DNA from: an uncultured Clostridium sp.
GTDB lineage: Bacteria > Bacillota > Clostridia > TANB77 > CAG-508
Direction of reading: 5' to 3'
DNA length: 64,000 nt
Assembly: GCA_945865665.1 (NCBI GenBank)
Contig: CAMBEE010000008.1
Location: 20,137-84,136 of the forward strand
Shown: piece after piece, positions 1 through 64,000 of the stretch
Numbering within the stretch: the first letter of the stretch is position 1
How the letters are laid out: every line of letters begins with the position of its first letter
Program-made: the position numbers and the translations under genes
Notes under the pieces: generated by a model
The model's database searches: none
What the model was told of the DNA's origin: nothing
The model's input: the letters and a program-made list of their open reading frames with translations, nothing else

Positions 1-133
1 CTCTTAGTATTTTTACAGCAACATATCTTTTTAAAACCAAGTCTGTTGCTTTATATACTGTAGCCATTCCTCCATTGCCTACTTTTTCAATAATCTCGTA
101 TCTGTTACCTAGAATCCTACCTTCTAAATTCAT
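1..133 (-). CDS. prkC: Ser/Thr protein kinase (PrkC/PknB type), N-terminal fragment running off the window edge
   Basis: Reverse complement gives [44 protein letters not shown], a kinase glycine-rich loop plus VAVK lysine; adjacent to PP2C. Confidence 0.88.
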
Positions 134-182
134 ACTTCTCTCTCCTTTTTATCACATTGCTTTTAAGCCATAATGTAAGCAG

Positions 183-917
183 TTATATATTTTTTATAAT
201 AACAACTGTTATGTTGTCATATCCGCCTCTATCTTTTGCAAGTTCCACCAAATCTTTTGTTGCTTGTTCTATATTTTTTGTTGCTATTTCATATAATGTT
301 TCTTGCTCTACTAAGTTTGTTAAACCATCTGAACACATAATTAAAATATCATCTTTTAAAAATCCTTTTACCATCACATCTGGTTCTACAAATGCATTGC
401 ATCCTAATGCCTTCATTAACATATTTTTTTGAGGATGATGTACTGCTTGTTCTTTTGTTATAGTTCCTTCTTTTACTAATTTTTGAACATAGCTATGGTC
501 TTGTGTTAATTTTCGTATAAATTGCTTACGTATTCTATATACTCTACTATCTCCTACGTGTCCTATATATACTTTATTATTATAGATTAAACAAATTTCT
601 AAAGTTGTTCCCATTCCTTGTAATTCTGGTGTTGCTTTTGCCTTTTCATATACAACCATATTTGCATATTCCATACTGCTTCCTAATAATTGAATTATGC
701 TATCTTTATCTTTTTCGATATCTTTAAAATTATTTTCTATATAATTTTTTGCTGTTTCTACAGCTAATTTGCTTGCTATTTCTCCTCCATTATATCCGCC
801 CATTCCGTCTGCTAATATGTATAATTGCACTTGGTCTAGTGAATTTGAAATATAAAAATAGTCTTCGTTTGTTTCTCTTACTTTTCCTTTATCTGATTTT
901 GCATAAGCTTTTATCAT
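183..917 (-). CDS. prpC: PP2C-family Ser/Thr phosphatase
   Basis: ADGMGGYNGGEIAS, GDSRVYRIR, CSDGLTNLV, GGYDNITVVII motifs. Confidence 0.95.
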   Translation of the reverse strand: MIKAYAKSDKGKVRETNEDYFYISNSLDQVQLYILADGMGGYNGGEIASKLAVETAKNYIENNFKDIEKDKDSIIQLLGSSMEYANMVVYEKAKATPELQGMGTTLEICLIYNNKVYIGHVGDSRVYRIRKQFIRKLTQDHSYVQKLVKEGTITKEQAVHHPQKNMLMKALGCNAFVEPDVMVKGFLKDDILIMCSDGLTNLVEQETLYEIATKNIEQATKDLVELAKDRGGYDNITVVIIKNI

Positions 918-1067
918 AATTTCACCTCTGTTCTTTTGTAATTAGCTTATTTTTCTTTAATTTATTTTATATCATAACTTACTGTTTTTTGCAATATTTT
1001 TTTTACTATAATTGCTTTTTTATTTTTATGTGATATAATATCAAAAAAAACAAAGGAGGAATTTTAT

Positions 1068-1790
1068 ATGTCAACACCACATAATGAAGCAAATAAAGGA
1101 GATATTGCAAAAACAGTTATAATGCCTGGAGACCCATTAAGAGCAAAATATATTGCTGAAAATTTTATGGAAAATTACAAACTTGTAAATCAAGTTAGAG
1201 GTATGTATGCATATACAGGCACTTACAAAGGAAAAGAATTAACAGTAATGGCCCATGGTATGGGAATGCCAAGTGTTGGTATTTATACATATGAATTATT
1301 TAAATTTTATGATGTAGAAAATATTATTAGAATAGGTTCTTGTGGAGGATACAAACCAGAATTAAAATTATTTGATATTATTTTGAGTGAAAATGTTTTT
1401 TCAGAAAGTAATTATGCTTTGACATTAAATAATGACGATTGTCACATTGTTTCTTCTAATGCTGAGATTAATTCTATAATAGAAAAAACAGCTAAGGAAT
1501 CTAGTTTAAATATTGTTTCAGGTAATACTGTTTGTACTGATTGTTTTGATGTCTATATGACTGATGTTAATAAATTTTTAGATAGAATACCTGATAACTT
1601 TAATCCTGTTGCTGCTGAAATGGAAGCTTTTGCTTTATTTTATAATGCTAAATTGTTGAATAAAAAAGCTTCTTGCTTAATGAGCGTTGTAGATTCAAAA
1701 TTTATTAAAGATATTGCAACACCTGAAGAACGTCAAACTGGTTTAAATAATATGATAAAACTTGCATTAGATTCTGCTATAAATATTTAA
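1068..1790 (+). CDS. deoD: DeoD-type purine-nucleoside phosphorylase
   Basis: MSTPHNEANKGDIAKTVIMPGDPLRAKYIAENF, GMGMPSVGIYTYEL, VAAEMEAFALF. Confidence 0.96.
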   Translation: MSTPHNEANKGDIAKTVIMPGDPLRAKYIAENFMENYKLVNQVRGMYAYTGTYKGKELTVMAHGMGMPSVGIYTYELFKFYDVENIIRIGSCGGYKPELKLFDIILSENVFSESNYALTLNNDDCHIVSSNAEINSIIEKTAKESSLNIVSGNTVCTDCFDVYMTDVNKFLDRIPDNFNPVAAEMEAFALFYNAKLLNKKASCLMSVVDSKFIKDIATPEERQTGLNNMIKLALDSAINI

Positions 1791-1795
1791 AAAAA

Positions 1796-1822
1796 CGGAA
1801 ATAGAGATAAGTCCCTATTTCC
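1796..1822. terminator. Bidirectional terminator-like hairpin between convergent deoD and greA
   Basis: GGAAATAG-agataagtc-CCTATTTCC inverted repeat. Confidence 0.6.
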
Positions 1823-1829
1823 CGATTTT

Positions 1830-2306
1830 CTATTTTGTTATATCTAATATTTTATATTTCATAATTCCAGCTGGTGCATTAACTTCAACAGTTTGTTTTT
1901 TCTTAGCACCTAAAAGAGCTGCGCCTAAAGGTGATTCATTAGAAATTTTATTTTCAGCTAAATCAACTTCAGTAGAACCAACTATTGTGTATTCTGTTTC
2001 TTCATCAAATTCAATATCTAATACTTTTACAGTATTTCCTACTTGTACTGTGTCTGTATCAATTTCTTTTTCATCAATAATTTTTGCATGTCTTAATTTG
2101 TTTTCTAATTCAGCTATTTTAACTTCATTTTCTGCTTGAGCATTTTTTGCTTCGTCATATTCTGAATTTTCTGATAAATCTCCAAATCCTAATGCAACTT
2201 TAATTCTTTCTGCTATTTCAGATCTTTTTTCTGTTTTTAAGTAATTTAATTCTTTATCTAAATTATCATATCCTTCTTGTGTAAGGATTACTTCTTTTTC
2301 TTCCAT
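1830..2306 (-). CDS. greA: Transcription elongation factor GreA
   Basis: [53 protein letters not shown]; start probably MEEKEV rather than the upstream ORF start at 2321. Confidence 0.95.
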
Positions 2307-2441
2307 TTTTACAACCTCCAAATTTTTATTTATGCACTAATTTTATACTATAACTTTTCATGTGCATTAAATATAATAAAAATAATATTATATTAACATT
2401 AATGCCCTATATATTAAAAATAGGACATTAAAACTTATACT

Positions 2442-2470
2442 ATATTAAGCCAGTTTTTTGAATTTGTCAA
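2442..2470 (-). promoter_or_regulatory. Sigma-A-type promoter for greA, followed by a leader hairpin at about 2401-2430
   Basis: Minus strand TTGACA-17 nt-TAATAT; leader contains TAATGTCCTAT/ATAGGGCATTA. Confidence 0.55.
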
Positions 2471-2535
2471 GCTTTTTGCTATAACTTTATTCAAAACGGC
2501 CATAAAATTTTATTTTTCTCTACCTTTTATTACAT

Positions 2536-3132
2536 TTAGCAATCTTTAAATAATTCTTTTCCATCTTTTAAATACTCATATCCAGAGAATATCGTTGCTA
2601 TTGTTTGAATTATCATCATCAAAGTAACTACTAAATTTAAGCCTAATGAAACTCCTGTTAATTCTCCTGTAAAGCACTTTCCAAATGCATTTATATCAAC
2701 AAATGCTAATATGATAGCTATCATTTGTGTAACTGTTTTCATTTTTCCCCATACTGATGCAGCTATTACTTTTCCGCCTTTTTCTACGGCAATTAGTCTA
2801 TATCCAGAAACAATAAATTCTCTAGCAAGTACTATTACTGGTATCCAAGCTGGTAATCTTCCCATTTCTACAAGCATAATCATTGCTGTTAATACTAAAA
2901 TTTTGTCTGCTAATGGGTCTAAAAATTTTCCAAATGTTGTTACTTGATTTCTACTTCTTGCTATGTATCCATCTAATTTGTCTGTTATTGATGCTATTAT
3001 AAATATCAAATCTATAATTAAGCATGATATTGGTATTCCCCATACATCTCCTTGTATTCCTAAAAATGGTATTATGACCATTATTGGTACAAGTATTATT
3101 CTAAAAATTGTTAATTTATTTGCTAAATTCAT
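2536..3132 (-). CDS. pgsA: CDP-diacylglycerol--glycerol-3-phosphate 3-phosphatidyltransferase
   Basis: MNLANKLTIFRIILVP, ASITDKLDGYIARSRNQVTTFGKFLDPLADK (CDP-alcohol phosphotransferase motif). Confidence 0.95.
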   Translation of the reverse strand: MNLANKLTIFRIILVPIMVIIPFLGIQGDVWGIPISCLIIDLIFIIASITDKLDGYIARSRNQVTTFGKFLDPLADKILVLTAMIMLVEMGRLPAWIPVIVLAREFIVSGYRLIAVEKGGKVIAASVWGKMKTVTQMIAIILAFVDINAFGKCFTGELTGVSLGLNLVVTLMMIIQTIATIFSGYEYLKDGKELFKDC

Positions 3133-3212
3133 TTTTCTAACCTTTCTAAATTATTACTAGTTATATTCTTACTTTTATATTTTTATTACCTAAAAATTAA
3201 AACTCATACTAT

Positions 3213-4415
3213 TTATTTTAACATTTCTATTGCTTTTTGAAGTTGAGTATCTTCAATTTCTTGAACATTAAAAGGATTACTTACACTATCTGATAATTCT
3301 ACCTTCTCATCTGGTTCAATTCCAACTTTGTTGATTTTATTTTTATTTGGAGTTTGATATTCTTCAATTGTTATTTTCAAACCACTTCCATCATTAAGTT
3401 TTAAAATTTGTTGAATTACACCTTTTCCATAAGTTGTTGTTCCAACTGTTTTTGCCTTACCTAAATCTTTTAATGCTCCTGCCAAAATTTCTGAAGCACT
3501 TGCTGTATTTTCATTTGTTAATATAATTATTGGCATATTTATTATTGGATCTTCTTTTGCTTTTTTTACTGTTTCTTTATTGTTTTTATCAACTTCATAT
3601 AAAAGAACTGAATCTTTATCTGTCATATAATCTGCTATTTCTAAAGCTTGGTCAACAATTCCCCCACCATTATTTCTTAAATCTATAATTAATGATTTTA
3701 TATTTTGTTTAGATAGTTCTTCATATTTTGCTTTAAAATCTTCTGCTGTTGTTTCGTCAAATGATGTAAATTTTATATATCCTATATTATTTGAAATTAC
3801 TTTTCCTTCAACTTGATTTACTTTTACTTTTTCTCTTGTTAATTCATATTTAACAGTTTCTGCACCTCTTAATAACTCTACAGTAACCTTTGTTCCTTCT
3901 TCACCTTTTATATTGTTAGATGCTGTTGTCATGTCATCTGCTTTATATTCAACACCATCAACAGATATTATTAAGTCTCCTGCTTGTATTCCTGCTTTTT
4001 CTGCTGGTCCTCCTTTTATTGTTGATAATACTTGGATTCTATCATATTGTGTATTTTTTATCATATATATTCCTATACCAACAAAGTTACCCATGGTATC
4101 ATCTAAATAACTGTCCATATCTTCTTTAGAAATATATTCTGTATATGGATCCCCTAAGCCTTCAATATAACCTTTTATAGCACCCTCTTCAAGTTTTGTC
4201 TCGTCTACATCTCCTAAGTAATATTGATTTATTATTTCTTTATATCTTGCTAATTTACTACTAAGACTTTTGCTTGTATTACTAGAACTTACTGATACAG
4301 GATTTTTAACAAAATAAGTATATAATGATAATGATGTAACCATAAATGTGATAAATACAGCTATTGCAACTATCATTATGATTTTATAAATTTGATACTT
4401 TTTTTCCTTTTTCAT
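3213..4415 (-). CDS. ctpA: S41-family C-terminal processing peptidase with PDZ domain
   Basis: PDZ GGPAEKAGIQAGDLIISVDG; LIIDLRNNGGG; TASASEILAGALKD. Confidence 0.93.
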   Translation of the reverse strand: MKKEKKYQIYKIIMIVAIAVFITFMVTSLSLYTYFVKNPVSVSSSNTSKSLSSKLARYKEIINQYYLGDVDETKLEEGAIKGYIEGLGDPYTEYISKEDMDSYLDDTMGNFVGIGIYMIKNTQYDRIQVLSTIKGGPAEKAGIQAGDLIISVDGVEYKADDMTTASNNIKGEEGTKVTVELLRGAETVKYELTREKVKVNQVEGKVISNNIGYIKFTSFDETTAEDFKAKYEELSKQNIKSLIIDLRNNGGGIVDQALEIADYMTDKDSVLLYEVDKNNKETVKKAKEDPIINMPIIILTNENTASASEILAGALKDLGKAKTVGTTTYGKGVIQQILKLNDGSGLKITIEEYQTPNKNKINKVGIEPDEKVELSDSVSNPFNVQEIEDTQLQKAIEMLK

Positions 4416-4441
4416 TTTCTACCTACACCTTTCATAAATTT

Positions 4442-4467
4442 TGAGCGGAGTATCTATCCGCTCTATA
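4442..4467 (-). terminator. Hairpin between M23 peptidase and ctpA
   Basis: GAGCGGA-gtatcta-TCCGCTC. Confidence 0.45.
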
Positions 4468-4505
4468 TTAAAATATTAATATTTTTTTATTTTATGTATG
4501 TTCTT

Positions 4506-5777
4506 TTACATATAATTTGCAGGATTAACTCTTGAATCTTGTCCATATCCAGTAGCATAACCATTGTAACTATATGGTGAAACTCTTAATTCAAAATGTA
4601 AATGTGGTCCACTTGAATTTCCTGTACTACCACTAAGCATTATTTGTTGACCTTTGCTTACTGTCTGTCCTGGAGATACGCATATTGAGCCATATGTACC
4701 ATGTCCATAATATGATTGCATTCCATTTGCATGTCTTATAACAACATATGTACCATAGCTTCCACTCAAATTAGCAGTTGACATTACAACACCTGCTGCT
4801 GCAGCATGTACTGGTGTTCCTAATGAAACCGCATAATCTATTGCTCCATGGAATTTTCCACTTGAATAATATCCATTTGTTGATATTGAGCCGCCACTTA
4901 CCGGTCTCATAAAATATCCTGAACCTGTTGGAATAGTGTTATTATTACTTCCATTATTTTTATTTCCATTGTTTTTATTACTATTATTACTATTATTTTT
5001 TTCATTTTCTTGTCTTGCTAATTCTTCCAATTGTTTCTTATATTTTGTCTCATTAGCTTTAATTTCGCTATCCATTTTAGCATTTGCTTGTTTTAATTCT
5101 TGGATTTCTTGCTCCAATTCTTTTTCTTGGTCAGACAATTGAGCAACATATTTATCTTTTTCTGATTTAGCAGTTTTTAGTTCTGCAGATACACTTTCTT
5201 TACTTGATTTTGCAGTTGTTAATTGTTCTTTATTTGTTTCTATCTCTTTTTTAGCTGTTTCTATTTCTTCTTTTTGTTTTTGTATTTTTTCAAGTAAGTC
5301 TGCATCCATTTGTGTAACTTCTGAAACTAGATAATAACTAGAAATAAAGTCACTTAAATTTTTTGAACTTAATAATACATCTAAATAAGAAGTGTCACCA
5401 GATACATATATTGCAACCATTCTTTGTTTTATTAGTTCTTCTTGATTTTTATAATCTTCCTCTGCTTGTGCCAATTTTTTTTCTTGTTCTTTTATTTTTT
5501 CATTAGATTGAGCTATTTGATTATCTAAATCACTTATTTGGCTTTCATAACTGTCTATTTGTGAACTGATATACTCAACTTGTTTCATAGTTTCTGATTT
5601 TTGATTTTCCACTTCTCTTTGTTTTTCTTGTGCTTCGTCTATTTGGTTACTTATCTGATTTTGTTGTGCTTTTTGCTTATTTATTTCTGACTGAGTAACA
5701 GCCAACGATATATTTGTGCTAGCCAAAATTATTGTTGCTAATAAAGTTCCTGTAATTTTTTGACATATATTTTTCAT
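4506..5777 (-). CDS. Coiled-coil M23 murein hydrolase activator (EnvC-like)
   Basis: Signal peptide, long coiled coil, C-terminal FHGAIDYAVSLGTPVHAAAAG...GPHLHFELR. Confidence 0.9.
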   Translation of the reverse strand: MKNICQKITGTLLATIILASTNISLAVTQSEINKQKAQQNQISNQIDEAQEKQREVENQKSETMKQVEYISSQIDSYESQISDLDNQIAQSNEKIKEQEKKLAQAEEDYKNQEELIKQRMVAIYVSGDTSYLDVLLSSKNLSDFISSYYLVSEVTQMDADLLEKIQKQKEEIETAKKEIETNKEQLTTAKSSKESVSAELKTAKSEKDKYVAQLSDQEKELEQEIQELKQANAKMDSEIKANETKYKKQLEELARQENEKNNSNNSNKNNGNKNNGSNNNTIPTGSGYFMRPVSGGSISTNGYYSSGKFHGAIDYAVSLGTPVHAAAAGVVMSTANLSGSYGTYVVIRHANGMQSYYGHGTYGSICVSPGQTVSKGQQIMLSGSTGNSSGPHLHFELRVSPYSYNGYATGYGQDSRVNPANYM

Positions 5778-5866
5778 ATGTTTCTCTCCTCTTTATTTTT
5801 TCACATAAGAAAATAAACTATAAATTTTATTTTCTTAATGTTTTTATTTGTTTCCATAATCTTTGA

Positions 5867-7078
5867 TTAATTTGTATTATTTGTAATAGTATTATTGTCA
5901 CTATCACTGTCATTATTTTCACCTGGTATTAAGCCATTTGTTATATATGGTAATGGATCAGTTGTTACACCATTAATTCTAACTTCAAAATGAGCATGTG
6001 GTCCTGTTGAATATCCAGTTGAACCAACTTTTAAAACAGCATCTCCTCTTTTTACAGTTTGTCCAACTTCAACCAAAATTTCTGAACCATGTGCATATAA
6101 TGTTGAAACTCCTCCACCATGGTCTATTATTACCATATTACCATATGCCGTATTAGGTCCTGCCTTTGTTACTATTCCATCATTTGCTGCAACAAAATTT
6201 GCCCCTTCTGGTGCACCAATATCGACACCTGTATGAAGCTTATATTGTCCTGTTATTGGATGAACTCTCATTGCATATTTTGATGTAATTCTTGTATATC
6301 CAGGAACTGGCCATGCAAGTTCTCCCCCAATATATGCTGTATCTATTCCATCTTGAGCTAATGCTAAAATTTGTTTATTTACTTCTTCATATTGTGCATT
6401 AATTTCGTCAATTTTGCTTTGTAAATCTTTTTCTTCATCAGAAAGTTTTGCTATAAAACTCTCTCTCATTTTTTTTGTATTTTGTAATGTTCTTGTTGTT
6501 CTTGTTTGATTTTCTACTATTGTTGCTAACTCTTCTTTTTCATTTTCTAGTTTTTGTTTTGATAAATCTATTGTCTTTTTCTTTGTTTCCAAATCTGTTA
6601 ACAAATCTTCATCAATTTGTGTCAACTCTGTTATTATATAATAACTAGATAAAAAATCTGAAATACTTCTTGACCTTAGCAAAACATCTAGGTATTTTGT
6701 GTCTCCAGATTCATAAATTGCTACCATTCTGTTTTTAAAAAGTTCAACTTGCTTATTGTATTTTTCTGTTACATTATTTAGGTCAGTTTCTATTTCTTCA
6801 ATATTCTTTTTTAATTCTGTAATCTTATTTTCTTGTTCTGATAACTCTTTTTCTGCTGTTTCTATTTTGTTGTCTAGTTTTTCTACTTGTTGTAGATTTT
6901 CTGATAAATTACTTTGAACATTATCTAATTGTCCGTTTGCTTCGTCTAATTGATTCTGCAAATCACTTCTTTGCGTTTGTAAGTCTGTTGTATTGTTTGT
7001 GTCATTGTCTTCAGCATACGCAAATGTTGTAATAAAACAAATTATTAAGATTAATATTATTGATAAACTCTTGCGCAT
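5867..7078 (-). CDS. Coiled-coil M23 murein hydrolase activator (EnvC-like), paralogue of the preceding gene
   Basis: KLHTGVDIGAPEGANFVAANDG...GPHAHFEVRING; next to ftsEX. Confidence 0.92.
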   Translation of the reverse strand: MRKSLSIILILIICFITTFAYAEDNDTNNTTDLQTQRSDLQNQLDEANGQLDNVQSNLSENLQQVEKLDNKIETAEKELSEQENKITELKKNIEEIETDLNNVTEKYNKQVELFKNRMVAIYESGDTKYLDVLLRSRSISDFLSSYYIITELTQIDEDLLTDLETKKKTIDLSKQKLENEKEELATIVENQTRTTRTLQNTKKMRESFIAKLSDEEKDLQSKIDEINAQYEEVNKQILALAQDGIDTAYIGGELAWPVPGYTRITSKYAMRVHPITGQYKLHTGVDIGAPEGANFVAANDGIVTKAGPNTAYGNMVIIDHGGGVSTLYAHGSEILVEVGQTVKRGDAVLKVGSTGYSTGPHAHFEVRINGVTTDPLPYITNGLIPGENNDSDSDNNTITNNTN

Positions 7079-7091
7079 GTTTCTCCCCTCA

Positions 7092-7994
7092 CTATACTTT
7101 TAAATATTTTCTCATTGAAATTACACTTCCTAGTGCACCAATTCCAATTCCTAATAGCATATACACAAATATTATTGAAGATATCATATCTTTAAATCCA
7201 ACTAAGCTCATATTTATAGCTTGCATAAATTGTGCATTTACTGCTTGTTCTGCAAGTAAACTGTATGCCCCTCCAACTATAACAATTGATATTACACTTG
7301 CAAATATTCCAATTATCATACCTTCAACTATAAATGGCCATCTTATAAAGTTATTAGTTGCACCAACATATTTCATAATTGAAATTTCTTTTCTTCTTGC
7401 ATGTACTGTTAATTTTATTGTATTTGATATTATGAATATTGATATTACTATTAATAATGCTAAAATTATTCCAGTAACAAGTTTAATTCCTCTTGCTAGT
7501 CCTAATAATGTTGATACAGTTTGATCACTACTTGTAATTTTAGTAACATTATCGAATTCCATTATTTTATTTTGCACATCTTTACTCATATTTAAGTCTG
7601 TTAATGTAACAACATAAGATGGTGGAAAATAGTCTGGTCCATAACCTTCAATTAATTCAGCTCTATCTCCTAATTTTTCTTTCATTGTATTTAACGCATA
7701 CTCTTTATCTTTATATTCTGCTGTACTTACTCCATCTAATGATTTTATTTCTTCTCCAACTTTTTGAATTTCTTCATCTGTTGCATCCTTATTCAAAAAC
7801 ACTTGAAATCCTTGTTCTGACTTTATTTCGTCCACAAAATGATTTATATTTTCTCCAAGAATTAGAAATATTCCAAATATTATCATTGTTGCACACATTA
7901 TCATTAATGATGCCCCTGTTGATTTTTTGTTTTTAAAAACATTACTAAATCCTTCTCCAATTAAATATCCAAATATATTATATTTCACTATCAT
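7092..7994 (-). CDS. ftsX: Cell-division ABC permease FtsX
   Basis: MIVKYNIFGYLIGEGFSNVFKNK...RRKEISIMKYVGATNNFIRWPFIVEGMIIG; start may be upstream at 8012. Confidence 0.93.
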   Translation of the reverse strand: MIVKYNIFGYLIGEGFSNVFKNKKSTGASLMIMCATMIIFGIFLILGENINHFVDEIKSEQGFQVFLNKDATDEEIQKVGEEIKSLDGVSTAEYKDKEYALNTMKEKLGDRAELIEGYGPDYFPPSYVVTLTDLNMSKDVQNKIMEFDNVTKITSSDQTVSTLLGLARGIKLVTGIILALLIVISIFIISNTIKLTVHARRKEISIMKYVGATNNFIRWPFIVEGMIIGIFASVISIVIVGGAYSLLAEQAVNAQFMQAINMSLVGFKDMISSIIFVYMLLGIGIGALGSVISMRKYLKV

Positions 7995-8664
7995 AACCAC
8001 CTTTTTTATCATCTCTTACAATGCTGCCTTTTTCTATGTGTATTACTCTTTTTTTCATTTTATCTACTATATCTTTTGCGTGTGTTGCTACTACTACTGT
8101 TGTTCCTCTCATGTTTATTTCATTTAATAAATTCATAATGTCCCAAGCTGTATCTGGGTCTAAGTTTCCTGTTGGTTCGTCTGCTATTAACATTGATGGA
8201 TTATTTACTAAAGCTCTTGCTAATGCAACTCTTTGTTGCTCTCCACCTGATAATTCATTTGGATACATTTTTGCTTTTCCACTTAAGCCTACTAAAGATA
8301 AAACCATTGGTACCTGTCTTCTTATATGTCTTGGTGTTGCTCTAACTATATACATTGCATATGCTACATTGTCATATACTGTTTTGTCTGGTAATAATCT
8401 GAAGTCTTGGAACACAACTCCCATACTCCTTCTTAGATATGGTACTCTACTTTGTTTTAAAAATGTTGTGTCTTTTCCATTTATTATGATATTTCCTGAT
8501 GTTGGTTCTTCTTCTTTTAATATTAGTTTTATTAGTGTTGATTTTCCACTTCCTGATGTTCCTACTAAAAATGCAAATTCTCCTTTGTCTATTACAAAGT
8601 TTGCATTTTTTACTGCTTTTGTTCCTGTGTCGTATGTTTTTGATACATTTCTAAATTCTATCAT
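7978..8664 (-). CDS. ftsE: Cell-division ATP-binding protein FtsE
   Basis: MIEFRNVSKTYDTG, Walker A GTSGSGKST, LSGGEQQRVALARAL. Confidence 0.96.
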   Translation of the reverse strand: MIEFRNVSKTYDTGTKAVKNANFVIDKGEFAFLVGTSGSGKSTLIKLILKEEEPTSGNIIINGKDTTFLKQSRVPYLRRSMGVVFQDFRLLPDKTVYDNVAYAMYIVRATPRHIRRQVPMVLSLVGLSGKAKMYPNELSGGEQQRVALARALVNNPSMLIADEPTGNLDPDTAWDIMNLLNEINMRGTTVVVATHAKDIVDKMKKRVIHIEKGSIVRDDKKGGYDSEI

Positions 8665-8857
8665 TTTATATTTTCTTCCCTTCATTTTTACTACTAAAAA
8701 GTAGTTCTTTTGATATATTTTTCCATTTTTATTGTTTATTTTTTATCTCCTAAATAATATCAATAATCTACTAATTTTGCAATAGTTTTCACTAAAAATT
8801 CACTAGAAATTTTTGACATTTTTGTTACAATTCACAGACTATAAAAGTTCTTGTGCT

Positions 8858-9263
8858 CAAGTTGCAACCTTAAGGGTTGTATATGTTTGATATTGTACCC
8901 ATTTGATTGAAGTGAAAAATAGAAAATCTTAAATAAAAAACTGAGGAATGCTCACAAAAGAAATGTATATATGTATATGATTTGAAACATTTTTTCGTTT
9001 CAATACGCAATATAAGAATTTCTAAAATAAATTGATGGATAATTCCACTTAGTCCTCGCTTCGCTCGACGTGAACACTTTTCATAAATTTATTCAAAAAA
9101 TTCTAATATTGCTCCAATCACATTCGAAAAGTTTAAAATCATATACATATATACATTTCTGCCCTAAGTGAGAGAGGCTCAGTTTGGTATTTTAGATTTT
9201 CTTTTTAAACGTAATGAACAGGGTACAATATCAAACATATACAACCCTTAAGGTTGCAACTTG
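8858..9263. repeat. Foldback element A: perfect 43-bp terminal inverted repeats around a structured interior
   Basis: 8858-8900 CAAGTTGCAACCTTAAGGGTTGTATATGTTTGATATTGTACCC is the exact reverse complement of 9221-9263; interior shares blocks with 24063-24418 and 30549-30729. Confidence 0.9.
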
Positions 9264-9313
9264 CATACAAAAATAGTACTCACATTTACAAATAAGTACT
9301 ATTTAAATCATTA

Positions 9314-11230
9314 TTATTTATTAACAGATTCCGGTTTATCTAAATCTTTTAAATATGGCATTGATGTACCTTCGTCTATTTTCCAAATATTTTCAAAATC
9401 AAATGTTGAAAATTCGCTTGCACTAAACATATTTGTTAATTTTTTAGATGTTCCATATGAGCTAGATGTTAAACCTGTTTTTTCTGGTACCCAATATGTC
9501 TCCATAACAGTCAATTTTCCTTTATTAGTTATTGTTTCTGAAAAATTTCCAAAAATTGGCTCTACATTGTTTTTTCCGCTCACCATTCCAGCCACATATA
9601 TTTTTTCCACATTAATATAGCTATTTCCTGGTCCTTTTGAGTTTGCATATCTTACCAATTCTCCAACAATTCCTCCTATATTCTCATTTCCATTTACAAA
9701 ACTTGTTGAAAAACAATCCTTTATATATAGTGTTCCAATTCCAGCTGTTGAACTCCCTGTTCCTAATGATCTTGCATACCCAATTATTCCTCCTATATCA
9801 TCCCCTGTTGAACTAACATTACCTGTTGAATATGAATTATCTATATGCATTTCACCATATCCATTTTGTCCTCCCCCAATAACATCCAGATACCCTATCA
9901 ATCCTCCAACATAGTTATCAGATGCAATAATATTTCCAGATAAATAACTATTTTGTAAATACGAATACGTTGTAACATTATAACCATGTCCAACTTGAAG
10001 TTTGCCTATAATTCCTCCCACATATATTTTTCCACCTATATCACCTGTTGTTTTATTGTTTTGTAAATATATTCTTCCTTGTGCTTTATATATATTTCCA
10101 ACAATTCCACCTACACAATCATCACCTGTTGTTTTTCCATTTGTTTCATTTGAATTTATTTGTATATTTTCTCCCTTAGTTGTATTATTATACTTTCCTA
10201 ATATTCCGCCGGTATTGCTTGTTCCAGTTGTTTCTGCATTAGAAATATTACCTATAATTTTTTTTACTTCATCTCCACTTCCAATTACTCCTCCTGCATT
10301 ATCCTCTGTTGATATTACTTTTCCATTTGTAATATTATTGGTTACTGAGTTTTCTGCTACTCCTACTAATCCACCTACATTTGTAACACCATTTACAATT
10401 ATGTTTGTTTCATTTTTATCAAGTGTTCCCTTTGAATATCCTACTATTCCTCCAACACTATCTTCGCCATTTATTGTTGCTTTTATATTATTTCCAGTTA
10501 AAGTTCCGGTTAGTGTTCCTACAAGAGCCCCTACATTGTTTTTTCCGGTTACTGTTGCGTTATCCATTTTTATGTTTTGAAGTGTTCCTGAAACATATCT
10601 AAATAATCCTACATCACCTTCATCTTTATCAATATTAAAATTATTGATACTATATCCATTTCCATCCAATATTCCTGAAAAAGGATTCGTTTTTGTTCCA
10701 ATTGGTTCCCAATCAACTCCACTTAAATCTATATTGGCAGCTAATTTATAATAAATTTTTTCTTTAGATATATTAAGAAAAAGTTCACTATAAAGATTTT
10801 GAATGTTTTGTAATTGTTCTGCATTTGTTATAGATAATGGAGCATCTAGATTTCCTGATTCAGATAGTTGTAATTTTTCTTGTGCTTCCTCTCCATCTTT
10901 TTCCTTTATTATAAAAATATCTTCATTTCCTAATGTATAATTATAATCTAATGCTATTTTGTTTTTTCCATATCCATATATTATCGTTCCATTTGGCTCT
11001 TTAATATATTCAATTCCGTTTTCTCTTTCTATATTAAGTAAAATTTTCAAATTATTATTGTCATTATTATTATATATTTGATATGAAAATGTTTTTATAT
11101 CTTCATTTTTCATAGATTTATCCAACAAATTGTTTTTGTTTATAACCTCAAGACTTACTAAAGATAAAAGTATTATACTTACTATTATTGTAACTAATTT
11201 TATAGTCGTTTTTTTCCAAATAACTTTCAT
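9314..11230 (-). CDS. Membrane-anchored surface protein with GLUG-type repeats
   Basis: N-terminal TM segment; repeated (N/D)xVGG(L/I)(V/I)G motifs, e.g. NVGALVGTLTGT, SVGGIVGYSKGT, YVGGLIGYLD. Confidence 0.82.
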   Translation of the reverse strand: MKVIWKKTTIKLVTIIVSIILLSLVSLEVINKNNLLDKSMKNEDIKTFSYQIYNNNDNNNLKILLNIERENGIEYIKEPNGTIIYGYGKNKIALDYNYTLGNEDIFIIKEKDGEEAQEKLQLSESGNLDAPLSITNAEQLQNIQNLYSELFLNISKEKIYYKLAANIDLSGVDWEPIGTKTNPFSGILDGNGYSINNFNIDKDEGDVGLFRYVSGTLQNIKMDNATVTGKNNVGALVGTLTGTLTGNNIKATINGEDSVGGIVGYSKGTLDKNETNIIVNGVTNVGGLVGVAENSVTNNITNGKVISTEDNAGGVIGSGDEVKKIIGNISNAETTGTSNTGGILGKYNNTTKGENIQINSNETNGKTTGDDCVGGIVGNIYKAQGRIYLQNNKTTGDIGGKIYVGGIIGKLQVGHGYNVTTYSYLQNSYLSGNIIASDNYVGGLIGYLDVIGGGQNGYGEMHIDNSYSTGNVSSTGDDIGGIIGYARSLGTGSSTAGIGTLYIKDCFSTSFVNGNENIGGIVGELVRYANSKGPGNSYINVEKIYVAGMVSGKNNVEPIFGNFSETITNKGKLTVMETYWVPEKTGLTSSSYGTSKKLTNMFSASEFSTFDFENIWKIDEGTSMPYLKDLDKPESVNK

Positions 11231-11249
11231 TTAATCATTTACCTTTCTT

Positions 11250-12179
11250 TTATTTTTTTACAATTTCAATTATTTTTTCAGCCGTAATTCCAAAATATTC
11301 CATCAATTCAACAGCATTTCCAGATTTACCAAAAGTATCATTAATACCTAATCTTATTAACTTTGTTGGAGACTCATCAGTCAAAACTTCTGAAATTGCA
11401 GAACCAAGTCCACCAACAACATTATGGTCTTCAATAGAAATTAATTTTTTAGTTTCTTTAGCACATTTAATAATAATATCTCTATCAATTGGCTTTATTG
11501 TATGAATATCAACAACTCTAACATCTATGCCTTTTTCTTTTAACTGTTCTTGTGCTTTTAAAGCTTCACTAACAGTTACTCCTGTGGCAAAAATTGTAGC
11601 ATCTGTACCGTCACCAATTTGAATTGCTTTTCCAATTTCAAATTTTTGGTCTTCATTATAAATTACAGGAGTTGCAAGTCTTGACAAACGTAAATATACA
11701 GGTCCATTTATTTTACTAATTTCTTTAACAGCCCATTTTGTTTCTATATCATCTGATGTTGATATAACAGTCATATTAGGTAAAGTTCTCATCATAGAAA
11801 TGTCTTCTAACATCTGATGTGTTGCCCCATCTTCTCCTACTGTTATTCCAGCATGAGTTGCACAAATTTTAACATTTAATTTTGGATAACATACACTATT
11901 TCGAATTTGGTCATATGCTCTTCCTGCTGCAAATACAGCAAATGTACTTGCATATGCAATTTTTCCACAAGTTGCAATTCCAGCAGCTGTTGAAATCATA
12001 TTTTGTTCAGCAATTCCCATATCAAAAAATCTGTCTGGAAATTCTTTAGCAAATAAATTTGTTTTTGTTGCTGTTGATAAATCTGCATCAAATACAACTA
12101 CATTTTTATTTTCTTTTCCTAATTCTAGTAATACCTCTCCATAGCTCTGTCTAGTTGCTTTTTTTACATTTTCGTCCAT
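11250..12179 (-). CDS. Transketolase, C-terminal subunit (Pyr-binding + C-terminal domains)
   Basis: SYGEVLLELGKENKNVVVFDADLSTATKTNLFAKEFPDRFFDMGIAEQNMISTAAGIA; no N-terminal TPP half adjacent. Confidence 0.93.
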   Translation of the reverse strand: MDENVKKATRQSYGEVLLELGKENKNVVVFDADLSTATKTNLFAKEFPDRFFDMGIAEQNMISTAAGIATCGKIAYASTFAVFAAGRAYDQIRNSVCYPKLNVKICATHAGITVGEDGATHQMLEDISMMRTLPNMTVISTSDDIETKWAVKEISKINGPVYLRLSRLATPVIYNEDQKFEIGKAIQIGDGTDATIFATGVTVSEALKAQEQLKEKGIDVRVVDIHTIKPIDRDIIIKCAKETKKLISIEDHNVVGGLGSAISEVLTDESPTKLIRLGINDTFGKSGNAVELMEYFGITAEKIIEIVKK

Positions 12180-12232
12180 ATAATTTCATTCCTTTCATAG
12201 TTTCCAACTCAGCTTTAAGAGCTTTCTCTCTT

Positions 12233-13123
12233 TTATTGGCAAGCTCCTATAATACCTGCATCATTTCCAAGAGCTGCTGGTATTATTATTAATTTTTCCC
12301 TTTTATTAAATAAATATTGTTTCTTTATTATATTCTTTATTAATTTATCAAGTAAAACATCAGAAAAATATACAAAGCTTCCACCTATTCCTATAGCTTC
12401 AGGCTCAAATATATTTATCAAATTTGATAGTCCTATACTTAAATATTCAATATATTCATCAATTACCTTATTTAATTCTTCATTATCCGGATTTTTTCTA
12501 ATAATATCCAACAATTCCTGTCCTCTAGTTTTTTCGTCAACTCCTAATACATGCCTCAAATTTGTTTTTAATGCTTTCATTGACGCATATTTTTCAAAAC
12601 ATCCATTTTTTCCACAATTACACTTTAATCCATCTTTTTGAATAATAACATGTCCAAATTCACATCCAGGTAGTTCTCCCGTATCAAGCAATTTATTATT
12701 AATTATAACAGCTCCACCTATTCCTGTGCCCAAAGTTAAAAATATACTTCTACTATAATCTTTTAAAGCTCCTATTTTATTTTCCGCAATAGCTGCACAT
12801 TTAGCATCATTTCTAATCTTTATAGGCAAATTTATTTCTTTTTTTAAATTATCTATAATATTGTAATTTGAAACTCCCAAATTTACAGATTTTAAAATAA
12901 TACCATCTTTTATTGTTCCAGGTACAGCTATTCCTATCTCTTTTATTTTATATTTTGACATCAATTCATTTGTATTTTTTATTATATAATTCTCTATTGT
13001 TTCTTTTATATTTTTCTTGTCTTTAGATAACAGTCTTTTTTCTATTTTCTCTACTATATATCCTTTATCATCAATAACTCCTATTGCTATATGACTTCCA
13101 CCTAAATCAATTCCAATTTTCAT
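12233..13123 (-). CDS. ROK-family sugar kinase
   Basis: MKIGIDLGGSHIAIGVID, LTLGTGIGGAVI, GHVIIQKDGLKCNCGKNGCFEKYAS. Confidence 0.93.
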   Translation of the reverse strand: MKIGIDLGGSHIAIGVIDDKGYIVEKIEKRLLSKDKKNIKETIENYIIKNTNELMSKYKIKEIGIAVPGTIKDGIILKSVNLGVSNYNIIDNLKKEINLPIKIRNDAKCAAIAENKIGALKDYSRSIFLTLGTGIGGAVIINNKLLDTGELPGCEFGHVIIQKDGLKCNCGKNGCFEKYASMKALKTNLRHVLGVDEKTRGQELLDIIRKNPDNEELNKVIDEYIEYLSIGLSNLINIFEPEAIGIGGSFVYFSDVLLDKLIKNIIKKQYLFNKREKLIIIPAALGNDAGIIGACQ

Positions 13124-13156
13124 TTTAAAACCTTCTTATAAACTCAATTATCTATT

Positions 13157-13310
13157 TTTAAAAATTTGATATATATTGTTTTGAAATACCGCGTAAGCGA
13201 CCAAACGAACGAATGTGAGTGCGAACTGGAGCAATCTACATACTAGTATTTTTTAATATGGAGATTGCGACACCAAGGTATAAAAAACAATATATAATCA
13301 AATTTTAAAA
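13157..13310. repeat. Foldback element D: short imperfect inverted-repeat element
   Basis: TAAAAATTTGATATATATTGTTTT...AAAACAATATATAATCAAATTTTA; interior cgaatgtgagtgcgaacTGGAGCAAT resembles element A cgaatgtgatTGGAGCAATATTAG. Confidence 0.6.
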
Positions 13311-13342
13311 TTCAAATATATTAATAGCAAAATGAATGGACA

Positions 13343-13370
13343 AAATGTCTCAAACAAAAATGAGACATTT
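13343..13370 (-). terminator. Hairpin abutting the pilC stop codon
   Basis: AAATGTCTCA-aacaaaaa-TGAGACATTT. Confidence 0.55.
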
Positions 13371-14718
13371 ATACCCCAGCTGCAGAGAACAAGAAACCAC
13401 CCATATAAACTTGGATACAAGGTGCAAGTACAACTAATACGAAAAATATTAGAACCACACCAACAATTAAATAAGTTACCTCAGGAAGAACCTTTACAAT
13501 TTTCTGCATTATATTATCTATATCCATATCCATATATTCTACTAATTTTGCAATCATTTCATTCAAGTCTGTTTGCATACCAATTTTAAGCATTTCAGTT
13601 ATCATTGATTTTGCAAGTCCTGATTTTTCAAATGGCTCTATCCAAGAATCACCTATTAATATGTTATTTATAGATGTTTCTATAATTGAAAGCATTACAT
13701 AGTTTTGTACAACGTTTTTACTTACTTCAATTGCCTCTTGAATTCTCATTCCATTCTCTAAGTTTAAAAGCATAGCTTTCATTAATCTTGAAAAATCTAA
13801 TGAGAATATTAATTGTCCAAATACTGGCATTTTGTATTTAAAATAATCAAAATTATATTTACCTTTAGGTGTATTTATATAAAATATTATTCCAGCAACT
13901 GCTGCCACTATAATCGATACTGGTATATACCAAAATTTTATTACACCATTCAAAAATTTTTGAAACCATAATGTTGCAGCCGGTAATGTGTCTGTTGAAC
14001 CCATTTCTGCATAAACATTTTGAATCGCTGGGATTGCCACCAATGTTCCAATAACTAGCATAACCATTAACAATACGAATTGGGCTATGTTTGGAATAAG
14101 TATTCCTCTTATTTTTTTATTCAATGCTTCTGATGAATCCAAATATGTTACAGCTTGTTCAAGTGAATTTGTAAGAGAACCTGATAATTCTCCTACTTTA
14201 ATCATATTTATATATATAAACGGAAATATGTCTGAATAATATTCCATTGTTGTATACATATTTTCACCTGCTTCAACACCAGCTAAAATATCCTCTAATA
14301 CGCCTTTAAATGTAACGTTTTCTGTACTTCCAATTATAGTATTTAAAGCGTGTATATTGTTAAAGTTTGCTTTTTTTAATAAATAGAAGTTTTGTGTAAA
14401 TATAACCAAATCCCTGCTTGTTACTTTTTCTGTTTTTGATAAATACATATTTATTTTTTCTTTTAATGTTGATTGTTTTTTTGTATTTATTTGAGTTGTA
14501 TTTACATTTTTCATTATTTCTTCTATGTCTTTTATGTTTTTCTTTTTAGTTTTTTTCTTTTTAGCTGAATATGCAACTTGTTCTATAGTTATTGGCATTA
14601 AATCATTTTCTTTTAGTGTTCTAAGTAAATTTTGTTTACTTCCAGCTTCTACTCTATTTCTTATAACTAGTCCAGAACTAGTTACAGCCTTGTACATATA
14701 TGTAGGCACAATTATCAC
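13369..14718 (-). CDS. pilC: Type IV pilus inner-membrane platform protein (PilC/GspF)
   Basis: T2SS F domains, four TM segments; YKAVTSSGLVIRNRVEAGSKQNLLRTLKENDL. Confidence 0.92.
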   Translation of the reverse strand: MIIVPTYMYKAVTSSGLVIRNRVEAGSKQNLLRTLKENDLMPITIEQVAYSAKKKKTKKKNIKDIEEIMKNVNTTQINTKKQSTLKEKINMYLSKTEKVTSRDLVIFTQNFYLLKKANFNNIHALNTIIGSTENVTFKGVLEDILAGVEAGENMYTTMEYYSDIFPFIYINMIKVGELSGSLTNSLEQAVTYLDSSEALNKKIRGILIPNIAQFVLLMVMLVIGTLVAIPAIQNVYAEMGSTDTLPAATLWFQKFLNGVIKFWYIPVSIIVAAVAGIIFYINTPKGKYNFDYFKYKMPVFGQLIFSLDFSRLMKAMLLNLENGMRIQEAIEVSKNVVQNYVMLSIIETSINNILIGDSWIEPFEKSGLAKSMITEMLKIGMQTDLNEMIAKLVEYMDMDIDNIMQKIVKVLPEVTYLIVGVVLIFFVLVVLAPCIQVYMGGFLFSAAGV

Positions 14719-14727
14719 CTCCTACTT

Positions 14728-15834
14728 TTATTGTTGTCTATTACTATCTCTTCTTATTTTCATTTGCATTATTGTTCTATTTAATACTTCGATATTTTTC
14801 TCTTCAATTTGTGCTTTTGCTTGTTCTAGTGTTATTTTATCATTTACAAATAATGATGCTATAGAATTAATTAGTCCTATACTTCCTTTATCTGAACTTT
14901 GTATTGCATCTTCTATTTCTGATACACTTATTTTTTCTTTTCTTATAATTCCCGCAACTATATTATCTACAACCATTACTTCTGGTACTAAAACTAATTT
15001 GCCATCTCTTCCTGGTAATAATCTTTGCGATACAACTAATTTTAATAATGAAGATAATAGATATTTTATACTTGCTTGGTCTCTAACTTCATAGAAGTTT
15101 ATCATTCTGTCTATTGTTTCTGCACATGATTTTGTATGTAATGTTCCTACAACCAAGTGTCCTGATTCTGCCATTTCGATTGCAGCTTCCATTGTTACTT
15201 TATCTCTAATCTCTCCTATTACTAGAATATCACAGTCCTCTCTTAAAGAGTTTTTTACACCATCACTAAATGTTAAACTGTCTCTACCTTTTCCTATTTC
15301 TTTTTGAACTATTAATGATTTTTTTGAATGATGTTTAAATTCAACTGGGTTTTCTAGTGTTAATATTTTTTTGTTTTGTGTTTCATTTATTTCATTTATT
15401 AAAGCATTTAATGTTGTACTTTTACCAGAGTTTGTTTTTCCTGTTACCAATATTAACCCTTGTGGTTGATATGTCATTCTTCTTATAATATCTGGTAATC
15501 CAAGTGATTCATATGGTGGTAATGTATTTTTTATAAGTCTTAATGTACATAGTGGAACATCATCTGATAATGATATATTTACTCTTAGACGGATTCCATT
15601 GTGTTCATATGATGTATCTAATTTTCTTGTTGTATTAAAAACTTCGTCTTTATCAACATTTCCTCTTACCAAGTAGTCATACATTTCGTTCATATCTTCT
15701 GGTGTTAAAACATCCATTTCTTCTATTGGTTTTAATTCTCTTGAAATTCTTAGCATTGGTTTATTTCCTGCAATTAAGTGCACATCTGATGCATCCTTTT
15801 CAATTGCTATATCTAAAATCTTGTCCATATTCAT
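14728..15834 (-). CDS. pilT: Type IV pilus retraction ATPase PilT
   Basis: ASDVHLIAGNKPMLRI, GKTNSGKSTTLNALI, GEIRDKVTMEAAIEMAESGHLVVGTLHTKSCAETIDRMI. Confidence 0.94.
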   Translation of the reverse strand: MNMDKILDIAIEKDASDVHLIAGNKPMLRISRELKPIEEMDVLTPEDMNEMYDYLVRGNVDKDEVFNTTRKLDTSYEHNGIRLRVNISLSDDVPLCTLRLIKNTLPPYESLGLPDIIRRMTYQPQGLILVTGKTNSGKSTTLNALINEINETQNKKILTLENPVEFKHHSKKSLIVQKEIGKGRDSLTFSDGVKNSLREDCDILVIGEIRDKVTMEAAIEMAESGHLVVGTLHTKSCAETIDRMINFYEVRDQASIKYLLSSLLKLVVSQRLLPGRDGKLVLVPEVMVVDNIVAGIIRKEKISVSEIEDAIQSSDKGSIGLINSIASLFVNDKITLEQAKAQIEEKNIEVLNRTIMQMKIRRDSNRQQ

Positions 15835-15855
15835 AACAAGTTTCCTCCCTTTATC

Positions 15856-17505
15856 CTAATATAAAATTAATTGTCTATTTAATTCTTCAAATGTTGTTTC
15901 TCCATTCAATATTTTATCTATTCCATCTACAACTAATGGTCTATAATTTTGTTCTAATGCTTTTTTTCTTATCTCAATTGTTGATGCGCCTTTTACAATA
16001 AGTTCTTTTATTTCGTCTGTAATATCTAGGATTTCAAAAACTCCTATTCTTCCATAATATCCTATATTATTACATTTTTTACATCCAATAGCATCATATG
16101 TCTTTTTACCAGTAAAATCTATTGTTTTTCCATATTTTTCTGCGATTTTTGTCATTATTTCTTTTTCTTGGTTTGTATATTCTCTTTCTCTTCTACATTC
16201 CGGACATATTCTTCTTACAAGTCTTTGTGAAACTGATGTAGCAAGTGTACTTGAAATGTCATAATCTGATAATCCCATTTTTCTCATTCTGTTTATAACT
16301 TCTATTGCGTCTATTGTATGTATTGTTGATAACACATAATGTCCTGTTTGTCCTGCTTGTATAGCAATTTCAGCTGTTTCTTGGTCACGAATTTCTCCTA
16401 ATAATATCATATCAGGGTCTTGTCTTAAAACAGTTCTTAATGCTCCTGAAAAAGTTGACTTATTTCCTATTTCGATTTGGTTTAAACCATCAATTCTAAT
16501 TTCTACTGGGTCTTCTATTGTTGTAATATTTATTTCTGGTGAATTAAGATAATCTATAATACTATATAATGTTGTTGTTTTTCCGGCACCAGTTGGAGCA
16601 GCAATTATTGTTATACTATTCTTTTTGTTAAAGCTTTTCTTTAAGTCTTCTTCTGTTCCTGGATAACCTAATTCAAATATATTTCTTATGTCTTCGTTTT
16701 TCTTTAATAATCTTAAAACAAATTTTTCTCCACATATATTTGGTTGTGATGAAACACGGATATTATAATCATCATACATTAAAATTCTACCGTCTTGTGC
16801 TTCTTGTTTTTCTTGATGCATATTTGAAATTGCTTTTAATCTTCCTACTATTTGTTGTTGTTTTTCTTTTGCTATTTTAGCTGCTGTAAATAATTCACCA
16901 TCTATTCTATATCTAACTCTTATTTCATTTGCTAATGGTTCAATATGTATATCACTTGCTCTTTTTTCAATTCCTGTTCTAATAATACTGTCAACTAATT
17001 CAATTATTGTTCCTGAAGAAGATGTTTTTGTTATATCGCTTGATGCCATTCCTTCTAAAGATGAAAGTATCTTTTCTATGTCTTTTTCAAATGTTATGTA
17101 TTGTTCCATAACAAGTCCTTTATTTAATAATTGCATTTTTACTGAATCTGTTTTTCCTGAGACTGATTTATCTGAAAAACATACTTTTATTTTACTTCCA
17201 TTGACCTCAAATGGAATGCACTTATATTTTTTACAAACCTCCAAAGATAAATAATCTGTCGGTTTTACTTTTAAAGTTCCTGATGTTAGTAAAACTGCTT
17301 TTTCACCTAATATTTCTCCTATACTCTGGATTAGTTTTTCTCCATCACATACGTTTAGAGTATGTAAAATATCTCCAAGTTTCATATTAGGATAATTTCT
17401 TTGATATTCTAAAGCTTGTTCTATATCTCGTTCAGTAACAATTCCTCTTTTTACTAATTCAACCCCTATTGGTAATCTTCTTTTCATTTCCATAATAAAT
17501 TTCAC
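15856..17505 (-). CDS. pilB: Type IV pilus assembly ATPase PilB
   Basis: RASDIHIEPLANEIRVRYRIDGEL, APTGAGKTTTLYSII, CPECRRE...GCKKCNNIGYYGR. Confidence 0.95.
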   Translation of the reverse strand: MKFIMEMKRRLPIGVELVKRGIVTERDIEQALEYQRNYPNMKLGDILHTLNVCDGEKLIQSIGEILGEKAVLLTSGTLKVKPTDYLSLEVCKKYKCIPFEVNGSKIKVCFSDKSVSGKTDSVKMQLLNKGLVMEQYITFEKDIEKILSSLEGMASSDITKTSSSGTIIELVDSIIRTGIEKRASDIHIEPLANEIRVRYRIDGELFTAAKIAKEKQQQIVGRLKAISNMHQEKQEAQDGRILMYDDYNIRVSSQPNICGEKFVLRLLKKNEDIRNIFELGYPGTEEDLKKSFNKKNSITIIAAPTGAGKTTTLYSIIDYLNSPEINITTIEDPVEIRIDGLNQIEIGNKSTFSGALRTVLRQDPDMILLGEIRDQETAEIAIQAGQTGHYVLSTIHTIDAIEVINRMRKMGLSDYDISSTLATSVSQRLVRRICPECRREREYTNQEKEIMTKIAEKYGKTIDFTGKKTYDAIGCKKCNNIGYYGRIGVFEILDITDEIKELIVKGASTIEIRKKALEQNYRPLVVDGIDKILNGETTFEELNRQLILY

Positions 17506-17561
17506 TCCTTTATTATTTCTTTTTTATTAAATGATAGATGCAAATGTTATTAACGTCTTTT

Positions 17562-18020
17562 TTATTGGCCGTTTTTCATACTATATACCATTGCATTGTC
17601 TCCTGTCATATTTACACTTGATGTTTTAAAATTTATTTTTATTTGATATGTTGAATCTATATAAATATAAGAAAATTCGCATTCTTCAACATCTTTGCAA
17701 ATTTTAATTTTATTTTTATAAACTGATTTATTTTCAGCTTTGTATGTATATTGATTTCCATCGGAAAAAATTATATAACTTATCTTTTGTCCATCTTCTT
17801 CTGTTGTTTTGCACTCAACTATTTCATTGTCTTTTTTGTTAATTTCGTCTAAAAACAAATTAGAAAATTTGGTATATTGTGTAGTATCTTTGCTTATATT
17901 ATCAACATTAACATTTTTATAAAAAAATGTCGTCAATGTTGCAATTAAGCTGACTACTATAACCATACCTATAACATATATAATTAAAGATGTAAGTGTG
18001 ATTCCTCTATTATCTTTCAC
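17562..18020 (-). CDS. Minor pilin with prepilin-type N-terminus
   Basis: MKDNRGITLTSLIIYVIGMVIVVSLIATLTTFFY. Confidence 0.75.
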   Translation of the reverse strand: MKDNRGITLTSLIIYVIGMVIVVSLIATLTTFFYKNVNVDNISKDTTQYTKFSNLFLDEINKKDNEIVECKTTEEDGQKISYIIFSDGNQYTYKAENKSVYKNKIKICKDVEECEFSYIYIDSTYQIKINFKTSSVNMTGDNAMVYSMKNGQ

Positions 18021-18035
18021 TTTTTATTTCCTCCA

Positions 18036-18467
18036 CTAATCAGTAATATATGTTGATATATCTATATTTTCTGTGCTATTTCCTACCTTAAAAGATACTG
18101 TTACTGTTAATTCTTTTAATAAATTTTTTTGTTTTGATTTATCATTTTTTATTAACACATAATCTTTTATCGTTGTTGTTTTACTATATCCTGTAAAATT
18201 ATTATTTTTGTCCATAATATCTTTTTCCGAAATAGTATCCTTTTTATCTATTCCTTTATTATTGTATTCGTCAACATATCCATTTGCTTTTAACTGTTCT
18301 ATTTCTTGTACAGCATATGCTGTTGCAATTTCCATCCTTTTTGTTCTTTCAGAGTTTAGATTTATGTTCATTATCAAATTTGCTAATACTGATATAAAAA
18401 TAGTTATTATAATTATTGAAATTGCTATATCAATGCCTGTTAAGCCTTTTTCTTCTTTTATATACAT
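18036..18467 (-). CDS. Minor pilin (PilV/GspI-like)
   Basis: KEEKGLTGIDIAISIIIITIFISVLANLIMNIN...ATAYAVQEIEQLKANGY. Confidence 0.7.
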   Translation of the reverse strand: MYIKEEKGLTGIDIAISIIIITIFISVLANLIMNINLNSERTKRMEIATAYAVQEIEQLKANGYVDEYNNKGIDKKDTISEKDIMDKNNNFTGYSKTTTIKDYVLIKNDKSKQKNLLKELTVTVSFKVGNSTENIDISTYITD

Positions 18468-18486
18468 AGTTCATCCTCTCTATCTT

Positions 18487-19293
18487 TTACATAAATCTAC
18501 AAACACCTAAAACTACAATTGTAGAAATCACATTAAATATTGATAAATATAATCCAAGTCTTAATTGCGGATAATATTGTTCAGTGGTCTTTCTGTTTTT
18601 TGAATTTTTTAATCTTTTATTAATCAAATATGCAGATATAAATATAAGTGTTGCTAATATTGTATTAATTGTTACATATTCCCCTGTGAATATTGCCATT
18701 ATCACAATTACCATTAATACTGAATATATGTAACTGTTTTTCGCATATTTTTTTAAGTTAATTGTATCTATTAATAAAAGGATAATAAATAATGCTAAAT
18801 ATATAGCATATCTATATATACTAGTTTTTTCTATTATGTATAGATATACTATATACATAATGGAAATTATAACCCCATACATTAATACTGGTTTATTTAT
18901 TGTTCTATATTCTTTGTCTATTCCTGCCATTAGTATTATAAATGTAAAATATAAAACAAAAAATATGTATTCAATGATTACCTCTGGTTGTAAATTATAA
19001 ATACTTAATTTTGTTAGATATGCAATTACTACAAAAAATATTCCTGATATTGCTTCTAAAATAAAATATCTTGGTCTTATTTTTTGTTTACAATATCTAC
19101 ATTTTCCACCTAAAAATATATAACTAAATAGTGGTATTAAATCTAATATATTTAATTTGTGATTACATTTTGGGCAATATGAATGTGTATGTGTTATGTC
19201 TTCTCCTTTTGGTATTCTATATACTGCTAGAGTATAAAAGCTTCCAAAAGTTATTCCCATTAAAAATATTATTATATAAAAAAATATATCCAT
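18487..19293 (-). CDS. pilD: Prepilin peptidase (A24)
   Basis: GITFGSFYTLAVYRIPKGEDITHTHSYCPKCNHKLNILDLIPLFSYIFLGGKCRYCKQKIRPRY. Confidence 0.94.
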   Translation of the reverse strand: MDIFFYIIIFLMGITFGSFYTLAVYRIPKGEDITHTHSYCPKCNHKLNILDLIPLFSYIFLGGKCRYCKQKIRPRYFILEAISGIFFVVIAYLTKLSIYNLQPEVIIEYIFFVLYFTFIILMAGIDKEYRTINKPVLMYGVIISIMYIVYLYIIEKTSIYRYAIYLALFIILLLIDTINLKKYAKNSYIYSVLMVIVIMAIFTGEYVTINTILATLIFISAYLINKRLKNSKNRKTTEQYYPQLRLGLYLSIFNVISTIVVLGVCRFM

Positions 19294-19374
19294 TTTTGTA
19301 TCCTTTTCTATGTTTATTTTTTATAAAAGGCATATACATTTGTATGCATATGCCTATTAATTTTAAAATTATTA

Positions 19375-19590
19375 TTAATAATTTCCATATTCGTTAAATG
19401 CGTTTTCATATTCACCTAATGTGTTGTTTTCAACACCTTGTGCATTAATTGATTTTTCTTTAGCTTCTTTAGCTTTTTGGAATAATCCTGTTTGTGATAA
19501 TGTAGCTATTGAAATACCAGCTAATATTAATAGGATTATGATTGTAATTACTAAAGCAACTAATGTAATACCTTTTTGCTCTTTTTTCAT
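19375..19590 (-). CDS. pilA: Type IV major pilin-like protein
   Basis: MKKEQKGITLVALVITIIILLILAGISIATLSQTGLFQKAKEA. Confidence 0.88.
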   Translation of the reverse strand: MKKEQKGITLVALVITIIILLILAGISIATLSQTGLFQKAKEAKEKSINAQGVENNTLGEYENAFNEYGNY

Positions 19591-19673
19591 TATGTTTTTC
19601 CCTCCTTTTCCTTTTGATATAATATATATATACTATATTTATAAAAATAAATATAATGCTAATAACTAATTAT

Positions 19674-20120
19674 TTATTTAGTTCCTTTATCAGGCAAATA
19701 ACTTGTTTCTGAATTTGAACTTGTATTTGTATTTGTCTTAGTGTCAGTACTTGAACTTGTTGTATTTTCCGATGTTGCACTACCTTGTGAGTTTGAAGTA
19801 TCTGTACTTCCATCTTCTGCTGTTTCATTACTTTCTACAGATTCAAACGGATTTTTTTTACCTGGTACATATTCGTTGATTTTTTTGTAATTGCTCAAAT
19901 CTGTGGAATTAATTTGATAAGTTACAACTATATTATCATCACCAGCATTTTCTGCTGCCTGTAAATCTTCTCTAACATTTTCCGGAGTTGTATAAGATAC
20001 TTTTTCAGGTATTATCTTATTTGTTGGTACAAATTCATATAATAATACGCCTAATATTAATATAATAGCTAAAGTTAATAACAAAATTATTATTATTTCT
20101 TTTATTATATCTTTTTTCAT
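19674..20120 (-). CDS. Single-TM pilus-operon protein of unknown function
   Basis: N-terminal TM, Ser/Thr/Asn-rich C-terminus; inside the pil operon. Confidence 0.6.
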   Translation of the reverse strand: MKKDIIKEIIIILLLTLAIILILGVLLYEFVPTNKIIPEKVSYTTPENVREDLQAAENAGDDNIVVTYQINSTDLSNYKKINEYVPGKKNPFESVESNETAEDGSTDTSNSQGSATSENTTSSSTDTKTNTNTSSNSETSYLPDKGTK

Positions 20121-20137
20121 CTTATTCCCTCCCTTTT

Positions 20138-20860
20138 TTATTTTGTTGTATTGCTAGCACTAGATGTTGTATTTGTTGTGTCTGCTGTTGTATTACTGTT
20201 AGTATTATTTACGGATGATGTTGTATTAGTTGCTCCTGTTGATGAAGTTCCTGTACTTACAGAATTAGAAGAAATTCCTTCTATTTTTATATCTTTGCAT
20301 ACAAATGTTGCTTGTACTGTATCTCCACCTTCTGAAGAAGAATTCATTTTAAATTCTTCGATTTTATAACCTAATCTTGAATCATCTTCTATATCAGTTA
20401 TAAATTCTTCTATTCCAACATAACTTCCCGTTGCAGTGAAGTTAAGATTGTAAACATTTTCTGCTCCAGAAGAGCTACGAGTTACAACCATGTTCATTGA
20501 TACACCTTCTGTTTTTGCATGGTTTTCTATTCTTACTAATAGGAATTCTATCATATTTTCATAAGTTTGATTTGCTGCTTCTACATTGTTTTCTGTACTA
20601 ACATTAACTCTATCTTCATAACTTGTTTTTTCTGTTTCTAATTTTTTTATAGCATCATTCAAGTCATTTATTTTTTTTTGATAATCGGAACTTGCTAATT
20701 TTGTCGCCTCTTTTACCGTTGTATCAAGTTCTTCATTTTTCTGTTTCATTTCCATTATTCCTAAGATATTGATATTACCAATCTTTAATCCTTTTATCAT
20801 AGTAATAGCTGTTAATATAATAACCAAAACAGTTAATATGCTTAATAATAATTTTTTCAT
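20138..20860 (-). CDS. PilO-like pilus assembly protein
   Basis: N-terminal TM, coiled coil, central VTRSSSGAENVYNLNFTATGSYVGIEEFITDIEDD (PilO-type fold); Ser/Thr/Asn-rich tail. Confidence 0.7.
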   Translation of the reverse strand: MKKLLLSILTVLVIILTAITMIKGLKIGNINILGIMEMKQKNEELDTTVKEATKLASSDYQKKINDLNDAIKKLETEKTSYEDRVNVSTENNVEAANQTYENMIEFLLVRIENHAKTEGVSMNMVVTRSSSGAENVYNLNFTATGSYVGIEEFITDIEDDSRLGYKIEEFKMNSSSEGGDTVQATFVCKDIKIEGISSNSVSTGTSSTGATNTTSSVNNTNSNTTADTTNTTSSASNTTK

Positions 20861-22482
20861 GGTAAATCACCTTCTATCTTTATTGTAACTATATTATTCT
20901 CTTTCTGTCCAGAAGTAGAAATAACATTTGTAAGTATTCCATTTGTTTTTATGCTAGCTGTTAAATATCCTAATTGCGCATAACTTTTTGATTGAGCCTG
21001 TATTTCTATATGTGTTGATGTTGTGTTTTGTATAGATGTTAACTGAACTTCATTTGGCATAACATACATTAATTTGTTTAACAAATTTGGTATTGATTTT
21101 TTTAATCTATTATTTTCTTGTAATTTTTTATTAATTTCGTCTAAATTATTTATTTTACTTGTATATTCACTAGTTTTATTTTGTGCACTTTGAATATCAT
21201 TATTAACTAATGCTATTTGTGAATTTGTGTTATTTATTGATTCTTGTGCTTGTTCCTTTTTTAGTTCTATTTGTTTATTTATTAAACTTGCAAATGAAGA
21301 ATAAACTATAAACAATATTAATATTCCTATTGAACTTCTTAATAACGCCTTTTCTATTTTATCTAGTGGTACATTAAAATCTACTGTAAATAAATTACTT
21401 TTTAGTTTTTTATCTTCTTTTGTTGTCTTCTTCTTTCCGCCAACTTCCATTTTCAATATATCTGGTAATTTATCCATTAAGCTTGTTTTCTTGAAGTTCA
21501 TTCCAGCAATCCCTTGTCCTAATCCACTAAGTGCTAAAGATATTGCAGAGTTTACTTCTACATAGTCTTTTACATTTATTTCAGGTGATATTTTTATAAA
21601 ACTTGGTTTTAGTATTTCACAACGCACATTTTCCAAATATTCTTCAAAATATAAATCTACATTGTTTATCAAAGCTGCAGTTCCAGTAATATATACTTTT
21701 TCAATTTTATCCATGCTATCATTTATTATTTTTCTTATCTGTCCTAAAATATCATATAAAGTTGGCATTATATCTTCTAAATAACCTGTTTCTTCTTCTG
21801 TAAGTTCTTTTCCTTCTGAAGTATAAATTGTTGTTTCTTTACAAATTTCATATGCTTTTTGATAAGAATTCTCTTTTATATTAATTTTATCTAATATTTC
21901 TTGGCTACCTATATCTAATGTTTTTATATCATATATATTTTGATCTAAAATTGTTGTTATAGTAGTATTTTCTTCTATATTTACAATCAAACAGTTTTCT
22001 TTTGGTTCAAATTTTGTAATATCTGATATTGCCATTGATATTGGTATTATATTTTGCAATCTATATGAACTAAATTTTTGTATTTTTTTATTTAATTCAA
22101 TTTTATTTTCACTTATGTGTATTACTTTTAATCTTTCTTTTTCCTGTGTATCAGGAGTAATTGCATATCTTGTTTCAAAAACATTTGGGTTATAATTTTT
22201 ATCGCCACAATAAGCCTCAAATTCTGTCTTTATTGCTTTAGGTAAATCCTTTTTATTTAATAACGCAAATACTTGGAAAAAATTGTACATCTCTTCAGAC
22301 AAATTTATGCTAATTGGGGTTCTATAACTATATGTTTCTTCGACAATTTGTTTTATTGTTTGATCAAGATTATCATAAAACTTTACACCAAAAGATTCTA
22401 CTTTTATTTGGTCTCTGTCTTTTGAAACTTTTGCATATTTAATTAGGTTTTGTTCTATATATAATCCTAAACAAGTTGACAT
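20857..22482 (-). CDS. Fused PilM (actin-like ATPase)-PilN (membrane) protein
   Basis: N-terminal STCLGLYIEQNLIKYAKVSKDRDQIKVESFG (PilM); C-terminal TM + coiled coil + VMPNEVQLTSIQNTTSTHIEIQAQSKSYAQLGYLTASI (PilN). Confidence 0.85.
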   Translation of the reverse strand: MSTCLGLYIEQNLIKYAKVSKDRDQIKVESFGVKFYDNLDQTIKQIVEETYSYRTPISINLSEEMYNFFQVFALLNKKDLPKAIKTEFEAYCGDKNYNPNVFETRYAITPDTQEKERLKVIHISENKIELNKKIQKFSSYRLQNIIPISMAISDITKFEPKENCLIVNIEENTTITTILDQNIYDIKTLDIGSQEILDKINIKENSYQKAYEICKETTIYTSEGKELTEEETGYLEDIMPTLYDILGQIRKIINDSMDKIEKVYITGTAALINNVDLYFEEYLENVRCEILKPSFIKISPEINVKDYVEVNSAISLALSGLGQGIAGMNFKKTSLMDKLPDILKMEVGGKKKTTKEDKKLKSNLFTVDFNVPLDKIEKALLRSSIGILILFIVYSSFASLINKQIELKKEQAQESINNTNSQIALVNNDIQSAQNKTSEYTSKINNLDEINKKLQENNRLKKSIPNLLNKLMYVMPNEVQLTSIQNTTSTHIEIQAQSKSYAQLGYLTASIKTNGILTNVISTSGQKENNIVTIKIEGDLP

Positions 22483-22658
22483 CTCTTCTCCTTCGTTTTA
22501 TTCTATAATTTTTATAAATTACACGCAAAAATATAATACTTATTTCTCTTTAATTTTACCGTTTTTAGCAAAAAAGTCAATAGTTTTGGTATATTTGTCA
22601 TATAAATATAATATTTTTGTAATATTTCTGTAATAATATTTTTAAAGTGTTTCAGCCT

Positions 22659-23957
22659 TTATTTTTTATGTAATTTACAAATAAAAAATCCATCTTTTTC
22701 TTTGTCTGGTTTTATATTAAATAATCCACTTTTTACAATTTCAAAATCACTATTATTTTTTATAAAATCATTTACAATATCTTCATTTTCTCCTTTTAAA
22801 ATACTACAAGTAGAATAAACAAGATATCCTCCTCTTTTTAGATATTTAGAACAAGTTTCTAATATTTTACTTTGCAACTGACTAATTTCTTCTATGTCCT
22901 CTTTTTTTCTTTGCCATTTTATATCTGGTTTTCTTTTTATAACACCTATTCCCATACAAGGAACATCTAATAAAATTCTATCAAACTTTTCTTTATATTT
23001 TTCTTCATATTCTGACGAATTTTTTACATCTGTATTTATTATTTTTATTCCTAATCTTTCAGCATTTTTCTCTACCAATTTTGTTCTATGTTCATGTATA
23101 TCCCATGCTTCAATTTTTCCTTTATTATGCATTAATTCAGCAACATATGTAGTTTTTCCACCTGGTGCAGAACATGCATCTAACACATTCTCATCTTCCT
23201 GTGGGTTCAAAACAATTGCCGTTAGACCTGCTGATGCATCTTGAATTGTAAATAATCCTTCTTTAAAAAGGCTTAAATTTTCAATATTTTTTATTTTATT
23301 TAATACTAAAAAATCTTCCATATCTGGAATTTCTCTATATTCAATGTTTGCATCTTCTAGTTTTCGCATTATTTCTTCTTTCGTAGTCTTTAATTTATTA
23401 ATTCTTATAATTATTTCTGGTCTTAAATTTAAATTTTTACAAATTTCTTCAACTTCTTCTATTGTATTGTTTTTCATTAATTCTTCTATTATCCATACAG
23501 GCATTGAAGTTGTTTTTGAGATTCTTTCTACATCATCTTTTATTTGAAAAAATTCTTCATAATCTTCTTTTTCTATCTTTCTCAAAATTGCATTTGTAAA
23601 ATTAGAGCTTGAAGCATGTCCATATCTTTTTGCCAAATTTACACTCTCATTTACTGCCGCTGATTTTGGAATTTTATCTAAAAAAATTATTTGGTATGTC
23701 CCCATTCTCAATATATTCAGTATCCATGGTGATATTTTTTTAAGTCTTATTTTTGAATATTTTTTTATAATCTCATCTATTGTTAGTTTCCAAGTTGTTA
23801 CTCCATATACTATTTCTGATATCAACCCTATATCTTTGTCATTTATTTTGTTCCTGTTTTGTTTTATTTCATCATTTAATACTATATTTGAATATGCTTG
23901 TTCTTTATCTATTTTATATAGTGTTTTTAACGCTATTTCTCTTGCTTTGTCTATCAT
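22659..23957 (-). CDS. rsmB: 16S rRNA (cytosine-967-C5)-methyltransferase RsmB
   Basis: NusB-like N-terminus; VLDACSAPGGKTTYVAELM; LDVPCMGIGVIKRKPDIKW; YSTCSILKGENEDIV. Confidence 0.95.
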   Translation of the reverse strand: MIDKAREIALKTLYKIDKEQAYSNIVLNDEIKQNRNKINDKDIGLISEIVYGVTTWKLTIDEIIKKYSKIRLKKISPWILNILRMGTYQIIFLDKIPKSAAVNESVNLAKRYGHASSSNFTNAILRKIEKEDYEEFFQIKDDVERISKTTSMPVWIIEELMKNNTIEEVEEICKNLNLRPEIIIRINKLKTTKEEIMRKLEDANIEYREIPDMEDFLVLNKIKNIENLSLFKEGLFTIQDASAGLTAIVLNPQEDENVLDACSAPGGKTTYVAELMHNKGKIEAWDIHEHRTKLVEKNAERLGIKIINTDVKNSSEYEEKYKEKFDRILLDVPCMGIGVIKRKPDIKWQRKKEDIEEISQLQSKILETCSKYLKRGGYLVYSTCSILKGENEDIVNDFIKNNSDFEIVKSGLFNIKPDKEKDGFFICKLHKK

Positions 23958-24062
23958 TTTAATATTTTTCCTTTCTTATAATACATGTCTTTATTTTTTA
24001 TTGATTATATATCTTTTTTTGTTTTTTGGCAATGTGCTTTTTATAATAATTAATGTGTAAAA

Positions 24063-24418
24063 GCATTATTGAGAGTTATCTATTGTTTAAGATTATGTTC
24101 TATTCATTGCGTTCAAAAAGAAAATCTAGAATAAAAATATGAGCCTCTTTCACTCAGAAAAAATGTATATGTTTTGATAATTTTAAAATGTATTTAAGCA
24201 ATATTAGAATTTCTTAAAAAGATTTATGGAAAGAGTTCACAAAGTGGAAGGGTGCCATAAATATATTTTAGAAATTCTTATGTTGCGTAATAAAATTATA
24301 AAATTATCAAAACATATACATTTTTTGTGAACATCCCTCATTTTTTATTTAAGATTTTCTATTTTTCACTCCAATCAAACGAACATAATCTTAAACAATA
24401 GCTAACTCTCAATAATGC
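24063..24418. repeat. Foldback element B: 38-bp terminal inverted repeats (one mismatch)
   Basis: GCATTATTGAGAGTTATCTATTGTTTAAGATTATGTTC (24063-24100) versus reverse complement of 24381-24418; internal blocks homologous to element A in inverted orientation. Confidence 0.9.
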
Positions 24419-24523
24419 ATCTTGCACATCAATTATATATACATATTAAAAAACAGAAAATTTTTGCATAAATTTTCTAAAAGCGGAAAAAATATTTGTA
24501 AAAGAATTTTTAGGAGGTTTAGT

Positions 24524-24745
24524 ATGGATATAGAAAAACACTTAATAATAACAGGTTCATCTGAAACATCATGGAAAGATGCAATTGTAAAAACTATAGA
24601 AGAAGCTTCAAAAACAATAGATTATCTATCAAGTGTAAAAGTTTTAGAGCAAAGAGCAAAAATAAATGGAAATAAAATATCAGAATATTTTGTAGATTTA
24701 GATTTAACATTTTTTATAGATTTAAATAGAAAGGGTGATAATTAA
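24524..24745 (+). CDS. Dodecin-family protein
   Basis: aggaggtttagtATG; MDIEKHLIITGSSETSWKDAIVKTIEEASKTIDYLSSVKVLEQRAKINGNKISEYFVDLDLTFFIDL. Confidence 0.87.
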   Translation: MDIEKHLIITGSSETSWKDAIVKTIEEASKTIDYLSSVKVLEQRAKINGNKISEYFVDLDLTFFIDLNRKGDN

Positions 24746-25209
24746 TGAATCCTATTGAAACAAAGCAAACATATCAAGACTATGTTAATAAAAAGTCCCC
24801 TAATTCCCCTATTTGGAAGAATTGTTTTAATGCTTTCTGGGTTGGTGGATTAATTTGTACAATTGGTCAAATAATAATGAACATTTGTAAAGAAAGAGGT
24901 TTTGATCAAAATCTATCTGGAACAATAGTATCTATAATATTAATTGCTATTTCTGCATTTTTAACAGGCCTTAATATATTTAACAAAATTGGTAAATTTG
25001 CAGGTGCTGGTTCTTTAGTTCCAATTACAGGTTTTGCAAACTCAATAGTCTCACCTGCTATGGAATATAAGTCAGAAGGTTATGTAATGGGTGTTGGCGG
25101 AAAAATGTTTACAGTTGCAGGTCCAGTTCTGGTATTTGGAATATCTGCTTCTATAATTGTAGGCATTGTATATTTAATTTTCAATACTCAAACTATGACG
25201 CTAGTTTAA
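24745..25209 (+). CDS. spoVAC: Stage V sporulation protein AC
   Basis: FWVGGLICTIGQIIMNICKERG...FAGAGSLVPITGFANSIVSPAMEYKSEGYVMGVGGKMF. Confidence 0.95.
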   Translation: MNPIETKQTYQDYVNKKSPNSPIWKNCFNAFWVGGLICTIGQIIMNICKERGFDQNLSGTIVSIILIAISAFLTGLNIFNKIGKFAGAGSLVPITGFANSIVSPAMEYKSEGYVMGVGGKMFTVAGPVLVFGISASIIVGIVYLIFNTQTMTLV

Positions 25210-25212
25210 AAA

Positions 25213-25245
25213 CGAGACAAGTGGGACGGTCCAATTTTGTCTCAT
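25213..25245. repeat. REP-like palindrome between spoVAC and spoVAD
   Basis: cGAGACAAgtgGGACGGTCCaatTTGTCTC. Confidence 0.55.
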
Positions 25246-25273
25246 AATTTTGTCGAAAAAAGGAGTTGATTTT

Positions 25274-26275
25274 TTGGAAAAGATAGGAAAACAAACTATA
25301 AAATTTAATATGCCACCAACAATTACAGAATGTGCTTCTATTGTTGGTCCTAAAGAATCTCAAGGCCCATTATCTAAATATTTTGACCAAACTTTAGATG
25401 ATGAGTTTTGGGGTGAAAAAACATGGGAAAAGGCTGAAAGCAAAATCATAAAGGAAACTGTAAATACCGTAATTAGTAAATCAGGAATTCCATCAGATAA
25501 AATTGAATGTTGCTTTGCAGGTGACCTTTTAAATCAATGTATTTCTTCTAGTTTTGGTCTTCGTGAATTGAATATCCCCTTCTTTGGTGTTTTCGGTGCT
25601 TGTTCTACATTTGTTGAATCCATGTCATTATCAGCAATAGCTGTTGAAAGTTTTGCTGAAAATGCATTATGTGCAACTTCTAGTCACTTCTGTAGTGCAG
25701 AAAAACAATTCAGATTTCCTCTAGAGCTTGGAAATCAAAGGCCTCCTACAGCTCAGTGGACTGTTACTGGTAGTGGTGCTGCAATAATTTCAAAAAATGG
25801 AAACGGACCTTATATCACGCATATCACCCCTGGAAAAATAGTTGATATGGGTATAAAAGATGCGAATAACATGGGAGCAGCTATGGCGCCAGCTTTTGCT
25901 GATACTTTAATTACTCATTTTAAAGATACTGGTAGAAATCCTAGCTACTATGATGCTATTATAAGTGGTGATTTAGGTCATATTGGTAAAGAACTTGCTA
26001 TAGATATTGCTAAAGCTCAAGGGTATAATATCAAATCTAATTATAATGACTGTGGAGTTTTAATTTTTGATAAAGCTACTCAAGATACCCATTCCGGAGG
26101 TAGTGGCTGTGCTTGTTGTGGTACTGTATTTTCTGGCTATTTATTTAAACAGTTACGAGAAAAGAAAATTAAAAAATTATTATTAATCGCAACTGGTGCA
26201 TTAATGAATTCAACAAGTTCTCAACAGGGTGAGTCTATTCCAGGAATTGCTCATGCAATTAGTATTGAACTATAA
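25274..26275 (+). CDS. spoVAD: Stage V sporulation protein AD (TTG start)
   Basis: aaaggagttgatttTTGGAAAAG; MPPTITECASIVGPKESQGPLSKYFD; HSGGSGCACCGTVFSGY. Confidence 0.95.
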   Translation: MEKIGKQTIKFNMPPTITECASIVGPKESQGPLSKYFDQTLDDEFWGEKTWEKAESKIIKETVNTVISKSGIPSDKIECCFAGDLLNQCISSSFGLRELNIPFFGVFGACSTFVESMSLSAIAVESFAENALCATSSHFCSAEKQFRFPLELGNQRPPTAQWTVTGSGAAIISKNGNGPYITHITPGKIVDMGIKDANNMGAAMAPAFADTLITHFKDTGRNPSYYDAIISGDLGHIGKELAIDIAKAQGYNIKSNYNDCGVLIFDKATQDTHSGGSGCACCGTVFSGYLFKQLREKKIKKLLLIATGALMNSTSSQQGESIPGIAHAISIEL

Positions 26276-26289
26276 ATTTTGTTCGTGAT

Positions 26290-26343
26290 AAATGTCCCTT
26301 TTGGAACCAATGTCTCAAACAGAACCGTCCCAAAAAGGACACG
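26290..26343. repeat. REP-like imperfect palindrome between spoVAD and spoVAE
   Basis: TGTCCCTTTTGGAAC...GAACCGTCCCAAAAAGGACA. Confidence 0.6.
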
Positions 26344-26358
26344 TTAGGAGTGTATGAT

Positions 26359-26751
26359 ATGGATATAAATTGGATGAATGTTTTTAATTGGATGTCGCTT
26401 TTAAAGTGCTTTGTTGTTGGAGGAATTATTTGTGTAATTGGTCAAATTTTAATTGATAAAACAAAACTTACCCCTGCTAGAATCTTAGTAATTTTTGTAA
26501 CTACAGGCTGTATTTTAGGTGGTCTTGGTATTTATAAATATGTGGTTGATTTTGCTGGTGCAGGTGCTACTGTTCCCCTTACAGGTTTCGGTTATAATTT
26601 AGCAAAAGGTGCTATTGAAGGCGTTAAAGAAACTGGCTTAGTTGGTGCTTTTACTGGTGGTGTCAAAGCTGCTGCTGGTGGAATTGCTGCTGCTGTATTT
26701 TTTGGATATTTGGCTTCTTTAATTTCTAAGCCAAAAATGAAAAAACAATAA
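26359..26751 (+). CDS. spoVAE: Stage V sporulation protein AE (AEb)
   Basis: GGIICVIGQILIDKTKLTPARILVIFVTTGCILGGLGIYKYVVDFAGAGATVPLTGFGYNLAKG. Confidence 0.93.
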   Translation: MDINWMNVFNWMSLLKCFVVGGIICVIGQILIDKTKLTPARILVIFVTTGCILGGLGIYKYVVDFAGAGATVPLTGFGYNLAKGAIEGVKETGLVGAFTGGVKAAAGGIAAAVFFGYLASLISKPKMKKQ

Positions 26752-26752
26752 A

Positions 26753-26781
26753 ACCATAGATTGATCTCTCAACCTATGGTT
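26753..26781 (+). terminator. Terminator after spoVAE
   Basis: ACCATAG-attgatctctcaac-CTATGGT. Confidence 0.55.
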
Positions 26782-26793
26782 CTACCTTTTGGA

Positions 26794-27183
26794 CTAATTG
26801 AAATATTCTATAATAGAAGGAACATCCCAATTAAAAATTGTTAATATTTCTGAGTACTTAAGTCCATTGAATTTTTCTTCTAAGTATTCAAATGGAAAAG
26901 TATTTATGACTTTAAGAAATTTTGTTTCAAATTCTTCTTTCTTTGTAATGTCTTCGCCTATCTTTTCTCTTCCATCTTCCTTTCGAGAATAAATTCTTGC
27001 AAACTTAATAATAGCAATAATTATAGCAACCATTTCAATTTCGGCATTCTCATTAACGAATTTTTCAATGTCATTATTAACTATTACTTTAGCCTCAGAG
27101 TCTTCGTCTCCAAAATTCAATGTAACTTCGAAGTTTCCACCTTTTGCGGTTTTTACCACATAATTCTCATATATATACAACAT
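26794..27183 (-). CDS. Hypothetical protein
   Basis: Open reading frame, 129 aa, no recognised family. Confidence 0.6.
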   Translation of the reverse strand: MLYIYENYVVKTAKGGNFEVTLNFGDEDSEAKVIVNNDIEKFVNENAEIEMVAIIIAIIKFARIYSRKEDGREKIGEDITKKEEFETKFLKVINTFPFEYLEEKFNGLKYSEILTIFNWDVPSIIEYFN

Positions 27184-27269
27184 TGTAATTACCCTCCGTG
27201 TATATTTAGCTTACCAACATGTTACAATAATATAATAACATATTTACATAATATTTGCAATAGGTAAAA

Positions 27270-27298
27270 GAAAAAAAGAACATTTTTTATGTTCTTTT
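27270..27298 (-). terminator. Terminator after rplT
   Basis: AAAAGAACAT-aaaaa-ATGTTCTTTTTTT on the minus strand. Confidence 0.65.
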
Positions 27299-27308
27299 CT
27301 ATATAAAA

Positions 27309-27659
27309 CTATGCTTTTTTAGCTATTTCAGCTATTTCTGCAAATGCTTTTGGATCACTAACTGCTATTTCAGCTAACATTTTTCTGTTTATTGTAACAT
27401 TAGCTTTTTTTAGACCAGCTATCATTTTGCTGTATGTTGTTCCATTCATTCTTGCAGCAGCATTAATTCTTGTTATCCATAATTTTCTGAAATCACTTTT
27501 TTTGTCTTTTCTTCCTACATATGCATAAGATAAAGATTTCATAACTGCTTGATTTGCATTTCTGAATCTATAATGTTTTGCTCCAAAATATCCTTTTGCT
27601 TGTTTTAATACTTTTTTATGTCTAGCTCTTGTTGTTCTTGCTGTTTTTACTCTTGCCAT
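27309..27659 (-). CDS. rplT: Ribosomal protein L20
   Basis: [45 protein letters not shown]-track start at 27731 is an over-extension. Confidence 0.97.
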
Positions 27660-27782
27660 TTCTTTTCCATCCTTTCTCTCGCTTTGCTCGTTCATCGTCA
27701 TCCAAAATTTTTTCAAAATTTTGTCTGCCAAACCCTTTTAAGCTCAGCTAATTTTTAATTCTTAACCTATTCAAATTTAATA

Positions 27783-27986
27783 TTATCCACCATATGGTAA
27801 TAATTTTTTGATTGTGTTTTCACAAGTTTTACTTGCATAAGCGTTTTGAACTTTTCCTGATTTCTTTTGTCTTTTTGTCTTATTAGCTAATAAATGTCTT
27901 CTATTTGATTTTGTTCTTTTTACTTTTCCTGTTGCTGTTAATGAATATCTTTTTTTAGCAGCTTTGTTTGTTTTTAATTTTGCCAT
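27783..27986 (-). CDS. rpmI: Ribosomal protein L35
   Basis: MAKLKTNKAAKKRYSLTATGKVKRTKSNRRHLLANKTKRQKK. Confidence 0.96.
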   Translation of the reverse strand: MAKLKTNKAAKKRYSLTATGKVKRTKSNRRHLLANKTKRQKKSGKVQNAYASKTCENTIKKLLPYGG

Positions 27987-28075
27987 GAGTTTTCCCTCCT
28001 TAAATTTTTATATCTATTCAACTGCTATATGCAGTTTTCATGCTATCTACATCAGAACAAATATAGATAACTTGA

Positions 28076-28585
28076 TTACGCTTTTTTAGCTAAAATTGTA
28101 AACATATTTCTACCTTCTAGCTTAGGTGCTTTTTCAACTGTAGCAATATCTTCTAATTTTTCGATAAATTTGTTTAAAACAACTTCACCTGCTTTAGAAT
28201 TATTTACTTCTCTACCTCTAAATCTTACTGTTATTTTTACTTTGTTTCCATCAGTTAAAAATTTTCTAGCATTTTTTGATTTAAATTCAAAGTCGTGTTC
28301 TTCAATATTTGGAGTAACTCTTAGTTCTTTTAATTCTAGAACTTTTTGTTTTTTCTTAGCTTCTTTTTCCCTTTTAGCTTGTTCAAATTTATATTTTCCA
28401 TAATTCATTATTTTACAAACTACTGGTTTTGCATTTGGTGAAACCAATACTAAATCCAAGTTATCTTCACCAGCTTTATCTAAAGCTTCTCTTATTGAAA
28501 CTACTCCTAGTTTTTCTCCATTTACCCCTATTAATTGAACTTCTTTTTCTCTAATTTGACCATTGATTGGTAATTCTTGTTTTAT
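28076..28585 (-). CDS. infC: Translation initiation factor IF-3, inferred AUA start codon
   Basis: Minus strand GGAGGtgttttaacATAAAACAAGAATTACCAATCAATGGT encodes (M)KQELPINGQIREKEVQLIGVNGEKLGVVSIREALDKAGEDNLDLVLVSPNAKPVVCKIMNYGKY; ORF-track start at 28459 is internal. Confidence 0.93.
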   Translation of the reverse strand: MKQELPINGQIREKEVQLIGVNGEKLGVVSIREALDKAGEDNLDLVLVSPNAKPVVCKIMNYGKYKFEQAKREKEAKKKQKVLELKELRVTPNIEEHDFEFKSKNARKFLTDGNKVKITVRFRGREVNNSKAGEVVLNKFIEKLEDIATVEKAPKLEGRNMFTILAKKA

Positions 28586-28605
28586 GTTAAAACACCTCCA
28601 TAATA

Positions 28606-28737
28606 AAAAAATTGACTTTTGTTACAAGCCAATTCACAAAAAATAAATTTAAAGTTTTCACCTTAAAAATATATTTATTTTTCTAACCCTTTGCTTATTT
28701 ACTAGGGTGAGAAGTTCTTGCTTCTTCTTGTAACAAT
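28606..28737 (-). ncRNA. infC operon leader with mutually exclusive long-range pairing and terminator (L20-leader-like attenuator)
   Basis: Minus strand TTGTTACAAG (28727-28736) can pair with CTTGTAACAA (28619-28628); the latter lies within terminator ATTGGCTT-gtaacaaa-AGTCAAT-TTTTTT. Confidence 0.75.
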
Positions 28738-28741
28738 AACT

Positions 28742-28769
28742 ATTATACCATAAATTTCTATTTTGTCAA
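28742..28769 (-). promoter_or_regulatory. Sigma-A-type promoter of infC-rpmI-rplT
   Basis: Minus strand TTGACA - 16/17 nt - TATAAT. Confidence 0.75.
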
Positions 28770-28799
28770 GAAATTTACAAGTTTTTTTATTATTTTTTA

Positions 28800-28858
28800 A
28801 GGAATGTCCCCTAATCCCTCGAAAAAGAGATTTTAAGGAACGTCCCTTAATCCCCCTT
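28800..28858. repeat. REP-like direct repeat pair
   Basis: AAGGAATGTCCCCTAATCCC and AAGGAACGTCCCTTAATCCC. Confidence 0.5.
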
Positions 28859-29738
28859 AAGCTCTTGGGTGAGCTTTTCTATATATATCTTTTAAGCCTT
28901 CGTCTTGAAATTGCATATAAACCTGTGTTGAGGAAATATCTGAATGTCCAAGCATAGTTTGTATTGCTTTTAAATCTGCACCATTTTGTAATAAATGTGT
29001 TGCAAATGAATGTCTCAATACATGTGGTGTAATGTCCTTTGTTATATGAGCTTGTTCTTTATAATATTTTATAATTTTCCAGAATCCTTGTCTTGTTAAT
29101 CTTTGGCCATTAACATTTACAAATAAAGCTTTTTCATTATCATCTTTTAATAATATCTCTCTTGCATTGTCTGTATATTCTTTTAATGCTTTTAATGACA
29201 TTTTTCCTAATGGTATTATTCTTTGTTTATTTGCTTTTCTACAATTTACATATCCTTCTGTAAAGTTTATGTCATCTATATCTAATGATATAATTTCTGT
29301 AACTCTCATTCCTGTAGCATATGCAAATTCTAGCATCGCTTTGTCTCTAATTCCTTTTAAATCTATATCTTTGGGTTGTTCTAATAATAGTTCAACTTCT
29401 TTAGATGTTAAAACACAAGGTGTTCTTTTTTCTATTTTTGGTGATTGTATATTTTTTGTTGGATCTTTTTTTACTTTGCCTTTTTTTAATACATATTGAT
29501 AAAAAGATCTTATTGATGCTATACATCTTGAAATAGTTGAAGGTTTCTTTCCTAGTTCTTCTAAATATTCTATATAATTTTTCATTACTTCTTCGTCTAC
29601 TCTACTGTATGGAACTTCGCATCCTTCTATGTATCTTCTGAATTGTTTTAAGTCTCTTTTGTATGATTGTAATGTGTTGTTTGATAATTTTTTGTCATTT
29701 TCTAAAAATTCAAAAAAAAGTTTTAATTGTTTCTCCAT
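28857..29738 (-). CDS. xerD: Tyrosine recombinase XerC/XerD
   Basis: YATGMRVTEIISLDIDDI; HVLRHSFATHLLQNGADLKAIQTMLGHSDISSTQVYMQ. Confidence 0.95.
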   Translation of the reverse strand: MEKQLKLFFEFLENDKKLSNNTLQSYKRDLKQFRRYIEGCEVPYSRVDEEVMKNYIEYLEELGKKPSTISRCIASIRSFYQYVLKKGKVKKDPTKNIQSPKIEKRTPCVLTSKEVELLLEQPKDIDLKGIRDKAMLEFAYATGMRVTEIISLDIDDINFTEGYVNCRKANKQRIIPLGKMSLKALKEYTDNAREILLKDDNEKALFVNVNGQRLTRQGFWKIIKYYKEQAHITKDITPHVLRHSFATHLLQNGADLKAIQTMLGHSDISSTQVYMQFQDEGLKDIYRKAHPRA

Positions 29739-29824
29739 TTTTCCTACCCCTATATTCAAAATATTTTATTTACATAAATTCTTTATATGTTATATCAAAC
29801 TATTTCAAAAAAGTAAATAGATTT

Positions 29825-30464
29825 TTAAAAATATTTTATAATTTTTTTAAGAAAATTTGTTGAAATTAATATTTCTATGCAAGCTGCTAAACTCAATAGT
29901 CCTAACATAATTGCTGAAAAAATTGTATGCCTTAGTACCTCAACTTTTATGTTATCTTTGTTTCTGTCCTTTACTATTGATTTGTATAATTTAAATCCGG
30001 CTTACTCCTATTGCTAATATTGCTGGAATAAATATAATGTTTTGTAATAACAATGCTGTTAATATAAATAAAATTCCTTTTCCTAGCCCCATTATTGTAA
30101 TAACTGATGCAATGGTATAGCCAAGGCAAAAGCCTCTATATAATATAATCCCAAAAACAATTGGTATTCCTATTACTGTCGTTCCAAAAAACCATAGCGC
30201 TACTGCTAAAATAATATTTTCTTTTAATGTCGCTTTTAAAATTTCTCCATTATTTATTTCTTGTATGTTTTTTAGCTTTTCTACAAAGTTTTTTAAATAT
30301 GATGACACCTCTGTTTTTTGTGCTTCTTGCATATTGTTAATAAACATTACACCTAAAAATATTCCTACAATAAATAGTAATGTTATTAATATGTATTCTT
30401 TACTGTTATTTTCTATATGTTGATAGATTGTATTCCATATATTTAATCGTTTGTTTTTTTTCAT
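29825..30464 (-). pseudogene. spoIIM: Stage II sporulation protein M with an apparent 1-nt frameshift near 29999-30000
   Basis: ORF 29991..30464 ends ...AIGVSRI*; the next frame continues as GFKLYKSIVKDRNKDNIKVEVLRHTIFSAIMLGLLSLAACIEILISTNFLKKIIKYF*; removing one C from AGCCGGATTT gives AIGVSGFKLYKSIV and a 212-aa protein. Confidence 0.82.
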
Positions 30465-30548
30465 CTAAAAATCTCCTTATCGTTTTACACTTTTATACAT
30501 AATGTGTATTCGATAAAGAGATTTTTAGAACTATTATATAATTTTAAT

Positions 30549-30729
30549 TAACTATATGTATGTATAATAAAAATAAAATTATGATGTGATTGGAATAAAC
30601 TTAGAAATTTTTAATTGATTTTATGGAAAGAGTTCACTTTAGTGGAAGGGTGCCATAAAATCAATATAAAAGTTCTTGTTTATGTATGTGACAGAATAAT
30701 TTTATTCTTATTATACATACATATAGTTA
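30549..30729. repeat. Foldback element C
   Basis: TAACTATATGTATGTATAATAAAAATAAAATTAT outer arm (one mismatch); core TTATGGAAAGAGTTCACtttAGTGGAAGGGTGCCATAAA nearly identical to element B. Confidence 0.88.
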
Positions 30730-30750
30730 TTTTTATAATTATTAATATTT

Positions 30751-31938
30751 TCACAAAATTTTACCGTAGTTTCCTCCACCACCAGATTGCACTTTTGCAT
30801 TTCCTGTTCTAGCTTTTTCAATAGAATTTGCGACTTTTTCACCAACAACCGCTTCTATATCATCTTTTGATAATCTATGTAATATATTCATTTCAGTCTC
30901 AAAATTATCCAACAACTTCTCAATAGTTTTTCCACCAACACCTGGAATAAAGCCAAGTGGAACTTGATAAATATATGGTGGTCTATTTGCTGGACTCTTA
31001 GTTTCTTTTTTATCTTTAATTAATTCAATTCTATCAAAAACACCAAAAGTAACCTTGTTGCTTCCACAATATGGGCACACTTCAACTGGCTCTTTAGTTT
31101 CAATTGTTTGATTACAATTGTCACAATAAGTTCTATGATATTTTCCAAGTTTAGGATCTAATCCATAATTTGCAATTATTTTTCTTCCATCTTCATTTTT
31201 TAAGGCTTTGACAACTTCTTTAAATGAAATATCCTCTATTTGCATTTTATTATATTCTCTTGCAATTTTAGGTAATGAATGAGCATCAGAATTTGTTACA
31301 AAAGTTTTATTTTCCAATTCTGATATTTCATCTGCTAAAAATGTATCTGAACTCAAACCTAATTCAACCGCAAAAATTTTATCATATTTTTCTTTAAATA
31401 TGTTTTCTAATCTATCTGTACAATTTCCGTAATAACTTTTGAATGGTGTAAATATATGTGCTGGTATCAAAATACCATTGTATTTTTCAACTATATCTAT
31501 TAATTCATATCCAGATATATCTGACCTTTGTGTACTTAATGTTATGTTTTTAATATGATGGCTCATCTCTTTTGAAAACGCTTTTATATCTTTTAAATGT
31601 GGGAAGAAACATACATTATGTGCTGCACCGCATTTTCCATTTCTTCCTTTTTCTGATGTTTCTACTTCACTTCCTAAAAGAATGCAAACTTTATCTTTGT
31701 AAATAATTCCTCCATCTTTTAGTTCATATGCATCACCTGTTCTTAAAAAATTCTCGATGTCTTCAATTACATATGGTGATGCACAATCTATTATTCCTAC
31801 AATATTTATTCCTTTTCTTTCTGCACATTCTTTAGCAATATTCGCAAAATTCAAACTTCTTGCTGCTGTTATTTTTATTGGCTTTCCATTTTCTGATCTT
31901 CCTATATGTACATGTAAATCTGCAAATACTTCATACAT
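30751..31938 (-). CDS. Endonuclease Q family / PHP-domain protein
   Basis: FADLHVHIGRSENGKPIKITAARSLNF; VTNSDAHSLPKIAREYN; zinc ribbon CDNC...CPYCGS; C-terminal HhH IPGVGGKTIEKLL. Confidence 0.88.
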   Translation of the reverse strand: MYEVFADLHVHIGRSENGKPIKITAARSLNFANIAKECAERKGINIVGIIDCASPYVIEDIENFLRTGDAYELKDGGIIYKDKVCILLGSEVETSEKGRNGKCGAAHNVCFFPHLKDIKAFSKEMSHHIKNITLSTQRSDISGYELIDIVEKYNGILIPAHIFTPFKSYYGNCTDRLENIFKEKYDKIFAVELGLSSDTFLADEISELENKTFVTNSDAHSLPKIAREYNKMQIEDISFKEVVKALKNEDGRKIIANYGLDPKLGKYHRTYCDNCNQTIETKEPVEVCPYCGSNKVTFGVFDRIELIKDKKETKSPANRPPYIYQVPLGFIPGVGGKTIEKLLDNFETEMNILHRLSKDDIEAVVGEKVANSIEKARTGNAKVQSGGGGNYGKIL

Positions 31939-31956
31939 TTTATGTTCCTCTTTCTT

Positions 31957-32769
31957 CTATATATTTTTTTCTTGCTTATTTCTAAAATTTAAATTATTTT
32001 CTTCTATTTCTTTCAAAATTTTAACTGTTGTTTCTTCTGTAAATAATGGCCTATTGTTTTTAAAACTTTCTTCAAACATTTCATTTTTTATCTTTTTGTA
32101 TTTTTTGTCTATTAAACTATCTACTTGTGGTTCATACTGATTAACAACTTTTTTTATAAAATCTATTAATTCACTATTTTCGTTATATAATTTTCTTAAT
32201 ATCTTTAATGCTTTGACTTCGGAAAATTCCCCCATATCTATGCTTTCTAACATATTTATAAAATCAATAAATATTTCTGAATATCTATTATATTTATCCT
32301 TTAAGTTTCTATATTTTAATAGAACAATAGCTTCGTCTGGTTCAAATCCAATTCTTTCTGGTCTGTCTAAAAGCATTCCACCAAATTGGTCTACTAATTC
32401 TAAAACATCGCTTTCTCTCTCTCTTGGGTTACTTCCACTATATCTGTTCACTTCTTCACAAATTTTACAAAATCTCTTGTCAAATCCTAAATTTTCTAGA
32501 TATTGTGCTCCATTTTTTGCATATGCTTTTATCTCTTCTATTTTTCTTACATTTTCTACCTTTTTACAGTTACATAATAAGCTTGCTGTTAAAACTAGAT
32601 TCTCGTCTAACTCTAATTTATTATATTTTAAAAATATTCTGGCTAATTCTGTTTTAAAAATTACTGATTTATCAAAGTAGATATTTTCTTTTTTTGATAG
32701 GTAATATACTATTTCCATTTTTGATGCTAAGTTTTTTTCATTTAATATATAGTTAGCAAATGTATCCAT
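31957..32769 (-). CDS. Uncharacterised helical protein, possibly degenerate HD-domain
   Basis: LTASLLCNCKKVENVRKIEEIKAYAKNGAQYLENLGF; co-directional with EndoQ-like gene. Confidence 0.45.
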   Translation of the reverse strand: MDTFANYILNEKNLASKMEIVYYLSKKENIYFDKSVIFKTELARIFLKYNKLELDENLVLTASLLCNCKKVENVRKIEEIKAYAKNGAQYLENLGFDKRFCKICEEVNRYSGSNPRERESDVLELVDQFGGMLLDRPERIGFEPDEAIVLLKYRNLKDKYNRYSEIFIDFINMLESIDMGEFSEVKALKILRKLYNENSELIDFIKKVVNQYEPQVDSLIDKKYKKIKNEMFEESFKNNRPLFTEETTVKILKEIEENNLNFRNKQEKNI

Positions 32770-32898
32770 TAATCATACATCCTTCCATAATTTTATCTGT
32801 GGCATTAATCTTTCTATTTTATTATAAAATAAACCCTACTTTTTTTCAATAATTTTGTCGAATTTCAAATATTACATTTATATTACAATTATTTTATA

Positions 32899-33333
32899 TT
32901 ACAGCGTTTTTATTGCATTTCTAGCCATTTCGTCACATCTATTATTGAATTCATTATCAGCATGACCTTTTACTTTAATAAATTTAACTTTATGTACTTG
33001 AGTTAAATGATATATTTCTTGCCAAATTTCTTTATTTTTTACAGGTTCTTTACTTGCTGTTTTCCAATTATTTTTTTGCCAATTATAAATCCATCCTTGT
33101 GAAAATCCATTTACCAAATATGCACTATCACTATACAACTCTACTTCACAAGGGAATTTCAATAATTTTAATCCCTCCAATGCTGCAGTTAGTTCCATTA
33201 CATTGTTCGTTGTATCTTTTTTTCCACCAGATATTTCTTTTTTTGTATCTTTATACATTAAAATTGCTCCCCAGCCTCCTGGACCTGGATTACCTGAACA
33301 TGCACCATCTGTATAAATAATTACTTTTTCCAT
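32899..33333 (-). CDS. rnhA: Ribonuclease HI
   Basis: [67 protein letters not shown]. Confidence 0.96.
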
Positions 33334-33476
33334 AATCTACACTTCCTTGTCTTTTATTGCTTTTTGTGTTATTATATCAATATAGTTGAAATTTAACAAG
33401 TATTTATATAAATTTGATAATGCTAATTTAATTGATTACATATCAATATCAAAAAATTAGAAAGAAGGTGTTTTTA

Positions 33477-34790
33477 TTGAATAAAGTTTTAGGAATAATT
33501 GCCGAATATAATCCATTTCATAATGGCCATTTGTATCATTTAGATACTTCTAAAAAGGTAACTGGTTGTGATTATACTGTTGCAATAATTAGTGGAAATT
33601 TCACACAACGTGGTTCTACTTCTGTTGTTGATAAATGGTCCAAAACTAAAATGGTTTTGCAAAATGGTGTTGATTTAGTTATAGAACTTCCTGTTTTATA
33701 TTCTATTTCAAGTAGTGAAAATTTTGCTGATGGAGCAATTAAAATCTTAAATTCTTTAGGAATTATAGATTACTTGTCTTTTGGTTCTGAAACTCCTGAT
33801 ATTACCGTTTTAGATTTAATTTCTGATATCTTATGTAATGAGCCTAAAGATTATAAAAAATTATTAGCTACTGAATTAGATAAAGGATTATCATTTCCTA
33901 AAGCTCGTGAAAATGCCTTGCTTGATTATATAAAAAATACTAATACTTTTGAAAATGATAAACAGGATTTTGAAGAGTATAAAAAAGCTTTGTCTTCACC
34001 TAACAACATTTTAGGAATTGAGTATTTAAAGGCTTTGAAAAAATATAATAGTTCTATAAAACCTGTTTGTATTAGTAGATTTGCAACAGATTATAATAGT
34101 ACAGATTTGTCAAAAATTGATATACCTACTTCAGATTGCAATATAGAAAATTGTAATTTGAAAACTTTTGCAAGTGCAACTGCAATTAGAGAACTTATTA
34201 AAAACAAAGATTTTAATTCTATTAAAACTGTTATACCTGAAAATTCTTATTCTGTTTTAATGGACTGTATAAATTCTGGGCATATTGTTCCTGATTTAAA
34301 TTGTTTTGAGAAAGAAATTATTTATACATTAAGGAAAATGAGTATTGAAAAAATTGCTGATCTTCCAGATGTTTCTGAAGGATTAGAATTTTCTATTAAA
34401 AAAGCAGCTAATTCTTGTAACACTATCAATGAATTTTTAAATATTGTTAAGTCAAAAAGATATACTGTAACTAGATTACAACGAATTCTTTTATATGCTT
34501 TACTTAATATTTCTAAAGAAGATATGCAGCTTTCTAAACAAGTAGAAATGCCATATGTTAGGGTTCTTGGTTTTAATGATAATGGGAAAAAATTAATTTC
34601 AGAAATTGCTACTAAACATCCAGAACTAAAAATAATTACTTCTGTTAAAAAGTTCATTGATACTAATTCTGATAAGGATTTACAAGTTTTATTTGATAAA
34701 GATGTTTTGGCTACTGATGTTTATTCTCTTGCTTTTGAGAATAATTCTTTGGCTAATTTGGATTTTAAGAATGGGGTTATTACATTTTAA
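33477..34790 (+). CDS. tmcAL: tRNA(Met) cytidine acetate ligase-like nucleotidyltransferase (TTG start)
   Basis: agaaggtgtttttaTTGAATAAAGTT; MNKVLGIIAEYNPFHNGHLYHL; SGNFTQRGSTSVVDKWSK. Confidence 0.92.
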   Translation: MNKVLGIIAEYNPFHNGHLYHLDTSKKVTGCDYTVAIISGNFTQRGSTSVVDKWSKTKMVLQNGVDLVIELPVLYSISSSENFADGAIKILNSLGIIDYLSFGSETPDITVLDLISDILCNEPKDYKKLLATELDKGLSFPKARENALLDYIKNTNTFENDKQDFEEYKKALSSPNNILGIEYLKALKKYNSSIKPVCISRFATDYNSTDLSKIDIPTSDCNIENCNLKTFASATAIRELIKNKDFNSIKTVIPENSYSVLMDCINSGHIVPDLNCFEKEIIYTLRKMSIEKIADLPDVSEGLEFSIKKAANSCNTINEFLNIVKSKRYTVTRLQRILLYALLNISKEDMQLSKQVEMPYVRVLGFNDNGKKLISEIATKHPELKIITSVKKFIDTNSDKDLQVLFDKDVLATDVYSLAFENNSLANLDFKNGVITF

Positions 34791-34795
34791 AAAAT

Positions 34796-34822
34796 GGTAC
34801 AGTTTAGACTGTACCACTTTTG
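34796..34822 (+). terminator. Terminator after tmcAL
   Basis: TGGTACAG-tttaga-CTGTACCA-cttttg. Confidence 0.6.
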
Positions 34823-34877
34823 TATTATAAAAGACTTTGCATTTATTAATATATAACAATTTAGCAAAACTATCATT

Positions 34878-35819
34878 TTATTTTTTCTGTAATTCTTCTA
34901 TTTCTTTTATTGTTAGTTTAGTTATTTCACTTATTAACTCTACAGATAATTCTTTTTTTAACATTTCTTTTGCTATTTCAATACTTTTTTCTTTTTTACC
35001 TTTAATTTCTCCGTTCTTTTCTTCCGTTCATATCTTCCTTTTTGAATTCCGTTCTTCTTTTCCAGCTTCAAAAAAGTTATGTTCACTTGTTAGCCTATTA
35101 TATTCCGCCATTAATATAGAATTATGTCTTTCTCTTTCCTTTGGGTCTGCACTTATAAAGTCTAGAGCTCTTATTGCTTTTTTTATTTCTTTATTTTCTT
35201 TCTCTGCCAAAATAATCCCCTCCTCATTTTGTGTAAATATACACATCCATTGGTCTAATTTTGTAAATTTTGATGGTTCTTTTTTCTTATATTTTGGTAA
35301 TTCTATATAATGAAACTCTATGTATTTTGATGCTATTTCGTCTTCTTCTTTATATCCCATATTTACATATTCTTCTGGTAATGTTTCATCAAATTTTACT
35401 TTTCCCACACTATGATAACTATTTCGTTTTAAAAAATTATAATTTGTTATAAATATTACTATACTCTTTTTTAACTTTTTATAGTCATCTCCTACTTGTA
35501 ATTGACTTGTTATCATATTTGCTAAATATAATATTCCTCTTTCATCTGTATTTTTCTTATCCTCCATTTGCATTTCAATGTCTAATACAGTACCATCATC
35601 TGTTTCTGCTTTGATATCTAATAGTCCTCGCTTTTCATCTTTTTCATAAGGTATTATCTCTGGATTTTTTATTTCTACTTTTTTAATATTTTTCTTTAAA
35701 ATTGCCTCTAATAAATCCTTTAATACACTTTCATTTCCTTCAAATGCAAATACTCTTTTAAATATATAATCATCTGTAAGTGGTAGTCTTTCTATTTCTC
35801 CTATTTTTTTATTTGCCAT
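34878..35819 (-). pseudogene. Rpn/PD-(D/E)XK nuclease family (putative transposase/recombination-promoting nuclease) with three 1-nt insertions near the C-terminus
   Basis: LPLTDDYIFKRVFAFEGNESVLKDLLEAIL...LLDIKAETDDGTVLDIEMQ; removing C in three GAACGGA sites yields EEGIQKGRYEGRKEGEIKGKKEKSIEIAKEMLKKELSVELISEITKLTIKEIEELQKK*. Confidence 0.82.
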
Positions 35820-36189
35820 ATACCTTCCTTTCTAATTATACTAAATATTTTTGCTTTTGGCAATACTATTTAGTAAATATTTATTAATTGTATTTACAAT
35901 TTTATTGACAATTTGCACTATAAAAAATGCACCTCCATCCTTGTCTTATTTTCTCAATACTTTTGGGTATTTTCGATTTAAATTTTGAACTTAATTTTTA
36001 ATCTTAAAATTTAGAAATAATAAATTAGATTAAATTAATTAAAATATTTTTGTCCCTCCAAAGTTGCTAGATTTAATTTTTATTTTAAAATTAAATATTA
36101 TTTTTTAACATATGACTATGCAATTGTCAAATAAATTGCATATCCATATATTACCATGATTTTATTGAAAAATCAAGAAAAATCGTTCG

Positions 36190-36240
36190 ACAAAATATGA
36201 CAAAAAAAGTAGAACAGTTCTATACTGTCCCACTTGTCTC
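36190..36240. repeat. REP-like sequence downstream of glgP
   Basis: GTAGAACAGTTCTATACTGTCCCACTTGTCTCA. Confidence 0.4.
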
Positions 36241-36243
36241 ATT

Positions 36244-38811
36244 TTATTTTGTAATCCATTTAACCAAATTTAAATTTTCTGAATCTAGTAACATTTCATG
36301 TTTTGGCATAACTCTAAAAGTATAACCATAATTTCCGCCAGTTTTAAGTTCAATTTTTGTTGTATATTCATAAATTTTATTTTCTTCATCACTAGAAGTT
36401 AATTTCATTGGAATAATACTTACATTTTCAACAATGCCATTGTCTAAGATTTTACCATAATAACATTGAGCTGTAATGTTATCTACATCAATATTTGGAA
36501 GTTGTACTTCACATTTAACATCAATATTATTTCCTGCATCCATTGTAATATTATTTAAATTATTTTTTTGTGTAATTTTTATATCTTTCCAATTTGTGTA
36601 TAAATTCTTTTTCCACAAATTAAATTCTGCAACATTATCAACATTCTCATAATATTTTTTAGTTAAATTGCATAATGGCATATATAAATTATTTGTGTAA
36701 TCTACAAGCATTCTTGATGTACTATATTTTCCTCCTGTTGATGTGATAGAATTTTTCATAATTTTCATCCATTTTTCTGAAATTCCATTCTCATTTTTTT
36801 CATAATATGTTGGTATAATTTTTTCTTCCAATGTATGATACATGCTTTGGCTATCTGCAATATCTTGTTCTTCATATGATGTAAATTCTGCATTTGTTCC
36901 AATTGTCCATCCATTTTCTTGGTTGTAGCCTTCTGCCCACCAACCATCTAAAACACTAAAGTTTATAACTCCATTTACAGATGCTTTTTGTCCACTTGTT
37001 CCAGATGCTTCCATTGGTCTTCTTGGATTGTTTAGCCATACATCAACACCACTTACTAAATATCTCGACATTGCAATATTGTAGTTTTCTAATAAGAATA
37101 TTTTTCCTTTGAATTGTGGCATCATTGATATTTCGTGTATTCTTTTTATTAGGTCCTGTCCTTCTTTATCTGCCGGATGTGCTTTTCCTGCAAATATTAA
37201 TTGAACTGGTCTATCCGCATTGTTTAAAATTTGTGTTATTCTTTCTAAATCTTTGAATATCAAAGTTGCTCTTTTATATGTAGCAAATCTTCTTGCAAAT
37301 CCTATTGTTAATGCATTTGGATTTAATTTTGATGTTATGTCATTTATTTCTTCATAGCTGTATCCAGACCTTCTTAATCTATTTGTTGTATTTTCTTTAA
37401 CTATTTCTAACAATTTTTGTTTTCTTTGTTGATGTATTCCCCATAATTCTTGATTTGGTATATTATTTATATTTTCCCATACTTCATCTTTGAAAATATT
37501 ATCTTGCCAATATGGAATTAAATATTTGTTATATAATTCTTTTAATGATGGAGCTAACCATGAGCATGTGTGAATACCATTTGTTACATATGTTATTGGT
37601 GATTCGTTTGCTGCAATTTCAGGCCATACATCTCCAAATAATTCTCTTGAAACAGCTCCATGTAATTTACTTACACCATTTTTCTTTCCGGCAACTTTTA
37701 GAGCTAATATTCCCATATTAAATCCTGGTTCTAATTCTGTACATGGTTTCATTCCTAATTTTAAGAATTCCTCTCTGTCTAAGTTTAGTCTTGGCCAGAA
37801 TCCTTTGAAATATTTTTCAACCAATGCTATTGGGAATATGTCATTTCCAGCTGGAACTGGTGTATGTGTTGTAAATACTGTTTTTGAGCTAGCTATATCT
37901 TTTGCAACCTCAAATGATACTTTCTTTTCTCTTATTATATTTTTGATTAATTCTAATATCAAGAAAGCTGAATGTCCTTCATTCATATGATATACAGTTG
38001 GATTTAACCCTAATGCTTGTGTTAATAAGTTTGTTCCACCCATTCCAAGAACAATTTCCTGCTTTATTCTCATTTCTTGGTCTCCACCATATAAACGTAA
38101 TGTAGTCTCTCTATCTTCTGGTGAATTTTCGTCTATATCAGAATCTAATAAATACAATTTTATTCTTCCAACATTAATTTGCCATACTTTTAAATATACT
38201 TTTCTATTTTCAAATTTTACATATATTTTTAACTCTTCACCATTTCCATCTTTTACTGGATTTATTGGTAAATTGCTTAATTCTATATTATTATATTCTG
38301 TTTCTTGGTCTCCATATCCATTTATTTTTTGATGGAAGTATCCGTTTTTATATAATAATCCTACTGCTACTAATGGAATGCCTAAATCACTTGCAGATTT
38401 TAAATGGTCTCCTGATAATATTCCAAGTCCACCTGAATATATTGGTATTGTTTGATCTAATCCATATTCTGCTGAGAAATATGCAATCAAATCATTTTTG
38501 TTTTCTGGATATTTATTTGCAAACCAAGTATTTTTGCTTGTAACATAATCATTAAATTCTTTTGCAAGTCTATCATATTCTTTTAAGAATTCTGCATTTG
38601 TTGCAACTGCTTCTAATCTTTCTTGTGATACTTGTTTTAAAAATTTTACAGGATTTTTTTCACATGTTTCCCATAAATCTTTGTCTATTTTTTTGAATAG
38701 TCTTAGGAATTCTGTATTCCATGACCACCATAGATTATTTGATATTTCTGATAATTTTTCAATTCTTTTTGGTAACTGTGGATTTACAGTTATCTTGTTA
38801 AATATGTACAT
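36244..38811 (-). CDS. glgP: Alpha-glucan (glycogen) phosphorylase, GT35, short form
   Basis: AYFSAEYGLDQTIPIYSGGLGILSGDHLKSASDLGIPLVAVGLLY; NPRRPMEASGTSGQKASVNGVINFSVLDGWW. Confidence 0.95.
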   Translation of the reverse strand: MYIFNKITVNPQLPKRIEKLSEISNNLWWSWNTEFLRLFKKIDKDLWETCEKNPVKFLKQVSQERLEAVATNAEFLKEYDRLAKEFNDYVTSKNTWFANKYPENKNDLIAYFSAEYGLDQTIPIYSGGLGILSGDHLKSASDLGIPLVAVGLLYKNGYFHQKINGYGDQETEYNNIELSNLPINPVKDGNGEELKIYVKFENRKVYLKVWQINVGRIKLYLLDSDIDENSPEDRETTLRLYGGDQEMRIKQEIVLGMGGTNLLTQALGLNPTVYHMNEGHSAFLILELIKNIIREKKVSFEVAKDIASSKTVFTTHTPVPAGNDIFPIALVEKYFKGFWPRLNLDREEFLKLGMKPCTELEPGFNMGILALKVAGKKNGVSKLHGAVSRELFGDVWPEIAANESPITYVTNGIHTCSWLAPSLKELYNKYLIPYWQDNIFKDEVWENINNIPNQELWGIHQQRKQKLLEIVKENTTNRLRRSGYSYEEINDITSKLNPNALTIGFARRFATYKRATLIFKDLERITQILNNADRPVQLIFAGKAHPADKEGQDLIKRIHEISMMPQFKGKIFLLENYNIAMSRYLVSGVDVWLNNPRRPMEASGTSGQKASVNGVINFSVLDGWWAEGYNQENGWTIGTNAEFTSYEEQDIADSQSMYHTLEEKIIPTYYEKNENGISEKWMKIMKNSITSTGGKYSTSRMLVDYTNNLYMPLCNLTKKYYENVDNVAEFNLWKKNLYTNWKDIKITQKNNLNNITMDAGNNIDVKCEVQLPNIDVDNITAQCYYGKILDNGIVENVSIIPMKLTSSDEENKIYEYTTKIELKTGGNYGYTFRVMPKHEMLLDSENLNLVKWITK

Positions 38812-38921
38812 TTTTATTTCCTCCTTGGTATTTTTTATTTATTATCTTTGTGTATTTTTTTCTTTTTGTAAATTTTATATTTATTTTTTTATATTTTTGT
38901 ACTTATGTTTTATTAAAAAAT

Positions 38922-39269
38922 CTATTTTTCTTCTTGTTCTTTTGCTTTGTTTTCCTGATATTGTTGTTCTTGCATATTTGCTGTCTGTTCTAATATTTTT
39001 TGATATGCTTCAATTCCTATTTTTGCATTCATTGTTCTTTTGAATGCTCTTACTTTTTCTTTTTCTTGGTTTTTGTTTTTTATTTTTCTTACTGAACATC
39101 CAGTATTTTTGTTAGTATTTTTCTGTTCTTTCCTTTGTTCTTCTTGTGTTAATCCCCTTTTTAAGTAATAATCAAAATCTTTTGCCTCAGAAGATCTTTG
39201 AATCTTTTTTACACCATTTATTAAATTTAACTTTGCTGTGTTTTCACCCTGTATTCGATCAGTTCTCAT
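38922..39269 (-). CDS. Hypothetical charged protein
   Basis: Lys/Glu/Gln-rich ORF on the coding strand of neighbours. Confidence 0.5.
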   Translation of the reverse strand: MRTDRIQGENTAKLNLINGVKKIQRSSEAKDFDYYLKRGLTQEEQRKEQKNTNKNTGCSVRKIKNKNQEKEKVRAFKRTMNAKIGIEAYQKILEQTANMQEQQYQENKAKEQEEK

Positions 39270-39293
39270 CTATTAATTCCTCCAATTAAATTT

Positions 39294-39680
39294 TTACAAT
39301 TCTTTATCGTAACTTGTCTTCTTTAATGCTTTAACTTCCCTTGCGCCTTTTTCTTTTAATTCTTTTTCATATTCTTTTCTTTCTATTAAAGCTTCTTTAA
39401 ATTCATAAATAGTTTTATCCATTTTAGAATTTTTTTTAGTTTCAACTCTGATTGAGTCTTTAAATTCATTTTTTTTTTGTTCATTTTCATGATTTTCATT
39501 CTCTGATTTTGCTGTTTGATTTTCATCTTTTTTTATATTTTCATTTTCTTTTATTTCTTTTTCTTTTGAGGTTTTTCTATTTTCTTTTTTTGTATCTGTC
39601 CATTTTTTTTGCTTATTATATGCTTTTAGCATTTTATTAATTTTAAGATTATCACAACTTTCATGTCTCATTTTTTCCAT
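39294..39680 (-). CDS. Hypothetical highly charged coiled-coil protein
   Basis: Lys/Glu/Asn-rich ORF. Confidence 0.5.
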   Translation of the reverse strand: MEKMRHESCDNLKINKMLKAYNKQKKWTDTKKENRKTSKEKEIKENENIKKDENQTAKSENENHENEQKKNEFKDSIRVETKKNSKMDKTIYEFKEALIERKEYEKELKEKGAREVKALKKTSYDKEL

Positions 39681-39819
39681 AAAAATATTAATCCTCCCTT
39701 AATTAATTATTATATTTAAATTAGATTTTTAATCAAATATATTTATATTATACTTTTAAAGTAAAAAAAGTACAAGTGTTTTTTCAAAACTTATACTTTT
39801 TTACATTAAAAATACTAAT

Positions 39820-41064
39820 TTATTCTTCAATTCTTAAATCATTTAAATAATATGATTGATTTACTGATATTTCGATTTTTACAGCATTATCAGGAATTTT
39901 CATCTTCAAATTTGTGGTATACACAGTACTATATGAATCACCAACAACATCACCATTTACATCAAAAAAATTTATATTTGCTTGCATTCCATAAGCTAAA
40001 GAAACTGCCGATACTAAAATATTCACTTTTTTGCCTATTGCACTATTATCTATTATCATATAAACTGAAGAATTTGAAACTAAATAATTTGTATCTATAT
40101 CATTGTCATATGCATAAACACCTATAGCATTTTTGGCAGATGGATTTATTATTTTACTTGATTCAGCCTTTAATCCAGATTTACTTTTTATACTTTTGGC
40201 CATTATATTTGTTACATTATTAAATGTTAAATCATTATCATATTCTATCCATGTATTTCCATTATCTATACTATAATAATTTAATATTCCTTCTCTGTTA
40301 TCATAGTTAATTGATACTTTACCATTATTAATAACCCCATCAGATGTTAATGTAGAATAATTATCTACACTTATTATATTGATTTGTGGTTCTTCAATAT
40401 CCACATCTATATTTTCTATTTCTTTTTTTATTTGTACTACATTTTTAGCTTCATCTTGCATTTTTGCATAAATATCAACTTTTTTAGTATCACTATTTTG
40501 CAAATTTTTTTCAATTATATCATATGAATTAATAGTAAATTCACCTTTATATTCTGTCCATGTTCCATTTTTACCAATTTTATACATTTTTTTGTTATTA
40601 CTTTCAGGAAATTCTATTGTAACATTTCCATTTATATCAATATCCTTTTCTGTTGACACATATATAGGAATCAAATTATTTCTATAATTATCATCTACTA
40701 CCAATTTTTCTTTAGTTTCTTCATCTTTTTTATTAATCATTTTAAATTCATATTCGCCATTTTGTTTTACTTCATAATCCATTGCAATCTGTGTTTTTCC
40801 ATAGCAATCAATTTCCTTTTGATTTCCATTTTCATCAATGTATACAATTCTTTTTATTCCATTTTGTTCATCTTTTGCTGTTACTAAAATTTTCAATATA
40901 TTATTTTCATTAGAGTATACTTGAAATGTTATATTAGAATTGCTTTTTTCAGCTTTCTTATTTAAATATATATTACTAATTTTTTTATAGTTTAAAGCAA
41001 ACATCAATAACAAAAAAATAATTAAAACAACAGTCCATAATACATTTTTTGTTTTTATCTTCAT
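39820..41064 (-). CDS. Membrane-anchored surface protein sharing its N-terminal module with the GLUG protein
   Basis: TM anchor then FQVYSNENNILKILVTAKDEQNGIKRIVYIDENGN...YGKTQIAMDYEVKQNGEYEFKMINKKDEETKEKL. Confidence 0.65.
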   Translation of the reverse strand: MKIKTKNVLWTVVLIIFLLLMFALNYKKISNIYLNKKAEKSNSNITFQVYSNENNILKILVTAKDEQNGIKRIVYIDENGNQKEIDCYGKTQIAMDYEVKQNGEYEFKMINKKDEETKEKLVVDDNYRNNLIPIYVSTEKDIDINGNVTIEFPESNNKKMYKIGKNGTWTEYKGEFTINSYDIIEKNLQNSDTKKVDIYAKMQDEAKNVVQIKKEIENIDVDIEEPQINIISVDNYSTLTSDGVINNGKVSINYDNREGILNYYSIDNGNTWIEYDNDLTFNNVTNIMAKSIKSKSGLKAESSKIINPSAKNAIGVYAYDNDIDTNYLVSNSSVYMIIDNSAIGKKVNILVSAVSLAYGMQANINFFDVNGDVVGDSYSTVYTTNLKMKIPDNAVKIEISVNQSYYLNDLRIEE

Positions 41065-41097
41065 TACTTTTCTCCTATTATATATTGTATCTTTTTA

Positions 41098-42120
41098 TTA
41101 ATTATTATCATTTAAATTCAAAATTTCATACCCATTTCCATATATAGTTCCATATTTTTTTATTATATCTTCACTTTCAAATGTCATTTCTTTTAAAATT
41201 TCATCTTTTTTTATGTTGTTATTTTCAACAGAATAATCAATTTTTTTTATTTCTTCTGTACTTAATGCTGCTTTCCATATTCTTACTGATTGAATACTAC
41301 CTTTCATACATCTATTTTCAACCTGATAACTATTTCCAATATAAATATTATTATATGGTACAAAATTACAATTACTCTTTGAATCTATCAATTCACCATT
41401 TATATATATATTAAATTGTTCATTTGTATATGTTTCCACAATATCTATCCATTTACCATAATATGGTGAATAGTCAAATATAATATTGACTCCTCCAGCA
41501 AGACAAACCAAATTTGTAGAAGTTCCTAAAAATTCCCAAACAATTCCATTTGTTCCATAATGTCCTCCTAAAATATCCATATAATTTACTGTTTGTTGCT
41601 CTTCTCTGTTTATTTTTATTCTTGCAGCTACTGTAAATTTATACTGATTATCTGCCATTAATTCATTTTGATTTATTCCCGAATCTATTTGTGTTCCACC
41701 TTTAAATTTTATATACTTTTCAATTTTCTTAATTTTTTCTTTTTCTTCTATTTTCACTTCGAAATTTTTATTAATATAAAAATTATATCCTTTATATTTT
41801 CCATATGGTTCTTCATTTTGTTGATTTTTGTCCCATTCCAATTTATTTAAGTCTAGGCTTTTTTGTTCTGGTAATTCTTTTATTATCATTTCAATATCAC
41901 TATTTTTATCTATAATGTCTGATTGTATAGCAAATACTGCCATTTGTAATTCTTCTTTTATTTCTGATTTTTCATATTCTATTTTTGATTGTTTTGTTTT
42001 ATCAAATAACCCTGTATTGCTTAATGTTGCTATTGCTACTCCAGATAGAATCAATAAAATTATTATCGTGATAATTAAAGCAATTAATGTAATGGCCCTT
42101 TGTTTTTCTTTTGTTTTCAT
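41098..42120 (-). CDS. Pilin-leader protein with concanavalin A-like/LamG C-terminal domain
   Basis: KQRAITLIALIITIIILLILSGVAIATLSNTGLFDKTKQSK; YKFTVAARIKINR...FNIYINGELIDSKSNCNFVPYNNIYIGNSYQVENRCMKGSIQSVRIWKAALSTEEI. Confidence 0.75.
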   Translation of the reverse strand: MKTKEKQRAITLIALIITIIILLILSGVAIATLSNTGLFDKTKQSKIEYEKSEIKEELQMAVFAIQSDIIDKNSDIEMIIKELPEQKSLDLNKLEWDKNQQNEEPYGKYKGYNFYINKNFEVKIEEKEKIKKIEKYIKFKGGTQIDSGINQNELMADNQYKFTVAARIKINREEQQTVNYMDILGGHYGTNGIVWEFLGTSTNLVCLAGGVNIIFDYSPYYGKWIDIVETYTNEQFNIYINGELIDSKSNCNFVPYNNIYIGNSYQVENRCMKGSIQSVRIWKAALSTEEIKKIDYSVENNNIKKDEILKEMTFESEDIIKKYGTIYGNGYEILNLNDNN

Positions 42121-42168
42121 GTATTTTCCTCCTAAAATTTACTTAAAAAAGCATTTATATCTTAAATT

Positions 42169-42762
42169 TTATTTTTCATACCCATATACTTGAAATAATA
42201 AAACATCTGTCCTGTTTCCCCATGTTTCTGTCCTTGACAAAACATTTAATCTAAAATATTGATATTCATCTATATTTTTTGTTGGCTGAAATTCATATTT
42301 GGTAAATGGTTGACATTCTATTTCTTCAGTTAAATCTATCCAATCTTTTTCATTGTTTGAACCTTGTATTTTGATTTTGTGAACACACCCATATCCCCAA
42401 GAATAACTAGACATATATTCAAATAATATTGGTTGTATCTTTTTATTTTCAAATTTATATTGTAACCAAGAAGGATATGTTGTACTATTATTTGTTGTAA
42501 CCCAAATTTTATGACTTGATCCACTACAATAATTTTCGTCTTTTCCATACTTTTCTATATTTTCATCATTCCAAAATCCTGTTAATGCACCATAAGGTAA
42601 ACTTTGCTCTGCACTAATACTAGCCTTTACTTCTCCAGACGGTGTTGTATCGCTTGTCATATTTGGTATATGTGTTGCATTAAGTTTAATTTTTTCTTTA
42701 ACAGTTTTATTGTTAATTGCTATAGGCATTATAAATGTTTTACTATTTAATAAATAATTCAT
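42169..42762 (-). CDS. Discoidin (F5/8 type C)-like carbohydrate-binding domain, probably the C-terminal part of the upstream pilin-like ORF (frame -1)
   Basis: TTNNSTTYPSWLQYKFENKKIQPILFEYMSSYSWGYGCVHKIKIQGSNNEKDWIDLTEE...YFRLNVLSRTE...LLFQVYGYEK. Confidence 0.7.
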   Translation of the reverse strand: MNYLLNSKTFIMPIAINNKTVKEKIKLNATHIPNMTSDTTPSGEVKASISAEQSLPYGALTGFWNDENIEKYGKDENYCSGSSHKIWVTTNNSTTYPSWLQYKFENKKIQPILFEYMSSYSWGYGCVHKIKIQGSNNEKDWIDLTEEIECQPFTKYEFQPTKNIDEYQYFRLNVLSRTETWGNRTDVLLFQVYGYEK

Positions 42763-43127
42763 TGCTTTTTGCTGCTTGTTACTTTTTGCATTAATTCCTC
42801 ATTATTTAAAATTTCAGACGATTTATATAACTCTGGATTTTCACCTGCAAGATATATCCATGTTTTCCAACAGTCATATGATTCTTCACTATAACTCATT
42901 GATGTATTGCTTCTTGAATTTACTATATGTTTTTCATAGTTTGTTAAAATTTCATTTTCTCTACTTTGTGAGTTTTCATATTTTTGTTTTGCTAGTTTTG
43001 CCTTTTCAAAAAGTCCCGTATTTGTTAAACCTTGTATTCCAACTCCAGCTAAAATTAATAAAATAATAATGGTTACAACTAATACTATTAATGTTATACC
43101 TTTATTAAATTTTTCTTTTGTTTTCAT
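42759..43127 (-). CDS. Pilin-leader protein (N-terminal part of a split pilin-discoidin gene)
   Basis: FNKGITLIVLVVTIIILLILAGVGIQGLTNTGLFEKAKLAKQKYENSQ; ends CAAAAAGCAATGA overlapping the next ORF. Confidence 0.75.
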   Translation of the reverse strand: MKTKEKFNKGITLIVLVVTIIILLILAGVGIQGLTNTGLFEKAKLAKQKYENSQSRENEILTNYEKHIVNSRSNTSMSYSEESYDCWKTWIYLAGENPELYKSSEILNNEELMQKVTSSKKQ

Positions 43128-43279
43128 ATATAACCTCCTATTATTTTCGTTTTATTAAATTTCTCACTAAATTTATAATAACATTAACCGGTAAAAAGTG
43201 CAATACTTTTGTCTGGTATTTTTTGAAACATTTTTATGAGACAATTATAAAAATAAAATTCAAAAATGGAGGAATGATT

Positions 43280-43492
43280 ATGTTTGAAATATCAAAATAC
43301 AAGAAAAGTAATGTTAAAATTTCTATAAGATTACCTGAAAATATGAACAACACATTGAAAAAAATCGCTAAAAAAGAAAATATGAGCTTTAACAATGTTA
43401 TTGTTAGCTGTATCCAAAATTCATTAGATGAAATGGATTTAAATAAGTATAAAAACATTGAAATTTCTGAACCAAAAGAAGTAAAAATCTAG
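43280..43492 (+). CDS. Arc/RHH-type small DNA-binding protein
   Basis: tggaggaatgattATG; VKISIRLPENMNNTLKKIAKKENMSFNNVIVSCIQNSLDEM. Confidence 0.7.
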   Translation: MFEISKYKKSNVKISIRLPENMNNTLKKIAKKENMSFNNVIVSCIQNSLDEMDLNKYKNIEISEPKEVKI

Positions 43493-43493
43493 C

Positions 43494-43535
43494 AAAATAG
43501 AGAAAAGACTTTAAAATCTTTTCTCTATTTTATTT
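43494..43535 (+). terminator. Strong hairpin terminator
   Basis: AAAATAGAGAAAAGA-ctttaaaa-TCTTTTCTCTATTTTATTTTT. Confidence 0.7.
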
Positions 43536-43589
43536 TTAATAATCTACAGTCAAATTATTAATTAGATTATTTTATATTACCTTTATTTT

Positions 43590-46313
43590 TTACTCATCTC
43601 CATTAATTTTAAGCAACTTAAATATCTCAACAATAACAATTGGAGCTAAAACAAGGCAAACAAGTTCTATAATATTTTCAGTTGGTAAAACTGGTATACT
43701 AAATATTTCTCTTAATCCAGGAATTAATAAAATAACAAATACTAAAAGTGCTGAAACAACAACAGCTCCAATTAATTTCATATTATTAAATATTCCTGTT
43801 TTAAATATTGATTTTCTATTATTTCTCACATTAAATACATGTGTTAATTCTGAAAGTGCCAATGTAATAAATGCCATAGTTTGACCTACTTCTATTTTTG
43901 ATTCGTCAAGTGTTAATCCATTTATTGGTGTTTTTGTTGAACCAAGTCCTATCATAAATGCTACAAGTGTAAGTCCACCTATCATTACACCCTGATAAAT
44001 AACTCTCCAGGTCATTCCTTTTGTGAATACGCTTTTACCTGGTTTTACAGGTTTTCTTTGCATTATATCACTATTTGCTGGGTCAAATGCTAATGCTAAT
44101 GCCGGTAATGAGTCTGTTACTAGATTTATCCACAAAATGTGAATTGGCAATAATATTTCCAAGCTGTTTATGTCTGTTATTCCAAACCATTTGCTAAATA
44201 ATGGTGTTAATAATGTTGCAAAAAATAGTACTATTATTTCTCCAACATTGCTTGAAAGTAAGAACTGAATTACTTTTAAAATGTTGTCATATATTCTTCT
44301 TCCTTCTTCTACAGCAGATACAACTGTTGCAAAGTTATCATCTGTTAAAATTACATCTGCCGCTTCTTTTGCAACATCAGTTCCAACCATTCCCATAGCA
44401 CAACCAATATCCGCTTTTTTTAGTGCTGGACTGTCATTAACTCCATCACCTGTCATAGCAACAACTTCACCATTTTTTTGCCAAGCATTTACAATTCTAA
44501 CTTTATGTTCTGGAGAGACCCTTGCATAAACTGAATATTTTCTAACATTTTGTATTAACTCTTCATCTGTCATTTGTTCAAGTTCGCTACCAGTTATCGC
44601 TTCATCATCATTCTCAAGAATTCCTAATTTTTTAGCAATTGCTGTTGCTGTAATTTTGTGGTCACCTGTAATCATTACAACTTTTATTCCTGCCGTTTTA
44701 CATTTTTCAACTGCAACTTTTGACTCTTCTCTTGGTGGGTCTATCATACCTACCATTCCTATAAATATCAAGTCATTTTCTACTGTTGCCATTTCTTCTT
44801 TTGATGGAATATGGTCAATTTCTTTATATGCACATCCCAACACCCTTAAAGCATCTTTTGCCATTTCTTCATTTTTTTCTCTGATTTTATTTACATATTC
44901 AACAATATTTTGATGTATTTCATTATTGATTTCATATGCTGAACATCTTTTTAATAATTCATCTATTCCACCTTTTGTAAACACTATATATTTTCCATTC
45001 AATTCATTTACAGTCGTCATTAATTTTCTGTCTGAGTCAAATGGTATTTCTTGAACTCTAGGTGCTCTGTCATATAAACTTGGGTCAAAACTTAATTTAA
45101 AGGCCATATCAACTAATGCTGTTTCAGTTGGGTCACCTGTTAAAGTTCCGTCTTGTGATATTTTTGTATCATTACATAGCATATTCGCATATACTAGTTT
45201 TTTCAATTCTTCGTCAATTTCATCTTCTTGTATATTGTCCATATCTCTGATTGCTTCGTTCCAATAAATTTTTTCTACTGTCATTTTGTTTTGAGTCAAT
45301 GTTCCTGTTTTATCTGAACATATAACTGTACTGCTTCCAAGTGTTTCAACAGCTGGAAGTCTTTTTACAATTGCATTTTTCTTAACCATTTTTTGAACAC
45401 CAATTGCTAAAACAATTGTTGAAACAGCTGCCAAACCTTCTGGTATAGCTGCAACAGCTAATGAAACTGCTGTCATAAACATTTGAATTGGTTCTTTTCC
45501 TTGTATCAACCCAACCACAAATATTACTACACAAATTACTAATGCTGCAATTCCTAATGTTTTTCCTAATTTATTTAATTTTCGTTGTAAAGGTGTTTCT
45601 TGCTTTTCTGTTGAATTTATCATACCTGCTATTTTTCCAACTTCTGTTGTCATACCCGTTTCTACAACAATTCCTTTTCCTCTACCATATGTTACTAAAC
45701 TTGAAGAAAATAACATATTTTTTCTATCACCAACACCAATCTCTGTTTCTTCAATAATTTCAGAGTTTTTTTCAACTGGTACAGACTCTCCTGTTAATGA
45801 ACTTTCTTGTGATTTTAAATTTGTCTCTTCTACAATTCTTAAGTCTGCTGGAATATAATCACCTGTGTCAAGAACCACCAAGTCACCTGGTACTAGTTCT
45901 TTTGCAGGAATAACTTGTAGTTTTCCATCTCTTACAACTTTTGATGCATGATCACTTAATTTTTGTAAAGCCTCTAACGATTTTTCCGCTTTACTTTCTT
46001 GCGCTACTCCTATTATTGCATTTACAAGAACAACTATTAAAATTATTATTGTGTCTGTTATTCCTTCTCCCTGTTGCACTCCAACTACGCCTGATACAAT
46101 TGCAGCAATTATTAATACTATTATTGAAAAATCTTTAAATTGATCTAAAAATCTTTGTAATAATGTTTTCTTCTTACCAGCTTGTAATTCATTATAACCT
46201 TTTTGTTCTCTTATTCTTTCAATTTGTTCTTCTTTCAACCCTTTTTCTTTGTGCGTTTCTAACTCTTTTTCAATTTCTTCAACTTCTTTGTTAAACCAGT
46301 TTTTCTTCTCCAT
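43590..46313 (-). CDS. Cation (Ca2+-type) transporting P-type ATPase
   Basis: CSDKTGTLTQNKMTV; MITGDHKITA; AMTGDGVNDSPALKKADIGCAMG; start MEKKNWFNKE. Confidence 0.95.
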   Translation of the reverse strand: MEKKNWFNKEVEEIEKELETHKEKGLKEEQIERIREQKGYNELQAGKKKTLLQRFLDQFKDFSIIVLIIAAIVSGVVGVQQGEGITDTIIILIVVLVNAIIGVAQESKAEKSLEALQKLSDHASKVVRDGKLQVIPAKELVPGDLVVLDTGDYIPADLRIVEETNLKSQESSLTGESVPVEKNSEIIEETEIGVGDRKNMLFSSSLVTYGRGKGIVVETGMTTEVGKIAGMINSTEKQETPLQRKLNKLGKTLGIAALVICVVIFVVGLIQGKEPIQMFMTAVSLAVAAIPEGLAAVSTIVLAIGVQKMVKKNAIVKRLPAVETLGSSTVICSDKTGTLTQNKMTVEKIYWNEAIRDMDNIQEDEIDEELKKLVYANMLCNDTKISQDGTLTGDPTETALVDMAFKLSFDPSLYDRAPRVQEIPFDSDRKLMTTVNELNGKYIVFTKGGIDELLKRCSAYEINNEIHQNIVEYVNKIREKNEEMAKDALRVLGCAYKEIDHIPSKEEMATVENDLIFIGMVGMIDPPREESKVAVEKCKTAGIKVVMITGDHKITATAIAKKLGILENDDEAITGSELEQMTDEELIQNVRKYSVYARVSPEHKVRIVNAWQKNGEVVAMTGDGVNDSPALKKADIGCAMGMVGTDVAKEAADVILTDDNFATVVSAVEEGRRIYDNILKVIQFLLSSNVGEIIVLFFATLLTPLFSKWFGITDINSLEILLPIHILWINLVTDSLPALALAFDPANSDIMQRKPVKPGKSVFTKGMTWRVIYQGVMIGGLTLVAFMIGLGSTKTPINGLTLDESKIEVGQTMAFITLALSELTHVFNVRNNRKSIFKTGIFNNMKLIGAVVVSALLVFVILLIPGLREIFSIPVLPTENIIELVCLVLAPIVIVEIFKLLKINGDE

Positions 46314-46321
46314 ATTACTAC

Positions 46322-46395
46322 CTCCAAATTTCGGGATTGGGGGACGGGTCTTCAATCCCGAATTTTTTTTCGGGATTAAAGACCCGTCCCCTTAT
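46322..46395. repeat. REP-like foldback
   Basis: TTCGGGATTGGGGGACGGGTCTTCAATCCCGAA-tttttt-TTCGGGATTAAAGACCCGTCCCCTTATCCC. Confidence 0.75.
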
Positions 46396-46442
46396 CCCTA
46401 TTTTTTACAAATTTTGTTATATTTATTCATATATAAGAAATG

Positions 46443-46502
46443 AGACTTTTAAAAGAAATTTTATCCATAGCATTATGCTAAAATTCCTTTTAAAAGTCTC
46501 AC
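46443..46502. repeat. 60-bp palindrome (possible bidirectional terminator) between tRNA-Glu and the ATPase
   Basis: GAGACTTTTAAAAGaAATTTTA...TAAAATTccTTTTAAAAGTCTC. Confidence 0.6.
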
Positions 46503-46596
46503 TCACTTAATTTGTTTTTAAGCTTACTAACCAGATAATTTCTTATCGCGACTGTTGACTAGTAATTTAAAGCTACTCCCTTTTAACTATTAAATT

Positions 46597-46671
46597 TGGT
46601 GACCCCTACGGGAATCGAACCCATGATTCCACCTTGAGAGGGTGGCGTCTTAACCGCTTGACCAAGGGGCC
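46597..46671 (-). tRNA. tRNA-Glu (anticodon CTC), CCA encoded
   Basis: Minus strand GGCCCCTTGGTCAAGCGGTTAAGACGCCACCCTCTCAAGGTGGAATCATGGGTTCGATTCCCGTAGGGGTCACCA folds as a cloverleaf. Confidence 0.95.
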
Positions 46672-46710
46672 ACATAAGTAACTTTAATATTTATACCATT
46701 TTTTTGATAT

Positions 46711-47622
46711 TTAGTCAAGCAATTTTTCATAATTTTCATTACCATTTTGCTCATTTACTTTATTTGCATCATTATACAGTATATATGCTTTTTCATCATC
46801 TTTTACTACCATACTTGGAAAATTATTTTGATTATAATAATTTGTAAATTGTTGATGTTTATTCATTTGCAAATCTCTTTTTTTTACTTGATAATTTCCT
46901 GAAGGTAGTGCCTTAACTTTATTTTTAGAAAATATATTTCTAAATCTATTTGCAAATTCAGTCAACTTTCCTTTTCTTACCATTCTCTTCACATATTTAT
47001 TTACATTTTTTTCCACAGGTTTTATTAATTCATCAATTTCATTATCTCTTTTAAAAAGAAATCCATCATATAATTCTTCAAATGTATTTTCTTTTCCAAA
47101 ATAATTTAAAAAGTTTTTCATAAATTCAACATCATTAGTAATATACATCTGCATAAGTATGTCTGGATTCTTAGTATATTTTGCCATTATTGGTTCTAAC
47201 TTAGCAAACAATTTATGTCCTTGTATATAATTTCTAGGTGATTCTCCACTAATTTTACAAGTTAGATAGTCCGTAATTCCTTCATTTACTTGGTCAGAAA
47301 ATCTTAATATCCCATCCCCTGCAATTCCATTTACTATTCTATGTCCATTATAATCAAATTGACTTGAAAGTGTATGTAATACCTCATGAATTGCAGTATG
47401 TGCTGTTGCATATGGGCCAAGATAACTTTCTCCTTTACGATTAAATCCCTCTAATCTTTCATTATCATAATCTGGTCTTCCATATGCCTCAAGCAAATCA
47501 TTAATATTATTAAATGTATGAATTTTTGAAAATGCATTTTCAATTTTTTCTGAACTAACAAACTTTATTAATTCAGAATTATATATTTTATTTTTAGCAT
47601 CCTGTATTAAATTATAATCCAT
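46711..47622 (-). CDS. Putative zincin metallopeptidase
   Basis: TAHTAIHEVLHTLSSQF (HExxH) followed by VNEGITDYLTCKI. Confidence 0.6.
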   Translation of the reverse strand: MDYNLIQDAKNKIYNSELIKFVSSEKIENAFSKIHTFNNINDLLEAYGRPDYDNERLEGFNRKGESYLGPYATAHTAIHEVLHTLSSQFDYNGHRIVNGIAGDGILRFSDQVNEGITDYLTCKISGESPRNYIQGHKLFAKLEPIMAKYTKNPDILMQMYITNDVEFMKNFLNYFGKENTFEELYDGFLFKRDNEIDELIKPVEKNVNKYVKRMVRKGKLTEFANRFRNIFSKNKVKALPSGNYQVKKRDLQMNKHQQFTNYYNQNNFPSMVVKDDEKAYILYNDANKVNEQNGNENYEKLLD

Positions 47623-47628
47623 ATTTTA

Positions 47629-48021
47629 TTATTCCTTTTCCAAAATTTCTTTTAGTCTATCATTTTGTTTTGTTAAATATAAGTAACCTATCAGAGCTTC
47701 AAACGCTGTTGAATACATATAATCTTGAACATTCGCATTTTTAGGTAAATGATGATTTTCAGCATTTCTACCTCTTCTTACAATATCTTGTTCTTTTTCT
47801 GTTAAATCATCATATATCTTTTTAAGTGTTTCAGCCTGTGCTTGTGCTTTAACATGCTTTATTGCCTCAATGTGTAATGCATGTGGTTTTAGTTTTGTTT
47901 CATTTACCAATTTCGTTCTGATATACAATTCATATACACAGTCCCCAACATATGCCCATGTCAATGGTGGCATCATATTTACTTCTTGTTCATCTCTTTT
48001 TAGTTCTATAAAATCGTTCAA
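47629..48021 (-). CDS. mrnC: Mini-ribonuclease 3
   Basis: LTWAYVGDCVYELYIRTKLV; RRGRNAENHHLPKNANVQDYMYSTAFEALIGYLYL. Confidence 0.93.
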   Translation of the reverse strand: MNDFIELKRDEQEVNMMPPLTWAYVGDCVYELYIRTKLVNETKLKPHALHIEAIKHVKAQAQAETLKKIYDDLTEKEQDIVRRGRNAENHHLPKNANVQDYMYSTAFEALIGYLYLTKQNDRLKEILEKE

Positions 48022-48033
48022 TGTTTACCTCCC

Positions 48034-48984
48034 TTAAGAACATTCTATTGTAATTTTTCCTAATTTTCCATTTTTAAATTCGTCCAATATTAATCTTGAT
48101 GTCTTTTCCTCATCTATTCTTCCACCAGACATTATGCATCCTCGTTTTTTTCCTATTTCAAGCATAATTTCATAAATATTATTATTTTCTGGTTGATCTT
48201 GTTTTAATGTTTGTTCTATAAATTCTTCGTCAATTTTATATCTTTCACATAATTTTTTTCTGTAATTTTCTAATAAAAATTTTGTTAAATGATATGCAAT
48301 TTCTAACTTGTCCAATATTTCCTCTTTTATTGAACCTGTAAAACATAAATGTAATGCGACTTCTTCACTTTCAAATTTTGGCCATAAGACTCCTGGTGTG
48401 TCTAGCAATTCTATTTTTTCATTTATTCGTATCCATTGTTTTTGTTTTGTAACTCCTGGTTTATTCCCAACTCCTGCTGTTGTTCTTTTAGATATTCTAT
48501 TTATAAATGATGATTTTCCTACATTTGGAATTCCTAATATCATTGCTCTTATTCTTCTTCCTGTTCTTCCTTTTTCTGCATGAGCATCTAAATCTATTTG
48601 CATTATTTTTTCAATTTGCCTAATGCATTCGTCTATTCCTCTTCCTGAGTTTGAATCTACTAATACTGCTGGTATGTTTTTCTTCTTGAAGTATTCAACC
48701 CATCGTTTGTTTTCTTTGTCATCTGATAAATCACATTTATTTAGTACTATTATTTTCTTTTTATTTTTTGTTATTTCTGCTATATTTGGATTTTGACTTG
48801 ATATTGGTATTCGTGCATCTAATAGTTCTATTACAATATCTATTAATTTTAAGTCTTGTATTATTTGTTTTTTTGTTTTGGCCATATGACCCGGGTACCA
48901 ATTTATGTTAGATTTGCTATTTTCTTCTTTATCTTCATTTTTTACCTTTTCTTGCCTTATTTTTCTTTTTTGATACATATCCAT
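48034..48984 (-). CDS. rbgA: Ribosome biogenesis GTPase RbgA/YlqF
   Basis: INWYPGHMAKTKKQI; circularly permuted G motifs NKCDLSD, GIPNVGKSSFIN, DTPGVLWPKF. Confidence 0.95.
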   Translation of the reverse strand: MDMYQKRKIRQEKVKNEDKEENSKSNINWYPGHMAKTKKQIIQDLKLIDIVIELLDARIPISSQNPNIAEITKNKKKIIVLNKCDLSDDKENKRWVEYFKKKNIPAVLVDSNSGRGIDECIRQIEKIMQIDLDAHAEKGRTGRRIRAMILGIPNVGKSSFINRISKRTTAGVGNKPGVTKQKQWIRINEKIELLDTPGVLWPKFESEEVALHLCFTGSIKEEILDKLEIAYHLTKFLLENYRKKLCERYKIDEEFIEQTLKQDQPENNNIYEIMLEIGKKRGCIMSGGRIDEEKTSRLILDEFKNGKLGKITIECS

Positions 48985-49042
48985 TATTTTCTCACCTTTT
49001 TATTTTAAAAACTTTTTTATTAATTCACTACTATATTTTAAC

Positions 49043-49082
49043 ATAAAAGCAAGTAATTTTCAACAAATCACTTGCTTTTTAT
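49043..49082 (-). terminator. Terminator hairpin
   Basis: AAAAGCAAGT-aattttcaacaaatc-ACTTGCTTTTT. Confidence 0.6.
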
Positions 49083-49159
49083 CTTTACGGTTACGTTCCA
49101 GTAAGAAATTTTATAAATTCACATTAAATATTGATATATTAACGTTTAAACCATAATCT

Positions 49160-49639
49160 TTACATAGTTCTATAATTATTTTTATCTGCTCTATCATCCA
49201 ATTTTCTATCAAATTGTTCATTTTGATAGAACCAATCTGTTTTTTTATCTTTAGGATTCAACTTTCTATTTTTATCTAGCAACAAGTCAAGTAAAACTGC
49301 TAAAGGTAATATTATACCTATCATAGAAAACATAAACTCCGTGCTTTGTGCTAAAGTCAATTGTTCATTACGTGCTAACATGCCTAACTTATTTGTTACA
49401 TCTGACCCAAAATAAATTGCATGTAAAACAATATATAATAAACTTCCTGTTAACTTTCTTTTAGCAATTAAAACCACACATGCCAATGTGGCAAATAATA
49501 TTACAATTTCAAATGTTTCATTCATTGGAACTATTCCCATAAAGCTTTTTCCTAGTTGTGATGCTAATGTTATAATAATTCTTAAAATCCAGAATACTAT
49601 CATAAACATTACTAATAAATATGTTGAAAATTTTTTCAT
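49160..49639 (-). CDS. Hypothetical membrane protein
   Basis: Four predicted hydrophobic segments. Confidence 0.6.
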   Translation of the reverse strand: MKKFSTYLLVMFMIVFWILRIIITLASQLGKSFMGIVPMNETFEIVILFATLACVVLIAKRKLTGSLLYIVLHAIYFGSDVTNKLGMLARNEQLTLAQSTEFMFSMIGIILPLAVLLDLLLDKNRKLNPKDKKTDWFYQNEQFDRKLDDRADKNNYRTM

Positions 49640-49693
49640 ACCCTTTCCCCCTCAAAACAAAAGGACGGAATGTATCCGCCCTATTCTTTAAAA

Positions 49694-50002
49694 TTAATCT
49701 ACAAAATCAAAATCATCTTTAAATTTATCTTTGAATATTTCAAATACTTTGTTTAATGTATCTTCATCTTCTACACTTACGTATGATTCCTCTTCAGAGT
49801 CTTCATCATCATTGTCTTCTACTTTTAGTATTACTACTTCTCCTTCGTCTTCTTCTCCCTCTTCTGTTACAGGTAATAATACAACATATTCTTCGTCATC
49901 TAATTCTATTAAATCTAAAAATTCAAATTTTACTTCGTTTCCGTCCTCGTCATTTAGTATTACTATGTTATCTAATTCTTCTCCTTCAAAGTTTTCGTCC
50001 AT
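49694..50002 (-). CDS. DUF1292-family protein
   Basis: IVILNDEDGNEVKFEFLDLIELDDEEYVVLLPVTEE. Confidence 0.9.
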   Translation of the reverse strand: MDENFEGEELDNIVILNDEDGNEVKFEFLDLIELDDEEYVVLLPVTEEGEEDEGEVVILKVEDNDDEDSEEESYVSVEDEDTLNKVFEIFKDKFKDDFDFVD

Positions 50003-50122
50003 AATATAATTCTCCTTTCAAATTTATTATCATTATAATATCGTATTTTATAATTTTTTGCAACTGTTTTTTTGAATTTTTAATATTTCCATCTTTATTT
50101 ATGTTACAGTTCAATAAAAATA

Positions 50123-50536
50123 TTATTTTTTATTAATATATGTTTCCAAAATATATACCGCAGATATAGTATCTACAATATCACGTTTTTTATTCTTATT
50201 GATATCTAAAAAATTCATAGTCTTATGAGCTGCAACTGTTGTCAATCTTTCATCAATAATTTCTATTTTTAATTTGTTATATTTGCACCTCAATTTATGT
50301 ATAAATTGTTCTGTTTTTTCTGCTCTAACAGTTTTTTCACCTTTTAAATTGTATGGCATACCGACAACCAAAGTATCTACTTCATATTTTTTAAGTATTT
50401 CGTCTAATCTTCGTAATACTACTTTATCCGAATTATTTCTTTGAATTGTTTCTAAGCCCTGTGCCGTAATATTAAGTGGGTCTGTTATTGCAATTCCCAC
50501 ACGTGCATCACCATAGTCTATTCCTAATTTTCTCAT
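50123..50536 (-). CDS. ruvX: RuvX/YqgF Holliday junction resolvase
   Basis: RKLGIDYGDARVGIAITDPLNITAQGLETI; VVGMPYNLKG; DERLTTVAAHKTM. Confidence 0.95.
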   Translation of the reverse strand: MRKLGIDYGDARVGIAITDPLNITAQGLETIQRNNSDKVVLRRLDEILKKYEVDTLVVGMPYNLKGEKTVRAEKTEQFIHKLRCKYNKLKIEIIDERLTTVAAHKTMNFLDINKNKKRDIVDTISAVYILETYINKK

Positions 50537-50579
50537 ATTTTATTCCTTCTTATAGGCATCTATAAATATTTAGATATTT

Positions 50580-50840
50580 TTAATCTTCTAAATCAAGTCC
50601 TATATAACTTTTTACCATTTTTTCCAATAATTCGTCTCTTTCTATTGTTCTTATTTTATTTCTTGCATCATTGTAACTAGTTATATATGTAGGGTCTCCA
50701 GATAATATATATCCGACAATTTGGTTGATTGGATTATATCCTTTTTCTGTCAAAGCCTCATATACCTCTTTCAATATTTCTTTTGCTTTTGTATTTTCTT
50801 CTCTTTCAACTTGAAAGCTCATTGTTTTATCAAAATCCAT
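50580..50840 (-). CDS. ireB: IreB-family regulatory phosphoprotein
   Basis: [59 protein letters not shown]. Confidence 0.94.
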
Positions 50841-50876
50841 TGCTTATACCTCCTAAAAAAATATATTTTTATTTTA

Positions 50877-51956
50877 TTATATATTTGTAATATCACTTTC
50901 ATTTGAATCACAATTATCTAAATAATCTTCTTGTTTTTTCAAGATTTCTTCTAATCCTGTTCCTTTGTAATATGTAGATATAGCAAAATTCAATATTGGA
51001 TATGCAAAAACTTCTTCATTTTCTTGATCTTCTATTTTTGTACTTTCTATCTTTTCCTTTAAATCGTTTATATATCCTGCCACTGAATCTATATCAACAC
51101 CTGAAAACGCTATGACAAATTTAGGTCCCATATATCTTACAAAGATATATTGTTTTGATATATTATTTTTAATATACGCACTTACTTTTTGTACAGTTTC
51201 ATTTCCTAGTTCTCTTGAACAATTATGGTTAATTTCTTCCAAATTAGTAATTTTCAACATACAAATTGTTGATGTTGTGTATTGATCTATAACTTTTCTT
51301 CCATCACCATATAGATATTCTTCAGAATATAAACCTGAGTACAAGTCCTTTCTTACAATAGATTCTAGAGTTTTTTGATATACAACAGTTTTTAGAACTG
51401 ACACAATATTGTCTTTTATTACTTCCAAAACTGTTGTGTCAACATTATCAAAATCATGTGGTGTTCCACTTTCTATTATCCAATATCCAATATAAACATT
51501 GTCTATATATAAAGGGAAAAATATTGCTGATTTCGCTCTACCAAATTCCATTTTTTGATACGGTAATCTCTCTTGGTCATTGTTCACAGTAACATATTTA
51601 GGAGTTGCCTGAGCAATACTGTCTTTAAACATATCTACATCTTGCAATGATTTTAAAGCCCCCCAGTGTTTTTCATCTACATTTGATGCTTTAATTTCAT
51701 ATTCAGCTCCATTGAAAACAACAATTGTTGAATACTTTATTTCATATTTTTCTATCAAAATATCATTAATCTTCTTTATTTTTTCGTCAACTGTAGATGT
51801 TTCTCCTATAGCACTCATAAAATTTTGTACAACAGATAAATTATTAATTTTTTGATTAATATTTTTATATGTTTGTATTTTTTTATGAATATTAAAGTTA
51901 TATAATATTAATCCTAATACCGCTACAATTAGTATAATAACTATTACTATTAACAC
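50877..51956 (-). CDS. Membrane-anchored GAF + degenerate GGDEF protein
   Basis: N-terminal TM; GAF-like domain; RKDLYSGLYSEEYL...RYMGPKFVIAFSG replaces the GG(D/E)EF signature. Confidence 0.72.
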   Translation of the reverse strand: MLIVIVIILIVAVLGLILYNFNIHKKIQTYKNINQKINNLSVVQNFMSAIGETSTVDEKIKKINDILIEKYEIKYSTIVVFNGAEYEIKASNVDEKHWGALKSLQDVDMFKDSIAQATPKYVTVNNDQERLPYQKMEFGRAKSAIFFPLYIDNVYIGYWIIESGTPHDFDNVDTTVLEVIKDNIVSVLKTVVYQKTLESIVRKDLYSGLYSEEYLYGDGRKVIDQYTTSTICMLKITNLEEINHNCSRELGNETVQKVSAYIKNNISKQYIFVRYMGPKFVIAFSGVDIDSVAGYINDLKEKIESTKIEDQENEEVFAYPILNFAISTYYKGTGLEEILKKQEDYLDNCDSNESDITNI

Positions 51957-51982
51957 TATTTTTCCTCCTATTGTTATAATTT

Positions 51983-54397
51983 TTAATATCTTTTTTTCAT
52001 TTGGTCTAATGTAGAATTCATGCTAGGTGTAAATCCATTTCTTTCAACTTTTGGTGGTACATAAGTTGATTTTCCTGAAACAAGTGGATATACAACATTA
52101 GCTAATTCATTTAATACCTGTACCATATTTTTAGGATATCCTTTTACTGATACCTCACAATTTATAACATTTTCCATATATTTAGTATACACTTCTTCAC
52201 TAAAAGGTACTGTTATATATCTTATTACATTTTTATCGAAAAGTTCTGTCATAAAAGACATTGCGGGATCATTATAATACGCCATTCCACCAATGATTGT
52301 TTTATCATTTACTCCTCTTAATTTTATAGCCTTATTTAAAACAATTCTTAATTTATTTTCTTTTAATACATTTTTAGATTTTAAATCTCTTAAAAAAGCT
52401 GTTAATGGCTGTATTGTTAATATATCAAATGATTGAACTAAATATATTTCTTGTACTTTATTGAAATATTCTATTGGTGTTTTAAAGTCACAATCAATTA
52501 ATACCAATGAGTGTTTTCTTAATAACGTTTGTAAAATTGTTCCGGCATTTTCAATTCCTTCTGTCTCATCAGGTAATGATGTATACACAGTCAAGTTTTT
52601 ATTAACTTGTATTCCATTAGCTGTTCCTTGAACTAAATTGCTAACACTGTTCATAGCTATCTTTCTTAGTTCTTCCTCGTTTTTTGTATATATATAATAA
52701 GAATTTCTATTTTTAGTAGTATCTAAAATGGCTGTATCTATTCCCATATTTGATGTTATTTCTGCTAAATTATTAACTATAAATGATGTTCCATTTTTTG
52801 TTGTACCTATAAAACAAGCAACCTTTTTGTCTGATGTTAATAAGTTAGAGATATCTACATCTGGTACTTCCTGCTTTTCTTCTAAACCAGGTAATACATT
52901 TGAATTTGTATTTTCAAATCTAGAATAGTTATTTGTATTTTCAAATCCTGGTAATGGATTACTTTCTTCTTGTTCAAATTCTTGCAATACAGTATCCTTT
53001 TCTTGTTCTTTTTTCTCAAATCCAGGTAGCACTGTATCTTCCTCTTTTTCTGTTTCCTCAAAACCAGGTAAAACAGTACTTTCTTCCTGTTTTGCTTCTT
53101 CAAATCCTGGTAAAATTGTATCTTCATTTTCCTCTACATCATCGAATCCAGGTAATACCGAAGAATCATCTTGTTCTATATTTTCTATTCTTTCTTGATT
53201 TTCATCTGGTAATGGATTTTTTCTAGGTCTTCCTCTTCCTCTTTTTGGTTTTTCTACCACATTTTCATCTGGTAATGGATTCTTTCTAGGTCTTCCTCTT
53301 CTCTTTTTAGATTCTTCAACAGCTTTAGTATTTTCTTGTTCTTTTAAATTTTCATCTTCATTTAATTTTTCTATTTTTTTTGATTGTTCCATCTCTTTTT
53401 GCATTTGAATATTTTTTTCATGATTTCTTAATGCTTCAGCATTTGTTTCTTCTTCAAACATAGGACCTATCTTTCTAACTTCTTTTACCTGCTTTACTGA
53501 AGAATATTGTTGAGATTCCTTTGGTACATTTTTTATTCTAGCTAATTTCTTTGTACTATTCATATTTACAGCCGAAGGTATTACAACAGGTTTATATAAA
53601 ATCTTTTCTTTATTTTCAGTATTTAAAAGTTTTTCACTTGTCCCATCATTTTTCTTATCCTTCTTAATTGTTTGTGATCTCAAATTATCTGAGACTTTAC
53701 TATTAAATGAAATAATTTGTTGATATTTTGGTGATTTTTCTTCAAGTACAGCTCTTACATTTAGTGGCAAAAATTTACATATTATTCTTAATTGGACATC
53801 ATTATATTGTGATGCAATTGTATCAAAGCTATCAACATATCTTTTTTCATCTTTTCCCAATCTTTTATAATGAGCCAAAATATTTTGAATTTCAATTTCA
53901 CTAACATCATTTTCACTTTCTGCCTGATAAGATACGTCTTCTGAATCTATCTTATAATATGCTTTTGCATCTTTTTTCAAACGTGGTTTATTTAACAACT
54001 TGCAAACATTATCAACACTTCTATCATTTCCTATCAAAGCATTATAAATTCCAATTCCAAATAATTTTATCAACATTTCTTCTGATTTTTCTCTTCTATC
54101 TGAGCAAATTAGAATTATTGGAATATCTTCACCACTAAGATTAGAAGCTTCATCACTTATACTATCTAATTTATCAAATATAAATTTATCTATTTGATCA
54201 TATTGTGTGTTAGTAAATGCCTCCAGTTCCTCACTTATTACTATTCTATCATAATTTTTATCCTTTTGTAATTCTTTTAATATTGCATTAAAGTAATAAA
54301 CATTTTTATATGAAATTATTTCTTTATACTCCCTTTGATATCTTTTCACAATTGATTCTGATATTTCTTCATTACTTACAGCAAATAAAACCTTCAT
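51983..54397 (-). CDS. CpaE/ParA-like protein with AT-hook motifs and LPGF repeats in the linker
   Basis: N-terminal receiver-like region; RGRPRKNPLPDEN twice; LPGF(D/E) repeats; C-terminal KVACFIGTTKNGTSFIVNNLAEITSNMGIDTAILD deviant P-loop. Confidence 0.7.
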   Translation of the reverse strand: MKVLFAVSNEEISESIVKRYQREYKEIISYKNVYYFNAILKELQKDKNYDRIVISEELEAFTNTQYDQIDKFIFDKLDSISDEASNLSGEDIPIILICSDRREKSEEMLIKLFGIGIYNALIGNDRSVDNVCKLLNKPRLKKDAKAYYKIDSEDVSYQAESENDVSEIEIQNILAHYKRLGKDEKRYVDSFDTIASQYNDVQLRIICKFLPLNVRAVLEEKSPKYQQIISFNSKVSDNLRSQTIKKDKKNDGTSEKLLNTENKEKILYKPVVIPSAVNMNSTKKLARIKNVPKESQQYSSVKQVKEVRKIGPMFEEETNAEALRNHEKNIQMQKEMEQSKKIEKLNEDENLKEQENTKAVEESKKRRGRPRKNPLPDENVVEKPKRGRGRPRKNPLPDENQERIENIEQDDSSVLPGFDDVEENEDTILPGFEEAKQEESTVLPGFEETEKEEDTVLPGFEKKEQEKDTVLQEFEQEESNPLPGFENTNNYSRFENTNSNVLPGLEEKQEVPDVDISNLLTSDKKVACFIGTTKNGTSFIVNNLAEITSNMGIDTAILDTTKNRNSYYIYTKNEEELRKIAMNSVSNLVQGTANGIQVNKNLTVYTSLPDETEGIENAGTILQTLLRKHSLVLIDCDFKTPIEYFNKVQEIYLVQSFDILTIQPLTAFLRDLKSKNVLKENKLRIVLNKAIKLRGVNDKTIIGGMAYYNDPAMSFMTELFDKNVIRYITVPFSEEVYTKYMENVINCEVSVKGYPKNMVQVLNELANVVYPLVSGKSTYVPPKVERNGFTPSMNSTLDQMKKRY

Positions 54398-54400
54398 TTG

Positions 54401-54811
54401 TTACCCCCTTCCAAATTTTACAAACATTGCAAATGCTAGTGGTAAAATTTGGCAAATTATTAATAATGTAACGAATGTTACAATTAATCCCATACCTTTT
54501 TCCAACGTATCTAGTTTTCTTATACCTATTACATATTGGTGTATAGCTCCTATTGCAATTCCTAAGAAGCAAAATGGTATACTATATATTCTAACTATAT
54601 TTAAAATATATGCAACTGTTCCATATGCATCTGAACCATATTTTTCTTTATAGTCCTCTAATGATTTTGTTTGTGTTTCTTTTATTTCCACTAATTGACT
54701 TTCTGTTTTATTGTCAATTGCTTTTTCTGTTGCATATACATTATTAACAAAAGTAAACATCCCAAAGAATACTACTAATGTCACCATTATCATAGTTAAT
54801 GTTTTCTTCAT
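54401..54811 (-). CDS. Small membrane protein with signal peptide (TrbC/VirB2-like topology)
   Basis: Signal peptide + two TM helices, GKGxxL-type loop LEKGMGLIVTFVTLLIICQILPLAFAMFVKFG. Confidence 0.5.
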   Translation of the reverse strand: MKKTLTMIMVTLVVFFGMFTFVNNVYATEKAIDNKTESQLVEIKETQTKSLEDYKEKYGSDAYGTVAYILNIVRIYSIPFCFLGIAIGAIHQYVIGIRKLDTLEKGMGLIVTFVTLLIICQILPLAFAMFVKFGRG

Positions 54812-54920
54812 TATTTTAGCCCCTTTCCTATTTTCTTAAAAGTACTTATTTTTTTACGTTTTTTATACTTATATATCATACAATAACTTCAAAAAAATAT
54901 CAAGGAATTTTACAAAAAAT

Positions 54921-56186
54921 TTACAATTTATTATATAAATACTGCATATAAGAGAAAACTGCATTTGCCCAATTTTTATCACTTGCGTATTTTGTGTTAA
55001 CTCCATTCAAAGTTGCACCATTATAATATGTTCCAACTGCCTTTTCTCCACCGTAAATACTTGTACCCGCTGGATTCAAATAATATTTAACAAAGACTCT
55101 GGCTAATAAATCTATGCTTTCTGAATAATTTGAAAAATTATATGCTCCATTGTATGGATTTGAGTCATATGCCCCGTATCCAAATAAATTATTTTTTTGT
55201 ATTGCTATTTTAGATGTGCCCCATGCACTTTCATGTATTCCTACGGAAGCAACAAATACGCCGTTTATATTATATTGTTTTTCTATGTAATAAAAATATT
55301 CTGCATTTTTTTCAAATATTTTGTTTGTATCTTTGCTATCTGATAATATTTTTTTAAATTGTTCTAATGTCAAACCACTTGGTTTGTTTAATTGCATATT
55401 TGTATTAAGTGTTGCTAATAATTGTGATTTTGATTTTGTTTCTGCCGTTGTATGTTTTTGTTCTTCACTTGAATTTGGATTTATATAAATTGTACACTCT
55501 GATTTAACCCAACCTGTTATATTTTGATATGATATTTTATACCAATTTTGAACAATTTCTAGCACTTTTAATTCATTATCTTTTTTTAATGTTGTTATTT
55601 TCCTGCTTTCTTCATCTGCATCAGCTCTTACTGCCAATTCGTCTGAAGTAACATATATTTTGTCTCCAACTTTAATTTTATAATTGCTTGTATAATTTGC
55701 ACCACCAATCTCTATTATTTTATTTGCAGATGCTTTTGTAACTGTTACTCCAATTTGTTCTTCTTTTATTTGCTGTCCTTCCTTGTCATATGTTGTTTTT
55801 ATTGCTATTTCTTGTTTTCCTTCTCTTCCTTCTTGAACAACTACTGATATTCCTTTTGGAATTTCTTTGTTTGTTCTATACTCTGTCAAATATTCTAATA
55901 CTTCTTCTTTTTTTGTTATTTGTTCTGTTTGTCCATCATTTGTATTTTGGTTTATTATTTTGTCTATATCTATTTTATTAGCTTGGCTCATTTCTTTATT
56001 TTTTTCTGCTACATTTATTGTATTTCTTTCATTGTTTAGATTTGTTGCTATTTCCTTTGCATATGATTTGTTTGTTGGAAAATACATTTTGCAAAACATT
56101 ATTATATAAAGTATCGCAAAAAAGGCAAATGTTGCATATATAATTGTTTTTAATGTTATTTTTATTCTATTTTCTTCTGTTTTCAT
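54921..56186 (-). CDS. SH3b + glucosaminidase-type cell-wall hydrolase
   Basis: TM anchor; SH3b VRADADEESRKITTLKKDNELKVLEIVQNWYKISYQNITGWV; VASVGIHESAWGTSKIAIQKNNLFGYGAYDSNPYNGAYNF. Confidence 0.88.
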   Translation of the reverse strand: MKTEENRIKITLKTIIYATFAFFAILYIIMFCKMYFPTNKSYAKEIATNLNNERNTINVAEKNKEMSQANKIDIDKIINQNTNDGQTEQITKKEEVLEYLTEYRTNKEIPKGISVVVQEGREGKQEIAIKTTYDKEGQQIKEEQIGVTVTKASANKIIEIGGANYTSNYKIKVGDKIYVTSDELAVRADADEESRKITTLKKDNELKVLEIVQNWYKISYQNITGWVKSECTIYINPNSSEEQKHTTAETKSKSQLLATLNTNMQLNKPSGLTLEQFKKILSDSKDTNKIFEKNAEYFYYIEKQYNINGVFVASVGIHESAWGTSKIAIQKNNLFGYGAYDSNPYNGAYNFSNYSESIDLLARVFVKYYLNPAGTSIYGGEKAVGTYYNGATLNGVNTKYASDKNWANAVFSYMQYLYNKL

Positions 56187-56330
56187 TCTTTATCCTTCCA
56201 TAACTGACATTTACTACCTCAAAAACATTTTGATTATTTCTTTTTCTACCAATATTGTAATATTTCTATGTTTTTTTGTCAATGGAAATTTCTTTGTACT
56301 TTGTTATATAAATAAAATACATATCACAAT

Positions 56331-56360
56331 AAAAAGACTTTAAATATTTAAAGTCTTTTT
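56331..56360 (-). terminator. Terminator overlapping the metK stop
   Basis: AAAAAGACTTTAAATATTTAAAGTCTTTTT. Confidence 0.65.
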
Positions 56361-57457
56361 ATCTTTTCCCATTCTAAATTATATTTCCCAAAATGTCCAT
56401 AATTTGTTGTCTTAGTATAAATAGGTTCTCTGAGTTTTAAATATTCAATAATACCATTTGGTGTTAAGTCAAATTTTTCTCTTACCATATTTGCTAATTC
56501 TTCGTCTAATTTCTTACCCGTACCAAAAGTATTTACACATATAGAAAGAGGTTCTTTCATACCAATAGCATATGAAATTTGTATTTCACATTTTTCTGCA
56601 TATCCATTTGCAACTATATTTTTAGCAATGTGTCTTAACATATACGCACTACTTCTGTCTACTTTTGTTGCATCTTTTCCTGAAAAAGCACCGCCTCCAT
56701 GACGAGCATATCCACCATATGTGTCTACTATTATTTTTCTACCTGTTAATCCTGTATCTCCAAGAGGTCCTCCTATTATAAATCTTCCTGTTGGATTTAT
56801 ATATATTTTTGTATTTTCATCCATCATTTTTTCTGGAATCACTGCTTTTATTACCTTTTCAGTAATATCAGTTTTCAATTGTTCCATTGTTATTTCTGGT
56901 AAATGTTGTGTTGAAATTAATATTGTTTCTATTCTTTTTGGTTTATTGTTCTCATATTCTACTGTTACTTGTGTTTTTCCATCTGGACGTAAATATGGTA
57001 TTTCTTTTTGTTTTCGTACTTCTGTTAATTTTTTTGCTAATTTATGTGCCACTGATATTGCATATGGCATATATTCTTCTGTTTCATTTGATGCATATCC
57101 GAACATTATTCCCTGGTCACCTGCTCCACCATCATCTACTCCTAATGCAATGTCTAGACTTTGTTTAGTAATATCTACATTTATTTTACATGTTCTATAA
57201 TCCATATCTGTTTTTTCATTGTCATAACCTATATTTTTTATTGTTTGCCTTACTATTTTTTCTATATCTACTTGTCCCTTTGATGTAACTTGTCCTGCTA
57301 TTGTTACGGTGTTTCCTGTTACAAATGTTTCTACTGATACTCTTGAATATTTATCTTGTTTTAGATATTCATCTAATATACTATCAGATATTAAATCCGC
57401 TACTTTGTCTGGATGTCCCTCTGTTACACTTTCTGATGTAAAATAATATTTGTTCAT
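56348..57457 (-). CDS. metK: S-adenosylmethionine synthetase
   Basis: [63 protein letters not shown]. Confidence 0.97.
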
Positions 57458-57552
57458 TTTTGTTTTTCCTCCTATAGTGTATAAGTTTTTTATATTAGTC
57501 AACAATTAAATTTATAGTTCTATCTATATTATAGTCAATATTGTTTAAATTA

Positions 57553-58077
57553 CTATATATTAGCAACAATTCTTTCATATTTTTTATAATTAGGTTCATA
57601 TTTTTCTAACATTTTTATGAAGCTTTTGCAATGACTTTTGTATTTTAGATGACAATATTCGTGTAAAACTATATAATCTATTACATCTCTATCATATTTT
57701 ACTATTTCAGGATTTATTGTTATTTTGTTTTCTTCACATCTTCCAAGTTCTTCACTCATTTTTCTAATTTCGTAATCTTCTGGTGCAAATCCTAATAAGA
57801 TTCTTGTTTTTTCCATTGCTCTTTCTACTTCTACTTTTGCAATTTGTTCGTACATTTTGTCTATTGCTATATTTAATATTCTTTCGTTGTTTGCTTTTTT
57901 ATATTTGTTTGGTAGTGATATTTTTATAATTTTATCTTCTACATCTAATTCAGCAACTTTAATATTTTTGTATATTATTTTTACTTTATAATCTGTTCCT
58001 AATACAGGCACTGGATGTCTTTCTGCTGTTTCTTCTATTGTTATTTTTAGGTTAATTTTCCTTGTCATTATTTTCAT
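57553..58077 (-). CDS. YgjP-like (DUF45) metallopeptidase-domain protein
   Basis: VIDYIVLHEYCHLKYKSHCKSFIKMLEKYEPNYKKYE. Confidence 0.88.
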   Translation of the reverse strand: MKIMTRKINLKITIEETAERHPVPVLGTDYKVKIIYKNIKVAELDVEDKIIKISLPNKYKKANNERILNIAIDKMYEQIAKVEVERAMEKTRILLGFAPEDYEIRKMSEELGRCEENKITINPEIVKYDRDVIDYIVLHEYCHLKYKSHCKSFIKMLEKYEPNYKKYERIVANI

Positions 58078-58222
58078 TTTATATCACTCCTCACAAATTT
58101 ATGTTTTGCAAATTCTTGTTCGTTTTTGTTGTACTTATTTTATATTTATTTTTTTTTTTTGTCAATACTTTTTTTAAAAAAAGTCAAAATTTTTGTTCGG
58201 TATTTTATTTTCTTATATAAAC

Positions 58223-58252
58223 GAAAAAAGGAGGAATATTTCCTCCTTTTTC
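58223..58252 (-). terminator. Terminator hairpin
   Basis: AAAAAGGAGGAATATTTCCTCCTTTTT. Confidence 0.65.
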
Positions 58253-58254
58253 AT

Positions 58255-58602
58255 TCAAGCATTGTCTTCTTTTAACCTTATTAATATACTTTCTGGATTA
58301 ATGATTATAGTAAAGTATTGACTTATTTTACTATCTTCTGATGTTAAAATATCTTTTACAATATCCAACACACTTTCTTTATCTGGAATATTTATAACTT
58401 CTCCTTCTTCCTTTTTTCCAGAATAAACTGCTATTTTATTCTCAGGTTCATCCTTAATCTCAATGTGTACAGATTCTACTCCAATATCTTCAAAAAGCTT
58501 TATAGCTTTTTCTATAATTTTCTCTGCTTTCTCCTGTTGTTCTTTTTCTGATTTTTTTCGCTCTTCTAATACTTTTCTAGCAATTCTCTCAAAATCTCTC
58601 AT
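58255..58602 (-). CDS. Hypothetical protein
   Basis: 115-aa ORF with RBS, no recognised family. Confidence 0.6.
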   Translation of the reverse strand: MRDFERIARKVLEERKKSEKEQQEKAEKIIEKAIKLFEDIGVESVHIEIKDEPENKIAVYSGKKEEGEVINIPDKESVLDIVKDILTSEDSKISQYFTIIINPESILIRLKEDNA

Positions 58603-58696
58603 GTTGTCAATTCTCCTTTCAGTATTATGCTTGAATTAAATTAGTTACATATGTATAATATCATATTTTATGTAGAATATCAACAAAAATGTGGGC

Positions 58697-58741
58697 AAAA
58701 AGTGGACAAAACCATATTTTGGTATTTGTCCACTTTTATTT
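58697..58741 (-). terminator. Terminator after the GGGtGRT gene
   Basis: AAAAGTGGACAAA...TTTGTCCACTTTTTG. Confidence 0.65.
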
Positions 58742-58780
58742 TAAGCATTATATAAAATTACTGTAATTCAGTATTATCAA

Positions 58781-59782
58781 CTATTTCATAGCTTCTTCTA
58801 CTGCAACAGCTACTGCAACTGAAGCACCAACCATAGGGTTATTTCCCATACCAATTAATCCCATCATTTCAACGTGAGCTGGTACTGAAGAACTTCCTGC
58901 AAATTGAGCATCTGAATGCATTCTTCCCATAGTATCTGTCATACCATAAGAAGCTGGTCCAGCAGCCATATTGTCTGGATGTAATGTTCTACCTGTTCCA
59001 CCACCTGAAGCTACTGAGAAGTATTTTTTACCTGCTTCAAGTCTTTCTTTCTTATATGTACCTGCAACTGGATGTTGGAATCTTGTTGGGTTTGTTGAAT
59101 TACCTGTAATAGATACATCAACATCTTCTAACCACATTATTGCTACACCTTCTCTAACATCGTTAGCTCCGTAGCATCTAACTTGGCTTCTTTCACCTTC
59201 TGAATATTTGATTTCTTCTACTATGTTTACTTTTCCTGTGAAGAAGTCAAAGTCTGTTTTTACATATGTAAATCCGTTAATTCTTGATATTACTTGTGCT
59301 GCATCTTTTCCAAGTCCGTTTAAGATTACTCTTAATGGTTCTTTTCTAACTTTGTTTGCTGATTTTGCTATACCAATAGCACCTTCAGCTGCTGCAAAAC
59401 TTTCGTGTCCTGCTAAGAATGCAAAACATTTTGTATCTTCTGATAATAGCATTGATGCTAGGTTTCCATGTCCTAATCCAACTTTTCTGTCGTCTGCAAC
59501 TGAACCTGGAATACAGAATGCTTGTAATCCTTCTCCGATTGCTTTAGCTGCATCTGATGCTTTGTTGCATCCTTTTTTTATTGCTATTGCTGCTCCTAAT
59601 GTGTATGCCCATGCTGCGTTTTCAAAACATATTGGTTGAATTCCTTTTACTATTTCGTATGGGTTGAATCCTTTGTCTGTGCATATTTTTAATGCATCTT
59701 CAAAATCTTTTATTCCGTATTTTTCCATTACTGGTTTTATTTGGTCTATTCTTCTTTCATAACTTTCAAATGTTACTGCCAT
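58781..59782 (-). CDS. GGGtGRT-family protein
   Basis: FSVASGGGTGRTLHPDNMAAGPASYGMTDTMGRMHSDAQFAGSSSVPAHVEMMGLIGMGNNPMVGASV. Confidence 0.9.
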   Translation of the reverse strand: MAVTFESYERRIDQIKPVMEKYGIKDFEDALKICTDKGFNPYEIVKGIQPICFENAAWAYTLGAAIAIKKGCNKASDAAKAIGEGLQAFCIPGSVADDRKVGLGHGNLASMLLSEDTKCFAFLAGHESFAAAEGAIGIAKSANKVRKEPLRVILNGLGKDAAQVISRINGFTYVKTDFDFFTGKVNIVEEIKYSEGERSQVRCYGANDVREGVAIMWLEDVDVSITGNSTNPTRFQHPVAGTYKKERLEAGKKYFSVASGGGTGRTLHPDNMAAGPASYGMTDTMGRMHSDAQFAGSSSVPAHVEMMGLIGMGNNPMVGASVAVAVAVEEAMK

Positions 59783-59838
59783 TTTTATTCCTCCTTAAAA
59801 TTATGGTTTTATTTTTTTATAAGTTTTATTTTTTATCT

Positions 59839-59961
59839 AAAACGAAGCAAAAGTGCTATATTGCTAGGAAAACAAATAAAAACTTTTGAGATAGTACGTT
59901 TGTACATCGATAAAATTTTTATGAAGTTTGACAACGCAAGATAGTGCTTTTCATTCGTTTT
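59839..59961. repeat. Nested imperfect foldback between Fe-S scaffold gene and GGGtGRT gene
   Basis: AAAACGAAgcAAAAGtGCTATaTTGC versus reverse complement of right arm AAAACGAAtgAAAAGcACTATcTTGC; inner GTACgtttGTAC. Confidence 0.55.
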
Positions 59962-59963
59962 CT

Positions 59964-60656
59964 TTATTCTTCTCTAGGGTCAATCTTCTTAACCGCTTCA
60001 TCAAATCTTCCATATGTACCAGAAGCTTTTTCAATAGCCTCTTTAGGATCAATTCCTTTTTTGATGTTATCCATCATTTTTCCTAAATGAACATATTTGT
60101 AACCAATAATTTGGTCATCTTTATCTAAACCTAATTCAACTATGTAACCTTCTGCAAGATTTAAGTATCTTGGTCCTTTTAATGAACTAGAATAAATTGT
60201 TCCAACTTGTGATGTATGTCCTTTTCCTAAATCTTCAAGTCCTGCTCCTACTGGAAGTCCTCCTTCTGAGAAAGCTGTTTGTGTTCTACCATATACTATT
60301 TGTAAGAATAATTCTCTCATAGCAGTATTTATAGCATCACATACTAAGTCTGTGTTTAATGCTTCTAATATTGTTTTTCCTGTTAAAATTTCTCCTGCCA
60401 TTGCAGCTGAGTGTGTCATTCCTGAACATCCAACTGTTTCAATTAATGCTTCTTGGATTATTCCATCCTTTACATTTAATGTTAATTTACATGCCCCTTG
60501 TTGTGGTGCACACCATCCTATACCATGTGTTAAACCTGATATGTCTTTAATTTCTTTTGCTTTTACCCATTTTCCTTCTTCTGGAATTGGTGCTGGTCCA
60601 TGGTCTACTCCTTTTGCTACTTTACACATTCCTTCTAATTCTTTTGAATAAATCAT
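59964..60656 (-). CDS. Iron-sulfur cluster assembly scaffold (NifU-like) protein
   Basis: WCAPQQGACKLTLNVKDGIIQEALIETVGCSGMTHSAAMAGEILTGKTILEAL. Confidence 0.87.
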   Translation of the reverse strand: MIYSKELEGMCKVAKGVDHGPAPIPEEGKWVKAKEIKDISGLTHGIGWCAPQQGACKLTLNVKDGIIQEALIETVGCSGMTHSAAMAGEILTGKTILEALNTDLVCDAINTAMRELFLQIVYGRTQTAFSEGGLPVGAGLEDLGKGHTSQVGTIYSSSLKGPRYLNLAEGYIVELGLDKDDQIIGYKYVHLGKMMDNIKKGIDPKEAIEKASGTYGRFDEAVKKIDPREE

Positions 60657-60721
60657 CGTTTTTTGCTCCTTTCACTATGCTTCACTTTGTTAATCATTGT
60701 TTATTTTTTTAAAGATTTGGT

Positions 60722-60790
60722 GTCTTAACCCCCAATCCCGTTGTTTAATTTTTCGGGATTTGGAGACCCGTCCCCCAATCCCGAAAAATT
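60722..60790. repeat. REP-like foldback
   Basis: CCCCCAATCCCGttgtttaatttttCGGGATTTGGAGACCCGTCCCCCAATCCCGAA; shares AGACCCGTCCCCCAATCCCGAA with 46322-46395. Confidence 0.75.
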
Positions 60791-60825
60791 TCAAACAATA
60801 AATCACTTGGCTTTGCATTTTATTA

Positions 60826-61530
60826 TTATTTTTTTTGATAAACTTTTTTGTTTGCCTGCATTTGGTCTCCAGGCATAATAATTTGATTTATGACCTTTTC
60901 GTCTTTAGTTGCTACATATTCTATATTTTGCTCACTATCATAACTTTCTGTGTCATAATCTACTATGTTTTTTATATTTTTTATGTATATACCTTCTTCA
61001 TATCTTTCTCTTCTTCTAACTACTTTTTCACCTAGCAAATATTTTTCAATTATCTTTCTTTCTTCTTTGTTCATCTGCTCTTCTTTTATTCCTAGAAAAT
61101 TGTATCTCCAAATTATATGTCTTTCATAATTAGAAAATTTTGATTTTGTTAAATCTTCATAATCATATTCAACTTTAAATTTGATTCCTTGAATCATTAT
61201 TGTCAAATTTGTCCAAGTTGGTACAACTTCTATTTTCTTAAATTCTTCCCTTAATGCTACAATTTTTTGATATAAAATATTCACTAATTTGATGTATTCT
61301 TTTTCGTCTAAATTGAATTTTTGTGGTATTTCGTAGACATTTACAGGGTTCTTCTTAAATATTCCTTTTGGAATATAGTAGAAGAATAGCTCCCCTGTTT
61401 TTCGTCTATCTATAAGGTCTGATACTGAAGCATATAAATACATCTTTTCCCATTTTTCTGGTATCATATAAAATATACGCCTTTGTATATCTTCGTACAT
61501 CTCTTTTATTTTCTTTGTATGTTTTAACAT
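60826..61530 (-). CDS. YezG-like (DUF600-type) immunity protein
   Basis: MYEDIQRRIFYMIPEKWEKMYLYASVSD...GELFFYYIPKG...VALREEFKKIEVVPTWTNLTIMIQGIKFKVEYDYEDLTKSKFSNYERHIIWRYNFLGI. Confidence 0.7.
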   Translation of the reverse strand: MLKHTKKIKEMYEDIQRRIFYMIPEKWEKMYLYASVSDLIDRRKTGELFFYYIPKGIFKKNPVNVYEIPQKFNLDEKEYIKLVNILYQKIVALREEFKKIEVVPTWTNLTIMIQGIKFKVEYDYEDLTKSKFSNYERHIIWRYNFLGIKEEQMNKEERKIIEKYLLGEKVVRRRERYEEGIYIKNIKNIVDYDTESYDSEQNIEYVATKDEKVINQIIMPGDQMQANKKVYQKK

Positions 61531-61538
61531 ATTTACCC

Positions 61539-63077
61539 CTATTCTCTGATTAATAGGCTTTCTCCTGTCATTTCTTCTGGTTGTTTAATTCCCATTAAAT
61601 CAAGCATTGTTGGCGCTAAATCTGCTAATTTTCCGTTTTCTTTTAATTTGTATTCTTTATTAGCTGTTACTAATATTATTGGAACCGGATTTGTTGTATG
61701 TGCTGTGTGTGGTTCTCCTGTTTTGTAATCTATCATTTGTTCTGCATTTCCGTGGTCTGCTGTTATTAATAGATTTCCTTGTTTTTCTTCTATTATTTTT
61801 ACAATTTTTCCTACACATTCGTCTACTGCTTCTACTGCTTTTATTGCAGCTTGTAGACTTCCTGTGTGTCCAACCATGTCTGTATTTGCAAAGTTTAGAA
61901 TTACTACATCATATTTGTCATTTTCTAATGCTTCACATACTTTGTCTGTAACTTCATATGCACTCATTTCTGGTTTCATATCATATGTTTCTACTTTTGG
62001 TGATGGTACTAATATTCTGTCTTCTCCTGGATATTGTTTTTCTTCTCCACCATTAAAGAAGAATGTTACGTGTGCATATTTTTCTGTTTCTGCTATTCTT
62101 AATTGTGTTAGTCCTGCTTCACTTACAACTTCTCCAAATGTATTTTTTAATGGCTCTTTTTTGAATGCGATGTGTACATTTGGCATTGTTTCGTCATAGC
62201 TTGTGAAACATACATAATATAAATTCATTTTTTTAGTTTCAAATCCATCAAATTCTGGATCAACTAGTGCTCTTGTTATTTCTCTTGCTCTGTCTGGTCT
62301 GAAGTTGAAGAATATTACAGAGTCGTTTTCTTCTATTTTTGCTACTGGTTCGTTTCCATTGCACATTACTGTTGGTACAACAAATTCATCAAATACTTCT
62401 TTTTGATAAGAATCTTCGATTGCTTTTATTGGGTCTCCTGCTTTTTCTCCTTCTCCATTTACTAGAGCATCATAACATTTTTTAACTCTTTGCCATCTTT
62501 TATCTCTGTCCATTGCATAAAATCTTCCTGAAAGTGATGCTATTTTTCCAACGCCTTTTTCTTTCATTTTTTCTTGCAATTCAGCTACATATGTTTCTGC
62601 TGATGCTGGTGGAGTGTCTCTTCCATCTAAGAAACAATGAACATATACATCCTCAAAGTCTCTTCTTTTTGCCATTTCTAATAGTCCATATAAATGTCTG
62701 TTGTGGCTGTGTACTCCTCCATCTGATACTAATCCTAGAATGTGTAATTTTGAATTGTATTTTTTACAATTTTCAATTGCAGCTATAAATTCTGGATTAC
62801 TGAAAAAGTCTCCGTCTTCTATTGATTTTGTTATTCTTGTTAATTCTTGATATACTATTCTTCCTGCACCTATATTTGTGTGTCCTACTTCTGAATTTCC
62901 CATTTGTCCTTCTGGTAATCCTACATGTAATCCACTTGTAAATATGTCTGTGTTTGGATATTTTTTCATTAGTTTATCAATATTAGGTGTGTTTGCTAGT
63001 TTTATAGCGTTTCCGTCTTTGTTTTTGTTGTCTCCAAAACCATCTAATATCATTAGCATTGTTACTTTATCTTTCAT
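61539..63077 (-). CDS. gpmI: 2,3-bisphosphoglycerate-independent phosphoglycerate mutase
   Basis: [68 protein letters not shown]. Confidence 0.97.
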
Positions 63078-63181
63078 TATTAGTCTATGTTAGTTTTTTT
63101 CTAACATATTCCTCCTTCCTTTATGCTCTTGCTTTTCAAAATATTGTTTCAATTTTAATTTTTTACAATTTTTGATTTGCA

Positions 63182-63934
63182 TTAATTTGCGTAATTTACT
63201 ATTTTTGCGAACTCATCTGGTTTTAAGCTTGCTCCTCCGACCAAGCCTCCATCGATGTCTGACATTTCAAATAGTTCTTTTGCATTATTTGATTTTACGC
63301 TTCCGCCATATTGTATTATAACTCCATTTGCTACATTTTGTCCATAGATTTGACAAATTTTGTCACGAATTGATTTTATTGCTTCATTTGCTTGTTCTGA
63401 TGTTGCTGTTTTTCCTGTTCCAATTGCCCATATTGGTTCATATGCAATTATTGTATTTTGAACTTGCTCTTCTGTTAAACCTTGTAATGCTAGTTCTGTT
63501 TGTTTTGTAATTATTTCTTGTGTTTGATTTGCTTCTCTTTGTTCTAGTGTTTCACCTACACATACAATTGGTTTTAAGTCGTTTGCAAATGCTGTTTTTA
63601 TTTTTTTGTTTACTGTTTCATCTGTTTCGTTGAAGTATTGTCTTCTTTCAGAGTGTCCTATTATAACATATTCAACTCCAATTGATTTTAACATTTTCCC
63701 TGATACTTCTCCTGTATATGCTCCACTTTCTTCAAAGTGCATATTTTGTGCTCCTATTTTGATGTTTGTTCCTTGTGCTGTTAGTAATGCGTAAAATAGG
63801 TCTGTGTATGGCACACATAGTATTACTTCATTTTTTGTTTCTTTTACAAGTGGTGTTAATTTATCTATAAAATTTATTGCTTCGTTTGGAAGCATGTTCA
63901 TTTTCCAGTTTCCTGCAATTACTTTTTTTCTCAT
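63182..63934 (-). CDS. tpiA: Triosephosphate isomerase
   Basis: [67 protein letters not shown]. Confidence 0.97.
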
Positions 63935-63944
63935 AATTTCCTCC

Positions 63945-64000
63945 TTATTTATCTTGTAAGCACTCAATACCTGGTAACTTTTTGCCTTCTAAGAATTCAA
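63945..64000 (-). CDS. pgk: Phosphoglycerate kinase, C-terminal fragment at the window edge
   Basis: [17 protein letters not shown] on the minus strand, adjacent to tpiA. Confidence 0.85.

Follow-up and report, generated by a model that had tools for sequence, protein, structure and literature searches.

We analysed a window of 64,000 nucleotides from an uncultured Clostridium sp. (contig CAMBEE010000008.1, positions 20,137 to 84,136), which contains three members of one multicopy hairpin family, designated elements A, B and C. Their features, in window coordinates, are as follows.

8816–8823, no strand: candidate left 8-bp target duplication of element A, ACATTTTT, degraded in A and intact in sister copies
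8824–9281, minus strand (the putative functional strand of the core): the complete hairpin of element A, whose right end is uncertain
8824–8837, plus strand: left terminal inverted repeat of A, GTTACAATTCACAG, an IS66-type end
8858–8900, plus strand: left variable arm of A, perfect complement of 9221–9263
8901–8955, plus strand: left half of module M2 of A, a conserved subterminal module with homology to the core
8994–9126, minus strand: core module M1 of A (model R1, 133 bits, E 5e-29; sequence in the training set of the model)
9168–9220, plus strand: right half of module M2 of A, subterminal conserved module
9221–9263, plus strand: right variable arm of A, perfect complement of 8858–8900
24021–24461, plus strand: element B, delimited by what three related genomes (G094, G300 and G283) lack at the orthologous site
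24063–24100, plus strand: left arm of B, complement of 24381–24418 with one mismatch
24185–24299, plus strand: core module M1 of B (R1, 92 bits, E 3e-19; in the training set)
24381–24418, plus strand: right arm of B, complement of 24063–24100 with one mismatch
30546–30732, plus strand: element C (core and arms), an inverted repeat with degraded ends and no clear duplication
30581–30696, plus strand: core module M1 of C (R1, 98 bits, E 1e-20; in the training set)

The first-pass annotation of this DNA had reported a perfect 43-bp inverted repeat in A (8858–8900 with 9221–9263) and a 38-bp inverted repeat with one mismatch in B, and both were confirmed. The fold of A had a z of −15 against shuffles. 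The interiors described as common to the elements were also recovered, as the core covariance model matched exactly A, B and C in the window (E 5e-29 to 3e-19), all three cores being among the 42 sequences used to build it. A fourth proposed member, repeat D (13157–13310), was rejected; its best core score was 12 bits (E 3.8), and it belongs to a separate repeat family of about six copies that are 90–94% identical. The limits first given for A, 8858–9263, were too narrow, since an oriented alignment of the copies extended the similarity outward to the GTTACAATTCACAG ends. A joint search for ends and duplications placed the left end at 8824 and gave no convincing right end; the right end is degraded near 9281, and the right duplication copy is at best ACATTTAC (9282–9289). 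No target duplication was seen in B or C.

BLAST against the own genome gave about 12 near full-length copies of A, most of them 86–93% identical over positions 1–406, and further matches, many of which lay at contig ends. Contigs C3, C5, C6, C8, C9, C16 and others start or stop inside an element, and the copy number in this genome is therefore underestimated. The approximately 12 copies share the arms of A, so the earlier proposal of copy-specific arms did not hold for A within its own genome. B matched the same set of copies at 72–80%, and its arms look like diverged homologues of the arms of A.

A conserved core with a strand preference

The core model matched 70 of the 198 genomes examined in the order, and 69 of these belong to the same family, in which they are spread over many genera. 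Named records carrying the core were metagenome assemblies of uncultured Clostridia, Clostridium sp. and Eubacteriales, and a distant blastn search did not find the core in phages or plasmids. The core, about 134 nt with 34 pairs, is conserved and strongly covarying. Among the 42 genus cores, 96.0% of the cells were paired, compared with 82.0% after shuffling, and 25 pairs had changed on both sides. The covariation score was 0.371 against 0.128 for shuffled alignments, none of 500 shuffles reached the observed value on any of the five measures, and the signal was lost when the partner was slid. We consider it very improbable that the elements are ordinary decayed MITEs, chance resemblances or assembly artefacts. 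The host genome is fragmented, with contigs ending in elements, and several copies are plain MITEs, but the elements recur in separately made assemblies throughout one family, different species have what appear to be orthologous elements, and the covariation lies far beyond the controls.

When the wobble pairs of 57 representatives were read on one strand, G.U exceeded A.C by 85 to 11 (17 to 3 columns), or by 42 to 11 with the apex helix omitted. These counts come from an alignment that had been fitted to the model and so favours the structure; without fitting, the ratio was 60 to 11. They give the core the look of a sequence under selection in single-stranded form, either RNA or single-stranded DNA, and shared ancestry could account for part of the bias. 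When the window and six element loci were searched against Rfam, the gathering level gave only tRNA and the loose level nothing relevant. We also compared the strand of the core with its neighbours, called as simple ORFs, at 90 loci. Between two co-directional genes the core was antisense at 46 loci and sense at 19, which fits poorly with a structure in read-through mRNA; 20 of the remaining loci lay between divergent genes and 5 between convergent genes.

Module M2 is homologous to the core in the matching orientation (left half, score 20 against a shuffled maximum of 13; right half, 15 against 10) and not clearly so in the crossed orientation. At the fabG/topoisomerase locus, one copy (L328, in G083) has an extra hairpin of about 22 bp within the core apex, and another (L352, in G289) has a core-like hairpin nested inside another core.

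Element ends, target duplications and empty sites

Among 14 inspected own-genome copies, joint optimisation of fit, performed without a shuffled control, picked 14-bp ends together with 8/8 target duplications in nine (L002, L005, L006, L007, L008, L010, L012, L103 and L118) and 7/8 duplications in two more (L003 and L104), with 6/8 in L004 and 4/8 in L096. Terminal inverted repeats and target duplications of fixed length, as in a MITE, are thus present in own-genome copies and degraded in A. The elements range from roughly 190 to 490 bp. In a crude scan, no more than 31 of 134 cores had ends accompanied by a duplication, and this number includes spurious hits that lie inside arms (CCTTAAGG in L001, L002, L004 and L005).

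The sequence of the ends and the length of the duplications pointed to the IS66 family as a guess, and PF03050 was then searched in 100 genus genomes, of which 18 gave matches. Of the loci recovered, seven had perfect 14-bp ends starting with GTTAC and identical 8-bp duplications. The ends of the IS66-family transposase elements of the genus include GTTACTGTTCAGAC, GTTACAGTTCAGTA and GTTACTAGATAATG, with perfect 8-bp duplications. Some of the IS66-family ends resemble those of hairpin elements: GTTACAGTTCAGTA, from a G040 element, is like the ends of the G081 hairpins and GTTACAGTTCAG like the arm ends of the G081 copies, while GTTACTAGATAATGGTTTT, from a G021 element, and ATAATGGTTTT are similar to the ends of the L118 hairpin and to the L118 copy, respectively. 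In the own genome (G000), neither a PF03050 match at E 1e-10 nor an autonomous relative with the same ends was found, which weighs against the proposed mobilisation.

These results suggest that the elements are non-autonomous, MITE-like hairpins bearing IS66-type ends, and that a transposase of the IS66 family, which duplicates 8 bp of the target, may have moved at least some of them in trans. They resemble the IS66-family (ISBst12-like) insertion sequences and MITEs in their GTTAC-starting ends and 8-bp target duplications. In contrast to that group, they appear to have no transposase gene, their interior is a long structured hairpin, and their arms are not conserved past the short ends.

Two orthologous loci lack an element. 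In the rsmB/spoVA operon interval, the roughly 440 bp of element B present in the window are missing from G094, G300 and G283, whose sequence is almost continuous there. At the junction of fabG and the topoisomerase gene, about 280 bp in G020 correspond to a gap of 17 bp in G224. Arms are absent from both empty sites, which indicates that they travel with the element. The empty-site comparison suggested by the first-pass annotation could thus be made at two loci, and it runs against the idea, raised there, that the arms are produced on site by inverted duplication of flanking DNA. Duplication of the DNA flanking each insertion site would explain the arbitrary sequence of the arms, their abrupt ends and the REP-like units that they can hold on both sides; with both arms absent from the two element-free loci and arms common to many copies within a genome, we regard this origin as highly unlikely.

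It is also improbable that mobility resides in the core modules, each of them entering an already existing palindrome at its tip and leaving the outer arms as the split target. The nested architecture (core within M2 within arms), the homology of M2 to the core, the extra hairpin in the G083 core apex, the core-like unit in G289 and the seemingly constant module boundaries would all fit such insertion. However, in several copies the IS66-type ends and 8-bp duplications enclose the arms together with the core, and removal of the modules would leave near loopless perfect palindromes. The short own-genome forms L102–L104 keep parts of M2 and look like deletions, and no intact empty palindrome matching an arm pair was met among the sequences examined for other purposes.

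Variation and concerted change of the arms

We compared 76 non-redundant arm families. The median identity between families was 0.54, compared with 0.51 after shuffling, and the mean left-right identity was 0.93, a figure biased upward because the families were selected for being paired; these arm statistics rest on windows chosen by the analyst. Across the genus, therefore, a conserved interior is combined with arms that differ and are still self-complementary, as the first-pass annotation had described from the window. Its statement that the outer arms are unrelated between copies applies across the genus and fails for the own-genome copies of A, which share arms. Likewise, its description of the elements as the reverse of a MITE is too simple, since several copies are MITE-like in having IS66-type terminal repeats and 8-bp duplications.

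The pattern varies among genomes. In G071, four copies have common interior segments and wholly different arms. In G075, 13 copies have left-right identities of 0.69–0.91 and a between-copy median of 0.55, which is the shuffled level; the arms of G036 likewise match left to right, with a resemblance between copies no higher than in shuffled sequence. In G063, G013 and G049, on the other hand, arms are shared between copies. By this comparison the arms are lineage-specific and amplified in bursts, rather than strictly copy-specific. At the fabG/topoisomerase junction, G083 and G038 have a related core with arms that are diverged but matched; we read these elements as orthologous, the alternative being independent insertion.

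In 12 copies of the A family, 50 cells had the same change in the left and the right arm. The rate of change per arm predicts 2.2 such cells under the assumption that columns and copies are independent, although the copies share ancestry; 24 cells had changed on one side. Counted as distinct states, 29 were mirrored and 16 one-sided. In L006, one of these copies, a complex multi-base change made up of an insertion and substitutions is present in either arm in the same form. The arm mismatches that remain comprise 29 G.U, 29 A.C and 55 others that pair on neither strand; the count was made in two versions, one with the conserved loops and one restricted (29:29), and neither has a strand bias. 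The mirrored changes and strand-neutral mismatches favour templated copying over selection for RNA pairing in the arms, and the arms probably match each other because the cell repeatedly copies one onto the other.

The first-pass annotation had also suggested compensatory selection for a long RNA or cruciform hairpin. In this alternative, which extends to a terminator hairpin, selection keeps the arms paired by stepwise compensatory substitutions, with no copying. The core fits this account, as it has compensatory changes and a wobble bias on a single strand, and strand-neutral mismatches in the arms could also arise from pairing selection on both strands. Moreover, the fabG/topoisomerase junction has a short hairpin in some relatives and the core hairpin in others, so a role as a bidirectional terminator is conceivable there. 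For the arms, however, we consider the explanation unlikely: their mismatches have no wobble preference (29:29) and transversion-type mismatches (55) are just as common, the two arms of L006 have the complex change in identical form, changes are more often mirrored than one-sided, and only 5 of the 90 loci lie between convergent genes.

We therefore place at roughly 0.6 the probability of the whole account in which the elements are hairpins with IS66-type ends, a structured core and arms rewritten by template switching. The payload would be the conserved core, folding as one long interrupted hairpin in a structured single strand of RNA or single-stranded DNA. During replication or repair the element may fold back and have one arm copied from the other by intrastrand template switching; with repeated rewriting and occasional replacement, the arm sequence would drift or change wholesale while the pairing persists. 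It is possible, and we suggest it tentatively, that the element is selected for structure and not for sequence, with its conserved internal loops recognised as a single strand and its arms rewritten by template switching during DNA replication, so that their sequence could change freely and the hairpin stay perfect.

In the work of Monttinen and Loytynoja (2022, PMC8794818), template switching is described as able to create and maintain perfect hairpins. The hairpins treated there resemble the present ones in their perfect stems and in multibase paired changes explained by arm copying; they are RNA genes, whereas those described here are mobile elements with much longer arms, for which the copying is proposed from comparison of sequences. 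In this family, the concerted evolution of hairpin arms can be followed under natural conditions in many copies and species, and two look-alike processes, compensatory selection in the core and templated copying in the arms, are separated. If this reading is right, a long stem with strong covariation does not, on that ground alone, count as evidence of a functional RNA.

Some elements end in REP-like GGGGACGG units rather than in IS66-type ends. REPINs and REP palindromes (RAYT-associated) are, like the present elements, intergenic, multicopy and hairpin-forming, and some arms contain REP-like GGGGACGG units; the hairpin elements differ from them in being much longer and in having 8-bp duplications and IS66-type ends. 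The window itself contains REP-like hairpins at 46318–46415 and 60747–60790, whose loop is of the GGGGACGG type and whose stems vary, and similar units form the outer arms of some elements in relatives.
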